49,450 bases of DNA from positions 1-49,450 of the forward strand of contig CALDZP010000024.1 of NCBI GenBank assembly GCA_937944105.1, read 5' to 3'. The number at the start of each line of letters is the position of its first letter. Position 1 is the first letter of the stretch. Both the position numbers and the translations under genes were made by a program. Source of the stretch: an uncultured Ignavibacteria bacterium (GTDB taxonomy: Bacteria > Bacteroidota > Ignavibacteria > Ch128b). Under the pieces are notes generated by a model. It was not told the origin of the DNA and ran no database searches. It was given only the letters and a program-made list of their open reading frames with translations. Of the stretch, positions 1-49,450 are shown in pieces.

Positions 1-162
1 ATACAGGAACTGCTTGGTCACAAACACTTATCAACAACTCAGATTTATAATCACATCAATCACGTGTCGGTAAAGAAAAAAAGAGTCCGTTTGATAGTTT
101 ATAAAAACAAAAGCCGTAGAACAAAGTCTACAGCTTTTAAATTTTTAATTCATTATTTATGA
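1..162 (+). CDS. C-terminal end of a tyrosine recombinase (XerC/XerD-like), truncated by the window edge
   Basis: The frame is open from the first base and begins IQELLGHKHLSTTQIYNHI. This is the hallmark C-terminal segment of tyrosine recombinases: LLGH with the catalytic His, then the nucleophilic Tyr at fragment residue 16. The catalytic domain proper lies upstream of the window. After the Tyr, the tail is unusually basic, and the last 18 or so codons run through a terminator-like hairpin (109-138). The true stop may therefore be earlier, or there may be a frameshift in the A-rich tract near 73-82. Whether this is a housekeeping Xer protein or an integrase of a mobile element cannot be told from 54 codons. 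Confidence 0.65.
   Translation: MQELLGHKHLSTTQIYNHINHVSVKKKRVRLIVYKNKSRRTKSTAFKFLIHYL
109..145. terminator. Bidirectional rho-independent terminator between the recombinase tail and katG
   Basis: An inverted repeat, AAAAGC-C-GTAGA (109-120) and TCTAC-A-GCTTTT (127-138), has a 6-nt loop and one mismatch. It is followed by T-rich sequence on the plus strand and preceded by A-rich sequence that acts as a U-tract on the minus strand. It lies where the converging recombinase and katG transcripts would both end. Confidence 0.5.
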
Positions 163-194
163 ACGTCGTAAGTAGGTTCAAATGTGATTAAATA

Positions 195-2405
<2,211 letters not shown>

Positions 2406-2522
2406 TTAATTTTCATTTACTAAAAAATATCACCGATAAAATTTTTTCATCTTTTATTAAAAATTGTGATGTAATTTCAACATAATAGAATCATAAGTCA
2501 AATCAATAATTTTTATTTTTGT

Positions 2523-2537
2523 ATAGATAAATTCTAT
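2523..2537. promoter_or_regulatory. Candidate OxyR half-operator in the katG/oxyR intergenic region
   Basis: The 157-bp divergent intergenic region holds ATAG-N7-CTAT, the outer half-site pattern of the classical OxyR operator (one inner position deviates). It lies 7 bp before the oxyR start codon and overlaps a TATAAT hexamer (2535-2540), a position suited to autorepression. A well-formed second half-site in helical phase was not found; only an ATAG at 2485-2488 is nearby. The katG promoter was not identified with confidence. Assignment rests on motif match plus context. Confidence 0.4.
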
Positions 2538-2544
2538 AATAAAG

Positions 2545-3486
2545 ATGACCCTTACTCAGTTAGAATATTTATTAGCAGTTGAGAAATATGGAAGTTTCAC
2601 TGAAGCTGCAAATAAATGTTTTGTGACTCAGCCAACTTTGAGTATGCAAATTCAAAAGCTTGAAGAAGAACTTGGTGTAATAATTTTTAGAAGGGAAAAG
2701 CAACCTATTGTACCAACAGAAATTGGTAAAAAAATAATTCAACAGGCAAAACAAATATTAAAGGAGAAGGAACGACTCCATGTTATTCTTCAGGTTGAAA
2801 GAGGTGAATTCGCAGGGACATTACGAATAGCTGTAATACCTACAATATCCTCTTATTTGATACCAATGTTCTTAAGTAATTTCACAAAAAAATATCCAAA
2901 CGTGGAATTAGTAATAGATGAAGTTACAACTGATGAAGTAATATCAGGTTTAGAAAAAAATAATTTTGATTTAGGAATAATTGCACTACGTTCAAATAAT
3001 GGAAATTTATTAACAGAAACATTGTATTATGAACCATTTGTTGCTTTCCTTCCTCCAGATCATAAATTGATTAAGAAAGATAAAATTAATATAGAAGATT
3101 TGAATGTTAATGATTTTTTACTCCTTAAAGAAGGGCATTGCCTGAGAGAACAAATTCTTTCTGTATGTAAAAGTAATAAATATGATTGGATTGAAAAAAG
3201 CAATAAAGTTGTTTTTGAGAGTGGTAATCTTGATACTATAATAAAACTCGTTGAACAAAAATTTGGGATGACTTTATTGCCATATCTTACTTTGCAATAT
3301 ATTAAAGAAAAGAAGAAATTAAATTTAATTAGAAAATTCAACAATCCAGTACCTAAAAGAGAAGTTGGATTTATTTATACAGATACATTTGTAAAAACTC
3401 ATTTGCTCAAAGCATTAAAAGAAGAAATCTTAAAAGTAATCCCAGATGAATTAAAGGAAAATAAGAGTGGGCTTGTAATTCATTAG
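2545..3486 (+). CDS. oxyR: OxyR-type LysR-family peroxide sensor/regulator
   Basis: LysR-type transcription factor of 313 aa with an N-terminal winged helix-turn-helix (residues 1-60, with FTEAANKCFVTQPTLSMQIQ) and a periplasmic-binding-protein-like effector domain (about 93-300). Two cysteines, Cys199 and Cys208 in EGHCLREQILSVC, have exactly the spacing and even numbering of the E. coli OxyR redox pair, which forms the activating disulfide on H2O2 exposure. This separates it from generic LysR proteins. It is divergent from katG, its likely target. No clear Shine-Dalgarno precedes the ATG, and a TATAAT hexamer ends 4 nt upstream, so the transcript could be leaderless (inference). Confidence 0.93.
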   Translation: MTLTQLEYLLAVEKYGSFTEAANKCFVTQPTLSMQIQKLEEELGVIIFRREKQPIVPTEIGKKIIQQAKQILKEKERLHVILQVERGEFAGTLRIAVIPTISSYLIPMFLSNFTKKYPNVELVIDEVTTDEVISGLEKNNFDLGIIALRSNNGNLLTETLYYEPFVAFLPPDHKLIKKDKINIEDLNVNDFLLLKEGHCLREQILSVCKSNKYDWIEKSNKVVFESGNLDTIIKLVEQKFGMTLLPYLTLQYIKEKKKLNLIRKFNNPVPKREVGFIYTDTFVKTHLLKALKEEILKVIPDELKENKSGLVIH

Positions 3487-3753
3487 ACGAGAAATTTATT
3501 CGATTAAAAATTTATTTTAATTTTTGAAGTTATAAATTCAAAGATGAATTTTATTTTTCAACGATCTCCAAGGGCCACCAACAAGCAAACTAATTTTTAT
3601 TTCATTCTTTTAGAAAATCCATCTTATAATATGCCAATAGATTTTCATCAAATGAACCTAAATATTAAGTTATGATTTTATTTTTACAAAAATTATATTA
3701 AGGGTAGCTTATATCCAAATCCATTTATAATCAAATACAAAAAAGGAGGTTTT

Positions 3754-6750
3754 ATGAATATTATTAAAGTATTTACAACTTTCTTTTTACTGATTTCTAT
3801 ACTCTATGCTCAACCTGGTACCGTAGCTTTAAAACAAGCAGATGGCACTTTGATTAGTACTCACTCTACTTTGAGTGAAGCCTATAATGCTATTCCTTCT
3901 ACTATCAGCATGGGATACTTAATAGAGTTTTTACCTGGATATAATGCATCATCAGAAATATTTCCTATTATATTACAAGCTAAAATTGGTGCTAGCGAGA
4001 CAAATAGAATTTACATCCGACCGGCTGCCAATAATACTTCTGTTGAAATAGTTGGTAACCTGGCACAACCAATAATACGTCTTGATGATGCAGATTATCT
4101 AACCTTTGACGGAAGACCCGGTGGAATTGGAAATCAAATTGCTATGAAAATCGAAAATCAATATTCCGGATCAGGTGCTCATACAATTCAATTAATAAAT
4201 GGAGCAACATACAACATCTTTCAATATTTACATGTTAAAGGTGGATCAGTTAATACTGCAGGTCCAAGGAATTTTGACATTAGTACATCGGCAAATAATC
4301 CATCGGGAAATTCCTATAACATTTTCCGCTTCTTAAAAGTTGAAGGTTCACGTTCAGGTTTTGGTTTTGCAGGGACTGCTGCCAATCCAAATGCTGATAA
4401 TGTAATTCAGAATTGTGAAATCTTTAATTTCGGTTATGCTGGTGTATGGTTCTCCTCTCAGACAAGAGGTGGCGTTATTGAAGAATGTGAAATTTATCAA
4501 ACTCAAGGTTCTAACTCCACAATTGTAAGTGGAATTATTACAGGAACAACTTCTATTGGTGACATTTTAATCCGAAAAAATAAAATTTATGGGTTACAAA
4601 CAGCAGCAACATCTGCTTCATCTATACGAGGTATATTTGTAACTCCTGCTACAGGTTCCACTTACAAAATTGAGAATAATTTTATCGCTATGAATTTATC
4701 AGGAGGTTCTAATATTTCAGCTTTCTACGGTATTCATTTTGCAGGTTCAAATCAATTTTCTACATATGTTTATTATAATTCAATCTATGTCGGTGGCGTT
4801 CAAATTGGTGGTGGAACTGCAGGGAATGTAGTTTCAGCAGGAATTTTATTTGCAAATACAAATGCTGGTTCTTATTTCGAGTCGAAAAATAATATTTGTG
4901 TAAATACACGATCAAGTACTTACGGAGTTTTACATTTAGCAAATCATATATCAAATGTTGCAGCAAATTTAAATGTAAATTACAACTCATATTTCGTTCC
5001 ATCACAACAATATTCATATAATGCCGGCTGGGGAACAAGTTATTTCACTGACCTCAGTCAATATCAATCTACTGCAGCACCAAATGAATCAAATACTAAA
5101 TTTAATCAAGTCTATTTTATTTCAGAAACTGATTTACATTTAACTGGTTCTTCAATTGGTGATTCTGATTTGATCGGAACACCTATTGCAGGCATAACAA
5201 CAGATATAGATGGTGATCTAAGAGATCCCAATAATCCTTATAAAGGTGCCGACGAACCAGTGGTTCAAACTCAAATTGGTTGGTGCAATCTACAGTGGCC
5301 TCCATCGGCAAATATTAATCAGGGTGATTCCGTAAGAGTATATGCTCAAATTTGGATTGATGGAATTACACCTTCTCCAGGTCCTGCTTCTGGTGTTCAA
5401 GCATGGATAGGAGTGAACACCGAAAACACAAATCCGTCTACCTGGACTAATTGGTATCCTGCTGTATTCAATGTTGATGTTGGAAACAACGATGAATATA
5501 TGGCTGACATAGGTTCCGATTTTCAACCAGGAACTTATTATTACGCTAGCAAATTCCAATATGGTTCCCAGGTAAAGTATGGAGGTTATAATCAAAGCGG
5601 CGGTGGATTTTGGGATGGACAAAATAATGTTTCTGGTGTTTTAATTATAAATGCTTTACCAACAAATGTTTCTTTACATGTTGATTCACTGTGGAATATT
5701 GTTTCTGTACCTGGCATTCCATCAAATTCAAATAAAGATTCCTTATTCCCAGGCAATATTTCAAATGCATTCTGGTTTGATGGCTCTGGTTATATTGTTG
5801 AAAACGATTTGAGTAAAGGAAAAGGATATTGGTTAAAATTTAATCAATCTCAAGATATTACAATCCCGGTTGTTATTTCAAATACTCTTAATGTTAATGT
5901 AAATCAAGGCTGGAATTTGATCGGCACAATACATACTGATATTTCCGTTTCAAATGTAAATTCAAATCCGCCAAACATAATTGTTTCACCATTTTACGGT
6001 TATGAAAGAAGATACTACCAGACAAACACTTTAAAAGTAGGTAAAGGTTACTGGGTTAAAACAAATCAAGCTGGAACACTTACATTATCATTATTGGCAA
6101 AAAATAATAATCCAAACTTTACAGAAAATCTTAATAAAGAATGGCCAACTTTGAGTTTCATTTCTGAAGATGGCTTAGAACAAACGCTATATTTCGGAAA
6201 TGAAATGAATAAAAATACTTATGAATTACCTCCTTCTCCTCCAATTGGATCATTTGATGTTAGGTTTATTGATAACAAATTTGTTTCAGACTTGATACAA
6301 AAACCAAAAGAAATTTTAATTAACTCACACTCAAAAACAATTCGTGTAATCGCTAAAGGGCTTGATTTCATTTTGTTTGAAAATATAAATGATAATCAGG
6401 ATAAACAAATTATCGAAAATGGAAAAGAAAAAGTACTGAGCGTCAATTCTACTAAAATGATTAAAGTCGAACCAATTCTAAATGTTCTTGAATACAAATT
6501 AATGCAAAATTATCCTAACCCGTTTAATTCGCAGACACGAATATTCTTTTCATTATCCAAAGATGAGTTTGTTCAGCTTAAATTGTTTAATGTATTGGGA
6601 CAAGAAATACGAACATTGCTAAATGAAAATAGATCTAGAGGTATCCACTATTTAGATGTTGATTTAAGTGATTTACCAACTGGTGTTTACATTTACAAAA
6701 TTTCTGCTGGTAATTTTGTAGATAGTAAAAAACTTATACTTGTAAAGTAA
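3754..6750 (+). CDS. Large exported protein with T9SS C-terminal sorting domain
   Basis: A 998-aa secreted protein. A hydrophobic signal peptide (residues 1-19, cleavage likely after ILYAQ) is followed by a long Asn/Gly/Ser-rich region (about 60-480) with the look of a right-handed parallel beta-helix. A probable beta-sandwich module (about 500-630) follows, then a repeated pattern with GWNLIG and GKGYW elements (about 635-780). The last 90 residues, starting near NYPNPFN and ending in KKLILVK, form a type A T9SS sorting domain, so export across the outer membrane and surface attachment or release are expected. A strong Shine-Dalgarno AAGGAGG precedes the ATG. The substrate is unknown; beta-helices often act on or bind polysaccharides, but no catalytic motif could be recognised. 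Confidence 0.85.
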   Translation: MNIIKVFTTFFLLISILYAQPGTVALKQADGTLISTHSTLSEAYNAIPSTISMGYLIEFLPGYNASSEIFPIILQAKIGASETNRIYIRPAANNTSVEIVGNLAQPIIRLDDADYLTFDGRPGGIGNQIAMKIENQYSGSGAHTIQLINGATYNIFQYLHVKGGSVNTAGPRNFDISTSANNPSGNSYNIFRFLKVEGSRSGFGFAGTAANPNADNVIQNCEIFNFGYAGVWFSSQTRGGVIEECEIYQTQGSNSTIVSGIITGTTSIGDILIRKNKIYGLQTAATSASSIRGIFVTPATGSTYKIENNFIAMNLSGGSNISAFYGIHFAGSNQFSTYVYYNSIYVGGVQIGGGTAGNVVSAGILFANTNAGSYFESKNNICVNTRSSTYGVLHLANHISNVAANLNVNYNSYFVPSQQYSYNAGWGTSYFTDLSQYQSTAAPNESNTKFNQVYFISETDLHLTGSSIGDSDLIGTPIAGITTDIDGDLRDPNNPYKGADEPVVQTQIGWCNLQWPPSANINQGDSVRVYAQIWIDGITPSPGPASGVQAWIGVNTENTNPSTWTNWYPAVFNVDVGNNDEYMADIGSDFQPGTYYYASKFQYGSQVKYGGYNQSGGGFWDGQNNVSGVLIINALPTNVSLHVDSLWNIVSVPGIPSNSNKDSLFPGNISNAFWFDGSGYIVENDLSKGKGYWLKFNQSQDITIPVVISNTLNVNVNQGWNLIGTIHTDISVSNVNSNPPNIIVSPFYGYERRYYQTNTLKVGKGYWVKTNQAGTLTLSLLAKNNNPNFTENLNKEWPTLSFISEDGLEQTLYFGNEMNKNTYELPPSPPIGSFDVRFIDNKFVSDLIQKPKEILINSHSKTIRVIAKGLDFILFENINDNQDKQIIENGKEKVLSVNSTKMIKVEPILNVLEYKLMQNYPNPFNSQTRIFFSLSKDEFVQLKLFNVLGQEIRTLLNENRSRGIHYLDVDLSDLPTGVYIYKISAGNFVDSKKLILVK

Positions 6751-6775
6751 TTTTTAGCAGGAACTAATTTTGTAG

Positions 6776-6820
6776 AGCAAGGGTGATATCAACAGCACCC
6801 TTGCTTTTAATTTTTTTATA
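6776..6820 (+). terminator. Rho-independent terminator after the T9SS protein gene
   Basis: A perfect 10-bp stem, AGCAAGGGTG (6776-6785) with CACCCTTGCT (6796-6805), has a 10-nt loop. A T-rich tract follows, 25 bp past the stop codon of the upstream gene. Confidence 0.85.
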
Positions 6821-6978
6821 AATTTTTCAGATCAGTTTTTAGATTATAAATATTTTGATTACTTGACGAAACGTATTATTAAATTGTTATTTCCCCGTGT
6901 TAGTCCACAATCAAATTTAATCATAAAATTTTTTTGATTGAATTCCTGAATGTATGTTCATTTTTAAATTCTGAAATA

Positions 6979-7053
6979 AAAAAAGCTCATAATTGTCTGA
7001 GCTCTTGGTTGCAGGGCCGACGACCCCCTGCGTGACAACAATTGATCAATTTT
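6979..7053 (-). repeat. Degenerate tRNA-Asp 3'-end copy with its terminator (distal copy)
   Basis: Read on the minus strand, this is TCACGCAGGGGGTCG fused directly to TCGGCCCTGCA (7010-7034), then the same GCTCA...TGAGC terminator hairpin (6984-7003) that follows the genuine tRNA-Asp gene at 7541-7614. The T-arm is deleted and several bases differ, so it cannot fold as a tRNA. It also shares the ACAATTGATCAATTT linker (7036-7050) with the region next to the real gene. The structure implies duplication of the tRNA 3' half plus downstream sequence. Confidence 0.75.
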
Positions 7054-7063
7054 TCGATCCCGA

Positions 7064-7115
7064 AATAAAAAAGCTCAGAATTGTCTGAGCTCTCGATTGC
7101 GGGGCCGACGAGACT
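7064..7115 (-). repeat. Second tRNA-Asp 3'-end copy with terminator, downstream of the GIY-YIG gene
   Basis: On the minus strand the copy reads AGTCTCGTCGGCCCCGCA, identical to the 3' end of the intact tRNA-Asp. It is followed by the terminator hairpin GAGCTCAGACAATTCTGAGC and a T-run, also identical to the tRNA terminator. The upstream half of this pseudo-tRNA is the 36-bp direct repeat at 7114-7149, where the T-arm is replaced by another hairpin. The terminator may serve the GIY-YIG gene. Confidence 0.75.
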
Positions 7116-7149
7116 TCCCGAATTTTATTCGGGACGACCTCCTGCGTGA
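7114..7149 (-). repeat. 36-bp direct repeat, copy 1 (overlaps the GIY-YIG stop)
   Basis: A perfect 36-bp match to 7441-7476, with a 327-bp offset. On the minus strand it consists of TCACGCAGGAGGTCG, which equals the anticodon-stem to variable-loop part of tRNA-Asp, then a hairpin TCCCGAATAAAATTCGGGA (7116-7134), then AG. It encodes the last residues, HAGGRPE, and the stop codon of the GIY-YIG protein. Confidence 0.9.
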
Positions 7150-7388
7150 TTTAAAAGTTCTTCTATATATTTCCTGCTTTTTTTTCTCTTTATCTCCCTT
7201 TCCCTTCTTAATGCTTCTGTTTTAGTTGCATAAGTTTCATAATATACTAACTTCCACGGTATACCTCTCTTCGTATATTTCCCCCATCCTTGATTATGTC
7301 TTTCCAATCTCCATTGAAGATCATCCTCTGTAACCCCAGTGTAATACCTATCAAGTCGTTTTGAATATATAATATACATGTGCCACAT
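7125..7388 (-). CDS. Small GIY-YIG endonuclease-like protein inside a tRNA-derived repeat array
   Basis: Single-domain GIY-YIG protein of 87 aa, of the UvrC N-terminal/YhbQ-like superfamily. Visible motifs are MYIIYSK with YYTGVT (the GIY...YIG pair), Arg in WRLERHN, and a conserved Glu region near RREREIKRKK. Family members cleave DNA with a metal-dependent active site; the target here is unknown. Start choice between Met1 and Met4 is uncertain and no strong Shine-Dalgarno is seen. The last seven codons (HAGGRPE) and stop lie in a 36-bp repeat derived from tRNA-Asp, and an identical repeat sits 52 bp upstream of the start. The ORF thus looks like cargo of a tiny tRNA-associated element rather than a housekeeping gene (inference). 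Confidence 0.8.
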   Translation of the reverse strand: MWHMYIIYSKRLDRYYTGVTEDDLQWRLERHNQGWGKYTKRGIPWKLVYYETYATKTEALRREREIKRKKSRKYIEELLNHAGGRPE

Positions 7389-7440
7389 AAATTACATAAA
7401 CATTTCTTTTTTAGTCTTTCTTTTCTTAGAGTTAACAAAT

Positions 7441-7476
7441 CTTCCCGAATTTTATTCGGGACGACCTCCTGCGTGA
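7441..7476 (-). repeat. 36-bp direct repeat, copy 2 (upstream of the GIY-YIG gene)
   Basis: Identical to 7114-7149, including the tRNA-Asp-derived TCACGCAGGAGGTCG and the CCCGAAT/ATTCGGG hairpin (7443-7461). Together the two copies bracket the GIY-YIG gene. The linker on its tRNA side contains ATTGATCAATT, also found beside the distal tRNA fragment. Confidence 0.9.
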
Positions 7477-7504
7477 CAACAATTGATCAATTTTTCAATC
7501 CCAA

Positions 7505-7533
7505 AATAAAAAAGCTCAGAATTGTCTGAGCTC
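7505..7533 (-). terminator. Rho-independent terminator of tRNA-Asp
   Basis: On the minus strand, GAGCTCAGACAATTCTGAGC followed by TTTTTTATTTT lies immediately 3' of the tRNA. Near-identical hairpins recur at 7064-7093 and 6984-7003 as part of the duplicated tRNA ends. Confidence 0.85.
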
Positions 7534-7540
7534 TCGATTG

Positions 7541-7614
7541 CGGGGCCGACGAGACTCGAACTCGCGACCTCCTGCGTGACAGGCAGGCGTTCTAACCAAC
7601 TGAACTACGACCCC
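7541..7614 (-). tRNA. tRNA-Asp (anticodon GTC)
   Basis: The 74-nt cloverleaf begins GGGGTCG and closes with CGGCCCC plus discriminator G. The D-loop region is AGTTCAGTTGGTTAGA, the anticodon stem-loop CCTGC-CTGTCAC-GCAGG gives anticodon GTC, and the T-arm is GCGAGTTCGAGTCTCG. The terminal CCA is not fully encoded (CAA follows). Its 3' half has been duplicated twice downstream, one copy flanking a GIY-YIG gene. Confidence 0.97.
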
Positions 7615-7750
7615 AATCTTTCAAGTTTAAGTATCAAAGTTTAGGATTTTAATTATTAAAAGCGATGCAATTTTACGAAATTTTGTAAATGAAATCAAAT
7701 CAATTTCTAACAAATAAATTTTCAGTGAATGAAAATTTTAAATAAAAATA

Positions 7751-7792
7751 AAGCCACGAACTTCAAATTAAATTTTGACAATTCGTGGCTAT
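7751..7792 (-). terminator. Rho-independent terminator after trpB2
   Basis: Stem AGCCACGAA (7752-7760) pairs with TTCGTGGCT (7782-7790) around a 21-nt AT-rich loop. On the minus strand it is followed by TTTATTTTTATTT, a few bases after the trpB2 stop codon. Confidence 0.8.
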
Positions 7793-7797
7793 CTATT

Positions 7798-9153
7798 TTA
7801 AACTACTGGTATTTGTTCCATGCTTTTCCTTAAAAGTTTATCGTCCAATTTGTTATTATTTAGTTTATTAGAAAGATAATCTTCATACGCTTGAAGATCA
7901 AAATTACCATGTCCACTTAAATTAAATGCTATCACTTTTGATTCACCTGATGCTTTGCATTTCATCGCTTCATCAATTGCAACTTTAACAGCATGGGTCG
8001 ATTCGGGTGCAGGAATGATTCCCTCAGTCTTTGCAAATATTAAACCCGCTTGAAAACATTCATTTTGCTCCACCGCAACTGCATCAATAAGTCCTTTTTC
8101 CTTTAATAAACTAACTGTCGGAGCCATACCATGATAACGCAATCCGCCTGCATGAATTTTAGGAGGAATAAAGGTGCTTCCTAATGTATGCATTTTTATC
8201 AAAGGTGTTAAATGAGCTGTATCGCCAAAATCATAAGCATATATTCCTTTAGTAAGACTTGGACATGCAGCAGGTTCAACTGCTATTACTTTATAATCTG
8301 ATTCTTTTCTTAACATTTCTCCAATGAAAGGGAAAGTAAATCCGCCAAAATTACTTCCGCCACCAACACAGGCTATTAAAACATCAGGTTTATCTCCCGC
8401 GAGTTCGAACTGTTTTCTACTTTCCAATCCAATAATGGTTTGATGTAACATTACATGATTTAAAACACTTCCCAGAGAATAATTAGTGTCATTATTAGTT
8501 GCTGCAACTTCTACTGCTTCACTAATTGCAATTCCTAGACTCCCAGGATGCTCAGGAAATTCACTTAAAATCATTTTACCAGAATTTGTTATATCACTTG
8601 GTGAGGGAATCACTTTTGCACCGTAGCTTTCCATCATAATTTTTCGATACGGTTTCTGATTATAACTAACTCTTACCATAAATACCTTTACCTCAAGATT
8701 GAACAACGCACCGGCAAATGCAAGAGCAGAACCCCATTGACCAGCTCCAGTTTCCGTTGTTAGTTTTTTAATACCAGCTATTTTATTGTAAAAAGCTTGT
8801 GCAATAGCAGTATTAGGTTTATGGCTTCCACTCGGGCTTGAACCTTCATATTTATAGTAGATCTTAGCTGGTGTATCTAGATATTTCTCCAGATTAATAG
8901 CTCTCACAAGAGGAGTTGGTCTCCAAATTTTATAGGCATCACGGACTTCATCTGGTATCTCAATAAATTTTTCTGTACTCATCTCTTGCAAAATCAAATC
9001 CATTGGAAAAAGCGCACTTAAGTCATCAGGTGAAATTGGTTTTTTAGTTGCAGGATGTAAAACTGGTGGCAAGGGCTCGGGCAAATCTGATAGTATGTTA
9101 TAGAAAAATTTTGGAATATCTGTTTCATTTAAAAGTATTTTTTTGGATTCCAT
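7798..9153 (-). CDS. trpB: Tryptophan synthase beta chain, TrpB2 (TrpB-like) class
   Basis: PLP-dependent fold type II enzyme of 451 aa, longer than classical TrpB (about 400) and typical of the TrpB2 subgroup, which condenses indole with serine and is often encoded away from trpA. The PLP lysine is Lys112 in [10 protein letters not shown], followed by the ETGAGQWG loop. A glycine-rich phosphate-binding stretch, [10 protein letters not shown], lies near residue 256. No trpA or other trp gene is nearby. It stands downstream of a hydantoinase gene, 239 bp apart, with its own AAGGAG Shine-Dalgarno and terminator, so it is probably its own unit. Indole salvage is a likely role (inference); a related serine/threonine deaminase-type activity is possible. 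Confidence 0.9.
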
Positions 9154-9204
9154 AAATTACTCCTTCATTAATTTTTAATTGTTAGTTGAATAATATCAGA
9201 TAAG

Positions 9205-9280
9205 AATGTCGAGATGCGTCAGAGCGCAATTGTGGGTGATTTAGGCCTCAGGGTGAGGCCACCAGCAGTAAGAGAACCAA
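9205..9280. other. GC-richer hairpin-bearing insert in the trpB2 upstream region
   Basis: The 239-bp gap upstream of trpB2 is AT-rich except for this patch, which contains the perfect palindrome GGCCTCA-GGG-TGAGGCC (9244-9260) and the segment GAGATGCGTCAGAGCGCAAT. Composition and hairpin suggest a short interspersed repeat or its remnant, or a leader structure for trpB2. No T-run follows the stem in either direction, so it is not a standard terminator. No T-box specifier or antiterminator pattern was recognised. Confidence 0.35.
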
Positions 9281-9392
9281 TTTAATGGTTGGATAAATTT
9301 TACTAGAATATTCAGTGAATTCATAATTTCTAAATGACAAGATAAAAATTATGAAATAAAAATCAAGAGGTATTAAATTATAAAATATAAAA

Positions 9393-10775
9393 TCAGAGTA
9401 CTCTGGAATCAAAACTTTTCCGTTTGATAAATTTTCCTCTCCCTGGTTTTGCTTTTAGTTGATCATTCTCTAAAATAATTTCACCATTTGAAATAACTAT
9501 TTCAGCTTTTCCTGAAACTTCTATTCCTTCAAACATTGAATAATCAATATTCATATGATGATTGGTTACAGAGATTTTTCTTTTGAATTCAGGATTCCAG
9601 ATAACAATATCAGCATCGCTTCCTACTTTAATTACACCTTTTCTGGGATACATTCCAAAAATCTTCGCAGGATTTGTTGAATTAATCTCTACCCACCTGC
9701 GTAAATCAATTTTATTTTGCTTAACACCCTTAAAAGATAATTCGAGTCTGTGTTCAATTACTGCACCTCCATTTGGAATTTTTGTAAAATCATTTTTACC
9801 AAGCATTCTATCTTCAAAATTAAATGGACAATGATCGGTCGATAAAACCTGCAAAGTATTATCGCTTAATCCTCTCCACAAAAATTCATGATTAATCTTT
9901 TCTCTCACAGGCGGAGTAAAAATATATTTATAATCTTCTTCATTTCCATGAGAAATATTTTCAATTGATAAGTAAAGATATTGGGGACATGTTTCTGCAA
10001 GAACATCGTTTTTAATTTCTCTTGCACGGGCAATTACTTTCAACCCTTCAAGTGATGAAGTATGAACGATATAAATTGGAATATCGAGCAATGTTGCATA
10101 TGTTATTACTCTGTTTATTGCTTCGGCTTCTAAAATTGGTGGGCGTGAAAGAGCATGATATTTTGGTTGAGTATAACCTTTTGAAAGTGCAAATTTGATT
10201 AATTCATCTATAATTACTCCATTTTCTGCATGAACCATTACAAGTAAATTATATTTCTTAGCTATCATCATTATCGAGAATATTTCTCGATCAGATAACA
10301 TTAACCTATCAGGATAAGCGGTAAATATTTTTATACTTGTAATACCATTATCAACAAGAAACTTAAAATCAGAATCATCAAGCACACTTGGATCAGTAAT
10401 AATCATGTGGAAACTGTAATCAATTATCGATTTATTTTCAGCTTTCTGTTTCCATTTAAAAAAAGTTTTTTCAAGCTTTTCACCCTTTGATTGGGTGGGG
10501 AAATCAATTATTGAAGTAGTACCGCCAAAAACAGCTGCAACAGTGCCAGAGTAAAAATCATCTCGTGATTTGATCTCACCATAAGGCATATCTAAATGAG
10601 TATGAACATCAATTCCACCAGGAATAATAAATTTACCAGTAGCGTCAATCACTCTATCAGCTTCTTTAAAGACATGTTCACCTACAGCTTCAATAATTCC
10701 ATTGTGAATAAAAACATCCCCTATAAATTCTTCATTTGGAGAGATGATTAATCCTTTTTTAATTAAAATCCTCAT
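9393..10775 (-). CDS. Dihydropyrimidinase / D-hydantoinase family amidohydrolase
   Basis: Zinc-dependent cyclic amidohydrolase, 460 aa from the chosen start, opening ring amides such as dihydropyrimidines or hydantoins. The metal-site residues are all visible: His58 and His60 (DVHTHLDMP), the carboxylated Lys149 (ITSIKIFTAY), His182 (MVHAENG), His238 (IVHTSS) and Asp314 (STDHCPF). An ATG 66 nt further upstream would give 482 aa, but that extension runs through a terminator hairpin (10801-10843). The chosen ATG has an AAGGA Shine-Dalgarno (10783-10787) and starts with the family's MRILIKKG pattern. Substrate specificity cannot be read from sequence; allantoinase or phenylhydantoinase are alternatives. 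No other pyrimidine-catabolism gene is adjacent. Confidence 0.9.
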   Translation of the reverse strand: MRILIKKGLIISPNEEFIGDVFIHNGIIEAVGEHVFKEADRVIDATGKFIIPGGIDVHTHLDMPYGEIKSRDDFYSGTVAAVFGGTTSIIDFPTQSKGEKLEKTFFKWKQKAENKSIIDYSFHMIITDPSVLDDSDFKFLVDNGITSIKIFTAYPDRLMLSDREIFSIMMIAKKYNLLVMVHAENGVIIDELIKFALSKGYTQPKYHALSRPPILEAEAINRVITYATLLDIPIYIVHTSSLEGLKVIARAREIKNDVLAETCPQYLYLSIENISHGNEEDYKYIFTPPVREKINHEFLWRGLSDNTLQVLSTDHCPFNFEDRMLGKNDFTKIPNGGAVIEHRLELSFKGVKQNKIDLRRWVEINSTNPAKIFGMYPRKGVIKVGSDADIVIWNPEFKRKISVTNHHMNIDYSMFEGIEVSGKAEIVISNGEIILENDQLKAKPGRGKFIKRKSFDSRVL

Positions 10776-10800
10776 TAAAAAATCCTTCTTTTGAAATAAG

Positions 10801-10843
10801 TTAAAAAAAAGAAGTGGTTTGCAGAAATACTTGCAAACCACTT
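10801..10843 (-). terminator. Rho-independent terminator between osmC-like gene and hydantoinase gene
   Basis: A perfect 12-bp stem, AAGTGGTTTGCA (10812-10823) with TGCAAACCACTT (10832-10843), has an 8-nt loop. On the minus strand a run of T residues (10803-10810) follows. It ends the OsmC transcript and argues against the longer hydantoinase start. Confidence 0.9.
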
Positions 10844-10868
10844 AACTATAGGAGAGAACTGATAAGGG

Positions 10869-11261
10869 TTAATTTGTTTTTACAATTATCTCAGGTGGAT
10901 TAAGTAAATGTTTTTTGACCGCACAATTATCTGCCGCATTTATTACAGCAGCTTTATACTTTTCTGGAAATTCGGGAGGCAAAATTATTTCAAGTTCAAT
11001 TTTATCAAATAATCTCTTTTGATAATTATAATTCATTCTCTGGATGAGTTTTATTCCATCAGTTGGAATTCCTCGAGCCTGACAGAATCCCAAAACATAG
11101 ATCCCAGCACATGTTCCAATTGAGGCAAGGAATAAATCAAATGGTGCTGGAGCAGTTCCATCGCCACCTGCCTGAATGGGCTGATCGGTCTTTATAACTT
11201 TTCCATCAAATATAGCATCAACTTTTTTATTGCCAGGAAATACTATTTCCATCTCAAACAT
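10869..11261 (-). CDS. OsmC/Ohr-superfamily protein
   Basis: A 130-aa member of the OsmC/Ohr fold, whose better-known members reduce organic hydroperoxides with a reactive cysteine pair. Candidate peroxidatic Cys51 (ASIGTCAGIY) and resolving Cys113 (ADNCAVKKHL) are at the expected places; Cys60 is an extra cysteine. The N-terminal strand region and the GTAPAPFDLFLAS segment before the first Cys fit the YhfA-like branch. It is monocistronic by its terminator and may contribute to thiol-based peroxide defence together with katG/oxyR and bshB1 (inference). Substrate is unassigned. Confidence 0.85.
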   Translation of the reverse strand: MFEMEIVFPGNKKVDAIFDGKVIKTDQPIQAGGDGTAPAPFDLFLASIGTCAGIYVLGFCQARGIPTDGIKLIQRMNYNYQKRLFDKIELEIILPPEFPEKYKAAVINAADNCAVKKHLLNPPEIIVKTN

Positions 11262-11592
11262 AATTTTTCCTTACTTTATTAATATTTTATTAATTGGATG
11301 AAAAATGGTTATAAAAGATTCAAAACATCTCAATTAAAATAAAATAATCTTAATGAAGTATTCATTTCTTTTGAGTGGTTATTTTAGTGAGGGGATTTTT
11401 ATTTTACAGGAAAAGCGCAAATAATAGTTGTCTTTTATTAACTATCATTCTATTATTATAAAAATATAGGAGTATAAATTTCAGAATTGAGAAAAAATTT
11501 TTTTAAAGCTAAATTAAAACAGAATTTTCAAAATTTTTCATCTGGCATAATGATTGAGTTAACTGTTTGAACCTAAAATAATAAGGTTAAAA
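11262..11592. promoter_or_regulatory. Divergent intergenic region: hydrogenase operon and osmC-like promoters
   Basis: This 331-bp AT-rich gap separates the minus-strand osmC-like gene from the plus-strand hydrogenase operon, so it must hold both promoters. A GTTAAC palindrome lies at 11558-11563, and an inverted pair ATAGTTG / TAACTAT at 11422-11447 could be an operator. No standard sigma-70 pair was identified with confidence, and no ORF or RNA gene was seen. Only AAGG at 11582-11585 hints at a weak ribosome-binding site before the first hydrogenase gene. Confidence 0.4.
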
Positions 11593-12723
11593 ATGAAAAT
11601 ACTTCAAGCAAATAATTTCGATCTTCTCTTAAATATATTAAAAGAGAACGAGTATGAAATCATTGGGCCAACAATTCAAAATGGGGCAATTGTCTACGAT
11701 AAAATTGAAAGCTCAAGAGATTTCCCAATCGGTTATACCGATAAACAAACCCCAGCAACATATAGAATTGAAAAATCTAATAACGATGCCTTTTTCCATT
11801 TTGTTGTTGGTCCTCAATCCTGGAAAAGATACCTATATCCGCCAGTACAAAAATTATTTACAGCTTTTTTAAATGGTAATGCAATAAAATTTGAAAAGGA
11901 AGAATTCCTTCCAATTAAATATGCTTTTATAGGTGTTCGTTCATGTGAGATTCAAGCAATTGAAATTCAAGATAAAGTATTTTTTGGAGGGGAATTTCAA
12001 AATAATCGTTATAAAACATTAAGAAAGAATTCATTAATTATAGCTGTAAATTGTTCTAAAGCTGAATCCAATTGTTTTTGCACATCAATGGAATCAGGTC
12101 CGGAAGTAAAATCAGGATATGATCTTGTTTTAACTGAAATAATTTATGATAAAGAACACTATTTCCTAATTAATTCTGGTAGTCAAAAAGGAGATGAAAT
12201 ATTATCTCAAATGAATCTTTTAGAAGCGGATGAGAATGCTCTAAAACTGGGTAAAGATGTTATAGAAAAAACAAAATCTCAAATAACCAAACACTTGAAT
12301 ATCAGTAATCTAAAAGAACTCCTTCTTAAAAATATTGAAAGTTCTATCTGGGAAGATGTGGCTAAAAGATGTTTGTCCTGTGGTAATTGCACTATGGTCT
12401 GTCCAACATGTTTTTGCATGACAGTTGAAGATTATACAGACTTACAAAAAACAAAAGCGGAACGAATTCAAAAATGGGATTCTTGTTTTACACTTGAATA
12501 TTCTTACATTCATGGTGGTAGTGTAAGAGTTTCAGTTGGTAGTAGATATAGACAATGGCTGACTCATAAATTGGCATCCTGGCACGAACAATTTGGGACA
12601 TCTGGTTGTGTTGGATGCGGAAGATGTATTACCTGGTGCCCGGTTGGTATTGATATTACAGAAGAAGCATCTAAAATTAGGAAGATCTCAGAATATCAAA
12701 ACATTTCATTGGAGGAAAATTAA
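11593..12723 (+). CDS. hydB: Group 3b hydrogenase beta subunit (iron-sulfur electron-transfer subunit, HydB-like)
   Basis: A 376-aa electron-transfer subunit of the cytoplasmic NAD(P)-linked [NiFe] hydrogenase/sulfhydrogenase. Residues 1-250 form the HydB-type domain; CFCTSMESGP (161-170) and VRSCEI (115-120) are conserved patches. The C-terminal part has two ferredoxin-like 4Fe-4S motifs: Cys260-263-266-270 and Cys339-342-345-349, the second in CVGCGRCITWCP. It passes electrons between the hydrogenase small subunit and the flavin-containing gamma subunit. It is first in the operon, and its stop lies 1 nt short of the next ATG, consistent with translational coupling. Confidence 0.9.
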   Translation: MKILQANNFDLLLNILKENEYEIIGPTIQNGAIVYDKIESSRDFPIGYTDKQTPATYRIEKSNNDAFFHFVVGPQSWKRYLYPPVQKLFTAFLNGNAIKFEKEEFLPIKYAFIGVRSCEIQAIEIQDKVFFGGEFQNNRYKTLRKNSLIIAVNCSKAESNCFCTSMESGPEVKSGYDLVLTEIIYDKEHYFLINSGSQKGDEILSQMNLLEADENALKLGKDVIEKTKSQITKHLNISNLKELLLKNIESSIWEDVAKRCLSCGNCTMVCPTCFCMTVEDYTDLQKTKAERIQKWDSCFTLEYSYIHGGSVRVSVGSRYRQWLTHKLASWHEQFGTSGCVGCGRCITWCPVGIDITEEASKIRKISEYQNISLEEN

Positions 12724-13182
12724 ATGGAATCTCTTGAGAAAATTTTAATTCAACATCCATTTGTAGAAGGATTACCATCCGAACACATACAGTTAATTCT
12801 TGGTTGTGCCAAAAATGTTGTGTTCGAGCCAGGTAAATATCTTTTTAAAGAGAATGAAGAAGCTAATTCTTTTTATATAATTAGAAGCGGCAAAGTTGCT
12901 TTAGAAATTTATTCACCAGAAGTCGGTTCAATTATAATTCAAACTCTTGGGGAAGGTGAAATAATTGGATGGTCATGGATGGTTCCACCATATCAATGGC
13001 GATTTGATGCAAGAGCAATTGAATTAACCAGAGTAATTGAATTAGATGGAACTTGTCTGAGAAATAAATGTGAAACTGATCCAAGTCTTGGCTACGAAAT
13101 TATGAAACGATTGGCAAATGTCTTTGAACAAAGAATCAATGCAATGAGAATTCAACTCTTAGATCTCTATGGCAAAAAATAA
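12724..13182 (+). CDS. Stand-alone cyclic-nucleotide-binding-domain (Crp/Fnr-like sensor) protein without DNA-binding domain
   Basis: A 152-aa protein consisting of one cNMP-binding beta-roll (residues about 20-115) followed by a single helix (about 118-148). The helix-turn-helix of Crp/Fnr regulators is absent because the protein ends at the dimer helix. The phosphate-binding-cassette-like region reads GEGEIIGWSWMVPP with RFDARAIE after it. It sits between the beta and gamma hydrogenase genes, with a GGAGG Shine-Dalgarno and tight spacing, so it is probably co-produced with the enzyme. A role as an allosteric or assembly partner of the hydrogenase is inference; it is unlikely to act on DNA alone. 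Confidence 0.85.
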   Translation: MESLEKILIQHPFVEGLPSEHIQLILGCAKNVVFEPGKYLFKENEEANSFYIIRSGKVALEIYSPEVGSIIIQTLGEGEIIGWSWMVPPYQWRFDARAIELTRVIELDGTCLRNKCETDPSLGYEIMKRLANVFEQRINAMRIQLLDLYGKK

Positions 13183-13212
13183 TTTAAAACTTCTTTACAG
13201 AGAGGAACTGAT

Positions 13213-14037
13213 ATGGATGTAATGATTCCCACTACTTATAAGGTTCAGAAATTTTTTAAGGAAACACACGATACTTTTACTATTGAATTAAAATCTATTG
13301 AAAACAAAAATGGATTTTCTTTTGAGCCAGGTCAGTTTAATATGATTTATATTTTCGGTGTCGGTGAAATACCAATCTCGATAAGTGGTGATCCAAATAA
13401 ACACGGCGTACTTGTTCACACTACAAGAGCTGTGGGAACAGTTACAAGGGAAATGGCAAAATTAAAAAAAGATGGTATTGTTGGAATTCGAGGACCTTTT
13501 GGAAAACCCTGGCCTATCAAAGAAGCAGTTGGGAATGATATTTTATTGATTGCTGGTGGAATTGGACTTGCACCTTTAAGACCAGTTATTTACCATGTTC
13601 TATCACATCGTGAATACTATGGTAAAATAATTTTACTTTATGGTGCTAGAACACCTCAAGATATACTTTATAGAAAAGAGCTTGAAAGACTCAAATCAAG
13701 ATTGGATATTGATATCATTGTTACAGTTGATAGAGCAGTAAAAAATTGGACAGGAAATGTAGGTGTTGTTACAACTTTAATTCCAAGAGCTCCTTTCGAT
13801 CCGATTAACACAACCGCTATGATTTGTGGCCCTGAAATAATGATGCGTTATACCATTGTTGAATTATTAAAACGTGGATTAGCAAAAGAAAACATTTTTG
13901 TCTCTATGGAAAGAAATATGAAATGTGGAGTCGGATTCTGTGGGCATTGTCAGTATGGAACAGAGTTTATCTGTAAAGATGGACCTGTATTTAGTTACAA
14001 AGAAATTGAACATCTTTTTGGAAAAAGAGAGATTTAA
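13213..14037 (+). CDS. hydG: Group 3b hydrogenase gamma subunit (FAD/NAD(P)-binding, HydG-like)
   Basis: A 274-aa ferredoxin-NADP reductase-type subunit that exchanges electrons with NAD(P)H. The N-terminal FAD-binding barrel contains [11 protein letters not shown] (39-49), and the nucleotide-binding fold contains [15 protein letters not shown] (111-125). A C-terminal 2Fe-2S site uses Cys238, Cys243, Cys246 and Cys254 in the [11 protein letters not shown] region. The symbol follows the archaeal sulfhydrogenase naming and is not the radical-SAM HydG of [FeFe] enzymes. A GAGAGG Shine-Dalgarno supports the start. The next gene starts 2 nt after its stop. Confidence 0.92.
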
Positions 14038-14039
14038 TT

Positions 14040-14819
14040 ATGGTAAAATCTAAAAAACCTAAACTCGCTGTTTGGAAATTTGCTTCTTGTGATGGATGCC
14101 AATTGAGTTTACTTGATTGTGAAGATGAATTACTTGATGTAGCTGAAATAGTTGAAATAGCAAATTTCCCTGAAGCTTCAAGAGAAGTAAAACCTGGACC
14201 ATATGACATCTCATTAGTAGAAGGTTCAATTACAACGCCACATGATGCTGAAAGAATTCATAAAATTAGAAGACAATCAAAAATTTTAATTACGATTGGG
14301 GCTTGTGCAACTGCAGGTGGAATTCAAGCTCTAAGGAACTTTAAAGATGTTCGAGAATTTATAAATCTTGTTTATGCCAATCCAAAATTTATTTCAACCT
14401 TACAAAATTCAACTCCAATCTCTCACCATGTATATGTGGATTATGAACTTCGAGGTTGTCCAATTAATAAATATCAATTACTTGAAGTATTGAATGCATT
14501 TATAAATAACAGAAAACCAAACATACCAAATACGAGTGTTTGCATTGAATGTAAAAGAAAAGGTATAACATGTGTAATGGTTTCAGAAGGTAAAGTTTGT
14601 CTTGGACCTGTCACTCACTCTGGTTGTAATGCACTTTGTCCTTCGTATAATCGTGGCTGTTTTGGATGCTATGGACCCAAAGAAGCATCGAACACTTCGT
14701 CCCTTGCAAATCAATTTGAATCAATGGGACTCGGGAATTATGACATTGTAAGAACCTTTAGAGGTTTCAATGCTTATTCCGATGCATTTCGAAAGGAGAG
14801 TGAAGCTTATGAAAAGTAA
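14040..14819 (+). CDS. hydD: Group 3b [NiFe] hydrogenase small (delta) subunit
   Basis: A 259-aa small subunit carrying the Fe-S relay. The proximal cluster motif starts at Cys17 and Cys20 ([13 protein letters not shown]), with later ligands in IGACATAGG and RGCPINKY. A cysteine-rich C-terminal region (about 165-222, including [11 protein letters not shown] and GCFGCYGP) can host further 4Fe-4S clusters. There is no twin-arginine signal, so the enzyme is cytoplasmic as expected for group 3. Its 3' end overlaps the start of the alpha subunit gene by 11 nt, implying coupled translation and stoichiometric production. Confidence 0.94.
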
Positions 14820-16098
14820 ATCAATCAAAGTAGATTATTTAGCACGAGTCGAAGGTGAAGGTTCACTAATTGTTAATATTAAGGGTAACAAAATAACTGA
14901 CTTAAAATTCAAAATTTTCGAGCCTCCGAGATTTTTCGAGGCATTTTTAGTCGGTAGACATTTTACTGAAGTTCCTGACATAACTGCAAGAATTTGTGGA
15001 ATTTGCCCTATCGCCTACCAAATGAGCTCAATACATGCAATGGAAAATGTTGCAGGTATCAAGATAGAAGGTCCAATACGTGATTTAAGAAGATTAATTT
15101 ATTGTGGTGAATGGATTGAAAGTCATGTCCTTCATATTTACCTGCTTCACGCTCCAGATTTTCTGGGTTATCAAGATGCAATCCAAATTGCTAAAGATTA
15201 TCCTGAAATTGTAAAAGATGCTCTAAAATTAAAGAAAATTGGAAATGAAATTGTTAATCTTCTGGGTGGAAGAGAAATTCATCCAATTAACGTGCGGGTT
15301 GGAGGTTTCTACAGCATCCCTTCAAAATCTGAATTCCTCCTCTTACTGGAACGACTGAAGTGGGCACGAGATGCTGCTATAGAAACGGTGAGGTGGACTG
15401 CCTCTCTTCCATTCCCAGATTTTAATTTTGATTATGAATTTGTTGCATTAAGGCATCCACATGAATATCCTTTTAATGAAGGGCGACTCGTTTCAAATAA
15501 GGGTTTAGATATTGATATAAGTGAGTATGAGAATTACTTTTTCGAAGAACATGTGGCTCATTCAAATGCACTTCATTCTGTGAATAAGAAAGGTGAACCA
15601 TATTTTGTTGGTCCTTTGGCAAGATTTAATTTAAATTTTGATAAACTTTCTCCTTTAGCCCAAAAAATTTCTGAAGAAGTTGGCTTCGTTCCCCCTATTA
15701 CAAATCCCTTTAAAAGTATTATTGCAAGAGCAGTTGAAACTGTCTATGCTTGTGACGAAGCCATAAGAATAATCGAGAATATGGATTGGAATACGAAACC
15801 TTATATTGAATTCGAAATGAGAGAAGGCATTGGTTACGGATGCACTGAAGCTCCAAGAGGAATCCTTTATCATAGATATAAAGTTGGAAAGGATAACTTA
15901 ATACAATCTGCTAAGATCGTTCCACCAACTTCTCAAAATCAGAAACAAATTGAGAAAGATCTTTATGAGTTTGTAACAAAATACATTAATCTATCGAAAG
16001 ATGAACTACAGTGGAAACTTGAACAAGCAATAAGAAATTATGACCCATGTATTTCCTGCGCAACTCATTTTCTTAAGTTAGATATTATACATGAATAA
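14809..16098 (+). CDS. hydA: Group 3b [NiFe] hydrogenase large (alpha) subunit, catalytic
   Basis: Catalytic large subunit of 429 aa. The four Ni-Fe cysteines are present: Cys63 and Cys66 in [11 protein letters not shown], and Cys414 and Cys417 in DPCISCATH near the C-terminus. The nine residues after His420 are the likely peptide removed by the maturation protease encoded next. The 14809 ATG was chosen because AAAGGAGAG (14792-14800) precedes it and [18 protein letters not shown] is the family's usual start. An in-frame ATG at 14770 lies deep in hydD. The enzyme reversibly oxidises H2 with NADP(H) and, in some relatives, reduces polysulfide. Confidence 0.95.
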
Positions 16099-16106
16099 CT
16101 TTCAAA

Positions 16107-16562
16107 ATGAGTTTACCATTAATTATTGGCATAGGTAATGAATTCAGGTGTGATGATGCTGCTGGAATTTTGATTGCAAGAAAATTAAAGAATGATTTTC
16201 AAAATTTTGATATAATAGAAAAAACGGTAATTGATTTAAATTTTCTTGATCTTTTCAAAACATCAAACACTGTTATTTTACTTGATGCACTTAAAAATGA
16301 AAATAAAGAACCAGGAACACTTGAAGTATTTGTTTTCAACGATAATTTAGTTCTTAATGATTTGCCATATTTTTCTTCCCACTCTATAAGTTTAAATGAA
16401 ATCTTACAATTAGGTAAACAATTAAATTGCATTCCTGAAAAATTAATTATAATTGGAATTAATTCGATAAACTTTCAAATAGGAACAGAACTATCTTTTA
16501 ATTTTGAGAAAACTTATCAATTAGTAAAAGAATTTATTAAAACAATTCCTGATATTTTTTGA
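16107..16562 (+). CDS. Hydrogenase maturation protease (HycI/HyaD family)
   Basis: A 151-aa endopeptidase that clips the C-terminal extension of the large subunit after nickel insertion. The family opening LIIGIGNEFRCDDAAG contains the metal-binding acid (Glu13 region) and the conserved Asp pair. A second conserved segment is VILLDALKNENKEPGT, and SSHSISLNEIL carries the expected His. It lies 8 nt downstream of hydA, its presumed substrate, and is probably in the same transcript. No other hyp accessory genes occur in the window, so nickel-iron centre assembly must depend on genes elsewhere. Confidence 0.92.
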   Translation: MSLPLIIGIGNEFRCDDAAGILIARKLKNDFQNFDIIEKTVIDLNFLDLFKTSNTVILLDALKNENKEPGTLEVFVFNDNLVLNDLPYFSSHSISLNEILQLGKQLNCIPEKLIIIGINSINFQIGTELSFNFEKTYQLVKEFIKTIPDIF

Positions 16563-16597
16563 ATCATTTTTAACCTTTAATATTTTGATAAAAAATT

Positions 16598-17320
16598 ATG
16601 AGTAAAACCATGCTTGATATTATTGCTTTTGGAGCTCACCCTGATGATGTCGAACTTGCAATGGGTGGTACAATCATCTCTCTTGTTGAAAAGGGTTTTA
16701 AAGTTGGAATAGTTGATCTGACACAGGGTGAATTAAGTTCAAGAGGGACCCTGGAAATGCGAAAAAAAGAAACTGAAAAATCGAGTAAAATTTTGGGAAT
16801 TCATTTTAGGGAAAATTTGAAATTAAAAGATGGTAATATTGAATTAAATCATCATTCAATAAAAAAGATCGTTGAAATTATCAGGAAATATCAACCCAAA
16901 ATAGTTTTTGCACCTTATTTCATTGATAGACACCCAGATCATGAAATAACTGCGCAATTAATTAAACAAGCATCTTTTTATTCTGGCTTAAGAAATTATC
17001 TTACAAAATCAAAATCCTTAAAACCTTATAGGCCATCAAAGATTTTTTATTTTATGCAGACATATCCGTTTGAACCATCATTTATTTATGATATCAGCCC
17101 TTATTTTGAATTGAAGATGGAAGCAGTACTTAGCTTTTCAAGTCAATTTTATAATCCTAAATCAAAAGAACCTGAAACTTTTATTTCAAGACCTGAATTC
17201 TTGAATTACTTAAAAGCAAGAGCAGAATTCTATGGTTTTCAAATTGGTAAACAATATGGTGAACCTTTTTATTGTGAAGAAAAAATTGAATTTGATTTCG
17301 GAACTTATTTAAAGAAATAA
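16598..17320 (+). CDS. bshB1: Bacillithiol biosynthesis deacetylase BshB1
   Basis: Zinc-dependent LmbE-like deacetylase of 240 aa. It converts N-acetylglucosaminyl-malate to glucosaminyl-malate in the bacillithiol pathway. Metal-ligand motifs are AHPDDVE (His14, Asp17) and RHPDHE (His112, His115). The segments TQGELSSRG and FAPYFIDRHPDH are typical of BshB1 rather than of other LmbE proteins. bshA and bshC are not in this window, which is common. It follows the hydrogenase protease by 35 nt and may share the transcript. Start is either this ATG or the one four codons in. Confidence 0.9.
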   Translation: MSKTMLDIIAFGAHPDDVELAMGGTIISLVEKGFKVGIVDLTQGELSSRGTLEMRKKETEKSSKILGIHFRENLKLKDGNIELNHHSIKKIVEIIRKYQPKIVFAPYFIDRHPDHEITAQLIKQASFYSGLRNYLTKSKSLKPYRPSKIFYFMQTYPFEPSFIYDISPYFELKMEAVLSFSSQFYNPKSKEPETFISRPEFLNYLKARAEFYGFQIGKQYGEPFYCEEKIEFDFGTYLKK

Positions 17321-17374
17321 CAACAATTAATGAAGTCCTTTAAAGAATTATGAAAAAAATAAGAATGGAATTTT

Positions 17375-17932
17375 ATGATAAGAAATCCTAAAATCTTAAG
17401 TAAAAATAGAACAGCCCTGCTTATAATTGATGTGCAGGAGAAAATCTTAAATGTAATGCGTAATCACGAACAACTTATAATTAATATTAATAAGCTTATA
17501 AATGGGTTTAAGATTTTAAAGTTACCAATATTCTTTACTGAGCAATATCCTAAAGGTCTTGGACAGACTACAGAATTAATTCTTACAAATCTTAAACCAG
17601 AAGTTCCTATTCAAAAATTAACTTTTAGCTGTTACGGTGCAGAAAATTTGTTTTCTAATTTCAGAGAGAGAAAATTAGATCAAATTGTTGTTTGTGGAAT
17701 TGAATCTCATGTTTGTGTAATGCAAACAGTTCTTGATTTACTCGCAAATGGATTTCAGGTTAATGTTCCAGTCGATGCAATTTCCTCAAGAAAAGAAATA
17801 GACTACAATGCCGCAATCATGAGATTCAGTAATGAAGGTGCAATTGTTACCTCAACTGAATCAGTTCTTTTTGAATTACTCGAAGAATGCCGTTCAGATG
17901 AATTCAAACAAATTTCCAAACTTGTAAAATGA
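17375..17932 (+). CDS. Isochorismatase-family cysteine hydrolase
   Basis: A 185-aa hydrolase of the isochorismatase/nicotinamidase superfamily. The catalytic triad candidates are Asp19 (LLIIDVQEK), Lys81 (IQKLTFSCYG) and Cys114 (GIESHVCVMQT). The GIESHVCV context fits the YcaC-like subgroup, whose substrates are mostly unknown. It lacks features that would allow calling nicotinamidase. It is the last gene before a terminator and follows bshB1 by 54 nt, so it is likely the operon's end. Cytoplasmic, no signal peptide. Confidence 0.85.
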   Translation: MIRNPKILSKNRTALLIIDVQEKILNVMRNHEQLIININKLINGFKILKLPIFFTEQYPKGLGQTTELILTNLKPEVPIQKLTFSCYGAENLFSNFRERKLDQIVVCGIESHVCVMQTVLDLLANGFQVNVPVDAISSRKEIDYNAAIMRFSNEGAIVTSTESVLFELLEECRSDEFKQISKLVK

Positions 17933-17953
17933 GTTTTAAGTACTCATTTTTTA
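17929..17953 (+). terminator. Rho-independent terminator overlapping the isochorismatase-like stop codon
   Basis: Stem ATGAGT (17929-17934) pairs with ACTCAT (17942-17947), followed by T6. The TGA stop of the hydrolase gene lies within the left arm. The stem is short, so strength is uncertain. Confidence 0.6.
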
Positions 17954-18257
17954 ACTACCTTTTAATAATTTATTTAAGATGGTTCTTCAATTATTTAAAG
18001 ACATTTTTAAACTTTTTTATTTTATATGAATCAGTTACGATAATTTAGATTTAAAAAATTCTGCAAATTCACTAGGGCTAAAAAGTACTCTTCTTACAAA
18101 ATTCATAAAATTAAACTAAGGAATGGTAATTCTAAAAACACATATATCAATAACATTTTGAATATTTAATAGATTACGATAAAGACTTAGAAACTTTTAT
18201 ATATATATTTTTTGTTGACTAATTAAATTGATAACAACAAAACATAAGGAGTAAAAA
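17954..18257 (+). promoter_or_regulatory. AT-rich gene-free stretch upstream of the YHS-protein gene
   Basis: About 300 bases without any reading frame of note. It must carry the promoter of the following gene, whose Shine-Dalgarno AAGGAG sits at 18246-18251. No repeat, RNA gene or clear operator could be recognised. Confidence 0.35.
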
Positions 18258-18593
18258 ATGGTCACAAAATTTTCAAAAGCTAAATTTTTAATTGTAACTT
18301 TTTTGATTTCATCCTTTCTAGTTTCTGGTGTTTTACAAGCATCATCAACAAATTTTCCGCAGGAAAAACAGACCAAAAAGGAAGCCACTACAAAGCAGGA
18401 TAAATCTTCATCCAAAGAACAAACTGAAATGAAGAACAGTGATAAAGCAGAACTAATTTGTATTGTTACGGGTGAAGAAGCTGATCCAGAACTCAAAGTA
18501 GAATACAAAGGGAAGACATATTACTTCTGCTGCAAAAAATGTATAAAAAAATTCAATAGCAATCCTGAAAAATACTTGAATAGTAAAAACTAA
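18258..18593 (+). CDS. Exported YHS-domain (metal-binding) small protein
   Basis: A 111-aa protein with an N-terminal signal sequence (hydrophobic core about 11-25). A low-complexity Lys/Ser/Thr/Glu linker (35-65) follows, and then a C-terminal YHS-like domain (about 70-107). The domain shows Cys in ELICIVTGEE, a KGKTYYFCCKKCIKKF core and the NPEKYL ending. YHS/TRASH-type domains bind transition metals such as copper or are attached to metal transporters. A role in periplasmic metal handling, perhaps serving cytochrome c maturation next door, is inference. It converges on ccmF and shares a bidirectional terminator with it. Confidence 0.8.
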   Translation: MVTKFSKAKFLIVTFLISSFLVSGVLQASSTNFPQEKQTKKEATTKQDKSSSKEQTEMKNSDKAELICIVTGEEADPELKVEYKGKTYYFCCKKCIKKFNSNPEKYLNSKN

Positions 18594-18610
18594 TTTTTCT
18601 TTTCAAAACA

Positions 18611-18642
18611 AAAAAGCCAGACAATTTGTCTGGCTCTTTTTA
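18611..18642. terminator. Bidirectional terminator between the YHS gene and ccmF
   Basis: The near-perfect palindrome AGCCAGACAATTTGTCTGGCT (18615-18635) is flanked by A6 on the left and T-rich sequence on the right. It can therefore end transcripts from both directions. Confidence 0.9.
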
Positions 18643-18653
18643 ACTCTTTAATT

Positions 18654-21047
18654 CTAATTCATTGATTCTTTTTTTCTTCTGATCATAGCAACAAAAAATC
18701 CAATAACAATTACAACTGTTCCAAGCCAAACCAATCCAACGAAAGGCTTTATACTTGCGGTTATAGCAAGTACTTCTTTTCTAACTTGCTGTTGAGAATC
18801 AAAAGAATTAAAAGGTTCAATTAATAAGTTTACCACACCTTCATTTGCACTAATTGAGTTGATACTTATTTTTATATTTTCATCCTTAATTTCCACTGGG
18901 TCATTTGACCTTGAACCATTTTTAACGCCATACTTTGGTTCAATTTCAAATTTTTTACCATAGCCCTTTAGAAGTAACTTAGCTCCGATTTCAAAATCAT
19001 CACCGGACATCATCTTTTGCATTACATTTTCTGGCATATCAAAAGCAATAAATTCAATTTCAAAATCACCATATTTTACAGACTCACCTTTTTTGATTTG
19101 AAGAGTTGTACCCTGCGAACCTGAAGAACTACCATCATCATAAGAAATTGGTGAAATGTAAATATCTTTTGTTAAGAATGGAACTATGTCCGGATTTCTC
19201 ATAATACCTTGATTAAATTCACTATAGTACATAATAGGAGCTGCTTCATATTTTTTCCCGTTTCTTTCAATTAATATTTTAAATTTATATTTCCCATCGT
19301 CAGTTGGAGAATAACCAGTAAAAACCATTTTGTAACCTAAAACGTCAGCCGTCTCACCTTTTACCAAATTCACATCGATCGATTTATCATATTTTGATGA
19401 AGCAATAACCCCAATAAATAATAATGCTAAACCCATATGAGCTATATATGCACCTGCTTTTTCTAAATTCCTTTTGAAAACTTTGTAAGCAATTTCAGCA
19501 TTAACGAAGAATGAAAATGCAGACGCAAATGCAAATAAAATCATTTTAAAATCTCTTATACCTGCAAAAATCATTATAATTGTAGAAACACTAGCAGCGG
19601 TAAGAGAAAAAATTGATTTCTTTAATAATTCTTTACCTTGAGATTCTTTCCATTTCACCAGCAAGCTAAGGCCATTTATCAAACCAATTAAAATTCCAAG
19701 TGGCAAATTCATCTCGTTATAAAATTCTATTTGTACAGACTTACCTAAGATAGGAGCTGAAGTCCCAAGAAAAGTTACAAGTGCCGAAGCTCCAAGTACA
19801 ACAGCACCAGTGAATAAAGCAAATTCTCTTGAAAGTAGATTATTTTGAGGTGGAGTAACTTGCTTAAGATAATTCCATCTATAAATTAACATTCCTCCGC
19901 CAAGAACAATGAAAGTTCCCATGAAGATCAATAGTAATAAATACGCAAAATATCCAGGATCAACGAAACTATGTACCGACGCATCTCCAAGTACACCACT
20001 CCTTGTCAGGAATGTGGAATAAAGTACAAGAATGAAAGATAAAATTATTAGAACCAAATTAGTTTTTGCAAAAGCACCAATACTGTTTTCATTTGCTGTT
20101 TTCTTTTGAATAAGCATTGTATGTAATGCAGCAACAGAAATTATCCATGGAATAAGAGATGAATTTTCCACAGGATCCCATGCCCAATAACCACCCCAAC
20201 CTAAAACACCATAAGCCCAATATCCACCAAGCATAATTCCCAGACCCAAAACCATTGCGGCAAATAAAGTCCATGGCAGTGATTGCTTTATCCAAACTTT
20301 ATAATCATTTTTCAATAAAGCAGCAAAAGCAAAAGAAAATGGAACGCTCATTGCTGCAAAACCAACGAACAAAATCGGAGGGTGAATTTGCATCCAGAAA
20401 TTTTGTAATAATGGATTTAATCCTCTACCATTTATTATAAAATCATTCAAGCTAATTCCAGCAGCGTTTAACGCATCCACAAGTGATTGATCAATTTTTA
20501 TATAATTCATTCCTGTTGAATTATCAGTAAAAATATAATTTGAAAGAAAAGGTAAATTTATAAATTGTAAATTAATTGTTGTTGCAGCTGCCATAAATGG
20601 CTCGGAATAAATCAAGGCAAAAGGATTTTTAACAGGTGGTGTTATCATTAACAATAAAAATGCTTGAACAAGTGAAAAGACCGACATCACTCTTGGTTCA
20701 AGATCACCTCTGATTGATGCATATTGCTGAAGAATTACACCAATAATTGCCATCCATAATGCCCAGAGGAGAAAACTTCCTTCCTGACCGGCATAGAAAG
20801 TTGAAATCAGCAAACCCAATGGTAATGAGGTATCACTATAACTGTAAACATATTTATATTGAAATTGATGATTCAAAATCAAATAAAGTAAAAATACACT
20901 TGCCAGAATTGTTGAAGTTGCCATTACATGAAAAGAAATCCGTGCAAAATTTAATGTATTTTGATAACCTTTATAATTCAAAAAATACATCACCGATGAG
21001 ACAACTGCAGTTATAAATGCAATTGAAGTAAAAATATTTCCCAACAT
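18654..21047 (-). CDS. ccmF: Cytochrome c maturation heme lyase subunit CcmF
   Basis: A 797-aa polytopic inner-membrane protein of the System I (Ccm) pathway that attaches heme to apocytochrome c. The WWD heme-handling motif is WGGYWAWDPVENS (284-296), preceded by the family's NPLLQNFWMQIHPP stretch (211-224). Many membrane segments flank it, with a periplasmic domain at about 560-755 and a final membrane anchor (about 764-788). In System I it takes heme from CcmE and usually works with CcmH. No ccmH is adjacent here. It is the promoter-distal gene of the array, ending at a terminator. Confidence 0.95.
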   Translation of the reverse strand: MLGNIFTSIAFITAVVSSVMYFLNYKGYQNTLNFARISFHVMATSTILASVFLLYLILNHQFQYKYVYSYSDTSLPLGLLISTFYAGQEGSFLLWALWMAIIGVILQQYASIRGDLEPRVMSVFSLVQAFLLLMITPPVKNPFALIYSEPFMAAATTINLQFINLPFLSNYIFTDNSTGMNYIKIDQSLVDALNAAGISLNDFIINGRGLNPLLQNFWMQIHPPILFVGFAAMSVPFSFAFAALLKNDYKVWIKQSLPWTLFAAMVLGLGIMLGGYWAYGVLGWGGYWAWDPVENSSLIPWIISVAALHTMLIQKKTANENSIGAFAKTNLVLIILSFILVLYSTFLTRSGVLGDASVHSFVDPGYFAYLLLLIFMGTFIVLGGGMLIYRWNYLKQVTPPQNNLLSREFALFTGAVVLGASALVTFLGTSAPILGKSVQIEFYNEMNLPLGILIGLINGLSLLVKWKESQGKELLKKSIFSLTAASVSTIIMIFAGIRDFKMILFAFASAFSFFVNAEIAYKVFKRNLEKAGAYIAHMGLALLFIGVIASSKYDKSIDVNLVKGETADVLGYKMVFTGYSPTDDGKYKFKILIERNGKKYEAAPIMYYSEFNQGIMRNPDIVPFLTKDIYISPISYDDGSSSGSQGTTLQIKKGESVKYGDFEIEFIAFDMPENVMQKMMSGDDFEIGAKLLLKGYGKKFEIEPKYGVKNGSRSNDPVEIKDENIKISINSISANEGVVNLLIEPFNSFDSQQQVRKEVLAITASIKPFVGLVWLGTVVIVIGFFVAMIRRKKESMN

Positions 21048-21062
21048 ATTTTTCTCCTTAAA

Positions 21063-21452
21063 TTAAGAACCACTTGTATTTATATTTTGACCTTCATATT
21101 TAGAAGGACATTTAGTTAAGACATCCGTTGCGTGAAAAACACCATCTTCAAATTTTCCTGTAACTACAACATTAGTTGCAATTTCAAAATTATTTGGCTT
21201 GGTTCCACGATAGATAACTTTCATTTGGTTGTTTTTTGCATCTCGGAGATAAAAAACAAAAGTTCTGTTTTTAATATCTTCTTCAAACGATTTTTCTTTC
21301 ACCCATACACCAGTGGCTTTACAGACTTTTCCACTTTGCATTACTTTAGAAAAATCGCTTTCGTATTCAATATTTGTTCTTGTGAAGTTATAAAAGAGTA
21401 ATCCAAGAAAAAGAACGATAATAATTCCACCGATAAAATATCTTGCTTTCAT
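21063..21452 (-). CDS. ccmE: Heme chaperone CcmE, Cys (CxxxY) variant
   Basis: A 129-aa membrane-anchored periplasmic heme chaperone (anchor residues about 5-22; OB-fold beta-barrel after it). In the standard protein a His in VLAKHDExY binds heme covalently. Here the aligned segment is VLTKCPSKYE, so Cys115 replaces the His while Tyr119 is kept. This is the CxxxY type reported in archaea and some sulfate reducers, often together with loss of CcmG and CcmH. Genes for those two are indeed not seen beside this cluster. It overlaps ccmD by 4 nt (ATGA). Confidence 0.92.
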   Translation of the reverse strand: MKARYFIGGIIIVLFLGLLFYNFTRTNIEYESDFSKVMQSGKVCKATGVWVKEKSFEEDIKNRTFVFYLRDAKNNQMKVIYRGTKPNNFEIATNVVVTGKFEDGVFHATDVLTKCPSKYEGQNINTSGS

Positions 21453-21592
21453 TTATTTATTTTCTCCTCTAATTTTTTGACCTTTTGATCCAGTTTATAT
21501 ATAAAAGCAAAAATCCCTAACCATACAAGTAGAACAATAAATAACACAATGAAAAGTGAATTTTGTTCGAGAAAATTAAAAATGTTATCCAC
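21449..21592 (-). CDS. ccmD: Small membrane protein CcmD (GTG start)
   Basis: A 47-aa reading frame from GTG, below the usual size cutoff and so easily missed. It has one hydrophobic segment (about 12-31), NSLFIVLFIVLLVWLGIFAF, and a Lys/Glu-rich C-terminal tail that could form a short helix. Length, topology and position between ccmC and ccmE fit CcmD, which helps release holo-CcmE from the CcmABC complex. The Shine-Dalgarno AGGAGAGAG (21595-21603) overlaps the end of ccmC and supports the GTG. Its stop overlaps the ccmE start (ATGA). Confidence 0.85.
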   Translation of the reverse strand: MDNIFNFLEQNSLFIVLFIVLLVWLGIFAFIYKLDQKVKKLEEKINK

Positions 21593-21601
21593 AGCTCTCT
21601 C

Positions 21602-22327
21602 CTAAATTTCTTTTTGGTTTTCGTATTCGAGTTTTAAGATTCTATGAGAAAGATTCCATAACCAGAAAAATAAAATTGTAAAAGCAATAAGTGAAATAAA
21701 AAACACAACTCTCATGTTTGCAGCCATTTCAAATTTAATGACAGGATTAGCACTTGCTTTAACCTGTCCAGTTACTGGATCAATTTCAAGGGAACCCGGA
21801 TGAAGTCCAATCATTAATCTTGGCATAATAAATATAAAGAAAGGTGTGGTGAGAAATGCAATGATAGAATATATAGCGGAAAGTCTCGCTCTTTTTTCTT
21901 CAACTTCCAAAGCAGATCTAAGAGCAAAATATGCACCATATATTAATAAAAGAATGAAAATACTTGTTTCTCTTGGATCCCAATGCCAGAAAGAACCCCA
22001 AGTAAATTTCGCCCATACCGAACCAGTGAGAGTAGCAAGTATACAAAATAAAAATCCAAGTGCTGCAGCACTAACTGATTTCATATCATCATAAATATTT
22101 TTATTCTTCAAATATCGTATTCCATAATACATTGCAATTAAATATGCAAGAACAGTCAGCCAGGCAGTGGGAACATGAAAAAATATTATGCGTGCTTTAT
22201 CTTCAAGTCCTCTTATTAATGGAAATTCAAAAAAGCTCTTGGGATTTTCAACTATGGGCGGAATTAATCCTCCCAAAAGCACAAGTATTACTAATAAAAA
22301 GAGAAAATATTTCCAAAAGTTTTTCAT
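21602..22327 (-). CDS. ccmC: Heme handling membrane protein CcmC
   Basis: Polytopic membrane protein of 241 aa that loads heme onto CcmE. The tryptophan-rich motif WGSFWHWDPRE (110-120) is diagnostic, with flanking histidines in IIFFHVPTAW (His51) and MIGLHPGSL as likely axial ligands. The start at 22327 was preferred over an upstream in-frame ATG because GGAG (22333-22336) lies just before it and the first membrane helix then begins near residue 7. It is followed by ccmD and preceded by ccmB in one operon. Confidence 0.95.
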   Translation of the reverse strand: MKNFWKYFLFLLVILVLLGGLIPPIVENPKSFFEFPLIRGLEDKARIIFFHVPTAWLTVLAYLIAMYYGIRYLKNKNIYDDMKSVSAAALGFLFCILATLTGSVWAKFTWGSFWHWDPRETSIFILLLIYGAYFALRSALEVEEKRARLSAIYSIIAFLTTPFFIFIMPRLMIGLHPGSLEIDPVTGQVKASANPVIKFEMAANMRVVFFISLIAFTILFFWLWNLSHRILKLEYENQKEI

Positions 22328-22374
22328 AATCACTCCAAAAATATTTTTAATGTAATCTTCTTGCAATGATAAAA

Positions 22375-23037
22375 TTAATCTCTCCAGATAATGTCAAAAA
22401 CAAGAATAGAAGCAGTAATCATAATAACATCGTACGAGACTAAAACTAAAAATTCAGCTTCAACATCATTGATTGGATTGCCTTCCATTGCTGATTTTGT
22501 AATTTCAATTAACATCAAAATAAGAGGAAGAAGAACAGGAAAAGCTAACACAGGATAAAGAGTTCCTTTCACATTTGCTTTTGAAATAATTGCAGCAATT
22601 ATTGTTGAAGAAGCGGCAATTCCAAAATTTCCAAGTAAAAATGCAAGCAGAAAACTCATCCAATTTTTAATTAAAAATTCCTGAAATAAAAACATATAAA
22701 GCATAGTAATTATTGAATTAATGAAAAAAATTAAAACAAGGTTGAATAAAAACTTACCAAGAAAAATAGAAATTGGATTTGCAATCAAAGAAAGAATGAG
22801 GCTTGTCCCTCTTTCTTCTTCAGATACAAAAGTTCGAGAAAGACCAGACATTGCAGAGAAAAAGACAACCACCCAGAACATTCCAGCATAAACATTCTGA
22901 GGTGCATTTTCACTTCCAAGAGAAAATAGTATTGTACTTACTGCAACAATAACAAACATGATTAATGCATTAATAGCAAACCGCATCCTCAATTCTGAAG
23001 AAAAATCTTTATAAAATATGTAATATATCTTCTTCAT
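22375..23037 (-). CDS. ccmB: Heme exporter-type ABC transporter membrane subunit CcmB
   Basis: A 220-aa membrane protein with about six predicted transmembrane segments, the normal size for CcmB. The segment VSEEERGTSLILSLIANPISIFL after the second helix is typical of the family. It pairs with the ATPase CcmA, and together with CcmC they form the complex that releases heme-loaded CcmE. The gene overlaps ccmA by 4 nt (ATGA), which indicates coupled translation. Confidence 0.92.
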   Translation of the reverse strand: MKKIYYIFYKDFSSELRMRFAINALIMFVIVAVSTILFSLGSENAPQNVYAGMFWVVVFFSAMSGLSRTFVSEEERGTSLILSLIANPISIFLGKFLFNLVLIFFINSIITMLYMFLFQEFLIKNWMSFLLAFLLGNFGIAASSTIIAAIISKANVKGTLYPVLAFPVLLPLILMLIEITKSAMEGNPINDVEAEFLVLVSYDVIMITASILVFDIIWRD

Positions 23038-23678
23038 TTCACTTGAATATTATGAAAGTTATCCAGGTTTATGATATTTTGTCCATACTTAAAATCTTGT
23101 GATTCATTCGTTGCTACTAATACAATTCCATCAGATCGAAAATCTTCAACTAATTCATCAACAAAATTTTTACCATCCAAATCAAGATTAGATGTTGGCT
23201 CATCAAGCAATAATACAAGAGGATTGTGAAGAATTGCCGATGCATATTTAATCCTTTGCTTCATTCCTGATGAATATGTCCTAACCAGATCATTTCGTCT
23301 ATCAAACAACCCAACTTTTTTGAGTATTTGATTAATTTCTTCGTCACTCATTTTAATATTTCTAATTCTTGCAAATAATTTTAAGTTTTCAAAAGCGGTG
23401 AATTCGTCATAAAGAACAAGATATGGAGAAACAAGTCCAACAATTTGATAAATATTCTCACGATCAACTTTTTTGTCATTCAAAATATATTGAAAAAAAC
23501 CAGCAGATTCAGTTAATACACCAGCAAGAATTTTCATCAATGTCGATTTTCCAGATCCATTTTTTCCAGTTATAATCAATTTTTCTCCAGACTTAATTTC
23601 AAAGTTAAGTCCATCGAAAACGAGTCTACGGTTAAATGTTTTTTTCAGATTTGTTACAATTAAATCTATTTTATTCAT
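23034..23678 (-). CDS. ccmA: ABC transporter ATPase CcmA
   Basis: A 214-aa cytoplasmic ATPase. Walker A is GKNGSGKST (38-46), the ABC signature is YSSGMKQRIKYA, and Walker B is VLLLDEPTSNLD. It energises release of holo-CcmE via CcmB/C. The sequence alone resembles many small ABC ATPases; the family call rests on the adjoining ccmB-ccmC-ccmD-ccmE-ccmF order. It overlaps the upstream exported metalloprotease gene by 8 nt, which ties that gene to the ccm transcript. Confidence 0.92.
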   Translation of the reverse strand: MNKIDLIVTNLKKTFNRRLVFDGLNFEIKSGEKLIITGKNGSGKSTLMKILAGVLTESAGFFQYILNDKKVDRENIYQIVGLVSPYLVLYDEFTAFENLKLFARIRNIKMSDEEINQILKKVGLFDRRNDLVRTYSSGMKQRIKYASAILHNPLVLLLDEPTSNLDLDGKNFVDELVEDFRSDGIVLVATNESQDFKYGQNIINLDNFHNIQVK

Positions 23679-25341
23679 TTATTATTACTATTTTCCCAAT
23701 TGATTTTTTATCATCATTAACCAAAAAATAAAAATAAATCCCCGAAGCAACTTTTTTGTTTTCCTGATCCCTTCCATTCCAAACAACAACTACTTTATTA
23801 TCAAAAACCTGTGGAACCTTTTTTGAACTGTAAATCAAATCCATTCCAGAAGAATATATATACAATTCAATTTCTTTAGCCCAATCAACTGGAACGGGAA
23901 TTTTAATTGAACTATGTTTATTTAGATTCGCAGGCATAGGAAAAGCTAATTCCGCTACATTAACAAGAGTAGTTAATGTTGTGGTATCATTGATAATATA
24001 GTAATCTGTCCAGTTTGCAGGATCATTTACTTCAATCTTTGTATAAATATTTGTTGAAATCTCTTTATATGATGCATCAAGTTGTGAAGATGAAATTTTA
24101 ATTTTGTAGCTGAAATAAGTTGTAGTGCCTGACCAATTAAGTGCTGAATCAACATTTGTATTTACAAGTAAAATAACAATTGAATCAGGTGGGAATGGTA
24201 TCCGCGAAACTGAATCAATCACAAGATAATAATTTGCCGAACACGGTTGACCGTACCCGCTAATAGTTTTAGATGAACCAATAAATTGGATTGGATAATT
24301 AAAACCTACTAAAGGATAATTTTCTCCTTCTTTATAATATTTATCGGGTTTTGAACGATAACCTGTAAAGTAATTGTAAATATAAAATTGAGAGAAAACT
24401 GTTTTAAATGATTTCCCTTTTTCTTCAATCGATTTTTTAATCGATTCAAGAGCCGAAAAGTTTCTCATAAATTCCCATTGTCTTATAAAAATAGAATAAT
24501 CATAATCAAAAATTTTGTGAAGATAAATATTCCAGACAGCTTGTGAATATCCATCAAAACCAGTAAAAATTTTATCAGGTCGATTAAAAAAGTTTGGCAT
24601 ATAACTGTAATAATCGTTAATTGAATCAAAAACAAATTCTTCCATTGATGTTGAAGTTAATTCATAGAACCATACATCAGTATTGGCATAACGATAATTA
24701 CCAATTTGAATTGCGTGATGATATTCATGAGCAACCGTTACTCTTGCAGCATCTATTCCTTTTGTATAATAACTATCTTCATGAAAACTATTATCTATAA
24801 CTATAAAAGAGGTATACCTTCCATTTCCTATTGGATTCTCCAGCTCGGTATAACCATAAGTTGGACTAATATTATGTACATAAACATCGTATTTATTATC
24901 TCCTCCATTAAAAAAATCTTCAGGAGCTGGTGGAAATCCCATTACATTAACTTCATAGTTATAAGTTGAATCCAATGCCAGTGCAAGATCATAAACTGAA
25001 TAAGTAATTGCATGAGTTCCAATTGTGTCATAATGTATTTTAAATTTTCCACTCGGTGTAACCAGGGTAGCTTGTTTTGTTGGTCTTTGTAAAACAGACT
25101 GAATTTTTTCTCTTTTCTCCTGTGAATACTGACCAATATTATATTTAACTGAATTGATAATTCTAAAACCACATTTAGTATCTGTCACATAAGAATTGTA
25201 TTCTTCTCCCAAAAGGCCCTTTATTCTTAAAAAGGCAATATAATTTGAATCAAGCTGCCCTTGATTATTCAAAGAATGGTTATGGGCAAAATTCTCTACC
25301 GTTAAATAAAAAACTATGGTTATTAAAATTTTTAATTTCAT
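23671..25341 (-). CDS. Exported HExxH metalloprotease with C-terminal sorting-like domain
   Basis: A 556-aa secreted protein. The signal sequence spans about residues 1-19. A zinc-metalloprotease motif His205-Glu206-x-x-His209 (VTVAHEYHHA) is followed by acidic residues in FYELTSTSMEE that could supply the third ligand. This layout resembles the MXAN_6640-like putative metalloproteases. The C-terminal 90 or so residues have a FlgD/T9SS-like beta-sandwich with VVWNGRD and VASGIYFYFLV, and probably direct T9SS export. It overlaps ccmA by 8 nt and the upstream FG-GAP-like gene by 4 nt. The link to cytochrome maturation is positional only. Confidence 0.8.
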   Translation of the reverse strand: MKLKILITIVFYLTVENFAHNHSLNNQGQLDSNYIAFLRIKGLLGEEYNSYVTDTKCGFRIINSVKYNIGQYSQEKREKIQSVLQRPTKQATLVTPSGKFKIHYDTIGTHAITYSVYDLALALDSTYNYEVNVMGFPPAPEDFFNGGDNKYDVYVHNISPTYGYTELENPIGNGRYTSFIVIDNSFHEDSYYTKGIDAARVTVAHEYHHAIQIGNYRYANTDVWFYELTSTSMEEFVFDSINDYYSYMPNFFNRPDKIFTGFDGYSQAVWNIYLHKIFDYDYSIFIRQWEFMRNFSALESIKKSIEEKGKSFKTVFSQFYIYNYFTGYRSKPDKYYKEGENYPLVGFNYPIQFIGSSKTISGYGQPCSANYYLVIDSVSRIPFPPDSIVILLVNTNVDSALNWSGTTTYFSYKIKISSSQLDASYKEISTNIYTKIEVNDPANWTDYYIINDTTTLTTLVNVAELAFPMPANLNKHSSIKIPVPVDWAKEIELYIYSSGMDLIYSSKKVPQVFDNKVVVVWNGRDQENKKVASGIYFYFLVNDDKKSIGKIVIINE

Positions 25342-27521
25342 TCTTCAACTTTTTCGATACTTATAATAGAATAATTCGAAATATAAATAATTTCTTGTTT
25401 TCGCTTGAAGGTATAACCTATTGAATAAACTGTATTGCCTGGCAAATATTTAATGACAACATTTACTGGCTTATTAGGAAACCTGAAAACTATTCTTTCC
25501 AGAGCATTACTTAAGTTGTTATAATAAGAAAAAGTTTTGGAACCTGTCCCATGAGTGTAATTGCATTTACAACTATTCTTGTCGAATATTCGAACACGCT
25601 CTAATTTATGATACTTAACTGGGTTATTGAATGGGATAACAAATAAATTGTTCTCTTTCAGGCTTACCAAATTGAGAAAGGCTAACTGTAGGTCGCTATG
25701 AACATCGCAGGTAAATAATTTTATCGACAGATAATTTTCATTTTTGATGTTTATTATTTCTGTAATATCATAGTTTTTATAACTCTGATTAAACTTTTTT
25801 GATATTAATTTCAATTCTTCACCATTTGAATTCATATTTACAAACAGCAATTGACGATTTTGAAAATCAAATGAGTAGTCAATTACATTTTCTGAGATCA
25901 ATTTTTCATTCAAAACAATCTTATTAAGATCAAAAGGTTTTAATAATACTGTTCTGATTTCAGATTTTACTCGAACTAAAACATTAAGTAGAAACTTTTG
26001 TGTTGTTGATACTTCAGATCCAATATCCTCAATCAGCCCATCTACTGATAAATTTTCTTTGAAATATTTTCCATTTTTAAGATTTATCTGAAAATAATCA
26101 AAATGATAAGCAAGAGATTTAAAGCATACAAGATTAATTTCATCTCCATTACTCGATAGAATTTTTATTCTCTCGTAAGCATAACTTAATGGGATAGAAA
26201 GTATTTCCTGCGGAGCATTAAATTCATTTCTCAAAATTATATTAAGTCTTTTTTGACTTCTATCTATAAAAATTATTCTTGAATATAATTCATCACTAAT
26301 TCTGTAGGTTATTAAATCGGCGGGACTGAATGCTAAAGAATATTTCTCTTGATTGAAATGTAAACTTGAATAAACTATCAAAAACAACCCTTGCTCCGAT
26401 GAAACAGCTATTCCTTTTGTAGTAGTAGTTTTATAATTAGTCATTGAATAAAAATTATTTATTTCCATTAGAGGCTGTGAAATTAAAGATTTATAATCCT
26501 TTGAGAATAATTTCATATAAAGTTTCTTATCAAAACGATCATACACTATTATATCATCTATTAAATCACGATTATAATCGAAGTTAATTGTAGATGAAAA
26601 TATTGAAAATAATTTTACTTTAATTTGACTTGAGAAACTACCAACGCCATTTCCTGTTAATAAGTATATTGATTTAGTTTCGTTTGAGATTAAAACCAAA
26701 TCATTAATATAATCATCATCAAAATTCCCGGATAATAATTCATCAAAAGACTCGTCAAACTTTTTGTAAACACTTTTAGAGTAATTGTATAATGAATTAT
26801 TTTTTAACAATATCAGTTCTCTGCTCAATGGGTTAAACCCAACTAAATCAATTTTTTCATCACTATTCAGATTGACTGGAATTAACTTTTTAAATGGTTG
26901 ATCTTCAATTTTTTTATATGAGTAATTATACCCCTTAAAACTAATTATACCTATACCTTTAAAATTTGAACCTGATAGAACAATTTCAAGCTCTGGACTC
27001 CTATCAAGATTAACTAAATCAATGTTATTAAAGCAACAATCAACTTTAATTGTAATTAAAGGTAAGATATTTCTTCGATTAAAACTATAAATTTTTATAA
27101 TTCCATCTACCTTTGAGTATAAAATTAAATTTGTTCTTTTATCTAAATTCAATTTTCTAACTACAGCTCCGTCATACTTTAAGCTAAACGAGTATTTTAA
27201 TGGTTCATAGAATTGATTAAACCCTTTCCCAAAATAAATGTAAAGATTTTTTCCACTCTCATCTAATCCACCTACATCAGCAATGCCGTCATTATCAATA
27301 TCATAGCTGAATAAGCTATAAAGATTAATTTTATTATCAATAAAAATATATCTGCCGAAACCATTCAGGAAAATTTTTTGAGCATTTCGTTCAATTTGAG
27401 AAAATAAAAATTGCGGAAATATGAGAAGGCAAAGAAAGAAAAATAAGTTATTTTTTCTTAGCCTGTTCGATTCTGTAACCTCTACGGATAAGTGCCTTTT
27501 CATATCGTCTTTTTTGGTCAT
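25338..27521 (-). CDS. Exported FG-GAP/VCBS-like repeat protein
   Basis: A 727-aa protein whose N-terminus includes a hydrophobic stretch ending FPQFLFSQ, probably a signal peptide. It carries repeated Asp-rich calcium-type motifs of FG-GAP/VCBS propellers, such as DIDNDGIADVGG, NLNSDEKIDLVG, NFDDDYINDLV and NYNRD-like NFDYNRDLIDD. A beta-propeller is likely. The C-terminal 80 residues faintly recall an ASPIC/UnbV-type domain (weak). The start is uncertain: ATGs at 27521 and 27503 both lie inside the thioesterase gene, giving a 56-74 nt overlap, with no strong Shine-Dalgarno. It ends in an ATGA overlap with the metalloprotease gene. Confidence 0.75.
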   Translation of the reverse strand: MTKKDDMKRHLSVEVTESNRLRKNNLFFFLCLLIFPQFLFSQIERNAQKIFLNGFGRYIFIDNKINLYSLFSYDIDNDGIADVGGLDESGKNLYIYFGKGFNQFYEPLKYSFSLKYDGAVVRKLNLDKRTNLILYSKVDGIIKIYSFNRRNILPLITIKVDCCFNNIDLVNLDRSPELEIVLSGSNFKGIGIISFKGYNYSYKKIEDQPFKKLIPVNLNSDEKIDLVGFNPLSRELILLKNNSLYNYSKSVYKKFDESFDELLSGNFDDDYINDLVLISNETKSIYLLTGNGVGSFSSQIKVKLFSIFSSTINFDYNRDLIDDIIVYDRFDKKLYMKLFSKDYKSLISQPLMEINNFYSMTNYKTTTTKGIAVSSEQGLFLIVYSSLHFNQEKYSLAFSPADLITYRISDELYSRIIFIDRSQKRLNIILRNEFNAPQEILSIPLSYAYERIKILSSNGDEINLVCFKSLAYHFDYFQINLKNGKYFKENLSVDGLIEDIGSEVSTTQKFLLNVLVRVKSEIRTVLLKPFDLNKIVLNEKLISENVIDYSFDFQNRQLLFVNMNSNGEELKLISKKFNQSYKNYDITEIINIKNENYLSIKLFTCDVHSDLQLAFLNLVSLKENNLFVIPFNNPVKYHKLERVRIFDKNSCKCNYTHGTGSKTFSYYNNLSNALERIVFRFPNKPVNVVIKYLPGNTVYSIGYTFKRKQEIIYISNYSIISIEKVEE

Positions 27522-27942
27522 CAGTTACGGGTTTAACTAACGGAGCAAGACAGGGCTTACCTTTCTCATCAAGACTAACAAATGTTAAATATGCAGAATT
27601 GGTATGTCTTACTTCACCAGTTTTAATATTTTCAGCAAAAACTTTTACACCAACTTCCATCGATGTATTAAAAACTCGATTTACTGACGCTTTCAAAATA
27701 ACTAATTCACCAAGTTTAATTGGATTATGAAAATCAATCTTATCAACTGAAGCTGTCACACAAACCATGTTTGAGTGTCTTGCAGCAGCAGTTGCCGCAC
27801 AAATATCAATCCAGTGCATTAACCTACCACCGAGCAAATTTCCAAGTTGATTTGTATCGTTTGGTAAGACAAGTTCAGTCATTATTGTCTCAGAGTCAGA
27901 AACATACTTAAATGGTCTATCTCCTTCAATTATCTCTTTCAT
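27448..27942 (-). CDS. Acyl-CoA thioesterase, hotdog fold (YciA/BACH-like)
   Basis: A 164-aa single-hotdog hydrolase that splits acyl-CoA thioesters. The sequence LPNDTNQLGNLLGGRLMHWID holds the family's active-site Asn31 and Asp46 in the helix-facing arrangement. The strand VTASVDKIDFHNPIKLGELV matches YciA-type enzymes. It is cytoplasmic, with a basic C-terminal tail ending AKKK. It starts 2 nt before the bamD stop side of the array and overlaps the next exported-protein gene at its 3' end, so the order appears to be a tight operon. Confidence 0.9.
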   Translation of the reverse strand: MKEIIEGDRPFKYVSDSETIMTELVLPNDTNQLGNLLGGRLMHWIDICAATAAARHSNMVCVTASVDKIDFHNPIKLGELVILKASVNRVFNTSMEVGVKVFAENIKTGEVRHTNSAYLTFVSLDEKGKPCLAPLVKPVTDDQKRRYEKALIRRGYRIEQAKKK

Positions 27943-27944
27943 TC

Positions 27945-28694
27945 TTAACCTTTTTGCATTTGTTCAATAATTTTTCTGACCTCTTTTACATATTCACCAT
28001 TAGGAAATCTTTGAAGATATCTTTTTGCTTCTTGTAAAGCCTCAGTATTTCTTGATTTTTCCAAAAATAATTTAATCTTTGTGTACAAAGCCTGAGATGA
28101 ATATTTACTATCAGGATATTTCTCTAACAACAAATCATAATAAATCATTGCCGATTTTGTGTAATTCATTCTTCTATATTGTTCAGCCGTTTCAAAAATT
28201 TTTTTTGCCAATTTATCATTAAGTTCTTTTATCTTTTCTTCAGCTTCCTTAATTCTCGGGTCTTGTGGAAAGAAATCAATAAATGCTTGATATTCTTCTA
28301 TTGCTTTTTCAGTGAATCTCTGATCAAGCGAAAAATGTGGTGAAAGTTTATAGTAAGATTCTGCAAGCATAAATTGAGCATCTTTTACATATTCACTCGT
28401 TGGAAAATCTCGAATCAACTTGCTGAATTCATAAGCAGCTTTAATAAACTCATCTCTCTTGTAATAACTATAAGCCAGGTAATACTGAGCATCATCAACA
28501 ATTCCGGATCCTGAAAACTGAATCATGATGCTTTCAAATTCATTTATGGCTTCGAGATAATCCTTTTTATCAAATTTTTCTTTTGCAAGGGCAAATCTTT
28601 CTTCAGGTGTAAGTAAAGATAAATCTTTTGACCCCGAGCATCCTGAAAAAATTAATCCTATTAAGAATATAAATATTATTTTAAGTGGCTTCAT
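27945..28694 (-). CDS. bamD: Outer-membrane assembly lipoprotein BamD
   Basis: A 249-aa TPR lipoprotein of the BAM complex that inserts beta-barrel proteins into the outer membrane. The signal peptide ends in a lipobox with lipidated Cys19 (LIFSGC). TPR-like units follow, with the family pattern FALAKEKFDKKDYLEA at about 34-49 and YYLAYSYYKRDEF at about 87-99. Size and organisation match BamD/ComL proteins; generic TPR lipoproteins such as CpoB are less likely because of the length and the five-repeat layout. Confidence 0.88.
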   Translation of the reverse strand: MKPLKIIFIFLIGLIFSGCSGSKDLSLLTPEERFALAKEKFDKKDYLEAINEFESIMIQFSGSGIVDDAQYYLAYSYYKRDEFIKAAYEFSKLIRDFPTSEYVKDAQFMLAESYYKLSPHFSLDQRFTEKAIEEYQAFIDFFPQDPRIKEAEEKIKELNDKLAKKIFETAEQYRRMNYTKSAMIYYDLLLEKYPDSKYSSQALYTKIKLFLEKSRNTEALQEAKRYLQRFPNGEYVKEVRKIIEQMQKG

Positions 28695-28733
28695 TTTTCA
28701 AAATTATGATTTATTTTAGTTAAAAACTAAGTT

Positions 28734-29306
28734 TTACTTACTTCTTACAGTAAAGAAAAGATAAACTATCAATCCAGTTGTGGATGAAATTATAGCCGGC
28801 TCAATCAAACTTCTCCAAACAGGAATCTTTGGAATATTAATTCCATCATCAGGCTTCAAAATGCCCTTTCTAATTAATTCTTCAACAGAAACTGTATCTG
28901 AATAAATCTCTTTTATGCGATGATTAAAAACTACAAAGTCATTTTTAACTAAATTAAAACTAATATCAAGTTCTATCTCACGCTTTAATTTCTCCGAGCC
29001 AAAAAGAGGAAACGATACAATTTCAGGATAACGAACGTCAAATTTATTTAAAACTATGTCGCAAAGATTTTCTCTCAACGAATCTTCTTGAACCCAGTTA
29101 TAAATTTTTGATCGGATTAAAGAATTAATTGTTTCATTCTCTGAAAAAAACTTTAAATGAATTGTTTTGATCGAATTGCGCATTAAAAAATCCTGAAAGG
29201 ATGTAATTGACCGATCTAACATCCTGTTCAGGATCTCAATTTCATTTAAAGGTTGACTATGCAAGTAACTTGACAATATTAAAATTATTAAAAAAGAGAA
29301 TCGCAT
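28734..29306 (-). CDS. Hypothetical membrane-associated exported protein
   Basis: I do not recognise the family. From the ATG at 29306 the protein is 190 aa, with an N-terminal signal or anchor (about 1-17, MRFSFLIILILSSYLHSQ). A polar middle follows, and then a C-terminal hydrophobic segment (about 165-187, SSTTGLIVYLFF) with a basic end. A TTG 30 nt upstream, inside the htpX 3' end, is an alternative start. The middle has FSENETINSLIRSKIYNWV and DIVLNKF-type patches suggesting an alpha/beta fold. It lies between htpX and bamD and may be part of an envelope-quality operon. Confidence 0.65.
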   Translation of the reverse strand: MRFSFLIILILSSYLHSQPLNEIEILNRMLDRSITSFQDFLMRNSIKTIHLKFFSENETINSLIRSKIYNWVQEDSLRENLCDIVLNKFDVRYPEIVSFPLFGSEKLKREIELDISFNLVKNDFVVFNHRIKEIYSDTVSVEELIRKGILKPDDGINIPKIPVWRSLIEPAIISSTTGLIVYLFFTVRSK

Positions 29307-29316
29307 CAGTTGGTTA

Positions 29317-30171
29317 TTAAATTCTTCCAGCAGCAATCAATTTAAGTCTATGAATTCTCTCTTCAATTGGTGGATGAGTTGAGAATAACTTCATAATTGA
29401 ACTGCCTCTTAATGGATTAACTATAAATAAATGAGCCGTTGATGGACTAGCGTTGCTCATTGGAACAACTTGAGCAGCTTGTTCTAATTTGCTCAATGCT
29501 GAAGCAAGAGCAAGTGGTTTACCGGATATTTTTGCACCTCCTTCGTCTGCCATAAATTCTCTTGCTCTACTAATTGCAAGTTGAAGAATCACTGCAGCTA
29601 TTGGAGCTACAATCAGCAAAACAAGAGAAGCAATTGCATTACCACTATTCTCGCGGTCTCTACTTCCACCAGCAAACATCATCGACCATCCAGCAAGTCT
29701 TGAAATGAAAGTAATTGTACCAACAAAAGTAGCTACAATTGTTGCAAGCAAAATATCTCGATGTTTGATATGTGCTAGTTCGTGAGCTAAAACACCCTCT
29801 AACTCTTCATCATTTAAAATTCTTAAAATACCTGTTGTAACTGCCACTGCAGCATTTTGTGGATTTCTTCCTGTGGCAAATGCATTTGGATTAGGATTGT
29901 CAATCACATATATTTTTGGCATTGGTAATCGAGCATTTTCAGTAAGCTTTCTGACCAATCTATAAAGTTGAGGAGCTTCTCTTTCTGTTACCTGCTTTGC
30001 CCCATACATTGTTAAAATGATTTTATCAGAGAACCAATATGAAAAGAAATTCATCCCTAAAGATATGATAAACGCAATAACCATACCATCTTTTCCACCC
30101 AGTAATCCACCGACAAGTAAAAAGAGAACCATCATAAGTGTCATTAAAAATACTGTTTTTACGGTATTCAT
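29317..30171 (-). CDS. htpX: Membrane zinc metalloprotease HtpX
   Basis: A 284-aa M48-family inner-membrane protease for quality control of membrane proteins. Two N-terminal membrane segments (about 5-22 and 28-48) precede the zinc motif His130-Glu131-x-x-His134 in VLAHELAHIKHRD. A third Glu ligand is in AREFMADEGGA, and additional membrane segments lie between the two (about 140-190). The NPNPNAFATGR stretch upstream is typical. It heads the long minus-strand array towards ccmF; the promoter lies in 30172-30308, divergent from the DUF218-like gene. Confidence 0.95.
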   Translation of the reverse strand: MNTVKTVFLMTLMMVLFLLVGGLLGGKDGMVIAFIISLGMNFFSYWFSDKIILTMYGAKQVTEREAPQLYRLVRKLTENARLPMPKIYVIDNPNPNAFATGRNPQNAAVAVTTGILRILNDEELEGVLAHELAHIKHRDILLATIVATFVGTITFISRLAGWSMMFAGGSRDRENSGNAIASLVLLIVAPIAAVILQLAISRAREFMADEGGAKISGKPLALASALSKLEQAAQVVPMSNASPSTAHLFIVNPLRGSSIMKLFSTHPPIEERIHRLKLIAAGRI

Positions 30172-30308
30172 TTTCTTACTCCAATTTTGGTTTACAATTT
30201 ACTTAACAAGTGATGTATTATCAAATTTGAGTGATTTAACTAATCTTTCAATTTTCTTGTTTCAAAAATCTATAAAGATTAATAGGTTGGATCAAAACAA
30301 CTTGAAAA

Positions 30309-30959
30309 ATGAGAATATTTCAAAAATCCTGTTCATCAAAATTTATAGTTACAATACTGGCGGTAATGCTCATTTATTTTATTTTTGGTCGGATAATCTT
30401 TGTAACGATATATGATATTCTTGATTCAGATGATAAATTAACCGGTAAATATGATGCAGTTGTTCTTGAATGCTGGTTAAAAACGCACTCTACTATGATT
30501 AAGACTGCAGATTCCCTATATCAAAATAATATTGTAAAAGATATTTACATAACTCATTTCAAATCTAATTCGAAAAAATTTTTTTCTGGTGGAGAAGTGC
30601 CAAAATTTATTAACGAAATAATTAATCTTTATGTATTAGAATATTCGAAAGATACATTACGTTTCCAAAAAATCCCAATAGAACCTGCAGATCCGATAAC
30701 ATTAAATTTAGCTTATCAAACTCTGAAATACTTAAAATTAAAAAATTACAAAAGAGTGATAATAATTAGTGAATCTTATCATAGTCAGAGAAGTCGTCTC
30801 GCTTTTAAAAAAGCATCTGAAAAATTTGGTATTGAAACAACCACGATTCCAGCAGAACTGGGAATAACAAAATATAATTGGTGGAAATCTGATATAGGAT
30901 TATCCACTATATTTTCAGAAATGTTTAAATTAATTTATTATTGGATATTCATTTTATAG
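30309..30959 (+). CDS. DUF218/YdcF-like membrane-anchored protein
   Basis: A 216-aa protein with one N-terminal membrane segment (about 13-33) and a Rossmann-like DUF218 domain. Family-like strands are KYDAVVLECWL and KRVIIISESYHSQRSRLAFKKA. The SESYHSQRSR segment corresponds to the conserved Ser/His/Arg patch of YdcF/SanA/ElyC proteins, which are linked to envelope-precursor metabolism and vancomycin sensitivity. The usual glycine-rich first strand (VLG) is changed to VLE, so the active site may differ. It is monocistronic, divergent from htpX. Confidence 0.7.
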   Translation: MRIFQKSCSSKFIVTILAVMLIYFIFGRIIFVTIYDILDSDDKLTGKYDAVVLECWLKTHSTMIKTADSLYQNNIVKDIYITHFKSNSKKFFSGGEVPKFINEIINLYVLEYSKDTLRFQKIPIEPADPITLNLAYQTLKYLKLKNYKRVIIISESYHSQRSRLAFKKASEKFGIETTTIPAELGITKYNWWKSDIGLSTIFSEMFKLIYYWIFIL

Positions 30960-31026
30960 ATTAGAGATTTATAAAAATTTTACAAATAGTTAAATTGCAA
31001 AGCAAAATTAAAATTATGAAAAAACC

Positions 31027-31101
31027 GGGCGCATAGCTCAGTTGGTCCAGAGCGTACGCTTCACACGCGTAAGGTCGTAGGTTCGAATCCTACTGCGCCC
31101 A
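31027..31101 (+). tRNA. tRNA-Val (anticodon CAC)
   Basis: The cloverleaf starts GGGCGCA and ends TGCGCCC with discriminator A. The D-arm is GCTCAGTTGGTCCAGAGC, the anticodon stem-loop TACGC-TTCACAC-GCGTA gives CAC, and the T-arm is GTAGGTTCGAATCCTAC. The 3' CCA is not fully encoded (CAA follows). The CAC anticodon reads GUG only, so another Val tRNA is expected elsewhere. Confidence 0.96.
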
Positions 31102-31182
31102 CAAGAAGAAGGAATTTTTGAGTTGAGGATACACAAACTACAATTAAATAGCCTACCAAAAACTTAAAAGGGGAGGTCAATA

Positions 31183-32916
31183 ATGAAAAACCTACTAGAA
31201 GATTATCCATTATATAATGTTGAGAAATTTAATTCATTTCAAGAAATGTTGTTACAATCACTTCGTAAATTTTCCAACAAAATTGCCCTGGAAGATTTAA
31301 ACATCACCCCTATCAACAGAGTAACTTATAGAGAGCTTTATGAATATGTGATAAAATTTGGTAAGGCTCTTAAAAAACTCGGATTAAAGGAAAGAACTCA
31401 TGTTGCACTAATTGGTGAAAATAGAGTCCAATGGGGAATTTCTTATCTGGCAATTACTACTTTTAATTATGTTGTCGTGCCAATAGATAGAAACCTTAAA
31501 GAGAATGAAATACTAACAATACTTCATAAATCCGACGCTAAGGCTGCTATTTTTTCAGAAAATTACAGAGAAATATTCTTAGAACATAAAAAAACAATTA
31601 AGGGTCTTGATTACTATATCGATATGGATCTAGAAACCGAGAGTGAAGGTATTTATTCGATGGTTGAGATGATAAATGAACAAAAATTTGATGAAACAAA
31701 AGATAAGTTTCCTGAAATTAATCCCAACGAATTAGCTTCATTAATATTTACATCAGGAACAATGGGAAATGCTAAAGGCGTGATGCTATCACAATATAAT
31801 ATTTGTAGTAATATTGTTGATATGCGATCTATGATTGAACTTTATCCTGAGGATAGATTTCTTTCAGTTCTTCCAATTCATCACACTTATGAATGCACAT
31901 GTGGTTTTTTATGTCCAATATCAGCAGGTTGTTCAGTTCATTATGCTCGTTCACTAAAAACGGTTGTAGAAGATATTCAAAAAGTAAGAGCAACCATTCT
32001 ACTTGGTGTACCATTACTTTACGAGAAAGTTTATAAACGCATCTCAAAGGCAATTGAAGAAGATAAAATAAAATCTATACTCGTTCCAACACTCAAATCG
32101 GCAATATCAATTTTTGAAAATTTTGGATTAGAAGGGTTAAGGAAAAAAGTATTTAAAGAAATTCATAAAAGGTTTGGTGGTTCAATTAGAATTTTCATAG
32201 TAGGTGGTGCTGCACCTAATCCAGAAGTTGCAAAAGGTTTAAGAAGTTTTGGATTCAATTTCATTCAAGGTTATGGACTAACTGAAACTTCACCTATTCT
32301 GGCTCTTAATAGATTAAGAAAATTTAAAGATGATTCCGCCGGGTTACCATTACCATCAGTGCAAATTAAGATTGATAATCCCGATGAAGATGGAATTAGG
32401 GAAGTTGTTGCTCGAGGCCCTAATGTAATGCTAGGTTATTACAAAAATAAGATGGCAACTGACGAGGTCTTAAAGGACGGTTGGTTTTATACCGGTGACT
32501 ATGGATATTTTGATTCAGATGGTTTTTTACATATCGCTGGTAGAAAGAAAAATATAATAGTTACTAAAACTGGTAAAAACATTTTTCCCGAAGAAATAGA
32601 AGATTATTTAAAGGAGAGCCCATTTATACTTGAATCTGTTGTTTATGCTGCAAAAGATGATAACGGTGACGAAACAATAGGAGCAATACTTGTTCCTAAT
32701 GCTGAAGAATTTATTGAATATTCTCAAAAGACTGGTAAAGAAGTCACAAAAGAATTAATTGAGGAAATTTTGAATAGAGAAGTTAGAGAGATAAATAAAA
32801 AACTCCCTATCTATAAACAAATTAGACTGATAAAAATTCAGGAACAAGAATTTGAGAAAACAACAACACAAAAAATCAAAAGATATTTGATAAAGCAAGA
32901 AGATACTGTACATTAA
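31183..32916 (+). CDS. AMP-forming acyl-CoA synthetase (long-chain fatty-acid-CoA ligase-like)
   Basis: A 577-aa adenylate-forming enzyme. The P-loop-like AMP motif is TSGTMGNAKG (190-199). Also present are GYGLTETSPI, the adenine-binding YTGDYGYFDSDG motif and the hinge GRKKNIIVTKTGKNIFPEEIE with the catalytic Lys expected near the C-terminal end (TTTQKIKRY). It activates carboxylic acids, probably fatty acids, to acyl-CoA. The Shine-Dalgarno GGGGAGG supports the start. It follows tRNA-Val and precedes lptF by about 100 nt. Chain-length specificity cannot be read. Confidence 0.88.
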   Translation: MKNLLEDYPLYNVEKFNSFQEMLLQSLRKFSNKIALEDLNITPINRVTYRELYEYVIKFGKALKKLGLKERTHVALIGENRVQWGISYLAITTFNYVVVPIDRNLKENEILTILHKSDAKAAIFSENYREIFLEHKKTIKGLDYYIDMDLETESEGIYSMVEMINEQKFDETKDKFPEINPNELASLIFTSGTMGNAKGVMLSQYNICSNIVDMRSMIELYPEDRFLSVLPIHHTYECTCGFLCPISAGCSVHYARSLKTVVEDIQKVRATILLGVPLLYEKVYKRISKAIEEDKIKSILVPTLKSAISIFENFGLEGLRKKVFKEIHKRFGGSIRIFIVGGAAPNPEVAKGLRSFGFNFIQGYGLTETSPILALNRLRKFKDDSAGLPLPSVQIKIDNPDEDGIREVVARGPNVMLGYYKNKMATDEVLKDGWFYTGDYGYFDSDGFLHIAGRKKNIIVTKTGKNIFPEEIEDYLKESPFILESVVYAAKDDNGDETIGAILVPNAEEFIEYSQKTGKEVTKELIEEILNREVREINKKLPIYKQIRLIKIQEQEFEKTTTQKIKRYLIKQEDTVH

Positions 32917-33022
32917 AGTCTATATTGTAAATATAAAATAGTTTCTAAGGTATTCTAAAATTCTTTTGAATTATTCTAATTATAAATATTGAAGCACAAT
33001 TTTTCATTCCTTATTTTGAATT

Positions 33023-34390
33023 ATGATTATCGATCGATACATAATTAAAAAATTAATTGGTCCCTTTGCGTTTGGAACATTTACAATAATGTTTATTTTT
33101 TTACTGCAATTCTTGATGAAAACCGCTGATAATTTAATTGGTAAAGGGCTGGGCACCTTGATAATTATTAAGCTTATCGTTTTCAACCTGGCATGGATGC
33201 TCGTTCTTGCAATTCCAATGGGTGCTCTTGGTATGGTTTTAATGGCTTTCGGTTCACTTACTCAGGACAATGAATTCACAATTTTAAAGTCTTCAGGAGT
33301 AAGTTTAATAAGGTTGATGGTTCCAGTATTATTTGTGGGTACATTACTTTGTGTTTTTTTGATTTGGTTTAACAACGCTATTCTACCTGATACTAATTAT
33401 CAAGCAAAAGTTTTAATGTACGATATAAGTAGAACAAAGCCCACATTAAAATTAGAAGCAAATGTTTTTTCAAATGAAATTCCAAATTACTCAATTTTGG
33501 CAAGAAATGTCAGCAAAACAACTAATGAAATTTATGATTTGATAATTTATGATTATACAAATCCTTTCCAGATAAATATTATCACAGCCAGAAAGGCAAA
33601 CATATATTTCACTCCAGATAATAAAAAAATGCTTTTTGATATGGAGAACGGAGTTATTCACCAACAAATTAATCAACAGAATAACTCTTATCGACGGATT
33701 TATTTCCAAAGACACAAAATCGCTACAGATGCATCACAATTTACATTTGAACAAAGTGGACCAGGGCTTCCACGTGGCGATAGAGAATTAAGTGCAAATG
33801 ATATGCAAAAAATTGTTGATAGTTTAAAAATATTAAGTTCAGAAGTTAAAAAAGAATTTCAACAAAATATCAAAGTATTTACTGAAGAAGTATTTGGAGA
33901 TATTAAATCAACAAGTCAAACAAAAATTATTCGCAGCGGAGGAAATCCATATTACTTTGCCTTAAATTCAGCACGCTCGAAACTTACTAACATTCTAAAC
34001 TTTGATAGTCGATTAGAATATTTTGAATCAGAAATTTATAAATATGAAGTTGAGATTCATAAAAAGTACGCAATCCCTTTTGCTTGTATTGTTTTTATAC
34101 TTGTTGGTGCACCACTTGGAGTTCTTACAAGAAAAGGAAGTTTTGGAGTTGCTGCAAGTATCAGTTTATTTTTCTTTTTACTTTATTGGATCTGTTTAAT
34201 CGGTGGTGAAAAATTAGCAGACCGAAGACTACTGAATCCATTTTTAGGAATGTGGATGGCAAATTTCATAATTGGCGCTTTAGGAGTTTTTCTGACTTAT
34301 AGAATGAATAAAGAACAAATTATGATTGATTTCTCTTACTTAAAAAAATACTTACCAAAATCATTTTTTCCTGAAACTGAACAGGCATAG
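33023..34390 (+). CDS. LPS export ABC permease, LptF/LptG family (first copy)
   Basis: A 455-aa member of the YjgP/YjgQ family that extracts lipopolysaccharide from the inner membrane. Three N-terminal membrane segments (about 12-115) include the family's opening IDRYIIKKLIGPFAFGTF. A periplasmic beta-jellyroll domain (about 125-345) has an inserted, charged helical region (about 265-345). Three C-terminal helices close the protein, with the conserved VGAPLGVLTRKGSFG segment. It lies 5 nt upstream of a second family member, and the two likely form the heterodimer. Assignment to LptF versus LptG is not possible with confidence. Confidence 0.9.
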   Translation: MIIDRYIIKKLIGPFAFGTFTIMFIFLLQFLMKTADNLIGKGLGTLIIIKLIVFNLAWMLVLAIPMGALGMVLMAFGSLTQDNEFTILKSSGVSLIRLMVPVLFVGTLLCVFLIWFNNAILPDTNYQAKVLMYDISRTKPTLKLEANVFSNEIPNYSILARNVSKTTNEIYDLIIYDYTNPFQINIITARKANIYFTPDNKKMLFDMENGVIHQQINQQNNSYRRIYFQRHKIATDASQFTFEQSGPGLPRGDRELSANDMQKIVDSLKILSSEVKKEFQQNIKVFTEEVFGDIKSTSQTKIIRSGGNPYYFALNSARSKLTNILNFDSRLEYFESEIYKYEVEIHKKYAIPFACIVFILVGAPLGVLTRKGSFGVAASISLFFFLLYWICLIGGEKLADRRLLNPFLGMWMANFIIGALGVFLTYRMNKEQIMIDFSYLKKYLPKSFFPETEQA

Positions 34391-34395
34391 AATTA

Positions 34396-35487
34396 ATGAA
34401 AACAAAAATTTTAGATTATTATCTTACAAAACAATTTGTCCTTTCAATTCTTTTTGGAATTTTAACTTTCGCCCTTGTATTTGTGATAGTTGATTTAATG
34501 GAAAATCTTGATGACTTTATAGACCAAAAAGTCCCCCAACAAATCATTTTTCAATACTATATTTTTTTCTTACCTGAGATTATAAGATTAATTCTTCCAG
34601 TATCGATTTTACTTGCCTGTTTATTTACAGTTGGAAAATTAAATAATTTTAATGAACTAACAGCTATTAAATCGAGTGGCATAAGTCTCTACAGATTTAT
34701 GTTTCCATTTCTTGTTATAGGTTTTATTATCTCACTAATTGCCATTTATTTTTCAGGTTGGATAGTTCCAAATTCAAATAGCAAAAAACTTCAAATTGAA
34801 CAGATTTACATGAAAAAAAATCTAACTTATGTTGGTGCAAATATATTTTTTCAGGATGATGAAAATAAATTTGTAAATATTGGCTATTATGACCCTACTT
34901 CTCAAATTATCTCAAGAGCGGGAATTATCCTTATTAGTTCTGATGATCCGACAAGACTAATAAAAAGAATTGATTGTCAAAGACTACAGTGGGATAGTTT
35001 GAAAAAGAAATGGATTGGTTTTGAAGTGATAGAAAATATTTTTATCAATGATTCGACAAATAAACTAACTTACTATAATGCATTTGAATTTAATGATTTA
35101 AATTTCAAACCAGATGATATTTTGATAAAGCAGAAAAAAATTGAAGAAATGACTTTAACTGAAATCCGTCATGTAATTAACTCTCACCGTAAAAGTGGTA
35201 ATGATACAACCAAATTGGAAATCGATTATCACTCAATTATTTCTTTTGCATTTGCTAATTTAATCGTCATCTTTTTTGGACTTCCAATTTCTGCGGATCG
35301 ACGAAGTGGTTCTGTTGCCTTTCAATTCGGGATGAATCTTTTTTTCACTTTCATTTATTTAGCTTTTATGAAAATAAGCCAATCTTTTGGTAAAAATGGC
35401 TTAATGAACCCTATTCTAACCGCCTGGTTTGCAAATATTGTATTTTTAATTTTTGCAGGAGTAAATTTTTTGAGAGTTAGAAAATAA
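34396..35487 (+). CDS. LPS export ABC permease, LptF/LptG family (second copy)
   Basis: A 363-aa partner of the preceding gene with the same topology but a shorter periplasmic part (about 110-270). The opening ILDYYLTKQFVLSILFG, the coupling-helix segment AIKSSGISLYRF and the C-terminal FFGLPISADRRSGS are conserved in the family. The LptB ATPase and LptA/C/D are not in this window. The TAA stop abuts the stop codon of the converging lipoprotein gene directly, with no room for a terminator hairpin between them. Confidence 0.9.
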   Translation: MKTKILDYYLTKQFVLSILFGILTFALVFVIVDLMENLDDFIDQKVPQQIIFQYYIFFLPEIIRLILPVSILLACLFTVGKLNNFNELTAIKSSGISLYRFMFPFLVIGFIISLIAIYFSGWIVPNSNSKKLQIEQIYMKKNLTYVGANIFFQDDENKFVNIGYYDPTSQIISRAGIILISSDDPTRLIKRIDCQRLQWDSLKKKWIGFEVIENIFINDSTNKLTYYNAFEFNDLNFKPDDILIKQKKIEEMTLTEIRHVINSHRKSGNDTTKLEIDYHSIISFAFANLIVIFFGLPISADRRSGSVAFQFGMNLFFTFIYLAFMKISQSFGKNGLMNPILTAWFANIVFLIFAGVNFLRVRK

Positions 35488-37062
35488 TTAATCACCCTGT
35501 ATTTTAATATTGATACTTGAAATTACTTTAAATGTAATATTATCCGAAGAACGAAAGAGAACTTTTTTCCCTTCGCTTGTATAAACTATTACACTCAAGA
35601 CTGCCTTTTTTGCTGACTTCAATTTTTCAGCTTCTTCTTTCTTTAATGAGATTATTTTTTGCTGTTTATTACTTCTTATAACTTTTCCTTCAGAATCAAT
35701 CGAAGCAGCTACAATAGAAAAGATTGTATCAGACGGAGTATTACCACCTTGTTCTCTTGTAAAATAAAATAACTTTCTATTGAGTGAATCAAGTAGGAAT
35801 CCAGAGACTTGAAATCCAAGCGGTAATCCATTATTAACTTCAATGTTTATTGTGGCATTATTTATTTTATCAATTTGTTTTTTGAAGTTATCATCTAAAT
35901 TAACTTCCACTGTATCTGTCCTTGTTGCATGATCAATTTTGAATATTGAATAAATTTGAAATTGAACCGAATAAGTTATTGTATCTGGTAATCTTAAATC
36001 AATACTTTTGTACAAAGGATTAATAATAACTTCTCCTTTATAAAAAACTGAATCGGGAACTTGAGGATTTAAGAAATCATTTACATCAACATCATCTAAA
36101 TAAAAAACGATTGAAGGTTGATCGAAATTTATTATCGTATCAACCACTGCTCTATTTTTTATCTTAAGATTTTTTCTAAATGGTGCTGCTCTATAAATTC
36201 CAGTAACTTCAAAATCAGAGATCTTTACCTCGAGATTTCTTGCAGTAGTATTAGGTGTAATAATTAGTTTTGCACCGTAAATCTGAACTTTTGGTAAAAT
36301 ATCCTTTATATCATCATCAACATCAACATATATTGTTTTTGGTTTAATTTCTTCCTTATAAGGCTTAATGCGACCTTTCAAGTAATTAAATCCAAGATTA
36401 TTAATTTCAATTTTTGTTTTTATTGAATCTCCTGAATAATCAGCATCAATTTTAGCGTATCCCTTTATATAAAAACCATAATTAGTTCCACCTAATGGAT
36501 TTTGCATATAATTATAACGATAGTTACCTAAATCAATTGTCTTTTTTGCTGAACTATTAGGTGGAACAGCAATATCAAATTTCAATGTATCAGTTGTTCC
36601 AGTTGAATTTTTAGTAAAACCAGGAATAGTAACATTCAAAGCAACTTTACGGTTAAGATAATTAAAAACCTCGTAATTCAATGTGCCTTTATATAAATGA
36701 AATTCCTCCAGATAAACGGAATCATCACTTACAAAAGACTCAAATTTTAGAGTATCAACTTTCTGAGGCTTTAAAACAAATTCATCTTCAAATTTTATTT
36801 TATCCTCAAAAATTTTATCCAGAGGCTTTGAATTTAATTTTGTAGAGTCAAATTTAATCAACAAATCATTTGTTGTACTATCAATAAAAATTCCTGATAT
36901 ACCTTTTATTCTGTCAGAAACAATTTCGGTACGATTAACAATAGGGACTGTATAAGATATATCCCAGACTGGTAAAACTGGAGATTTAATTTGATCAATA
37001 CAGCCAGAAATGTAGATAAATGTAATTATAACGAATAAAAATTTTAATTTAGAAATCATCAC
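35488..37062 (-). CDS. Lipoprotein of a three-member paralogous family (copy C)
   Basis: A 524-aa lipoprotein with signal peptide and lipidated Cys21 (FIYISGC). It starts with the family-like PVLPVWDISYTVPIVNRTE. Sequence parallels with the genes at 37049 and 40067 run along the length: an Asn/Pro-containing linker before NPLGGTNYGF, a LGFNYLKGRIKPYK segment, and near the C-terminus VNNGLPLGFQVSGFLLDS plus LFYFTREQGGNTPSDT. The fold looks all-beta. No known domain was recognised. It overlaps the upstream copy B by 14 nt, and the cluster with an outer-membrane barrel protein suggests a shared envelope role. Confidence 0.75.
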   Translation of the reverse strand: MMISKLKFLFVIITFIYISGCIDQIKSPVLPVWDISYTVPIVNRTEIVSDRIKGISGIFIDSTTNDLLIKFDSTKLNSKPLDKIFEDKIKFEDEFVLKPQKVDTLKFESFVSDDSVYLEEFHLYKGTLNYEVFNYLNRKVALNVTIPGFTKNSTGTTDTLKFDIAVPPNSSAKKTIDLGNYRYNYMQNPLGGTNYGFYIKGYAKIDADYSGDSIKTKIEINNLGFNYLKGRIKPYKEEIKPKTIYVDVDDDIKDILPKVQIYGAKLIITPNTTARNLEVKISDFEVTGIYRAAPFRKNLKIKNRAVVDTIINFDQPSIVFYLDDVDVNDFLNPQVPDSVFYKGEVIINPLYKSIDLRLPDTITYSVQFQIYSIFKIDHATRTDTVEVNLDDNFKKQIDKINNATINIEVNNGLPLGFQVSGFLLDSLNRKLFYFTREQGGNTPSDTIFSIVAASIDSEGKVIRSNKQQKIISLKKEEAEKLKSAKKAVLSVIVYTSEGKKVLFRSSDNITFKVISSINIKIQGD

Positions 37063-38626
37063 TTGTTAGTTGAATTCTTATTTTTCCAGCAATTTTTAAA
37101 TTAATTTTTGATTTAGCACTTATTTCAGCAACTCTTTTCTCTGTTGTCGATAAAGAAAATCTTTGCAATAGCTTATACCCTCGACTTAGCTTTTCTATTT
37201 CTCTTTGAGTCAAATTTATTTTTACTGTTTGATAAGATGGCAAAATTACTTCACCTTGAGAATTAGTGATTGCACCATTTAATATAACCATCGTATCATT
37301 TTGAGCTACTTCATCTCTGGTTAGGTAAAATAGCGGATTAAAATTTGAATCAGTTACAAGCCCTGTTAAAGCAACTTCAAATGGAATCTCATTTTCGATA
37401 TAAATTAATACCTGACCTTCTGTAGCTTTCTTCAACTTTTCTCGAACATCTTGACTTAAATCTATGTCGAAAGTATCAGTCCATTCAGCTTGATTCACAG
37501 TAAACCTTGACCATGCATCAACTTGAAATGAGAAAGAAATTGAATCGTTTGAATAAATTTCACCTGTTTGATAATCTGGATTCAAAATAAGTTCACTGCT
37601 TATCCTGATCGAATCAGGAATTTGTGAAAGAAAATAATTAATATTTGAATTTGTATTATTAAACTGTAAATCAACTAAGTTATTACTACTAACCAAAGTA
37701 TCAAGAGAGTAAGAATTTCCAAATTTCAGTGTAATCGGTTGATTTCCCGAATTGAATATTCCCATAACTTTAAATTGCTTCAGTCTAATATTAAAATCTA
37801 TTGTTGTGGACGCTTTCATTTTAACATTTATAGAATCAAATGTCACCTTTGAAATAAATTCAGATATATCACTGCTCAAAGAATTTTTCAAAGTTTGTTC
37901 TTTAAAACCAAGACTTAAAGGTTGAAATTTACCTTTAATTCTTTTGAATTTAATATTTTGAACATGAGAATAAATTCTCACACTATCTCCAAAGCTACCA
38001 CCCTGGAGATAAATTTTACCCTTTAACCAGAATCCTGGCCTTGTAGAACCAAAGGGTTGATTTAAAGGTTGTGCATATAAAAAGTTGCTTAAATCCCGTT
38101 CAAAATTGGCAATTTGGTTAGGTGGAATGTTACCTCCAATTTTTAATGTGTCTCTAATTAATCCCACTTGTTTTGTAAATCCAGGTAACGTTAACTCAAA
38201 AAATGCAGGCTTTGTAGTATAATTTATGAATCTTAATTGCATCAATCCAGATTCAAACTCTGCTTCTTGAATTCCAACTGAATCTCGTCTTATAATCATT
38301 TGAGCATCTATTGTATCTGAAATCAGCACATAAAAAAGTGTATCAATGTCCATTTCAAAGAAATCAGCACTGAAAGCATCAATTGTAGTATCTTTTCTTA
38401 TTTCATCAGTTGAAAATTTTAAGAGATATTTACCCGAATCTACTTTAATTTGAGATTGGTGTTTTACAACATCTTCCATTTTGTAGACACGCTTAGAGAG
38501 GCTGAACTCAATTATACTTTCTGAAGAGGGATTAAATATCTCCTTCGCTTTTTCTGAACAAGAAAAAAATAAAACACCAGCAATTAAGATTAAAAAATTT
38601 TTATAGATAAATTTTAAAATCTCCAT
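37049..38626 (-). CDS. Lipoprotein of a three-member paralogous family (copy B)
   Basis: A 525-aa lipoprotein, lipidated Cys23 (VLFFSC). Shared blocks with the 40067 paralog are strong: KHQSQIKVD versus NKQSQI, QPFGSTRPGFWLKGKI versus QPFGSTRPGIWIKVKV, and IPFEVALTGLVTD versus LPFEIQFTGYFLD. All-beta, with repeated sandwich-like modules by pattern; no catalytic motif. It overlaps the barrel-protein gene at its 5' end by 13 nt and copy C at its 3' end. Surface or periplasmic location on the outer membrane is expected; function unknown. Confidence 0.75.
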   Translation of the reverse strand: MEILKFIYKNFLILIAGVLFFSCSEKAKEIFNPSSESIIEFSLSKRVYKMEDVVKHQSQIKVDSGKYLLKFSTDEIRKDTTIDAFSADFFEMDIDTLFYVLISDTIDAQMIIRRDSVGIQEAEFESGLMQLRFINYTTKPAFFELTLPGFTKQVGLIRDTLKIGGNIPPNQIANFERDLSNFLYAQPLNQPFGSTRPGFWLKGKIYLQGGSFGDSVRIYSHVQNIKFKRIKGKFQPLSLGFKEQTLKNSLSSDISEFISKVTFDSINVKMKASTTIDFNIRLKQFKVMGIFNSGNQPITLKFGNSYSLDTLVSSNNLVDLQFNNTNSNINYFLSQIPDSIRISSELILNPDYQTGEIYSNDSISFSFQVDAWSRFTVNQAEWTDTFDIDLSQDVREKLKKATEGQVLIYIENEIPFEVALTGLVTDSNFNPLFYLTRDEVAQNDTMVILNGAITNSQGEVILPSYQTVKINLTQREIEKLSRGYKLLQRFSLSTTEKRVAEISAKSKINLKIAGKIRIQLTSDDF

Positions 38627-40056
38627 CGTGATTCAGCAAAGAAATTAATTTTATTTGCACTATTTGGACTAATTATAGATTCGAAATTTGAAGTAGCAAA
38701 ATCAAATTCAATTGGTCCCATCATAAAACCTAAACCAAATCCCCAGCGAAATCCCAATTTACCACCAACAGATATGCCTGTGCGAATAAATGGAATCCAA
38801 TTACCTGGTTTCCAATCAATACCAAGTGAAAATCTTGGTTTAGTAGAATTTCCAATTTCGTTATTAAATCCCTGGTTATAATCAAAACTTACAAGCATCT
38901 TCCCAGGAAATTTACTTATAAAGGGCGCTTGATCGAGTTGATATGATAATCCTAGTCTCAACGTCGTCGGTAAACTTGTGGTAAAAGAAGTTTTTAAATC
39001 ACTCGTCACCTCTTTGAATTTATTAGATAAAGAATCAATTTGTTCTTTAGATGAGTAACCTTCAAAACTAAAATCCCCACTACCTTTTATAATAGCTTGA
39101 TTCTTATCCCAGGTTATAGAACCTATATTGACAATAGCCAATGCAACTCTAATTTGATTAGCCAGGTTTGCTGTTACACCTAAGTCAAATCCAGTACCAC
39201 TTCCTGACGGCTCAGGAAAAAGAGAAAATGAAAAATCTTTAACTGATACAATACTATCTTTACCATAATTTTTTGCAAAACTTGGTGATAAGGCATGATA
39301 AATTTCATAATCCCATTTTCCTCGAATAACATTATCACTATCAAGTTTGAAATACGAATTATTTTTTGCAGTACTTAAATAATAATAACCTTTAATTAAT
39401 TTAATTCCTAAACCAGCATATACATCCTTAATAAATTTGTTATTAAACTCTATAATTTTTCTACCATAATTAAAAGAAATTTCTCTTGTATAACTTGCTT
39501 TGATGTCCATATCGCTAAAGGAATATAGTTTAACAGGGTATAGTCCTGAAAAAATCAAATCAGTAAATACTTTTGAAAGTCTAAAATTCGTTCCAAAATG
39601 ATCAGTAAAGGCAAATCCAAAGGCTCCTATATTTTCATTTACATTAATTGCAAACGATAAATAATTTAAGTTAAAATTAAAAATAAGGTCCGATTCCCCA
39701 AGTAATTGGTTTAATTCATCTTTATCAGCTTGAGATAAATATCTGCCTACAGTTTTACCTGTACTATCAATTACACCTCCAAAAAAATAATTATATTTTT
39801 CAATTGTTAATGGAGTTGTCAAAGAAACTGCTAAAGGAGGCAATGGGAAAAATGTTTTCATCGAAAATTTAGAATAATCCTGCAGTGCAAGATTTGCAGG
39901 GTTAACTCCAATTGCATCAATCCCCAAACCATTTGAAGTATATGTAAATGCTAAACCAGCGCTTTTTGCATCCGAAAAACTATAAGAACCATAAGTTTGA
40001 GCAAACACCTGGATGGTTAAAAGAAAAATAAGTAGAATTATGTGTTTCATTTTCAA
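38614..40056 (-). CDS. Predicted outer-membrane beta-barrel protein (DUF5723-like)
   Basis: A 480-aa protein with a cleavable signal peptide (about 1-20, ending QVFAQ). A start region follows with GINPAN-type pattern (GVNPANLALQDYSKF). Many amphipathic alternating strands run on, and the C-terminus is aromatic, FFAESRWRF, as expected of an outer-membrane barrel inserted by BAM. The family resembles DUF5723/PorV-like barrel proteins of Bacteroidota, with low certainty. It is encoded between the paralogous lipoprotein genes A and B with 10-nt spacing and a 13-nt overlap, so the four products may form a complex. Confidence 0.7.
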   Translation of the reverse strand: MKMKHIILLIFLLTIQVFAQTYGSYSFSDAKSAGLAFTYTSNGLGIDAIGVNPANLALQDYSKFSMKTFFPLPPLAVSLTTPLTIEKYNYFFGGVIDSTGKTVGRYLSQADKDELNQLLGESDLIFNFNLNYLSFAINVNENIGAFGFAFTDHFGTNFRLSKVFTDLIFSGLYPVKLYSFSDMDIKASYTREISFNYGRKIIEFNNKFIKDVYAGLGIKLIKGYYYLSTAKNNSYFKLDSDNVIRGKWDYEIYHALSPSFAKNYGKDSIVSVKDFSFSLFPEPSGSGTGFDLGVTANLANQIRVALAIVNIGSITWDKNQAIIKGSGDFSFEGYSSKEQIDSLSNKFKEVTSDLKTSFTTSLPTTLRLGLSYQLDQAPFISKFPGKMLVSFDYNQGFNNEIGNSTKPRFSLGIDWKPGNWIPFIRTGISVGGKLGFRWGFGLGFMMGPIEFDFATSNFESIISPNSANKINFFAESRWRF

Positions 40057-40066
40057 CCCATTGAAT

Positions 40067-41632
40067 TTATTTTTTAATCTGATAATTTATCCTACCAAGA
40101 ACTTTTACTTTTACATAATCATCAGCTTTTACAATTACAGTTTGATTTTGAGCTGATGAAATCTTAAATCTATTTACCATTGCAGCCACATCTTTAAATT
40201 TTTCAAAATCATTCTTATTTAAAGAAAACTTTATTATTGATTTTGTAGGTGAATTAACTTCTCCTTGAGAGTTGATATTTGCAGCAGAAATATTAATTAA
40301 AGTATCATCAGGTGTTCCTGAACCTGATTGGCGACTGTAGTAAAATAATTTATTATTATTCTTATCTAAAAAGTATCCTGTGAATTGAATTTCAAATGGC
40401 AATGCATTCGTAATTTCCAATTCTAAATTAGCTTGATTACCCTGGCTTAATTTGTCCTTTGTTTCTTTGTCCCAATCAATTTCTGCAGTATCTGTAATAA
40501 CTGCATTCTCGATCTTCATTTGGGAATAAGCTTCCAATTGAGATGTAAACGAAACTTTATCTGCTGAATAAATCGAACCAGAATTATATTGTGGATTCAT
40601 TATAATCGTTGCTTCAACTTCAATTGAGTCTGGTGTTGCCTTAATAAATTGGTTAATATTAGTATTTAGTGTAGATAAAATCTCAGTTTTGGTTTGCCCT
40701 GCTGGGATTAAAATGTCTTTAGCTGGATTTCCATCAAATAGTAAATAAGTTGAAGGCGTCCCGTCTTTATATTTCCCAATTATTTTAAATCCTTTCAACA
40801 AAACATCAAAACCTTTGACTGTAGTTGACATAGTTAAAGTTAAAAAAGCCTGGTTAAAGGTTACAGCCTTAACAAAATCTTTTAATTCTCCACTTAATGC
40901 ATTTTCTATAGTTTGTCTTTTAGAACCAATATTAAATGGTTTTACTTTACCATGAAAACTTCTAAATCTTAAGTTTTCAATCTGAAATCTAACCCTTAAA
41001 TTCTGTCCAATACCAATAACTGATGAATTTACTTTAACTTTTATCCAAATACCAGGACGAGTTGAGCCAAAAGGTTGATTTGGTGGTTGCTTGTATTTGT
41101 AATTGGAAACAGGAACAGTTAATTGAATGGTTTGATTTGCCGGAACATTTGCAGCTATTTGAAAAGTATCAATTGAGGCTCCGTTTGTCCTTGTAAATCC
41201 TGGGAAAATTACATTAATTGAAACAGGAAAAGAATTACTGTTTTCAAATCTATATTTTACCTCACCATCTTGAATTTCTGCACTATCCATTCTAACAGAA
41301 TCTCTACCAGCTATCATATTTATCTCTATTGAAGTACCTATTACTGGAAATGATGTATCCGCTTCCATATCAAATGTGTTACTAAATAGAAAATCTAATG
41401 TTGTATCCTGCTCAATCTTTTCCGTTGCAAATTTTAAGGTTTTTGTAGGTAAAATAGAGATTTGACTTTGTTTGTTAACTATATCCTCAATTGAAAAAGT
41501 TTTACTTCCGACGGGCAAATTTAACTCAATATCCCAAATAGGAGCAACCGGTTCTTTAGGTGCTTCGAAACAAGATGAAAAAAATAAAGAAAGAAAAGAA
41601 ATTGTAATAAAAGTTGTAATGGTATTTTTCAT
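40067..41632 (-). CDS. Lipoprotein of a three-member paralogous family (copy A)
   Basis: A 521-aa lipoprotein with a signal peptide ending at lipidated Cys21 (LFFSSC). After APIWDIELNLPVGSK, the protein is rich in beta-strand patterns, Asn and Thr. It is closest to copy B (QPFGSTRPG and a similar NALSGELKDFVKAVTF versus NSLSSDISEFISKVTF segment). The LFYYSRQSGSGTPDDT loop corresponds to LFYFTREQGGNTPSDT of copy C. It is the first gene of the set. No homologous named domain was recognised; function unknown. Confidence 0.75.
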   Translation of the reverse strand: MKNTITTFITISFLSLFFSSCFEAPKEPVAPIWDIELNLPVGSKTFSIEDIVNKQSQISILPTKTLKFATEKIEQDTTLDFLFSNTFDMEADTSFPVIGTSIEINMIAGRDSVRMDSAEIQDGEVKYRFENSNSFPVSINVIFPGFTRTNGASIDTFQIAANVPANQTIQLTVPVSNYKYKQPPNQPFGSTRPGIWIKVKVNSSVIGIGQNLRVRFQIENLRFRSFHGKVKPFNIGSKRQTIENALSGELKDFVKAVTFNQAFLTLTMSTTVKGFDVLLKGFKIIGKYKDGTPSTYLLFDGNPAKDILIPAGQTKTEILSTLNTNINQFIKATPDSIEVEATIIMNPQYNSGSIYSADKVSFTSQLEAYSQMKIENAVITDTAEIDWDKETKDKLSQGNQANLELEITNALPFEIQFTGYFLDKNNNKLFYYSRQSGSGTPDDTLINISAANINSQGEVNSPTKSIIKFSLNKNDFEKFKDVAAMVNRFKISSAQNQTVIVKADDYVKVKVLGRINYQIKK

Positions 41633-41693
41633 ATTTTACCTCATTAATGAAAGTTAACCTATTATATATGAATGAGTTAACTTTTTGAAAAAT

Positions 41694-42593
41694 TTATTTT
41701 AAAAGAACCATTTTTCGTGACAAAACTTTTTTGTTTGCCTCTAATTTATAAATATAGATGCCCGCTGGCAAATTTTTGGCATTTAAATAATATCGATAAA
41801 CTCCTGCTTCTTTAAGTCCTTCAACTAAAACTGCAACTTTCTTTCCAATTGCATTGTAAAGACTAAGCTCCACAAAACTTTTCTCTGGAATTGAATATTC
41901 AATTGTTGTTGATGGATTGAACGGATTAGGATAATTTTGATTTAATTCAAAACTAGATGGAATTTTTCCTGCAATGAGTTCATCAACATTTAATTCTGAT
42001 TGAGTACTTCCGGCTACTTCTGAAAAATGTCGCAATTTGCAAATAACTTTATCAGGTTGATTTATAGTGGATATGTCTAAATTGACAAATCCAACTCCTT
42101 GTTTGTAATATGTAAATAACCAGTGAGTGCCTGGTGTAAAACCAAGTTGTTGGATCATTAAGTCGAAAGCCTGTGTCCTTGGAATTTCAAGAACAGCTGC
42201 TTTATCATTAAGAAAGTAGAAATCCTGACCAATAACTCCGTCAACTTCGAAAGTTGCAAAAAACCAAACTCTTTTACCATCTACAATCCATGGAATTTGT
42301 GGAGGAACTTCCAGCAAAATTCTAATTAAAACATTATGATCAAGTCCACCATCTTCAATGTAAAATTTTGAGCCTACAATTGCATCGTAATAATATTGAT
42401 AATTATTAAAGGGAGGACTCAATGTAGCTGGTGGAATGATATATTCTTGACCCTCCACAACTTTACCAGTAGCAAGTTCTAGAATTTGAAAACCTTGCGC
42501 AATATATAATTTAATGGTAATAGTATCAGGAGTTTGTGCTTTAAGTTCTAAACTAAAAACCATTAAAATAAAAAGTAATATTAATTTTTTCAT
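41694..42593 (-). CDS. T9SS-sorted exported protein
   Basis: A 299-aa secreted protein with signal peptide (about 1-19, ending LELKAQ) and a C-terminal T9SS type A sorting domain (about 217-299). That domain contains NYPNPFNPSTTIEYSIPEKS and ends SRKMVLLK. The middle (about 25-205) includes an aromatic beta-rich domain with VDGKRVWFFATFEVDG. The function of the passenger is unrecognised. Monocistronic appearance; it sits upstream of the lipoprotein cluster by 61 nt and could be co-transcribed with it. Confidence 0.85.
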   Translation of the reverse strand: MKKLILLFILMVFSLELKAQTPDTITIKLYIAQGFQILELATGKVVEGQEYIIPPATLSPPFNNYQYYYDAIVGSKFYIEDGGLDHNVLIRILLEVPPQIPWIVDGKRVWFFATFEVDGVIGQDFYFLNDKAAVLEIPRTQAFDLMIQQLGFTPGTHWLFTYYKQGVGFVNLDISTINQPDKVICKLRHFSEVAGSTQSELNVDELIAGKIPSSFELNQNYPNPFNPSTTIEYSIPEKSFVELSLYNAIGKKVAVLVEGLKEAGVYRYYLNAKNLPAGIYIYKLEANKKVLSRKMVLLK

Positions 42594-42712
42594 GATACCC
42601 TCATTATTGTTTAAAAAATTCTAATTAAACTTAAACTTTTATTTGAAGAATTACAACAAACAAAAAGAAGGATTTTTCAGATATTATTGTAAGTAAATTC
42701 TTACTAGAAAAT

Positions 42713-43141
42713 TTATACTATACTGGCAAAAAAAGAGAAGAGGTAAAATGAAATAATTAAAGATAATAAAATAAACCAGGCCCCTTTTTTTAAGTTTTCA
42801 AAATCTGTCTTTGTAAATAACTTTTGTTTTACTTCTTTTTTTTCCTTAATGATAAAATCGCCCTGTTTAATATTCCAGTCTTTTCTTGGAGATAAAAAGA
42901 AGGGAAATTCTTCTTTTCTATTTCCATTATTCGGTTTAAAATCATAAATATTAAAATTTTTAATTAATGAGTCCACTAATTCCAACTCATCTTCCGATTT
43001 ATTTTCTAAAATTGCCCCGTGATCCTTTAAACTAAATGTGAATGTCCAGTAATTTTCTGGAAGGATTACGACTTTAATTGATCTATGTTTTTGATTTGAG
43101 ATTTTACTCTGTTTCTCATTTGGAATTGAAGAAACTTTCAT
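42713..43141 (-). CDS. Hypothetical tail-anchored membrane protein next to a sugar transferase
   Basis: I do not recognise this 142-aa protein. It has a charged, soluble N-terminal part (1-115) and a single C-terminal membrane segment (about 121-141, AWFILLSLIISFYLFSFFASIV split across it), so it is probably tail-anchored with the bulk in the cytoplasm. The gene begins 1 nt after the sugar transferase stop, which suggests co-expression and perhaps regulation of that enzyme. Confidence 0.6.
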   Translation of the reverse strand: MKVSSIPNEKQSKISNQKHRSIKVVILPENYWTFTFSLKDHGAILENKSEDELELVDSLIKNFNIYDFKPNNGNRKEEFPFFLSPRKDWNIKQGDFIIKEKKEVKQKLFTKTDFENLKKGAWFILLSLIISFYLFSFFASIV

Positions 43142-43142
43142 A

Positions 43143-43862
43143 TCAAAACTTAAAATTTATCAAACTAAATATTATTAATAGAATTGTTGAAATAAATGTT
43201 GTATACACAACAATTGGATAAATTTTTAAATTCTTACCATTAACTATTGAATCAATATGATAACCGAATAAAATTATTTCAAAAGCTCTAAATAAGATTC
43301 TTAAATCCATCCATATCGATTTAGCTTTTTCATATTTTTCATCTAATTCAATGAGATGAGAAATTGAACATTCAAGGTCTTTATTAACTTGCCATAAACC
43401 AAGTATACCTGGTTTTGAATTAAGTTTATTTCTTCTCTCATAAAAATCAGGATATTCCTTTTTTATTCTATTGAGATCTTCAATTGACAAAGCCCGTGGA
43501 CCAATAAAATTCATCTGACCCAAAAGTACATTAAAAACTTGTGGTAGCTCATCTAAACCTGTTTTTCTCAAAAATTTCCCTACAATACTAATATCATCCC
43601 ACAAAAAAGTTTTCTTTAATATCTGCGGATTATTTATTTTTTTTGTTTCAGGATAATCTTTTTTAATTGTTCTGAATTTAATTAGCTTGAATCTGTATTT
43701 TTCTAAAGTCAACCCCCGTTCTTGTATAAAAATAGGGTTTTTTCGGGTATCAAGAAAGGAAATTAGTGAAATAAGAATTAACAATGGAAGAAGAACAATT
43801 ATTAAAATTAATGCAAGTATACTTTGAAATAAGGACACATTTATTATAGAATTTTTTAACAC
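43143..43862 (-). CDS. Bacterial sugar transferase (polyprenyl-phosphate glycosylphosphotransferase-like)
   Basis: A 239-aa enzyme that would transfer a sugar-phosphate to undecaprenyl phosphate to start an exopolysaccharide, O-antigen or glycan. An N-terminal membrane helix (about 12-35) is followed by KLIKFRT, the RKTGLDELPQVFNVLLGQ active-site block, NFIGPRAL and KPGILGLWQV, all conserved in the family. Unusually, the C-terminus adds a further membrane segment (about 208-236). No other glycan-synthesis genes surround it. Confidence 0.85.
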   Translation of the reverse strand: MLKNSIINVSLFQSILALILIIVLLPLLILISLISFLDTRKNPIFIQERGLTLEKYRFKLIKFRTIKKDYPETKKINNPQILKKTFLWDDISIVGKFLRKTGLDELPQVFNVLLGQMNFIGPRALSIEDLNRIKKEYPDFYERRNKLNSKPGILGLWQVNKDLECSISHLIELDEKYEKAKSIWMDLRILFRAFEIILFGYHIDSIVNGKNLKIYPIVVYTTFISTILLIIFSLINFKF

Positions 43863-43965
43863 CTATTTAACCAATTTTTATTTAATCAATTATTTCATTT
43901 TATAAAGTTAAATTTAATTATATACCTAACATTTAAGAGCTACCATTTCTAATATATAAAACGTA

Positions 43966-43988
43966 GGGAAGATATAAAATATCTTCCC
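43966..43988 (-). terminator. Stem-loop downstream of the DUF3467 gene
   Basis: A perfect 10-bp stem, GGGAAGATAT (43966-43975) with ATATCTTCCC (43979-43988), has a 3-nt loop, 6 bp past the stop codon. The following T-tract on the minus strand is imperfect (TACGTTTTATAT), so termination is probable but not certain. Confidence 0.65.
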
Positions 43989-43994
43989 TTATAT

Positions 43995-44324
43995 CTAATT
44001 AACTTTATCATCTTTAATAGGTGGAGTGAATCCGAAAGTCCCTCCCGATGATTGTGGTTCAATTTTTATCACGCCATATTTTTTCTCGTACTTCTCAATA
44101 TTTTCTTTTAAGGCGTGTAAAAACATTTTTGCATGTTGTGGATTTGTAATAATCCTTGCATAGACTTTTGCTTTTGGAACACCAGGCATTACCCTGGTAA
44201 AGTCAATTATAAACTCTGAAGGAGAATGAGTAATAATTGCAAGATTAGAATAAATTCCTTCAGCTTCTTTCTCACCAAGCTCGATACTTAATTGCTGTGG
44301 TGGTTGTTGATTAGTATCGTTCAT
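43995..44324 (-). CDS. DUF3467 family protein
   Basis: A 109-aa protein that matches DUF3467 in length and pattern: EAEGIYSNLAIITHSPSEFI, DFTRVMPG and KVYARIITNPQHAK, with a Gln/Pro-rich start. The family is found widely in bacteria and has no established function. It starts 12 nt after the end of a TPR lipoprotein gene and ends at a stem-loop. Cytoplasmic by sequence. Confidence 0.88.
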   Translation of the reverse strand: MNDTNQQPPQQLSIELGEKEAEGIYSNLAIITHSPSEFIIDFTRVMPGVPKAKVYARIITNPQHAKMFLHALKENIEKYEKKYGVIKIEPQSSGGTFGFTPPIKDDKVN

Positions 44325-44336
44325 AAATTCACCATT

Positions 44337-45503
44337 TTACTTTCTTAATTCATCTGCTTTATTAAATGCTTCTTCAGCTTTTTCTTTCATCCCCAGAACT
44401 GCATAAACCTGTCCTAATCTTTCCCATGTTTTATAATCATTAGGTGTCAACTCAGCTAATTTTTCCAAATAAACTTTAGCTTCTTCAAAATATTTCTTAT
44501 AAGTTCTGTTAGTGGCATTTGATTCTTCTTCTTTTTCACGAACCTGGATTCCCCAGTTGATATAACATGCAGCAATATTATAAATAGCGTTTTCGTAATT
44601 AGGATCAACTTCTAAAGCTTTTTTAAAATATTTTACAGCTTCTTCATAATTTTTTGCTTCAAGTAGCATTGTTCCATAATTATAATTTGTAAATTTATCA
44701 TTTGGGTTTTGATCAACAGCATCTTTTGCTTTTTTCAACGCAAGTTCTTTTTTACCTAAGGAGATATAAGTATTAAATAAGAAAGAATTCAAAGTACCAT
44801 CATTTGGATATTTCTGAAGTCCTTCATTGGCATATTTTTCTGTTTTTTGATATAGCTCAATTGATTTAATCGAATCTTCAGGACTTTTTGATGATAAATA
44901 TTTATTCCACTGTTGTTCAGCTTTTGTGTAATATATCTCCGTTAAAACCTGAAAACTTTCAAGCGATTTAACACGAGTTACCCATCTTTCAGATGGTTCT
45001 ATTGAACCATCAAGATCACCTGCGCTTAAATAGACAAATACAAGATTCCTATAGGTATCATTACTATCGGGTTGCATTAAAATTGCTGTTTCAAAAGCGT
45101 TAATTGCTTTTTGTCTCAACATTTTGGTTGAATCAGGATTGTCAACTCTATTTGCAGAATTAAAATAATTCACCCCATCATTAAAATTTTCTGCCCAACT
45201 TGCTTTAAGTAGTTGATTGATTTCTTTTTCATATTTTTTGCCTGCTTTCAACGCATTCTGGAATGCTTCTAACATTCCTTTATAATCTCTTTTTTCGTGC
45301 TTCACAAAACCTGTGAGATACCAGCCCTCTTCACTTTGTGGATTTTTTGTAACTTCTTTTTTCAGCACTTCTTCAGCTTTATCATAGTTCTTTTGCTGAA
45401 TGTAAAGACGAGCACTGGTAATTTCAGTTGAGGCACATTGATAAGCGCTAAATGTCAACCAAAAAAATGCTAATGTGAAAATATAAATGAAATATTTATT
45501 CAT
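44337..45503 (-). CDS. TPR-repeat lipoprotein/exported protein
   Basis: A 388-aa protein with a signal sequence and probable lipid-modified Cys23 (FSAYQC, a slightly weak lipobox). Tetratricopeptide repeats follow, clearest at about 33-66 (KNYDKAEEVLKKEV), 260-300 (NYEEAVKYFKKALEVDPNYE) and 350-385 (AVLGMKEKAEEAFNKADEL). TPRs mediate protein contacts, so a scaffold or assembly role in the periplasm is likely. Specific partners are unknown. It is separated from the GH13 gene by 59 nt and followed by DUF3467. Confidence 0.8.
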   Translation of the reverse strand: MNKYFIYIFTLAFFWLTFSAYQCASTEITSARLYIQQKNYDKAEEVLKKEVTKNPQSEEGWYLTGFVKHEKRDYKGMLEAFQNALKAGKKYEKEINQLLKASWAENFNDGVNYFNSANRVDNPDSTKMLRQKAINAFETAILMQPDSNDTYRNLVFVYLSAGDLDGSIEPSERWVTRVKSLESFQVLTEIYYTKAEQQWNKYLSSKSPEDSIKSIELYQKTEKYANEGLQKYPNDGTLNSFLFNTYISLGKKELALKKAKDAVDQNPNDKFTNYNYGTMLLEAKNYEEAVKYFKKALEVDPNYENAIYNIAACYINWGIQVREKEEESNATNRTYKKYFEEAKVYLEKLAELTPNDYKTWERLGQVYAVLGMKEKAEEAFNKADELRK

Positions 45504-45562
45504 TGTTACTCCATTTGTTAATTAATTTATTCAAAATTAGTTAAATATTGAAGCTTTATCAA

Positions 45563-48500
45563 TCAATTTTTTTGAATTGAATTTAATTTTTCTTTTAGTA
45601 GATTTAATTTATATCCACAATTTTCTGAAAATTCTCTTAAGTCATTGATAAAGATTGAAACCATTTTCAAACTATTTATAAAATCTTCGATTTTAATTGG
45701 TACTTTTTTACTTCTCTTCGTTGATTTAATTTCATTAATTGTTTTAAGCAATAGAAAAATTGCAAGGACACTTAACAACTCTTCAAATTTCTCTTTCTTA
45801 AAGTAAATTTCATTTTCAAATTCATTCACTTCAAGGAAGTTTTGTACTTCCACTTTATCTATATAATTATTTATAACATTAATATTGAACGGTATCTGTT
45901 TGTGAATTTCTCTGTTTAAACTATTTACCCAAAAATCTTTCAGAATCAGTGAAATAAGAGAAATAATTTCGTTATTAGTTTGATATTGAAGTCTTAATTG
46001 ATTAAGTAATTCATTTCTTAAAATCTCTTTAGAATTTCCCTCAATATAGGAATATTCTTCCAAAGCATTAACAAAAGCAGCAATGAAGAAATAGTAAATT
46101 TTATTAATTAAAATGTATTGTTCAAATTCTGTAGAAATTAATTTTTTAAACCACAGTGGATTTGATTTTCTTAATTTAACTTTCGACAAGAGTGAATTAA
46201 AGATTAACATTAATTCAATGAATTTTATAAAATCAAGTTCAAATCTTGTTTTATCAATTTTTAATTTTGCGGATAAATCATCAAGAAGTGTTCTAAGTTC
46301 TTTAAGTATTCTTTCCGTATCATTAACTTCGGTAAAATACTTATTAATTTTTTCTTTACTTAGTTCTCTCAAAAATGTTTTTAAAATTTTAGAAAAATTG
46401 ATTTTTATCAATTCATATTTTATCGATTTAAAACCATTACCTTTGATGTCATGATAAACTTCTTCCAGTGTATTATTGAAATCATAAATTTCAATAAAAT
46501 CTAAAAATACTTTGTACTCATAACCCTTCAATTCAATGAAAAATCTTTCATTATAGAAATCTGAACCTCTTCTAAGATATTCAAGGTTAGATTTTGTTTC
46601 TCTAAAAATATAAAAATGTTGATTTGAGTTTTTAATTTCCAAAGCTTGACCAAGTGATTTGCTAACCAATCTTTTATCCGCTTCAGATTCGCTGGAACCA
46701 TAATTTTTAGGGCATGAAAAATCTACGTAGCCATAATATGTATTGAAAGAATTGTTATAAAAAATTAATGCTGTTTCGTTACCTTTTCGATTTGAATAAG
46801 CATAAACATTTTCAATAACTTCACCGAATTCATTTTTAAAGTCATAAAATTCAAAATTTTCAACTTCACTGAACAAATATCTTTTTTTCATCAATGGGAA
46901 AATTTCATTTTTGTGTCTTTCAATTAGAAACTGATTTGGTTGTTCATCATAATATGCGCGAACATATTCATGTCCATATTTTTCTTTGAAACCTTCAATT
47001 TGACCATGAGCAAACATCGGTAATCCTGGCATTGTTACCATCATTATAGCACAACCAAAATATTTATCACCATCGCCAAATTGATTTATTGCGGTTTCCT
47101 CATCAGGATTACTTAAAAAATTCACATATCTTTTTAGAATTTGAGGATTAAATTCCAGAGTATTTTTTACGAGTTGACGATACTTTGAATTTTCTTCATT
47201 CTTCAGCATATTCATAAAAGCACTATTATAAACTCGATGCATACCAAGCGTTCGGACAAAATAACCTTCCATCAACCAGAATGCCTCAGCAAGTAATAAT
47301 GTATCTGGCTTTTCAGCATTAATTCGCTCAACAACTTCTCGCCAGAATTCTTTTGGATATTGTCTTAAGAATTCCTCAGTTGACATAGAGTAATCTGTTC
47401 GCGAAGGAATCGAACCTCCAGTGCCAGGGACAGGGTACCATAACCTCTGATAATGTTTTTGAGTCAAAGTCATTGCAGCATCAAGTCTAATAATTGAGAA
47501 TCTTTTTGCGATCTTAAAAATCAAATTTATCAGTGCTTCTCTAACTTCACTTTTGAGTAAATTTAATTGAGCAGTATCATTCCACGGCATACTTGTACCA
47601 TCATTGCCATGGTAGATGTATCTTATTTTACCAGTTTTGTTTTCAATCAATTGAAAAACTACGGCAGCATCCTGTCTTGTCCAGTATTTATCTTCGATTC
47701 TAATTTGAAAATCTGGATGTTCACTAAGATCAGGTCCAGTGAAAGAATAATTTGGAAAGGGACAAACATCAGTTTGAATAAAATAATCTGTATGATCTAT
47801 TATCCATTTTGAGTAAATTCCCATATGATTTGGTACTATATCGCAGGCTAATCTTATCCCTCTTTGCAAACATCTTTCATTCAAATTCTCGAAAGCTTCT
47901 TCTCCACCTAAATCCCTGGCAACCACATAGTCATAAATTGAATAAGCAGAAGCAAGGGCTTCTGGATTTCCTGATAATCGTTTTATCTTTTGAGATGCTG
48001 GGCTTCTTTCCCAGATTCCAATTAACCACAGAGCATTAAAATTGTAAGATGCAATTAAATCCAGTTCTTCATCTGGAATTTGATCAAGTTTATTGATTTC
48101 ACGATTATATTTTTTTGACAATTGATACAACCACACATAAATATTTTTTGCAAGTAATATGACTTTAGGCATCCAATCTACATCAGGCGTAAATCTTTCT
48201 TCTTCAGGGGGTGACACAGGGAAATAAGAGTCACCAAATTTATCTCCTAAACCTATTAGTTCGGCTAATGAAAATTGTAAAACTTTTGTTTCGCCAGGGC
48301 CAAATCCCTTTTGAAAAATTTTCATATCCTCTTTAATAGTATCGATTGCTATTAAGATTTGACCAATTAATTCAGGTGGAATTATTTCTTTCCAGTTATC
48401 CTTGATAAAATATAATTGACCTTCGATATTATCAGGAGAGATAATGATAGGTTCTAAAAGAAATTCTAATATCGATTTCTTTCTTAATTGTTCTACTCTA

Positions 48501-49078
48501 ATTTTATCAAAATATTTTTCGAGAATTTTTATAGAATTGATGTATAATGAATTATTAATTAGTTCTTCATCATCGAATATAAATTTTAAATCTTGTACAG
48601 CTTTATTCTGGTTTGAAAGATAAACTAAAATAAGATTTCGAATAAATGATTCTTTAAATTTATCATCCTCAAATTGATCTGAAATATACTCAAGTTTTTC
48701 AGGATTAATTTGGAAAGTTTTGTCTGGGAAGTTCTTGTAAAAATTTTTTGTTAAATTTTCAAATTCTTCAAAAGGTATCTGACTTTTTAAATGATCATTT
48801 GCTAATCTTAGTGAATCCTGAGTTAGTTCATTATTAAATTTTTTCATTAAGTAATCAAAAAGTCCGGTAAGTATAGAAAATGAATTTAATTTGCCTGGAA
48901 GTATATTCTTATTTGTAATTTGCTGAATTTGATAAGAAATTAACCTTGCAATGTATAATTGATTGACTTGAAATCTACCTTCCTCGTCAAAAGCTGTTGA
49001 ATTTAAGTTTAGATACTCACGGAATAATTTTTTAATAAGAATTACTGGTTTAAAATTTGTCATATCAACCTTTTTCAT
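45563..49078 (-). CDS. GH13 alpha-amylase-family enzyme with large unassigned N- and C-terminal regions
   Basis: An 1171-aa cytoplasmic (no signal peptide) GH13 protein acting on alpha-glucans. The TIM-barrel spans about 300-730. Conserved region I is CDIVPNHMG (412-420), II is IIRLDAAMT with nucleophile Asp533, III is LLLAEAFW with acid/base Glu598, and IV is LSNPDEE with Asp659; the usual His of region IV (NHD) is Pro here. The 300-residue N-terminal and about 400-residue C-terminal parts are helical and charged, and match no domain I know. Substrate may be glycogen or maltodextrin (inference). Confidence 0.85.
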   Translation of the reverse strand: MKKVDMTNFKPVILIKKLFREYLNLNSTAFDEEGRFQVNQLYIARLISYQIQQITNKNILPGKLNSFSILTGLFDYLMKKFNNELTQDSLRLANDHLKSQIPFEEFENLTKNFYKNFPDKTFQINPEKLEYISDQFEDDKFKESFIRNLILVYLSNQNKAVQDLKFIFDDEELINNSLYINSIKILEKYFDKIRVEQLRKKSILEFLLEPIIISPDNIEGQLYFIKDNWKEIIPPELIGQILIAIDTIKEDMKIFQKGFGPGETKVLQFSLAELIGLGDKFGDSYFPVSPPEEERFTPDVDWMPKVILLAKNIYVWLYQLSKKYNREINKLDQIPDEELDLIASYNFNALWLIGIWERSPASQKIKRLSGNPEALASAYSIYDYVVARDLGGEEAFENLNERCLQRGIRLACDIVPNHMGIYSKWIIDHTDYFIQTDVCPFPNYSFTGPDLSEHPDFQIRIEDKYWTRQDAAVVFQLIENKTGKIRYIYHGNDGTSMPWNDTAQLNLLKSEVREALINLIFKIAKRFSIIRLDAAMTLTQKHYQRLWYPVPGTGGSIPSRTDYSMSTEEFLRQYPKEFWREVVERINAEKPDTLLLAEAFWLMEGYFVRTLGMHRVYNSAFMNMLKNEENSKYRQLVKNTLEFNPQILKRYVNFLSNPDEETAINQFGDGDKYFGCAIMMVTMPGLPMFAHGQIEGFKEKYGHEYVRAYYDEQPNQFLIERHKNEIFPLMKKRYLFSEVENFEFYDFKNEFGEVIENVYAYSNRKGNETALIFYNNSFNTYYGYVDFSCPKNYGSSESEADKRLVSKSLGQALEIKNSNQHFYIFRETKSNLEYLRRGSDFYNERFFIELKGYEYKVFLDFIEIYDFNNTLEEVYHDIKGNGFKSIKYELIKINFSKILKTFLRELSKEKINKYFTEVNDTERILKELRTLLDDLSAKLKIDKTRFELDFIKFIELMLIFNSLLSKVKLRKSNPLWFKKLISTEFEQYILINKIYYFFIAAFVNALEEYSYIEGNSKEILRNELLNQLRLQYQTNNEIISLISLILKDFWVNSLNREIHKQIPFNINVINNYIDKVEVQNFLEVNEFENEIYFKKEKFEELLSVLAIFLLLKTINEIKSTKRSKKVPIKIEDFINSLKMVSIFINDLREFSENCGYKLNLLKEKLNSIQKN

Positions 49079-49450
49079 TTTCGTCTTGGAGTTTCATTCA
49101 AAAATAATTGAATTAAATTTTAATTGTAAATGATCTTAAGTACTTTGCTTTTCGAATCAAATAAATTCTAGTGTAACATTTAATATAGAAGTATTTAATA
49201 AAAATAAGCAAGAACACAATTTGTAAATTGGTAAATCAAACAGCTAAGTGATCAAAAAAAGATATAAAAATAAAACAAGAGTACAATCCCAGACGGGACG
49301 GTTATTTAACAAAAGATGACAAATACATTAGCGTTAATGGAAAAAGGAAAATGTTACAAGTAGCAACGGATAAGGGAAAAAATTTTAGCTAATTGAAAAA
49401 AGGATAAAGAAGAATAATTAAATCAGCTATTTGAGTTTCAAGAAGCTTAA
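49079..49450. other. Gene-poor end of window with a short decayed reading frame
   Basis: These 372 bases upstream of the GH13 gene hold its promoter and no convincing intact gene. A plus-strand frame with no suitable start is open from 49252 to 49392 and reads in part EYNPRRDGYLTKDDKYISVN. Its codon look is protein-like, and the basic, Tyr-rich character loosely recalls transposase fragments, but I cannot assign it. It may be a remnant of a mobile gene. Confidence 0.3.

Follow-up and report, generated by a model that had tools for sequence, protein, structure and literature searches.

Well-studied GIY-YIG enzymes act on DNA, and synthetic gene drives of the cleave-and-rescue or home-and-rescue type aim a nuclease at an essential gene and supply a rescue copy of it. 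In fungal mitochondria, mORFs form gene hybrids, in atp6, atp9, cox2 and nad3 of Glomus and in atp6 of Allomyces (PMC3630166). The mORF endonuclease (GIY-YIG in Glomus atp9) lies in an essential gene and brings a replacement end, the native end being found beyond the ORF (PMC3630166). Such a mORF of fungal mitochondria, which supplies a gene end of foreign origin, is the nearest precedent for the elements described here (PMC3630166). The tRNA fragments that arise from integrative elements at tRNA genes have been reviewed (PMC9897764), and a survey of the GIY-YIG superfamily (PMC1564403) makes no mention of elements such as the present ones. In the open-access literature, to which the search was confined, no bacterial description was found, the only precedents being fungal.

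The stretch of DNA analysed, here called the window, is 49,450 nt of a contig from an uncultured Ignavibacteria bacterium (CALDZP010000024.1). It contains a tRNA-Asp locus that probably belongs to a widespread family of minimal mobile elements, namely, solo homing-type GIY-YIG genes at essential RNA genes, with a rescue copy of the target carried or spared and with cleavage of the target presumed. The features of the locus are as follows.

7540..7614, minus strand: intact tRNA-Asp(GTC), putative target and surviving or rescue copy (ARAGORN; 75/75 identity to the empty-site tRNA-Asp of a member of the same genus)
7504..7532, minus strand: terminator-like hairpin and T-run 3' of the intact tRNA (sequence; repeat family D1)
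7482..7492, no strand assigned: linker ATTGATCAATT preceding the first tRNA fragment (sequence, repeat analysis)
7441..7478, minus strand: tRNA-Asp fragment (from the anticodon) and palindrome TCCCGAATAAAATTCGGGA (7443-7461), with one copy of the 36-bp repeat within
7125..7388, minus strand: GIY-YIG nuclease gene, 87 aa, its last codons in tRNA-derived and palindrome sequence (PF01541, E 1.3e-15)
7099..7149, minus strand: broken tRNA-Asp copy, consisting of the 3' part of the anticodon arm, a palindrome (7116-7134) that replaces part of the T arm, and the acceptor 3' strand, with the second copy of the 36-bp repeat inside
7066..7091, minus strand: terminator-like hairpin, second copy (sequence, repeats)
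7041..7051, no strand assigned: linker ATTGATCAATT, second copy (sequence, repeats)
7011..7037, minus strand: distal tRNA-Asp scar without T arm (sequence)
6980..7003, minus strand: terminator-like hairpin, third copy, diverged (sequence, repeats)

Read on the minus strand from 7614 down, the intact tRNA-Asp(GTC) is followed by a terminator-like hairpin, the linker, a palindrome-bearing tRNA-Asp fragment and the GIY-YIG gene. Beyond the gene come a second palindrome-bearing fragment, then the terminator and the linker again, and finally a third fragment with a third terminator. The direct repeats of the window comprise a segment made of the tRNA 3' end plus terminator, present in three copies (6955-7023, 7043-7111 and 7484-7552), and include a 97-nt pair of 97% identity and a perfect 36-bp pair (7114-7149 and 7441-7476). 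The preliminary description of this DNA had given the intact tRNA-Asp as 7541-7614, one base less than its extent; the repeated tRNA-Asp 3' ends with terminators that it reported are real, the linker is found at both places named, and the GIY-YIG gene does lie alone between perfect 36-bp repeats. Its derivation of these repeats from the tRNA holds for their anticodon-arm part, but about half of each is the palindrome, which is not tRNA. The tail of the gene, NHAGGRPE, also held to be tRNA-derived, begins in tRNA-Asp anticodon-arm sequence but then passes into the palindrome, stop codon included. The window unit of 327 bp contains no integrase, the GIY-YIG ORF being its sole gene, and no obvious integrase is present among the listed neighbours of the locus. 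The arrangement is far beyond chance, because the same arrangement recurs in dozens of genomes.

The window protein has the two features that define the GIY-YIG superfamily, the domain and the conserved catalytic residues. Y16, E63 and K67 are invariant in both family alignments, and R27 is invariant or nearly so. The AlphaFold2 model (mean pLDDT 91) is that of a bare GIY-YIG domain. Solved relatives by profile include UPF0213, SLX1 and I-TevI, and by fold comparison the model is closest to UPF0213 (1ZG2), then to SLX1, and then to I-TevI. The protein, at 87 residues, lacks a separate DNA-binding domain; a homing nuclease that recognises a specific sequence would usually have one, and this counts against a homing reading. 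The nuclease genes of the family are under purifying selection. The median dN/dS is 0.15 over 46 pairs, many of them within a single 8-copy array, the pairs being those with a computable ratio (a pair with saturated synonymous sites was left out).

PF01541 matches in the source genome are of two kinds, two long ORFs (L004 and L006), which were set aside from the solo set and which we would guess to be UvrC-like, and five solo pieces. The pieces amount to four loci, since the sequences of L001 (end of contig C23) and L007 (start of C91) overlap. Each of the four solo loci found here lies next to the 3' end of a tRNA. The genes follow tRNA-Ser(GCT), tRNA-Lys(TTT), tRNA-Asp and a tRNA 3' end matching tRNA-Ala, the last (L005) being a decayed, broken gene at a contig edge. 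At three of the four loci (Ser, Lys and Asp) a broken tRNA copy is visible downstream. The gene at the Lys locus ends within a tRNA-Lys that lacks the 5' end and has a different anticodon arm, and the broken copy at the Ser locus has a double hairpin in the T loop.

Scars that lack a nuclease gene are also present in the source genome (L272 on C33, L220/L287 on C1 and L231 on C28). The tRNA-Thr scars are tandem 5' copies in which a palindrome replaces the anticodon arm, and the tRNA-Pro scar is one of the 3' end, its palindrome following the T loop; both carry the same palindromes as the nuclease-bearing loci of that genome. Palindromes of the form TCCCGA..TCGGGA number 33 in the source genome versus 0 in the control. 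Seven of the 33 are in tRNA copies, and most others are central in a dispersed TCATTGCGAG..AAGCAATC repeat. This repeat with a palindrome centre occurs at about 20 places in the genome (e.g., L222-L227, L273-L275, L278 and L279), its centres varying from copy to copy.

Homologues were found in 42 of the 61 relatives searched and in 75 of the 118 genomes that sample the phylum. Copies per genome are many, and tandem arrays occur; the longest one seen has 8 copies with a period of about 364 bp and tRNA-Met remnants. In this array (L108, on contig C34 of G101) the units carry tRNA-Met 3' remnants and hairpins, and the 4.4 kb retrieved show no intact tRNA-Met. A scan of one genome per species, with a single protein as query, returned 72 loci in Bacteroidia, Cloacimonadota, Neomarinimicrobiota, many Patescibacteria, Omnitrophota, Verrucomicrobiota and others. 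The Bacteroidia isolates with loci include Muricauda, Allomuricauda and Mucilaginibacter. No relative was found in viral contigs with the single-protein query, and no homologue in phages or plasmids at E 1e-5, which counts against the mobile reading.

Association with tRNA genes was scored for 188 full-domain copies with at least 300 nt of flank on each side. A complete tRNA on the same strand lies within 260 nt of 124 copies, and a same-strand tRNA or tRNA fragment within 320 nt of 148; in one copy the tRNA is on the opposite strand only. For a random gene the expectation would be about half a percent, as estimated from about 45 tRNAs per genome. Chance adjacency is ruled out by the 148 same-strand cases versus one opposite. 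The copies without a nearby tRNA include inner copies of arrays and copies in 16S and 23S rRNA genes and RNase P RNA genes. One copy lies near tmRNA, which is perhaps a further target, and in about 14 of the 188 no target was recognised.

The target is kept across distant hosts, as in homing elements. Agreement in tRNA isotype with the nearest relative from another genus is seen in 65.5% of 168 cases, a figure that includes closely related orthologues, the match being required across genera only; the mean in 5000 permutations is 10.2% and the maximum 21%. When relatives are capped below 60% or 55% identity, the match is 52% or 46%, and with the cap at 50% it is 16%, inside the permutation range. 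On the tree, isotype changes number 53 versus 111 or more in 200 label shuffles.

Broken tRNA copies were detected in 111 of 134 elements, and two layouts can be distinguished. In layout A, that of the window (78 elements), the order is intact tRNA, gene and 3' broken copy, the broken copy being downstream. In layout B (33 elements), a 5' broken copy upstream is followed by the gene and the intact tRNA. An internal insert of at least 8 nt is present in 78 broken copies, and a perfect stem of at least 6 in 48 of these (versus 5% in shuffles); the other 30 have no stem of 6. The inserts are located in loops, and a GC-rich hairpin often interrupts or replaces the D, anticodon or T loop of the broken copy. 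In the T region 13 of 20 clean insertions are exactly 18 nt from the 3' end (TTC|GA). In the anticodon region 10 of 16 follow nt 35 or 36, and further ones are in the D loop. Layout A inserts are mostly in T or anticodon, those of layout B mostly in D or anticodon. The hairpin sequence varies among genomes, whereas the tRNA site is constant. In one locus (L094) the nuclease tail includes GYLPAGRQG, the translation of a palindrome that lies in the broken copy of tRNA-Arg, which suggests that such palindromes can enter reading frames.

Structural-RNA genes other than tRNA are also occupied. GIY-YIG ORFs are found inside RNase P RNA genes (L107, L099, L180 and L323-L325), where the ORF sits in the loop of an extended stem, in a region identified as P3 by sequence. 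In L107 and L180 a perfect inverted repeat of 20-24 nt surrounds the ORF. Within genus g57 the RNase P ORF is present in three species (G102, G159 and G111) and absent in the other five of eight. Insertions in rRNA genes of Patescibacteria are already known, and the relatives found here within 16S (L167, L181, L178, L186 and L191) and 23S (L201, L177 and L209) are mostly from that group. Inverted repeats of 23-34 nt enclose the ORF in the three rRNA loci examined (L167, L186 and L201). Group I and II introns were considered for the loci without a nearby tRNA and rejected, the Rfam intron matches (L201, L214 and L186) being only far from the ORF. At tRNA targets an intron is unlikely because an intact, uninterrupted tRNA is present.

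Empty sites are known for two tRNA targets. In G002, of the same genus as the window, a syntenic TrpB2 (82% identity) accompanies a tRNA-Asp identical in 75/75 positions, and this locus has neither a GIY-YIG gene nor tRNA copies. Beyond the tRNA-Asp, the DNA of G002 is unrelated to that of the window, so the exact ends of the insert are undefined at the window locus. In genus g57, the tRNA-Gly site is filled in G102, G142 and G111 and empty in G159, G081, G090, G160 and G115. The flanks of the filled G102 and the empty G159 are 94% identical upstream and 97% downstream. At the upstream side, G102 retains 26 nt identical to nt 1-26 of the native tRNA-Gly, followed by a hairpin and a remnant with an assembly gap (N runs lie inside the insert). 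Next come a complete tRNA-Gly and its terminator, and after them the nuclease gene and another remnant that bears a hairpin. The complete tRNA-Gly of G102 differs at 7 of 74 positions from the native tRNA, which is common to the seven other members (G159, G081, G090, G160, G115, G142 and G111). The working tRNA-Gly was thus replaced in G102, and not in the filled G142 or G111. Surviving tRNAs are often unchanged: the window tRNA-Asp equals the empty-site tRNA, and G142 and G111 keep the native tRNA-Gly. Divergence marks a foreign replacement for the tRNA-Gly of G102, but not for the window tRNA-Asp or for G142 and G111. A further property shared with homing elements is that a fixed target is occupied in some relatives and has empty alleles in others. 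Pure tandem duplication of the tRNA is insufficient, as it accounts for neither the hairpins nor the replaced tRNA-Gly.

How such elements might spread can be pictured as follows, where DNA cleavage, the cut position (taken as the hairpin site) and homing by recombination are what we infer. The nuclease would cut one tRNA gene at a specific site, and in the repair, templated by a chromosome that bears the element, the nuclease gene would be copied in along with tRNA sequence. The nuclease gene would then have a complete tRNA gene on one side and, on the other, a copy that is truncated and interrupted by a hairpin. Although the target is essential, the invasion would be tolerated, since the host keeps or receives a working tRNA. 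Further rounds of cutting, with misaligned repair, may lead to tandem arrays and nuclease-less scars, and the hairpin would block the broken copy only. The unchanged surviving tRNAs would then count against the homing reading, escape from re-cutting appearing to be its main difficulty. It is also possible, and here we stop a little short of favouring the idea, that the elements are natural cleave-and-rescue systems, which destroy an essential RNA gene (tRNA, RNase P RNA or rRNA) and supply a substitute, so that tRNAs are horizontally replaced, with hairpins that would mark the cut site of the broken copy and block it.

The preliminary description had proposed a minimal, integrase-free tRNA-targeting element, a proposal supported by recurrence, target fidelity and empty sites. 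Its view of the distal copies as scars agrees with the tandem arrays and nuclease-less scars. The insertion with target duplication that it envisaged is not a simple duplication, as the second copy is a broken tRNA, often with a hairpin in a loop. The mirror-image form, with the broken copy upstream, and the other structural-RNA targets go beyond it. Neither of the two patterns that it saw as speaking against mobility is the one found: rather than vertical conservation with no empty sites, the distribution is patchy and another member of the genus has an empty site, and rather than GIY-YIG ORFs lying elsewhere without tRNA-derived flanks, most relatives have such flanks.

Other explanations can be set against a mobile family. 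The genes could be housekeeping repair genes of the UPF0213/YhbQ kind that lie near convenient tRNA promoters or terminators, the tRNA fragments coming from unrelated integrase islands. The closest solved relatives are indeed UPF0213 proteins, and integrase-type islands probably do use tRNA-Asp in this class, as intact and partial copies lie 18 to 49 kb apart in G006 and G041. However, isotype fidelity, empty and filled sites, hairpins at precise loop positions, tandem arrays, multiple copies per genome, and RNase P and rRNA targets are all against this explanation, and the sequence between tRNA and fragment has no integrase at the window and G102 loci. Nor does the family have the conserved chromosomal position away from RNA genes that characterises UPF0213/YhbQ housekeeping genes, and we consider such an origin unlikely. 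The tRNA-Asp and its 3' fragment are 49 kb apart in G041 (contig C19) and 18 kb apart in G006 (contig C19); these pairs are perhaps ordinary islands inserted at an already occupied tRNA.

It is doubtful, too, that the hairpin is the mobile unit and that the nuclease mainly moves or processes palindromes, as in REP/RAYT or fungal double-hairpin elements, with tRNA loops as one landing site. A general palindrome mover would not be expected to give an isotype-specific tree, and the tRNA site is fixed while the hairpin differs between genomes. Yet this explanation would accommodate the excess of TCCCGA..TCGGGA palindromes over the control, with most non-tRNA ones in TCATTGCGAG..AAGCAATC centres, as well as the single and double hairpins exactly in loops, the position of RNase P and rRNA ORFs in the loop of a 20-34-nt inverted repeat, and the kinship with structure-specific SLX1 nucleases. 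A toxin-like or regulatory role, in which the nuclease acts on tRNA (RNA) at its loops and the hairpin copy serves as a decoy or processing signal, seems very improbable. The hairpins do lie in loops commonly attacked by tRNA nucleases, and the nuclease gene has the same orientation as the tRNA, with which it is probably co-transcribed. However, the activity of well-studied GIY-YIG enzymes is on DNA, the ORFs located within RNase P RNA and rRNA are better explained by insertion than by a decoy, and the empty and filled sites and the tRNA replacement require a DNA event.

If the mobile-family reading is true, these elements may rank among the smallest self-spreading bacterial elements (one gene of about 90 codons in 0.3-0.4 kb). 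They would explain a class of tRNA fragments unaccounted for by integrases, would show how essential and highly conserved genes can be exploited by a selfish nuclease, and would offer a route of horizontal replacement for tRNA genes. The reading is directly testable, because the elements recur in Bacteroidota, Cloacimonadota, Neomarinimicrobiota and Patescibacteria and their cut sites are predicted.

The family can be compared with several known systems. UPF0213/YhbQ proteins (PDB 1ZG2 and 1YWL) have the same fold and size and are the best sequence match, but are treated as cellular proteins of unknown role, and the descriptions found of them include no tRNA association, broken copy or hairpin. 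Tyrosine-integrase islands also use tRNA genes and leave one complete and one partial tRNA; unlike them, the present family shows no integrase, has a unit of about 0.3-0.4 kb, and leaves 5' as well as 3' fragments, with a hairpin in the broken copy. With I-TevI-like homing endonucleases the family has in common the GIY-YIG catalytic domain, target fidelity and a likely spread by break repair, but not a separate DNA-binding domain or an intron and splicing at tRNA targets, the target being rescued by a copy instead. In comparison with synthetic cleave-and-rescue drives, the elements are natural, bacterial and minute, and the rescue is recoded in one locus only. The likeness to mORFs lies in an ORF placed between a complete gene and a displaced end, as in the 78 elements of layout A and at the tRNA-Gly locus, and, at one locus, the tRNA-Gly of G102, in a replacement whose foreign origin is shown by divergence. 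While mORFs occupy protein genes of fungal mitochondria, the present family occupies tRNA and other structural-RNA genes of bacteria, and differs from them further in the hairpin in the broken copy, the two orientations, the tandem arrays and ORFs of about 90 aa.
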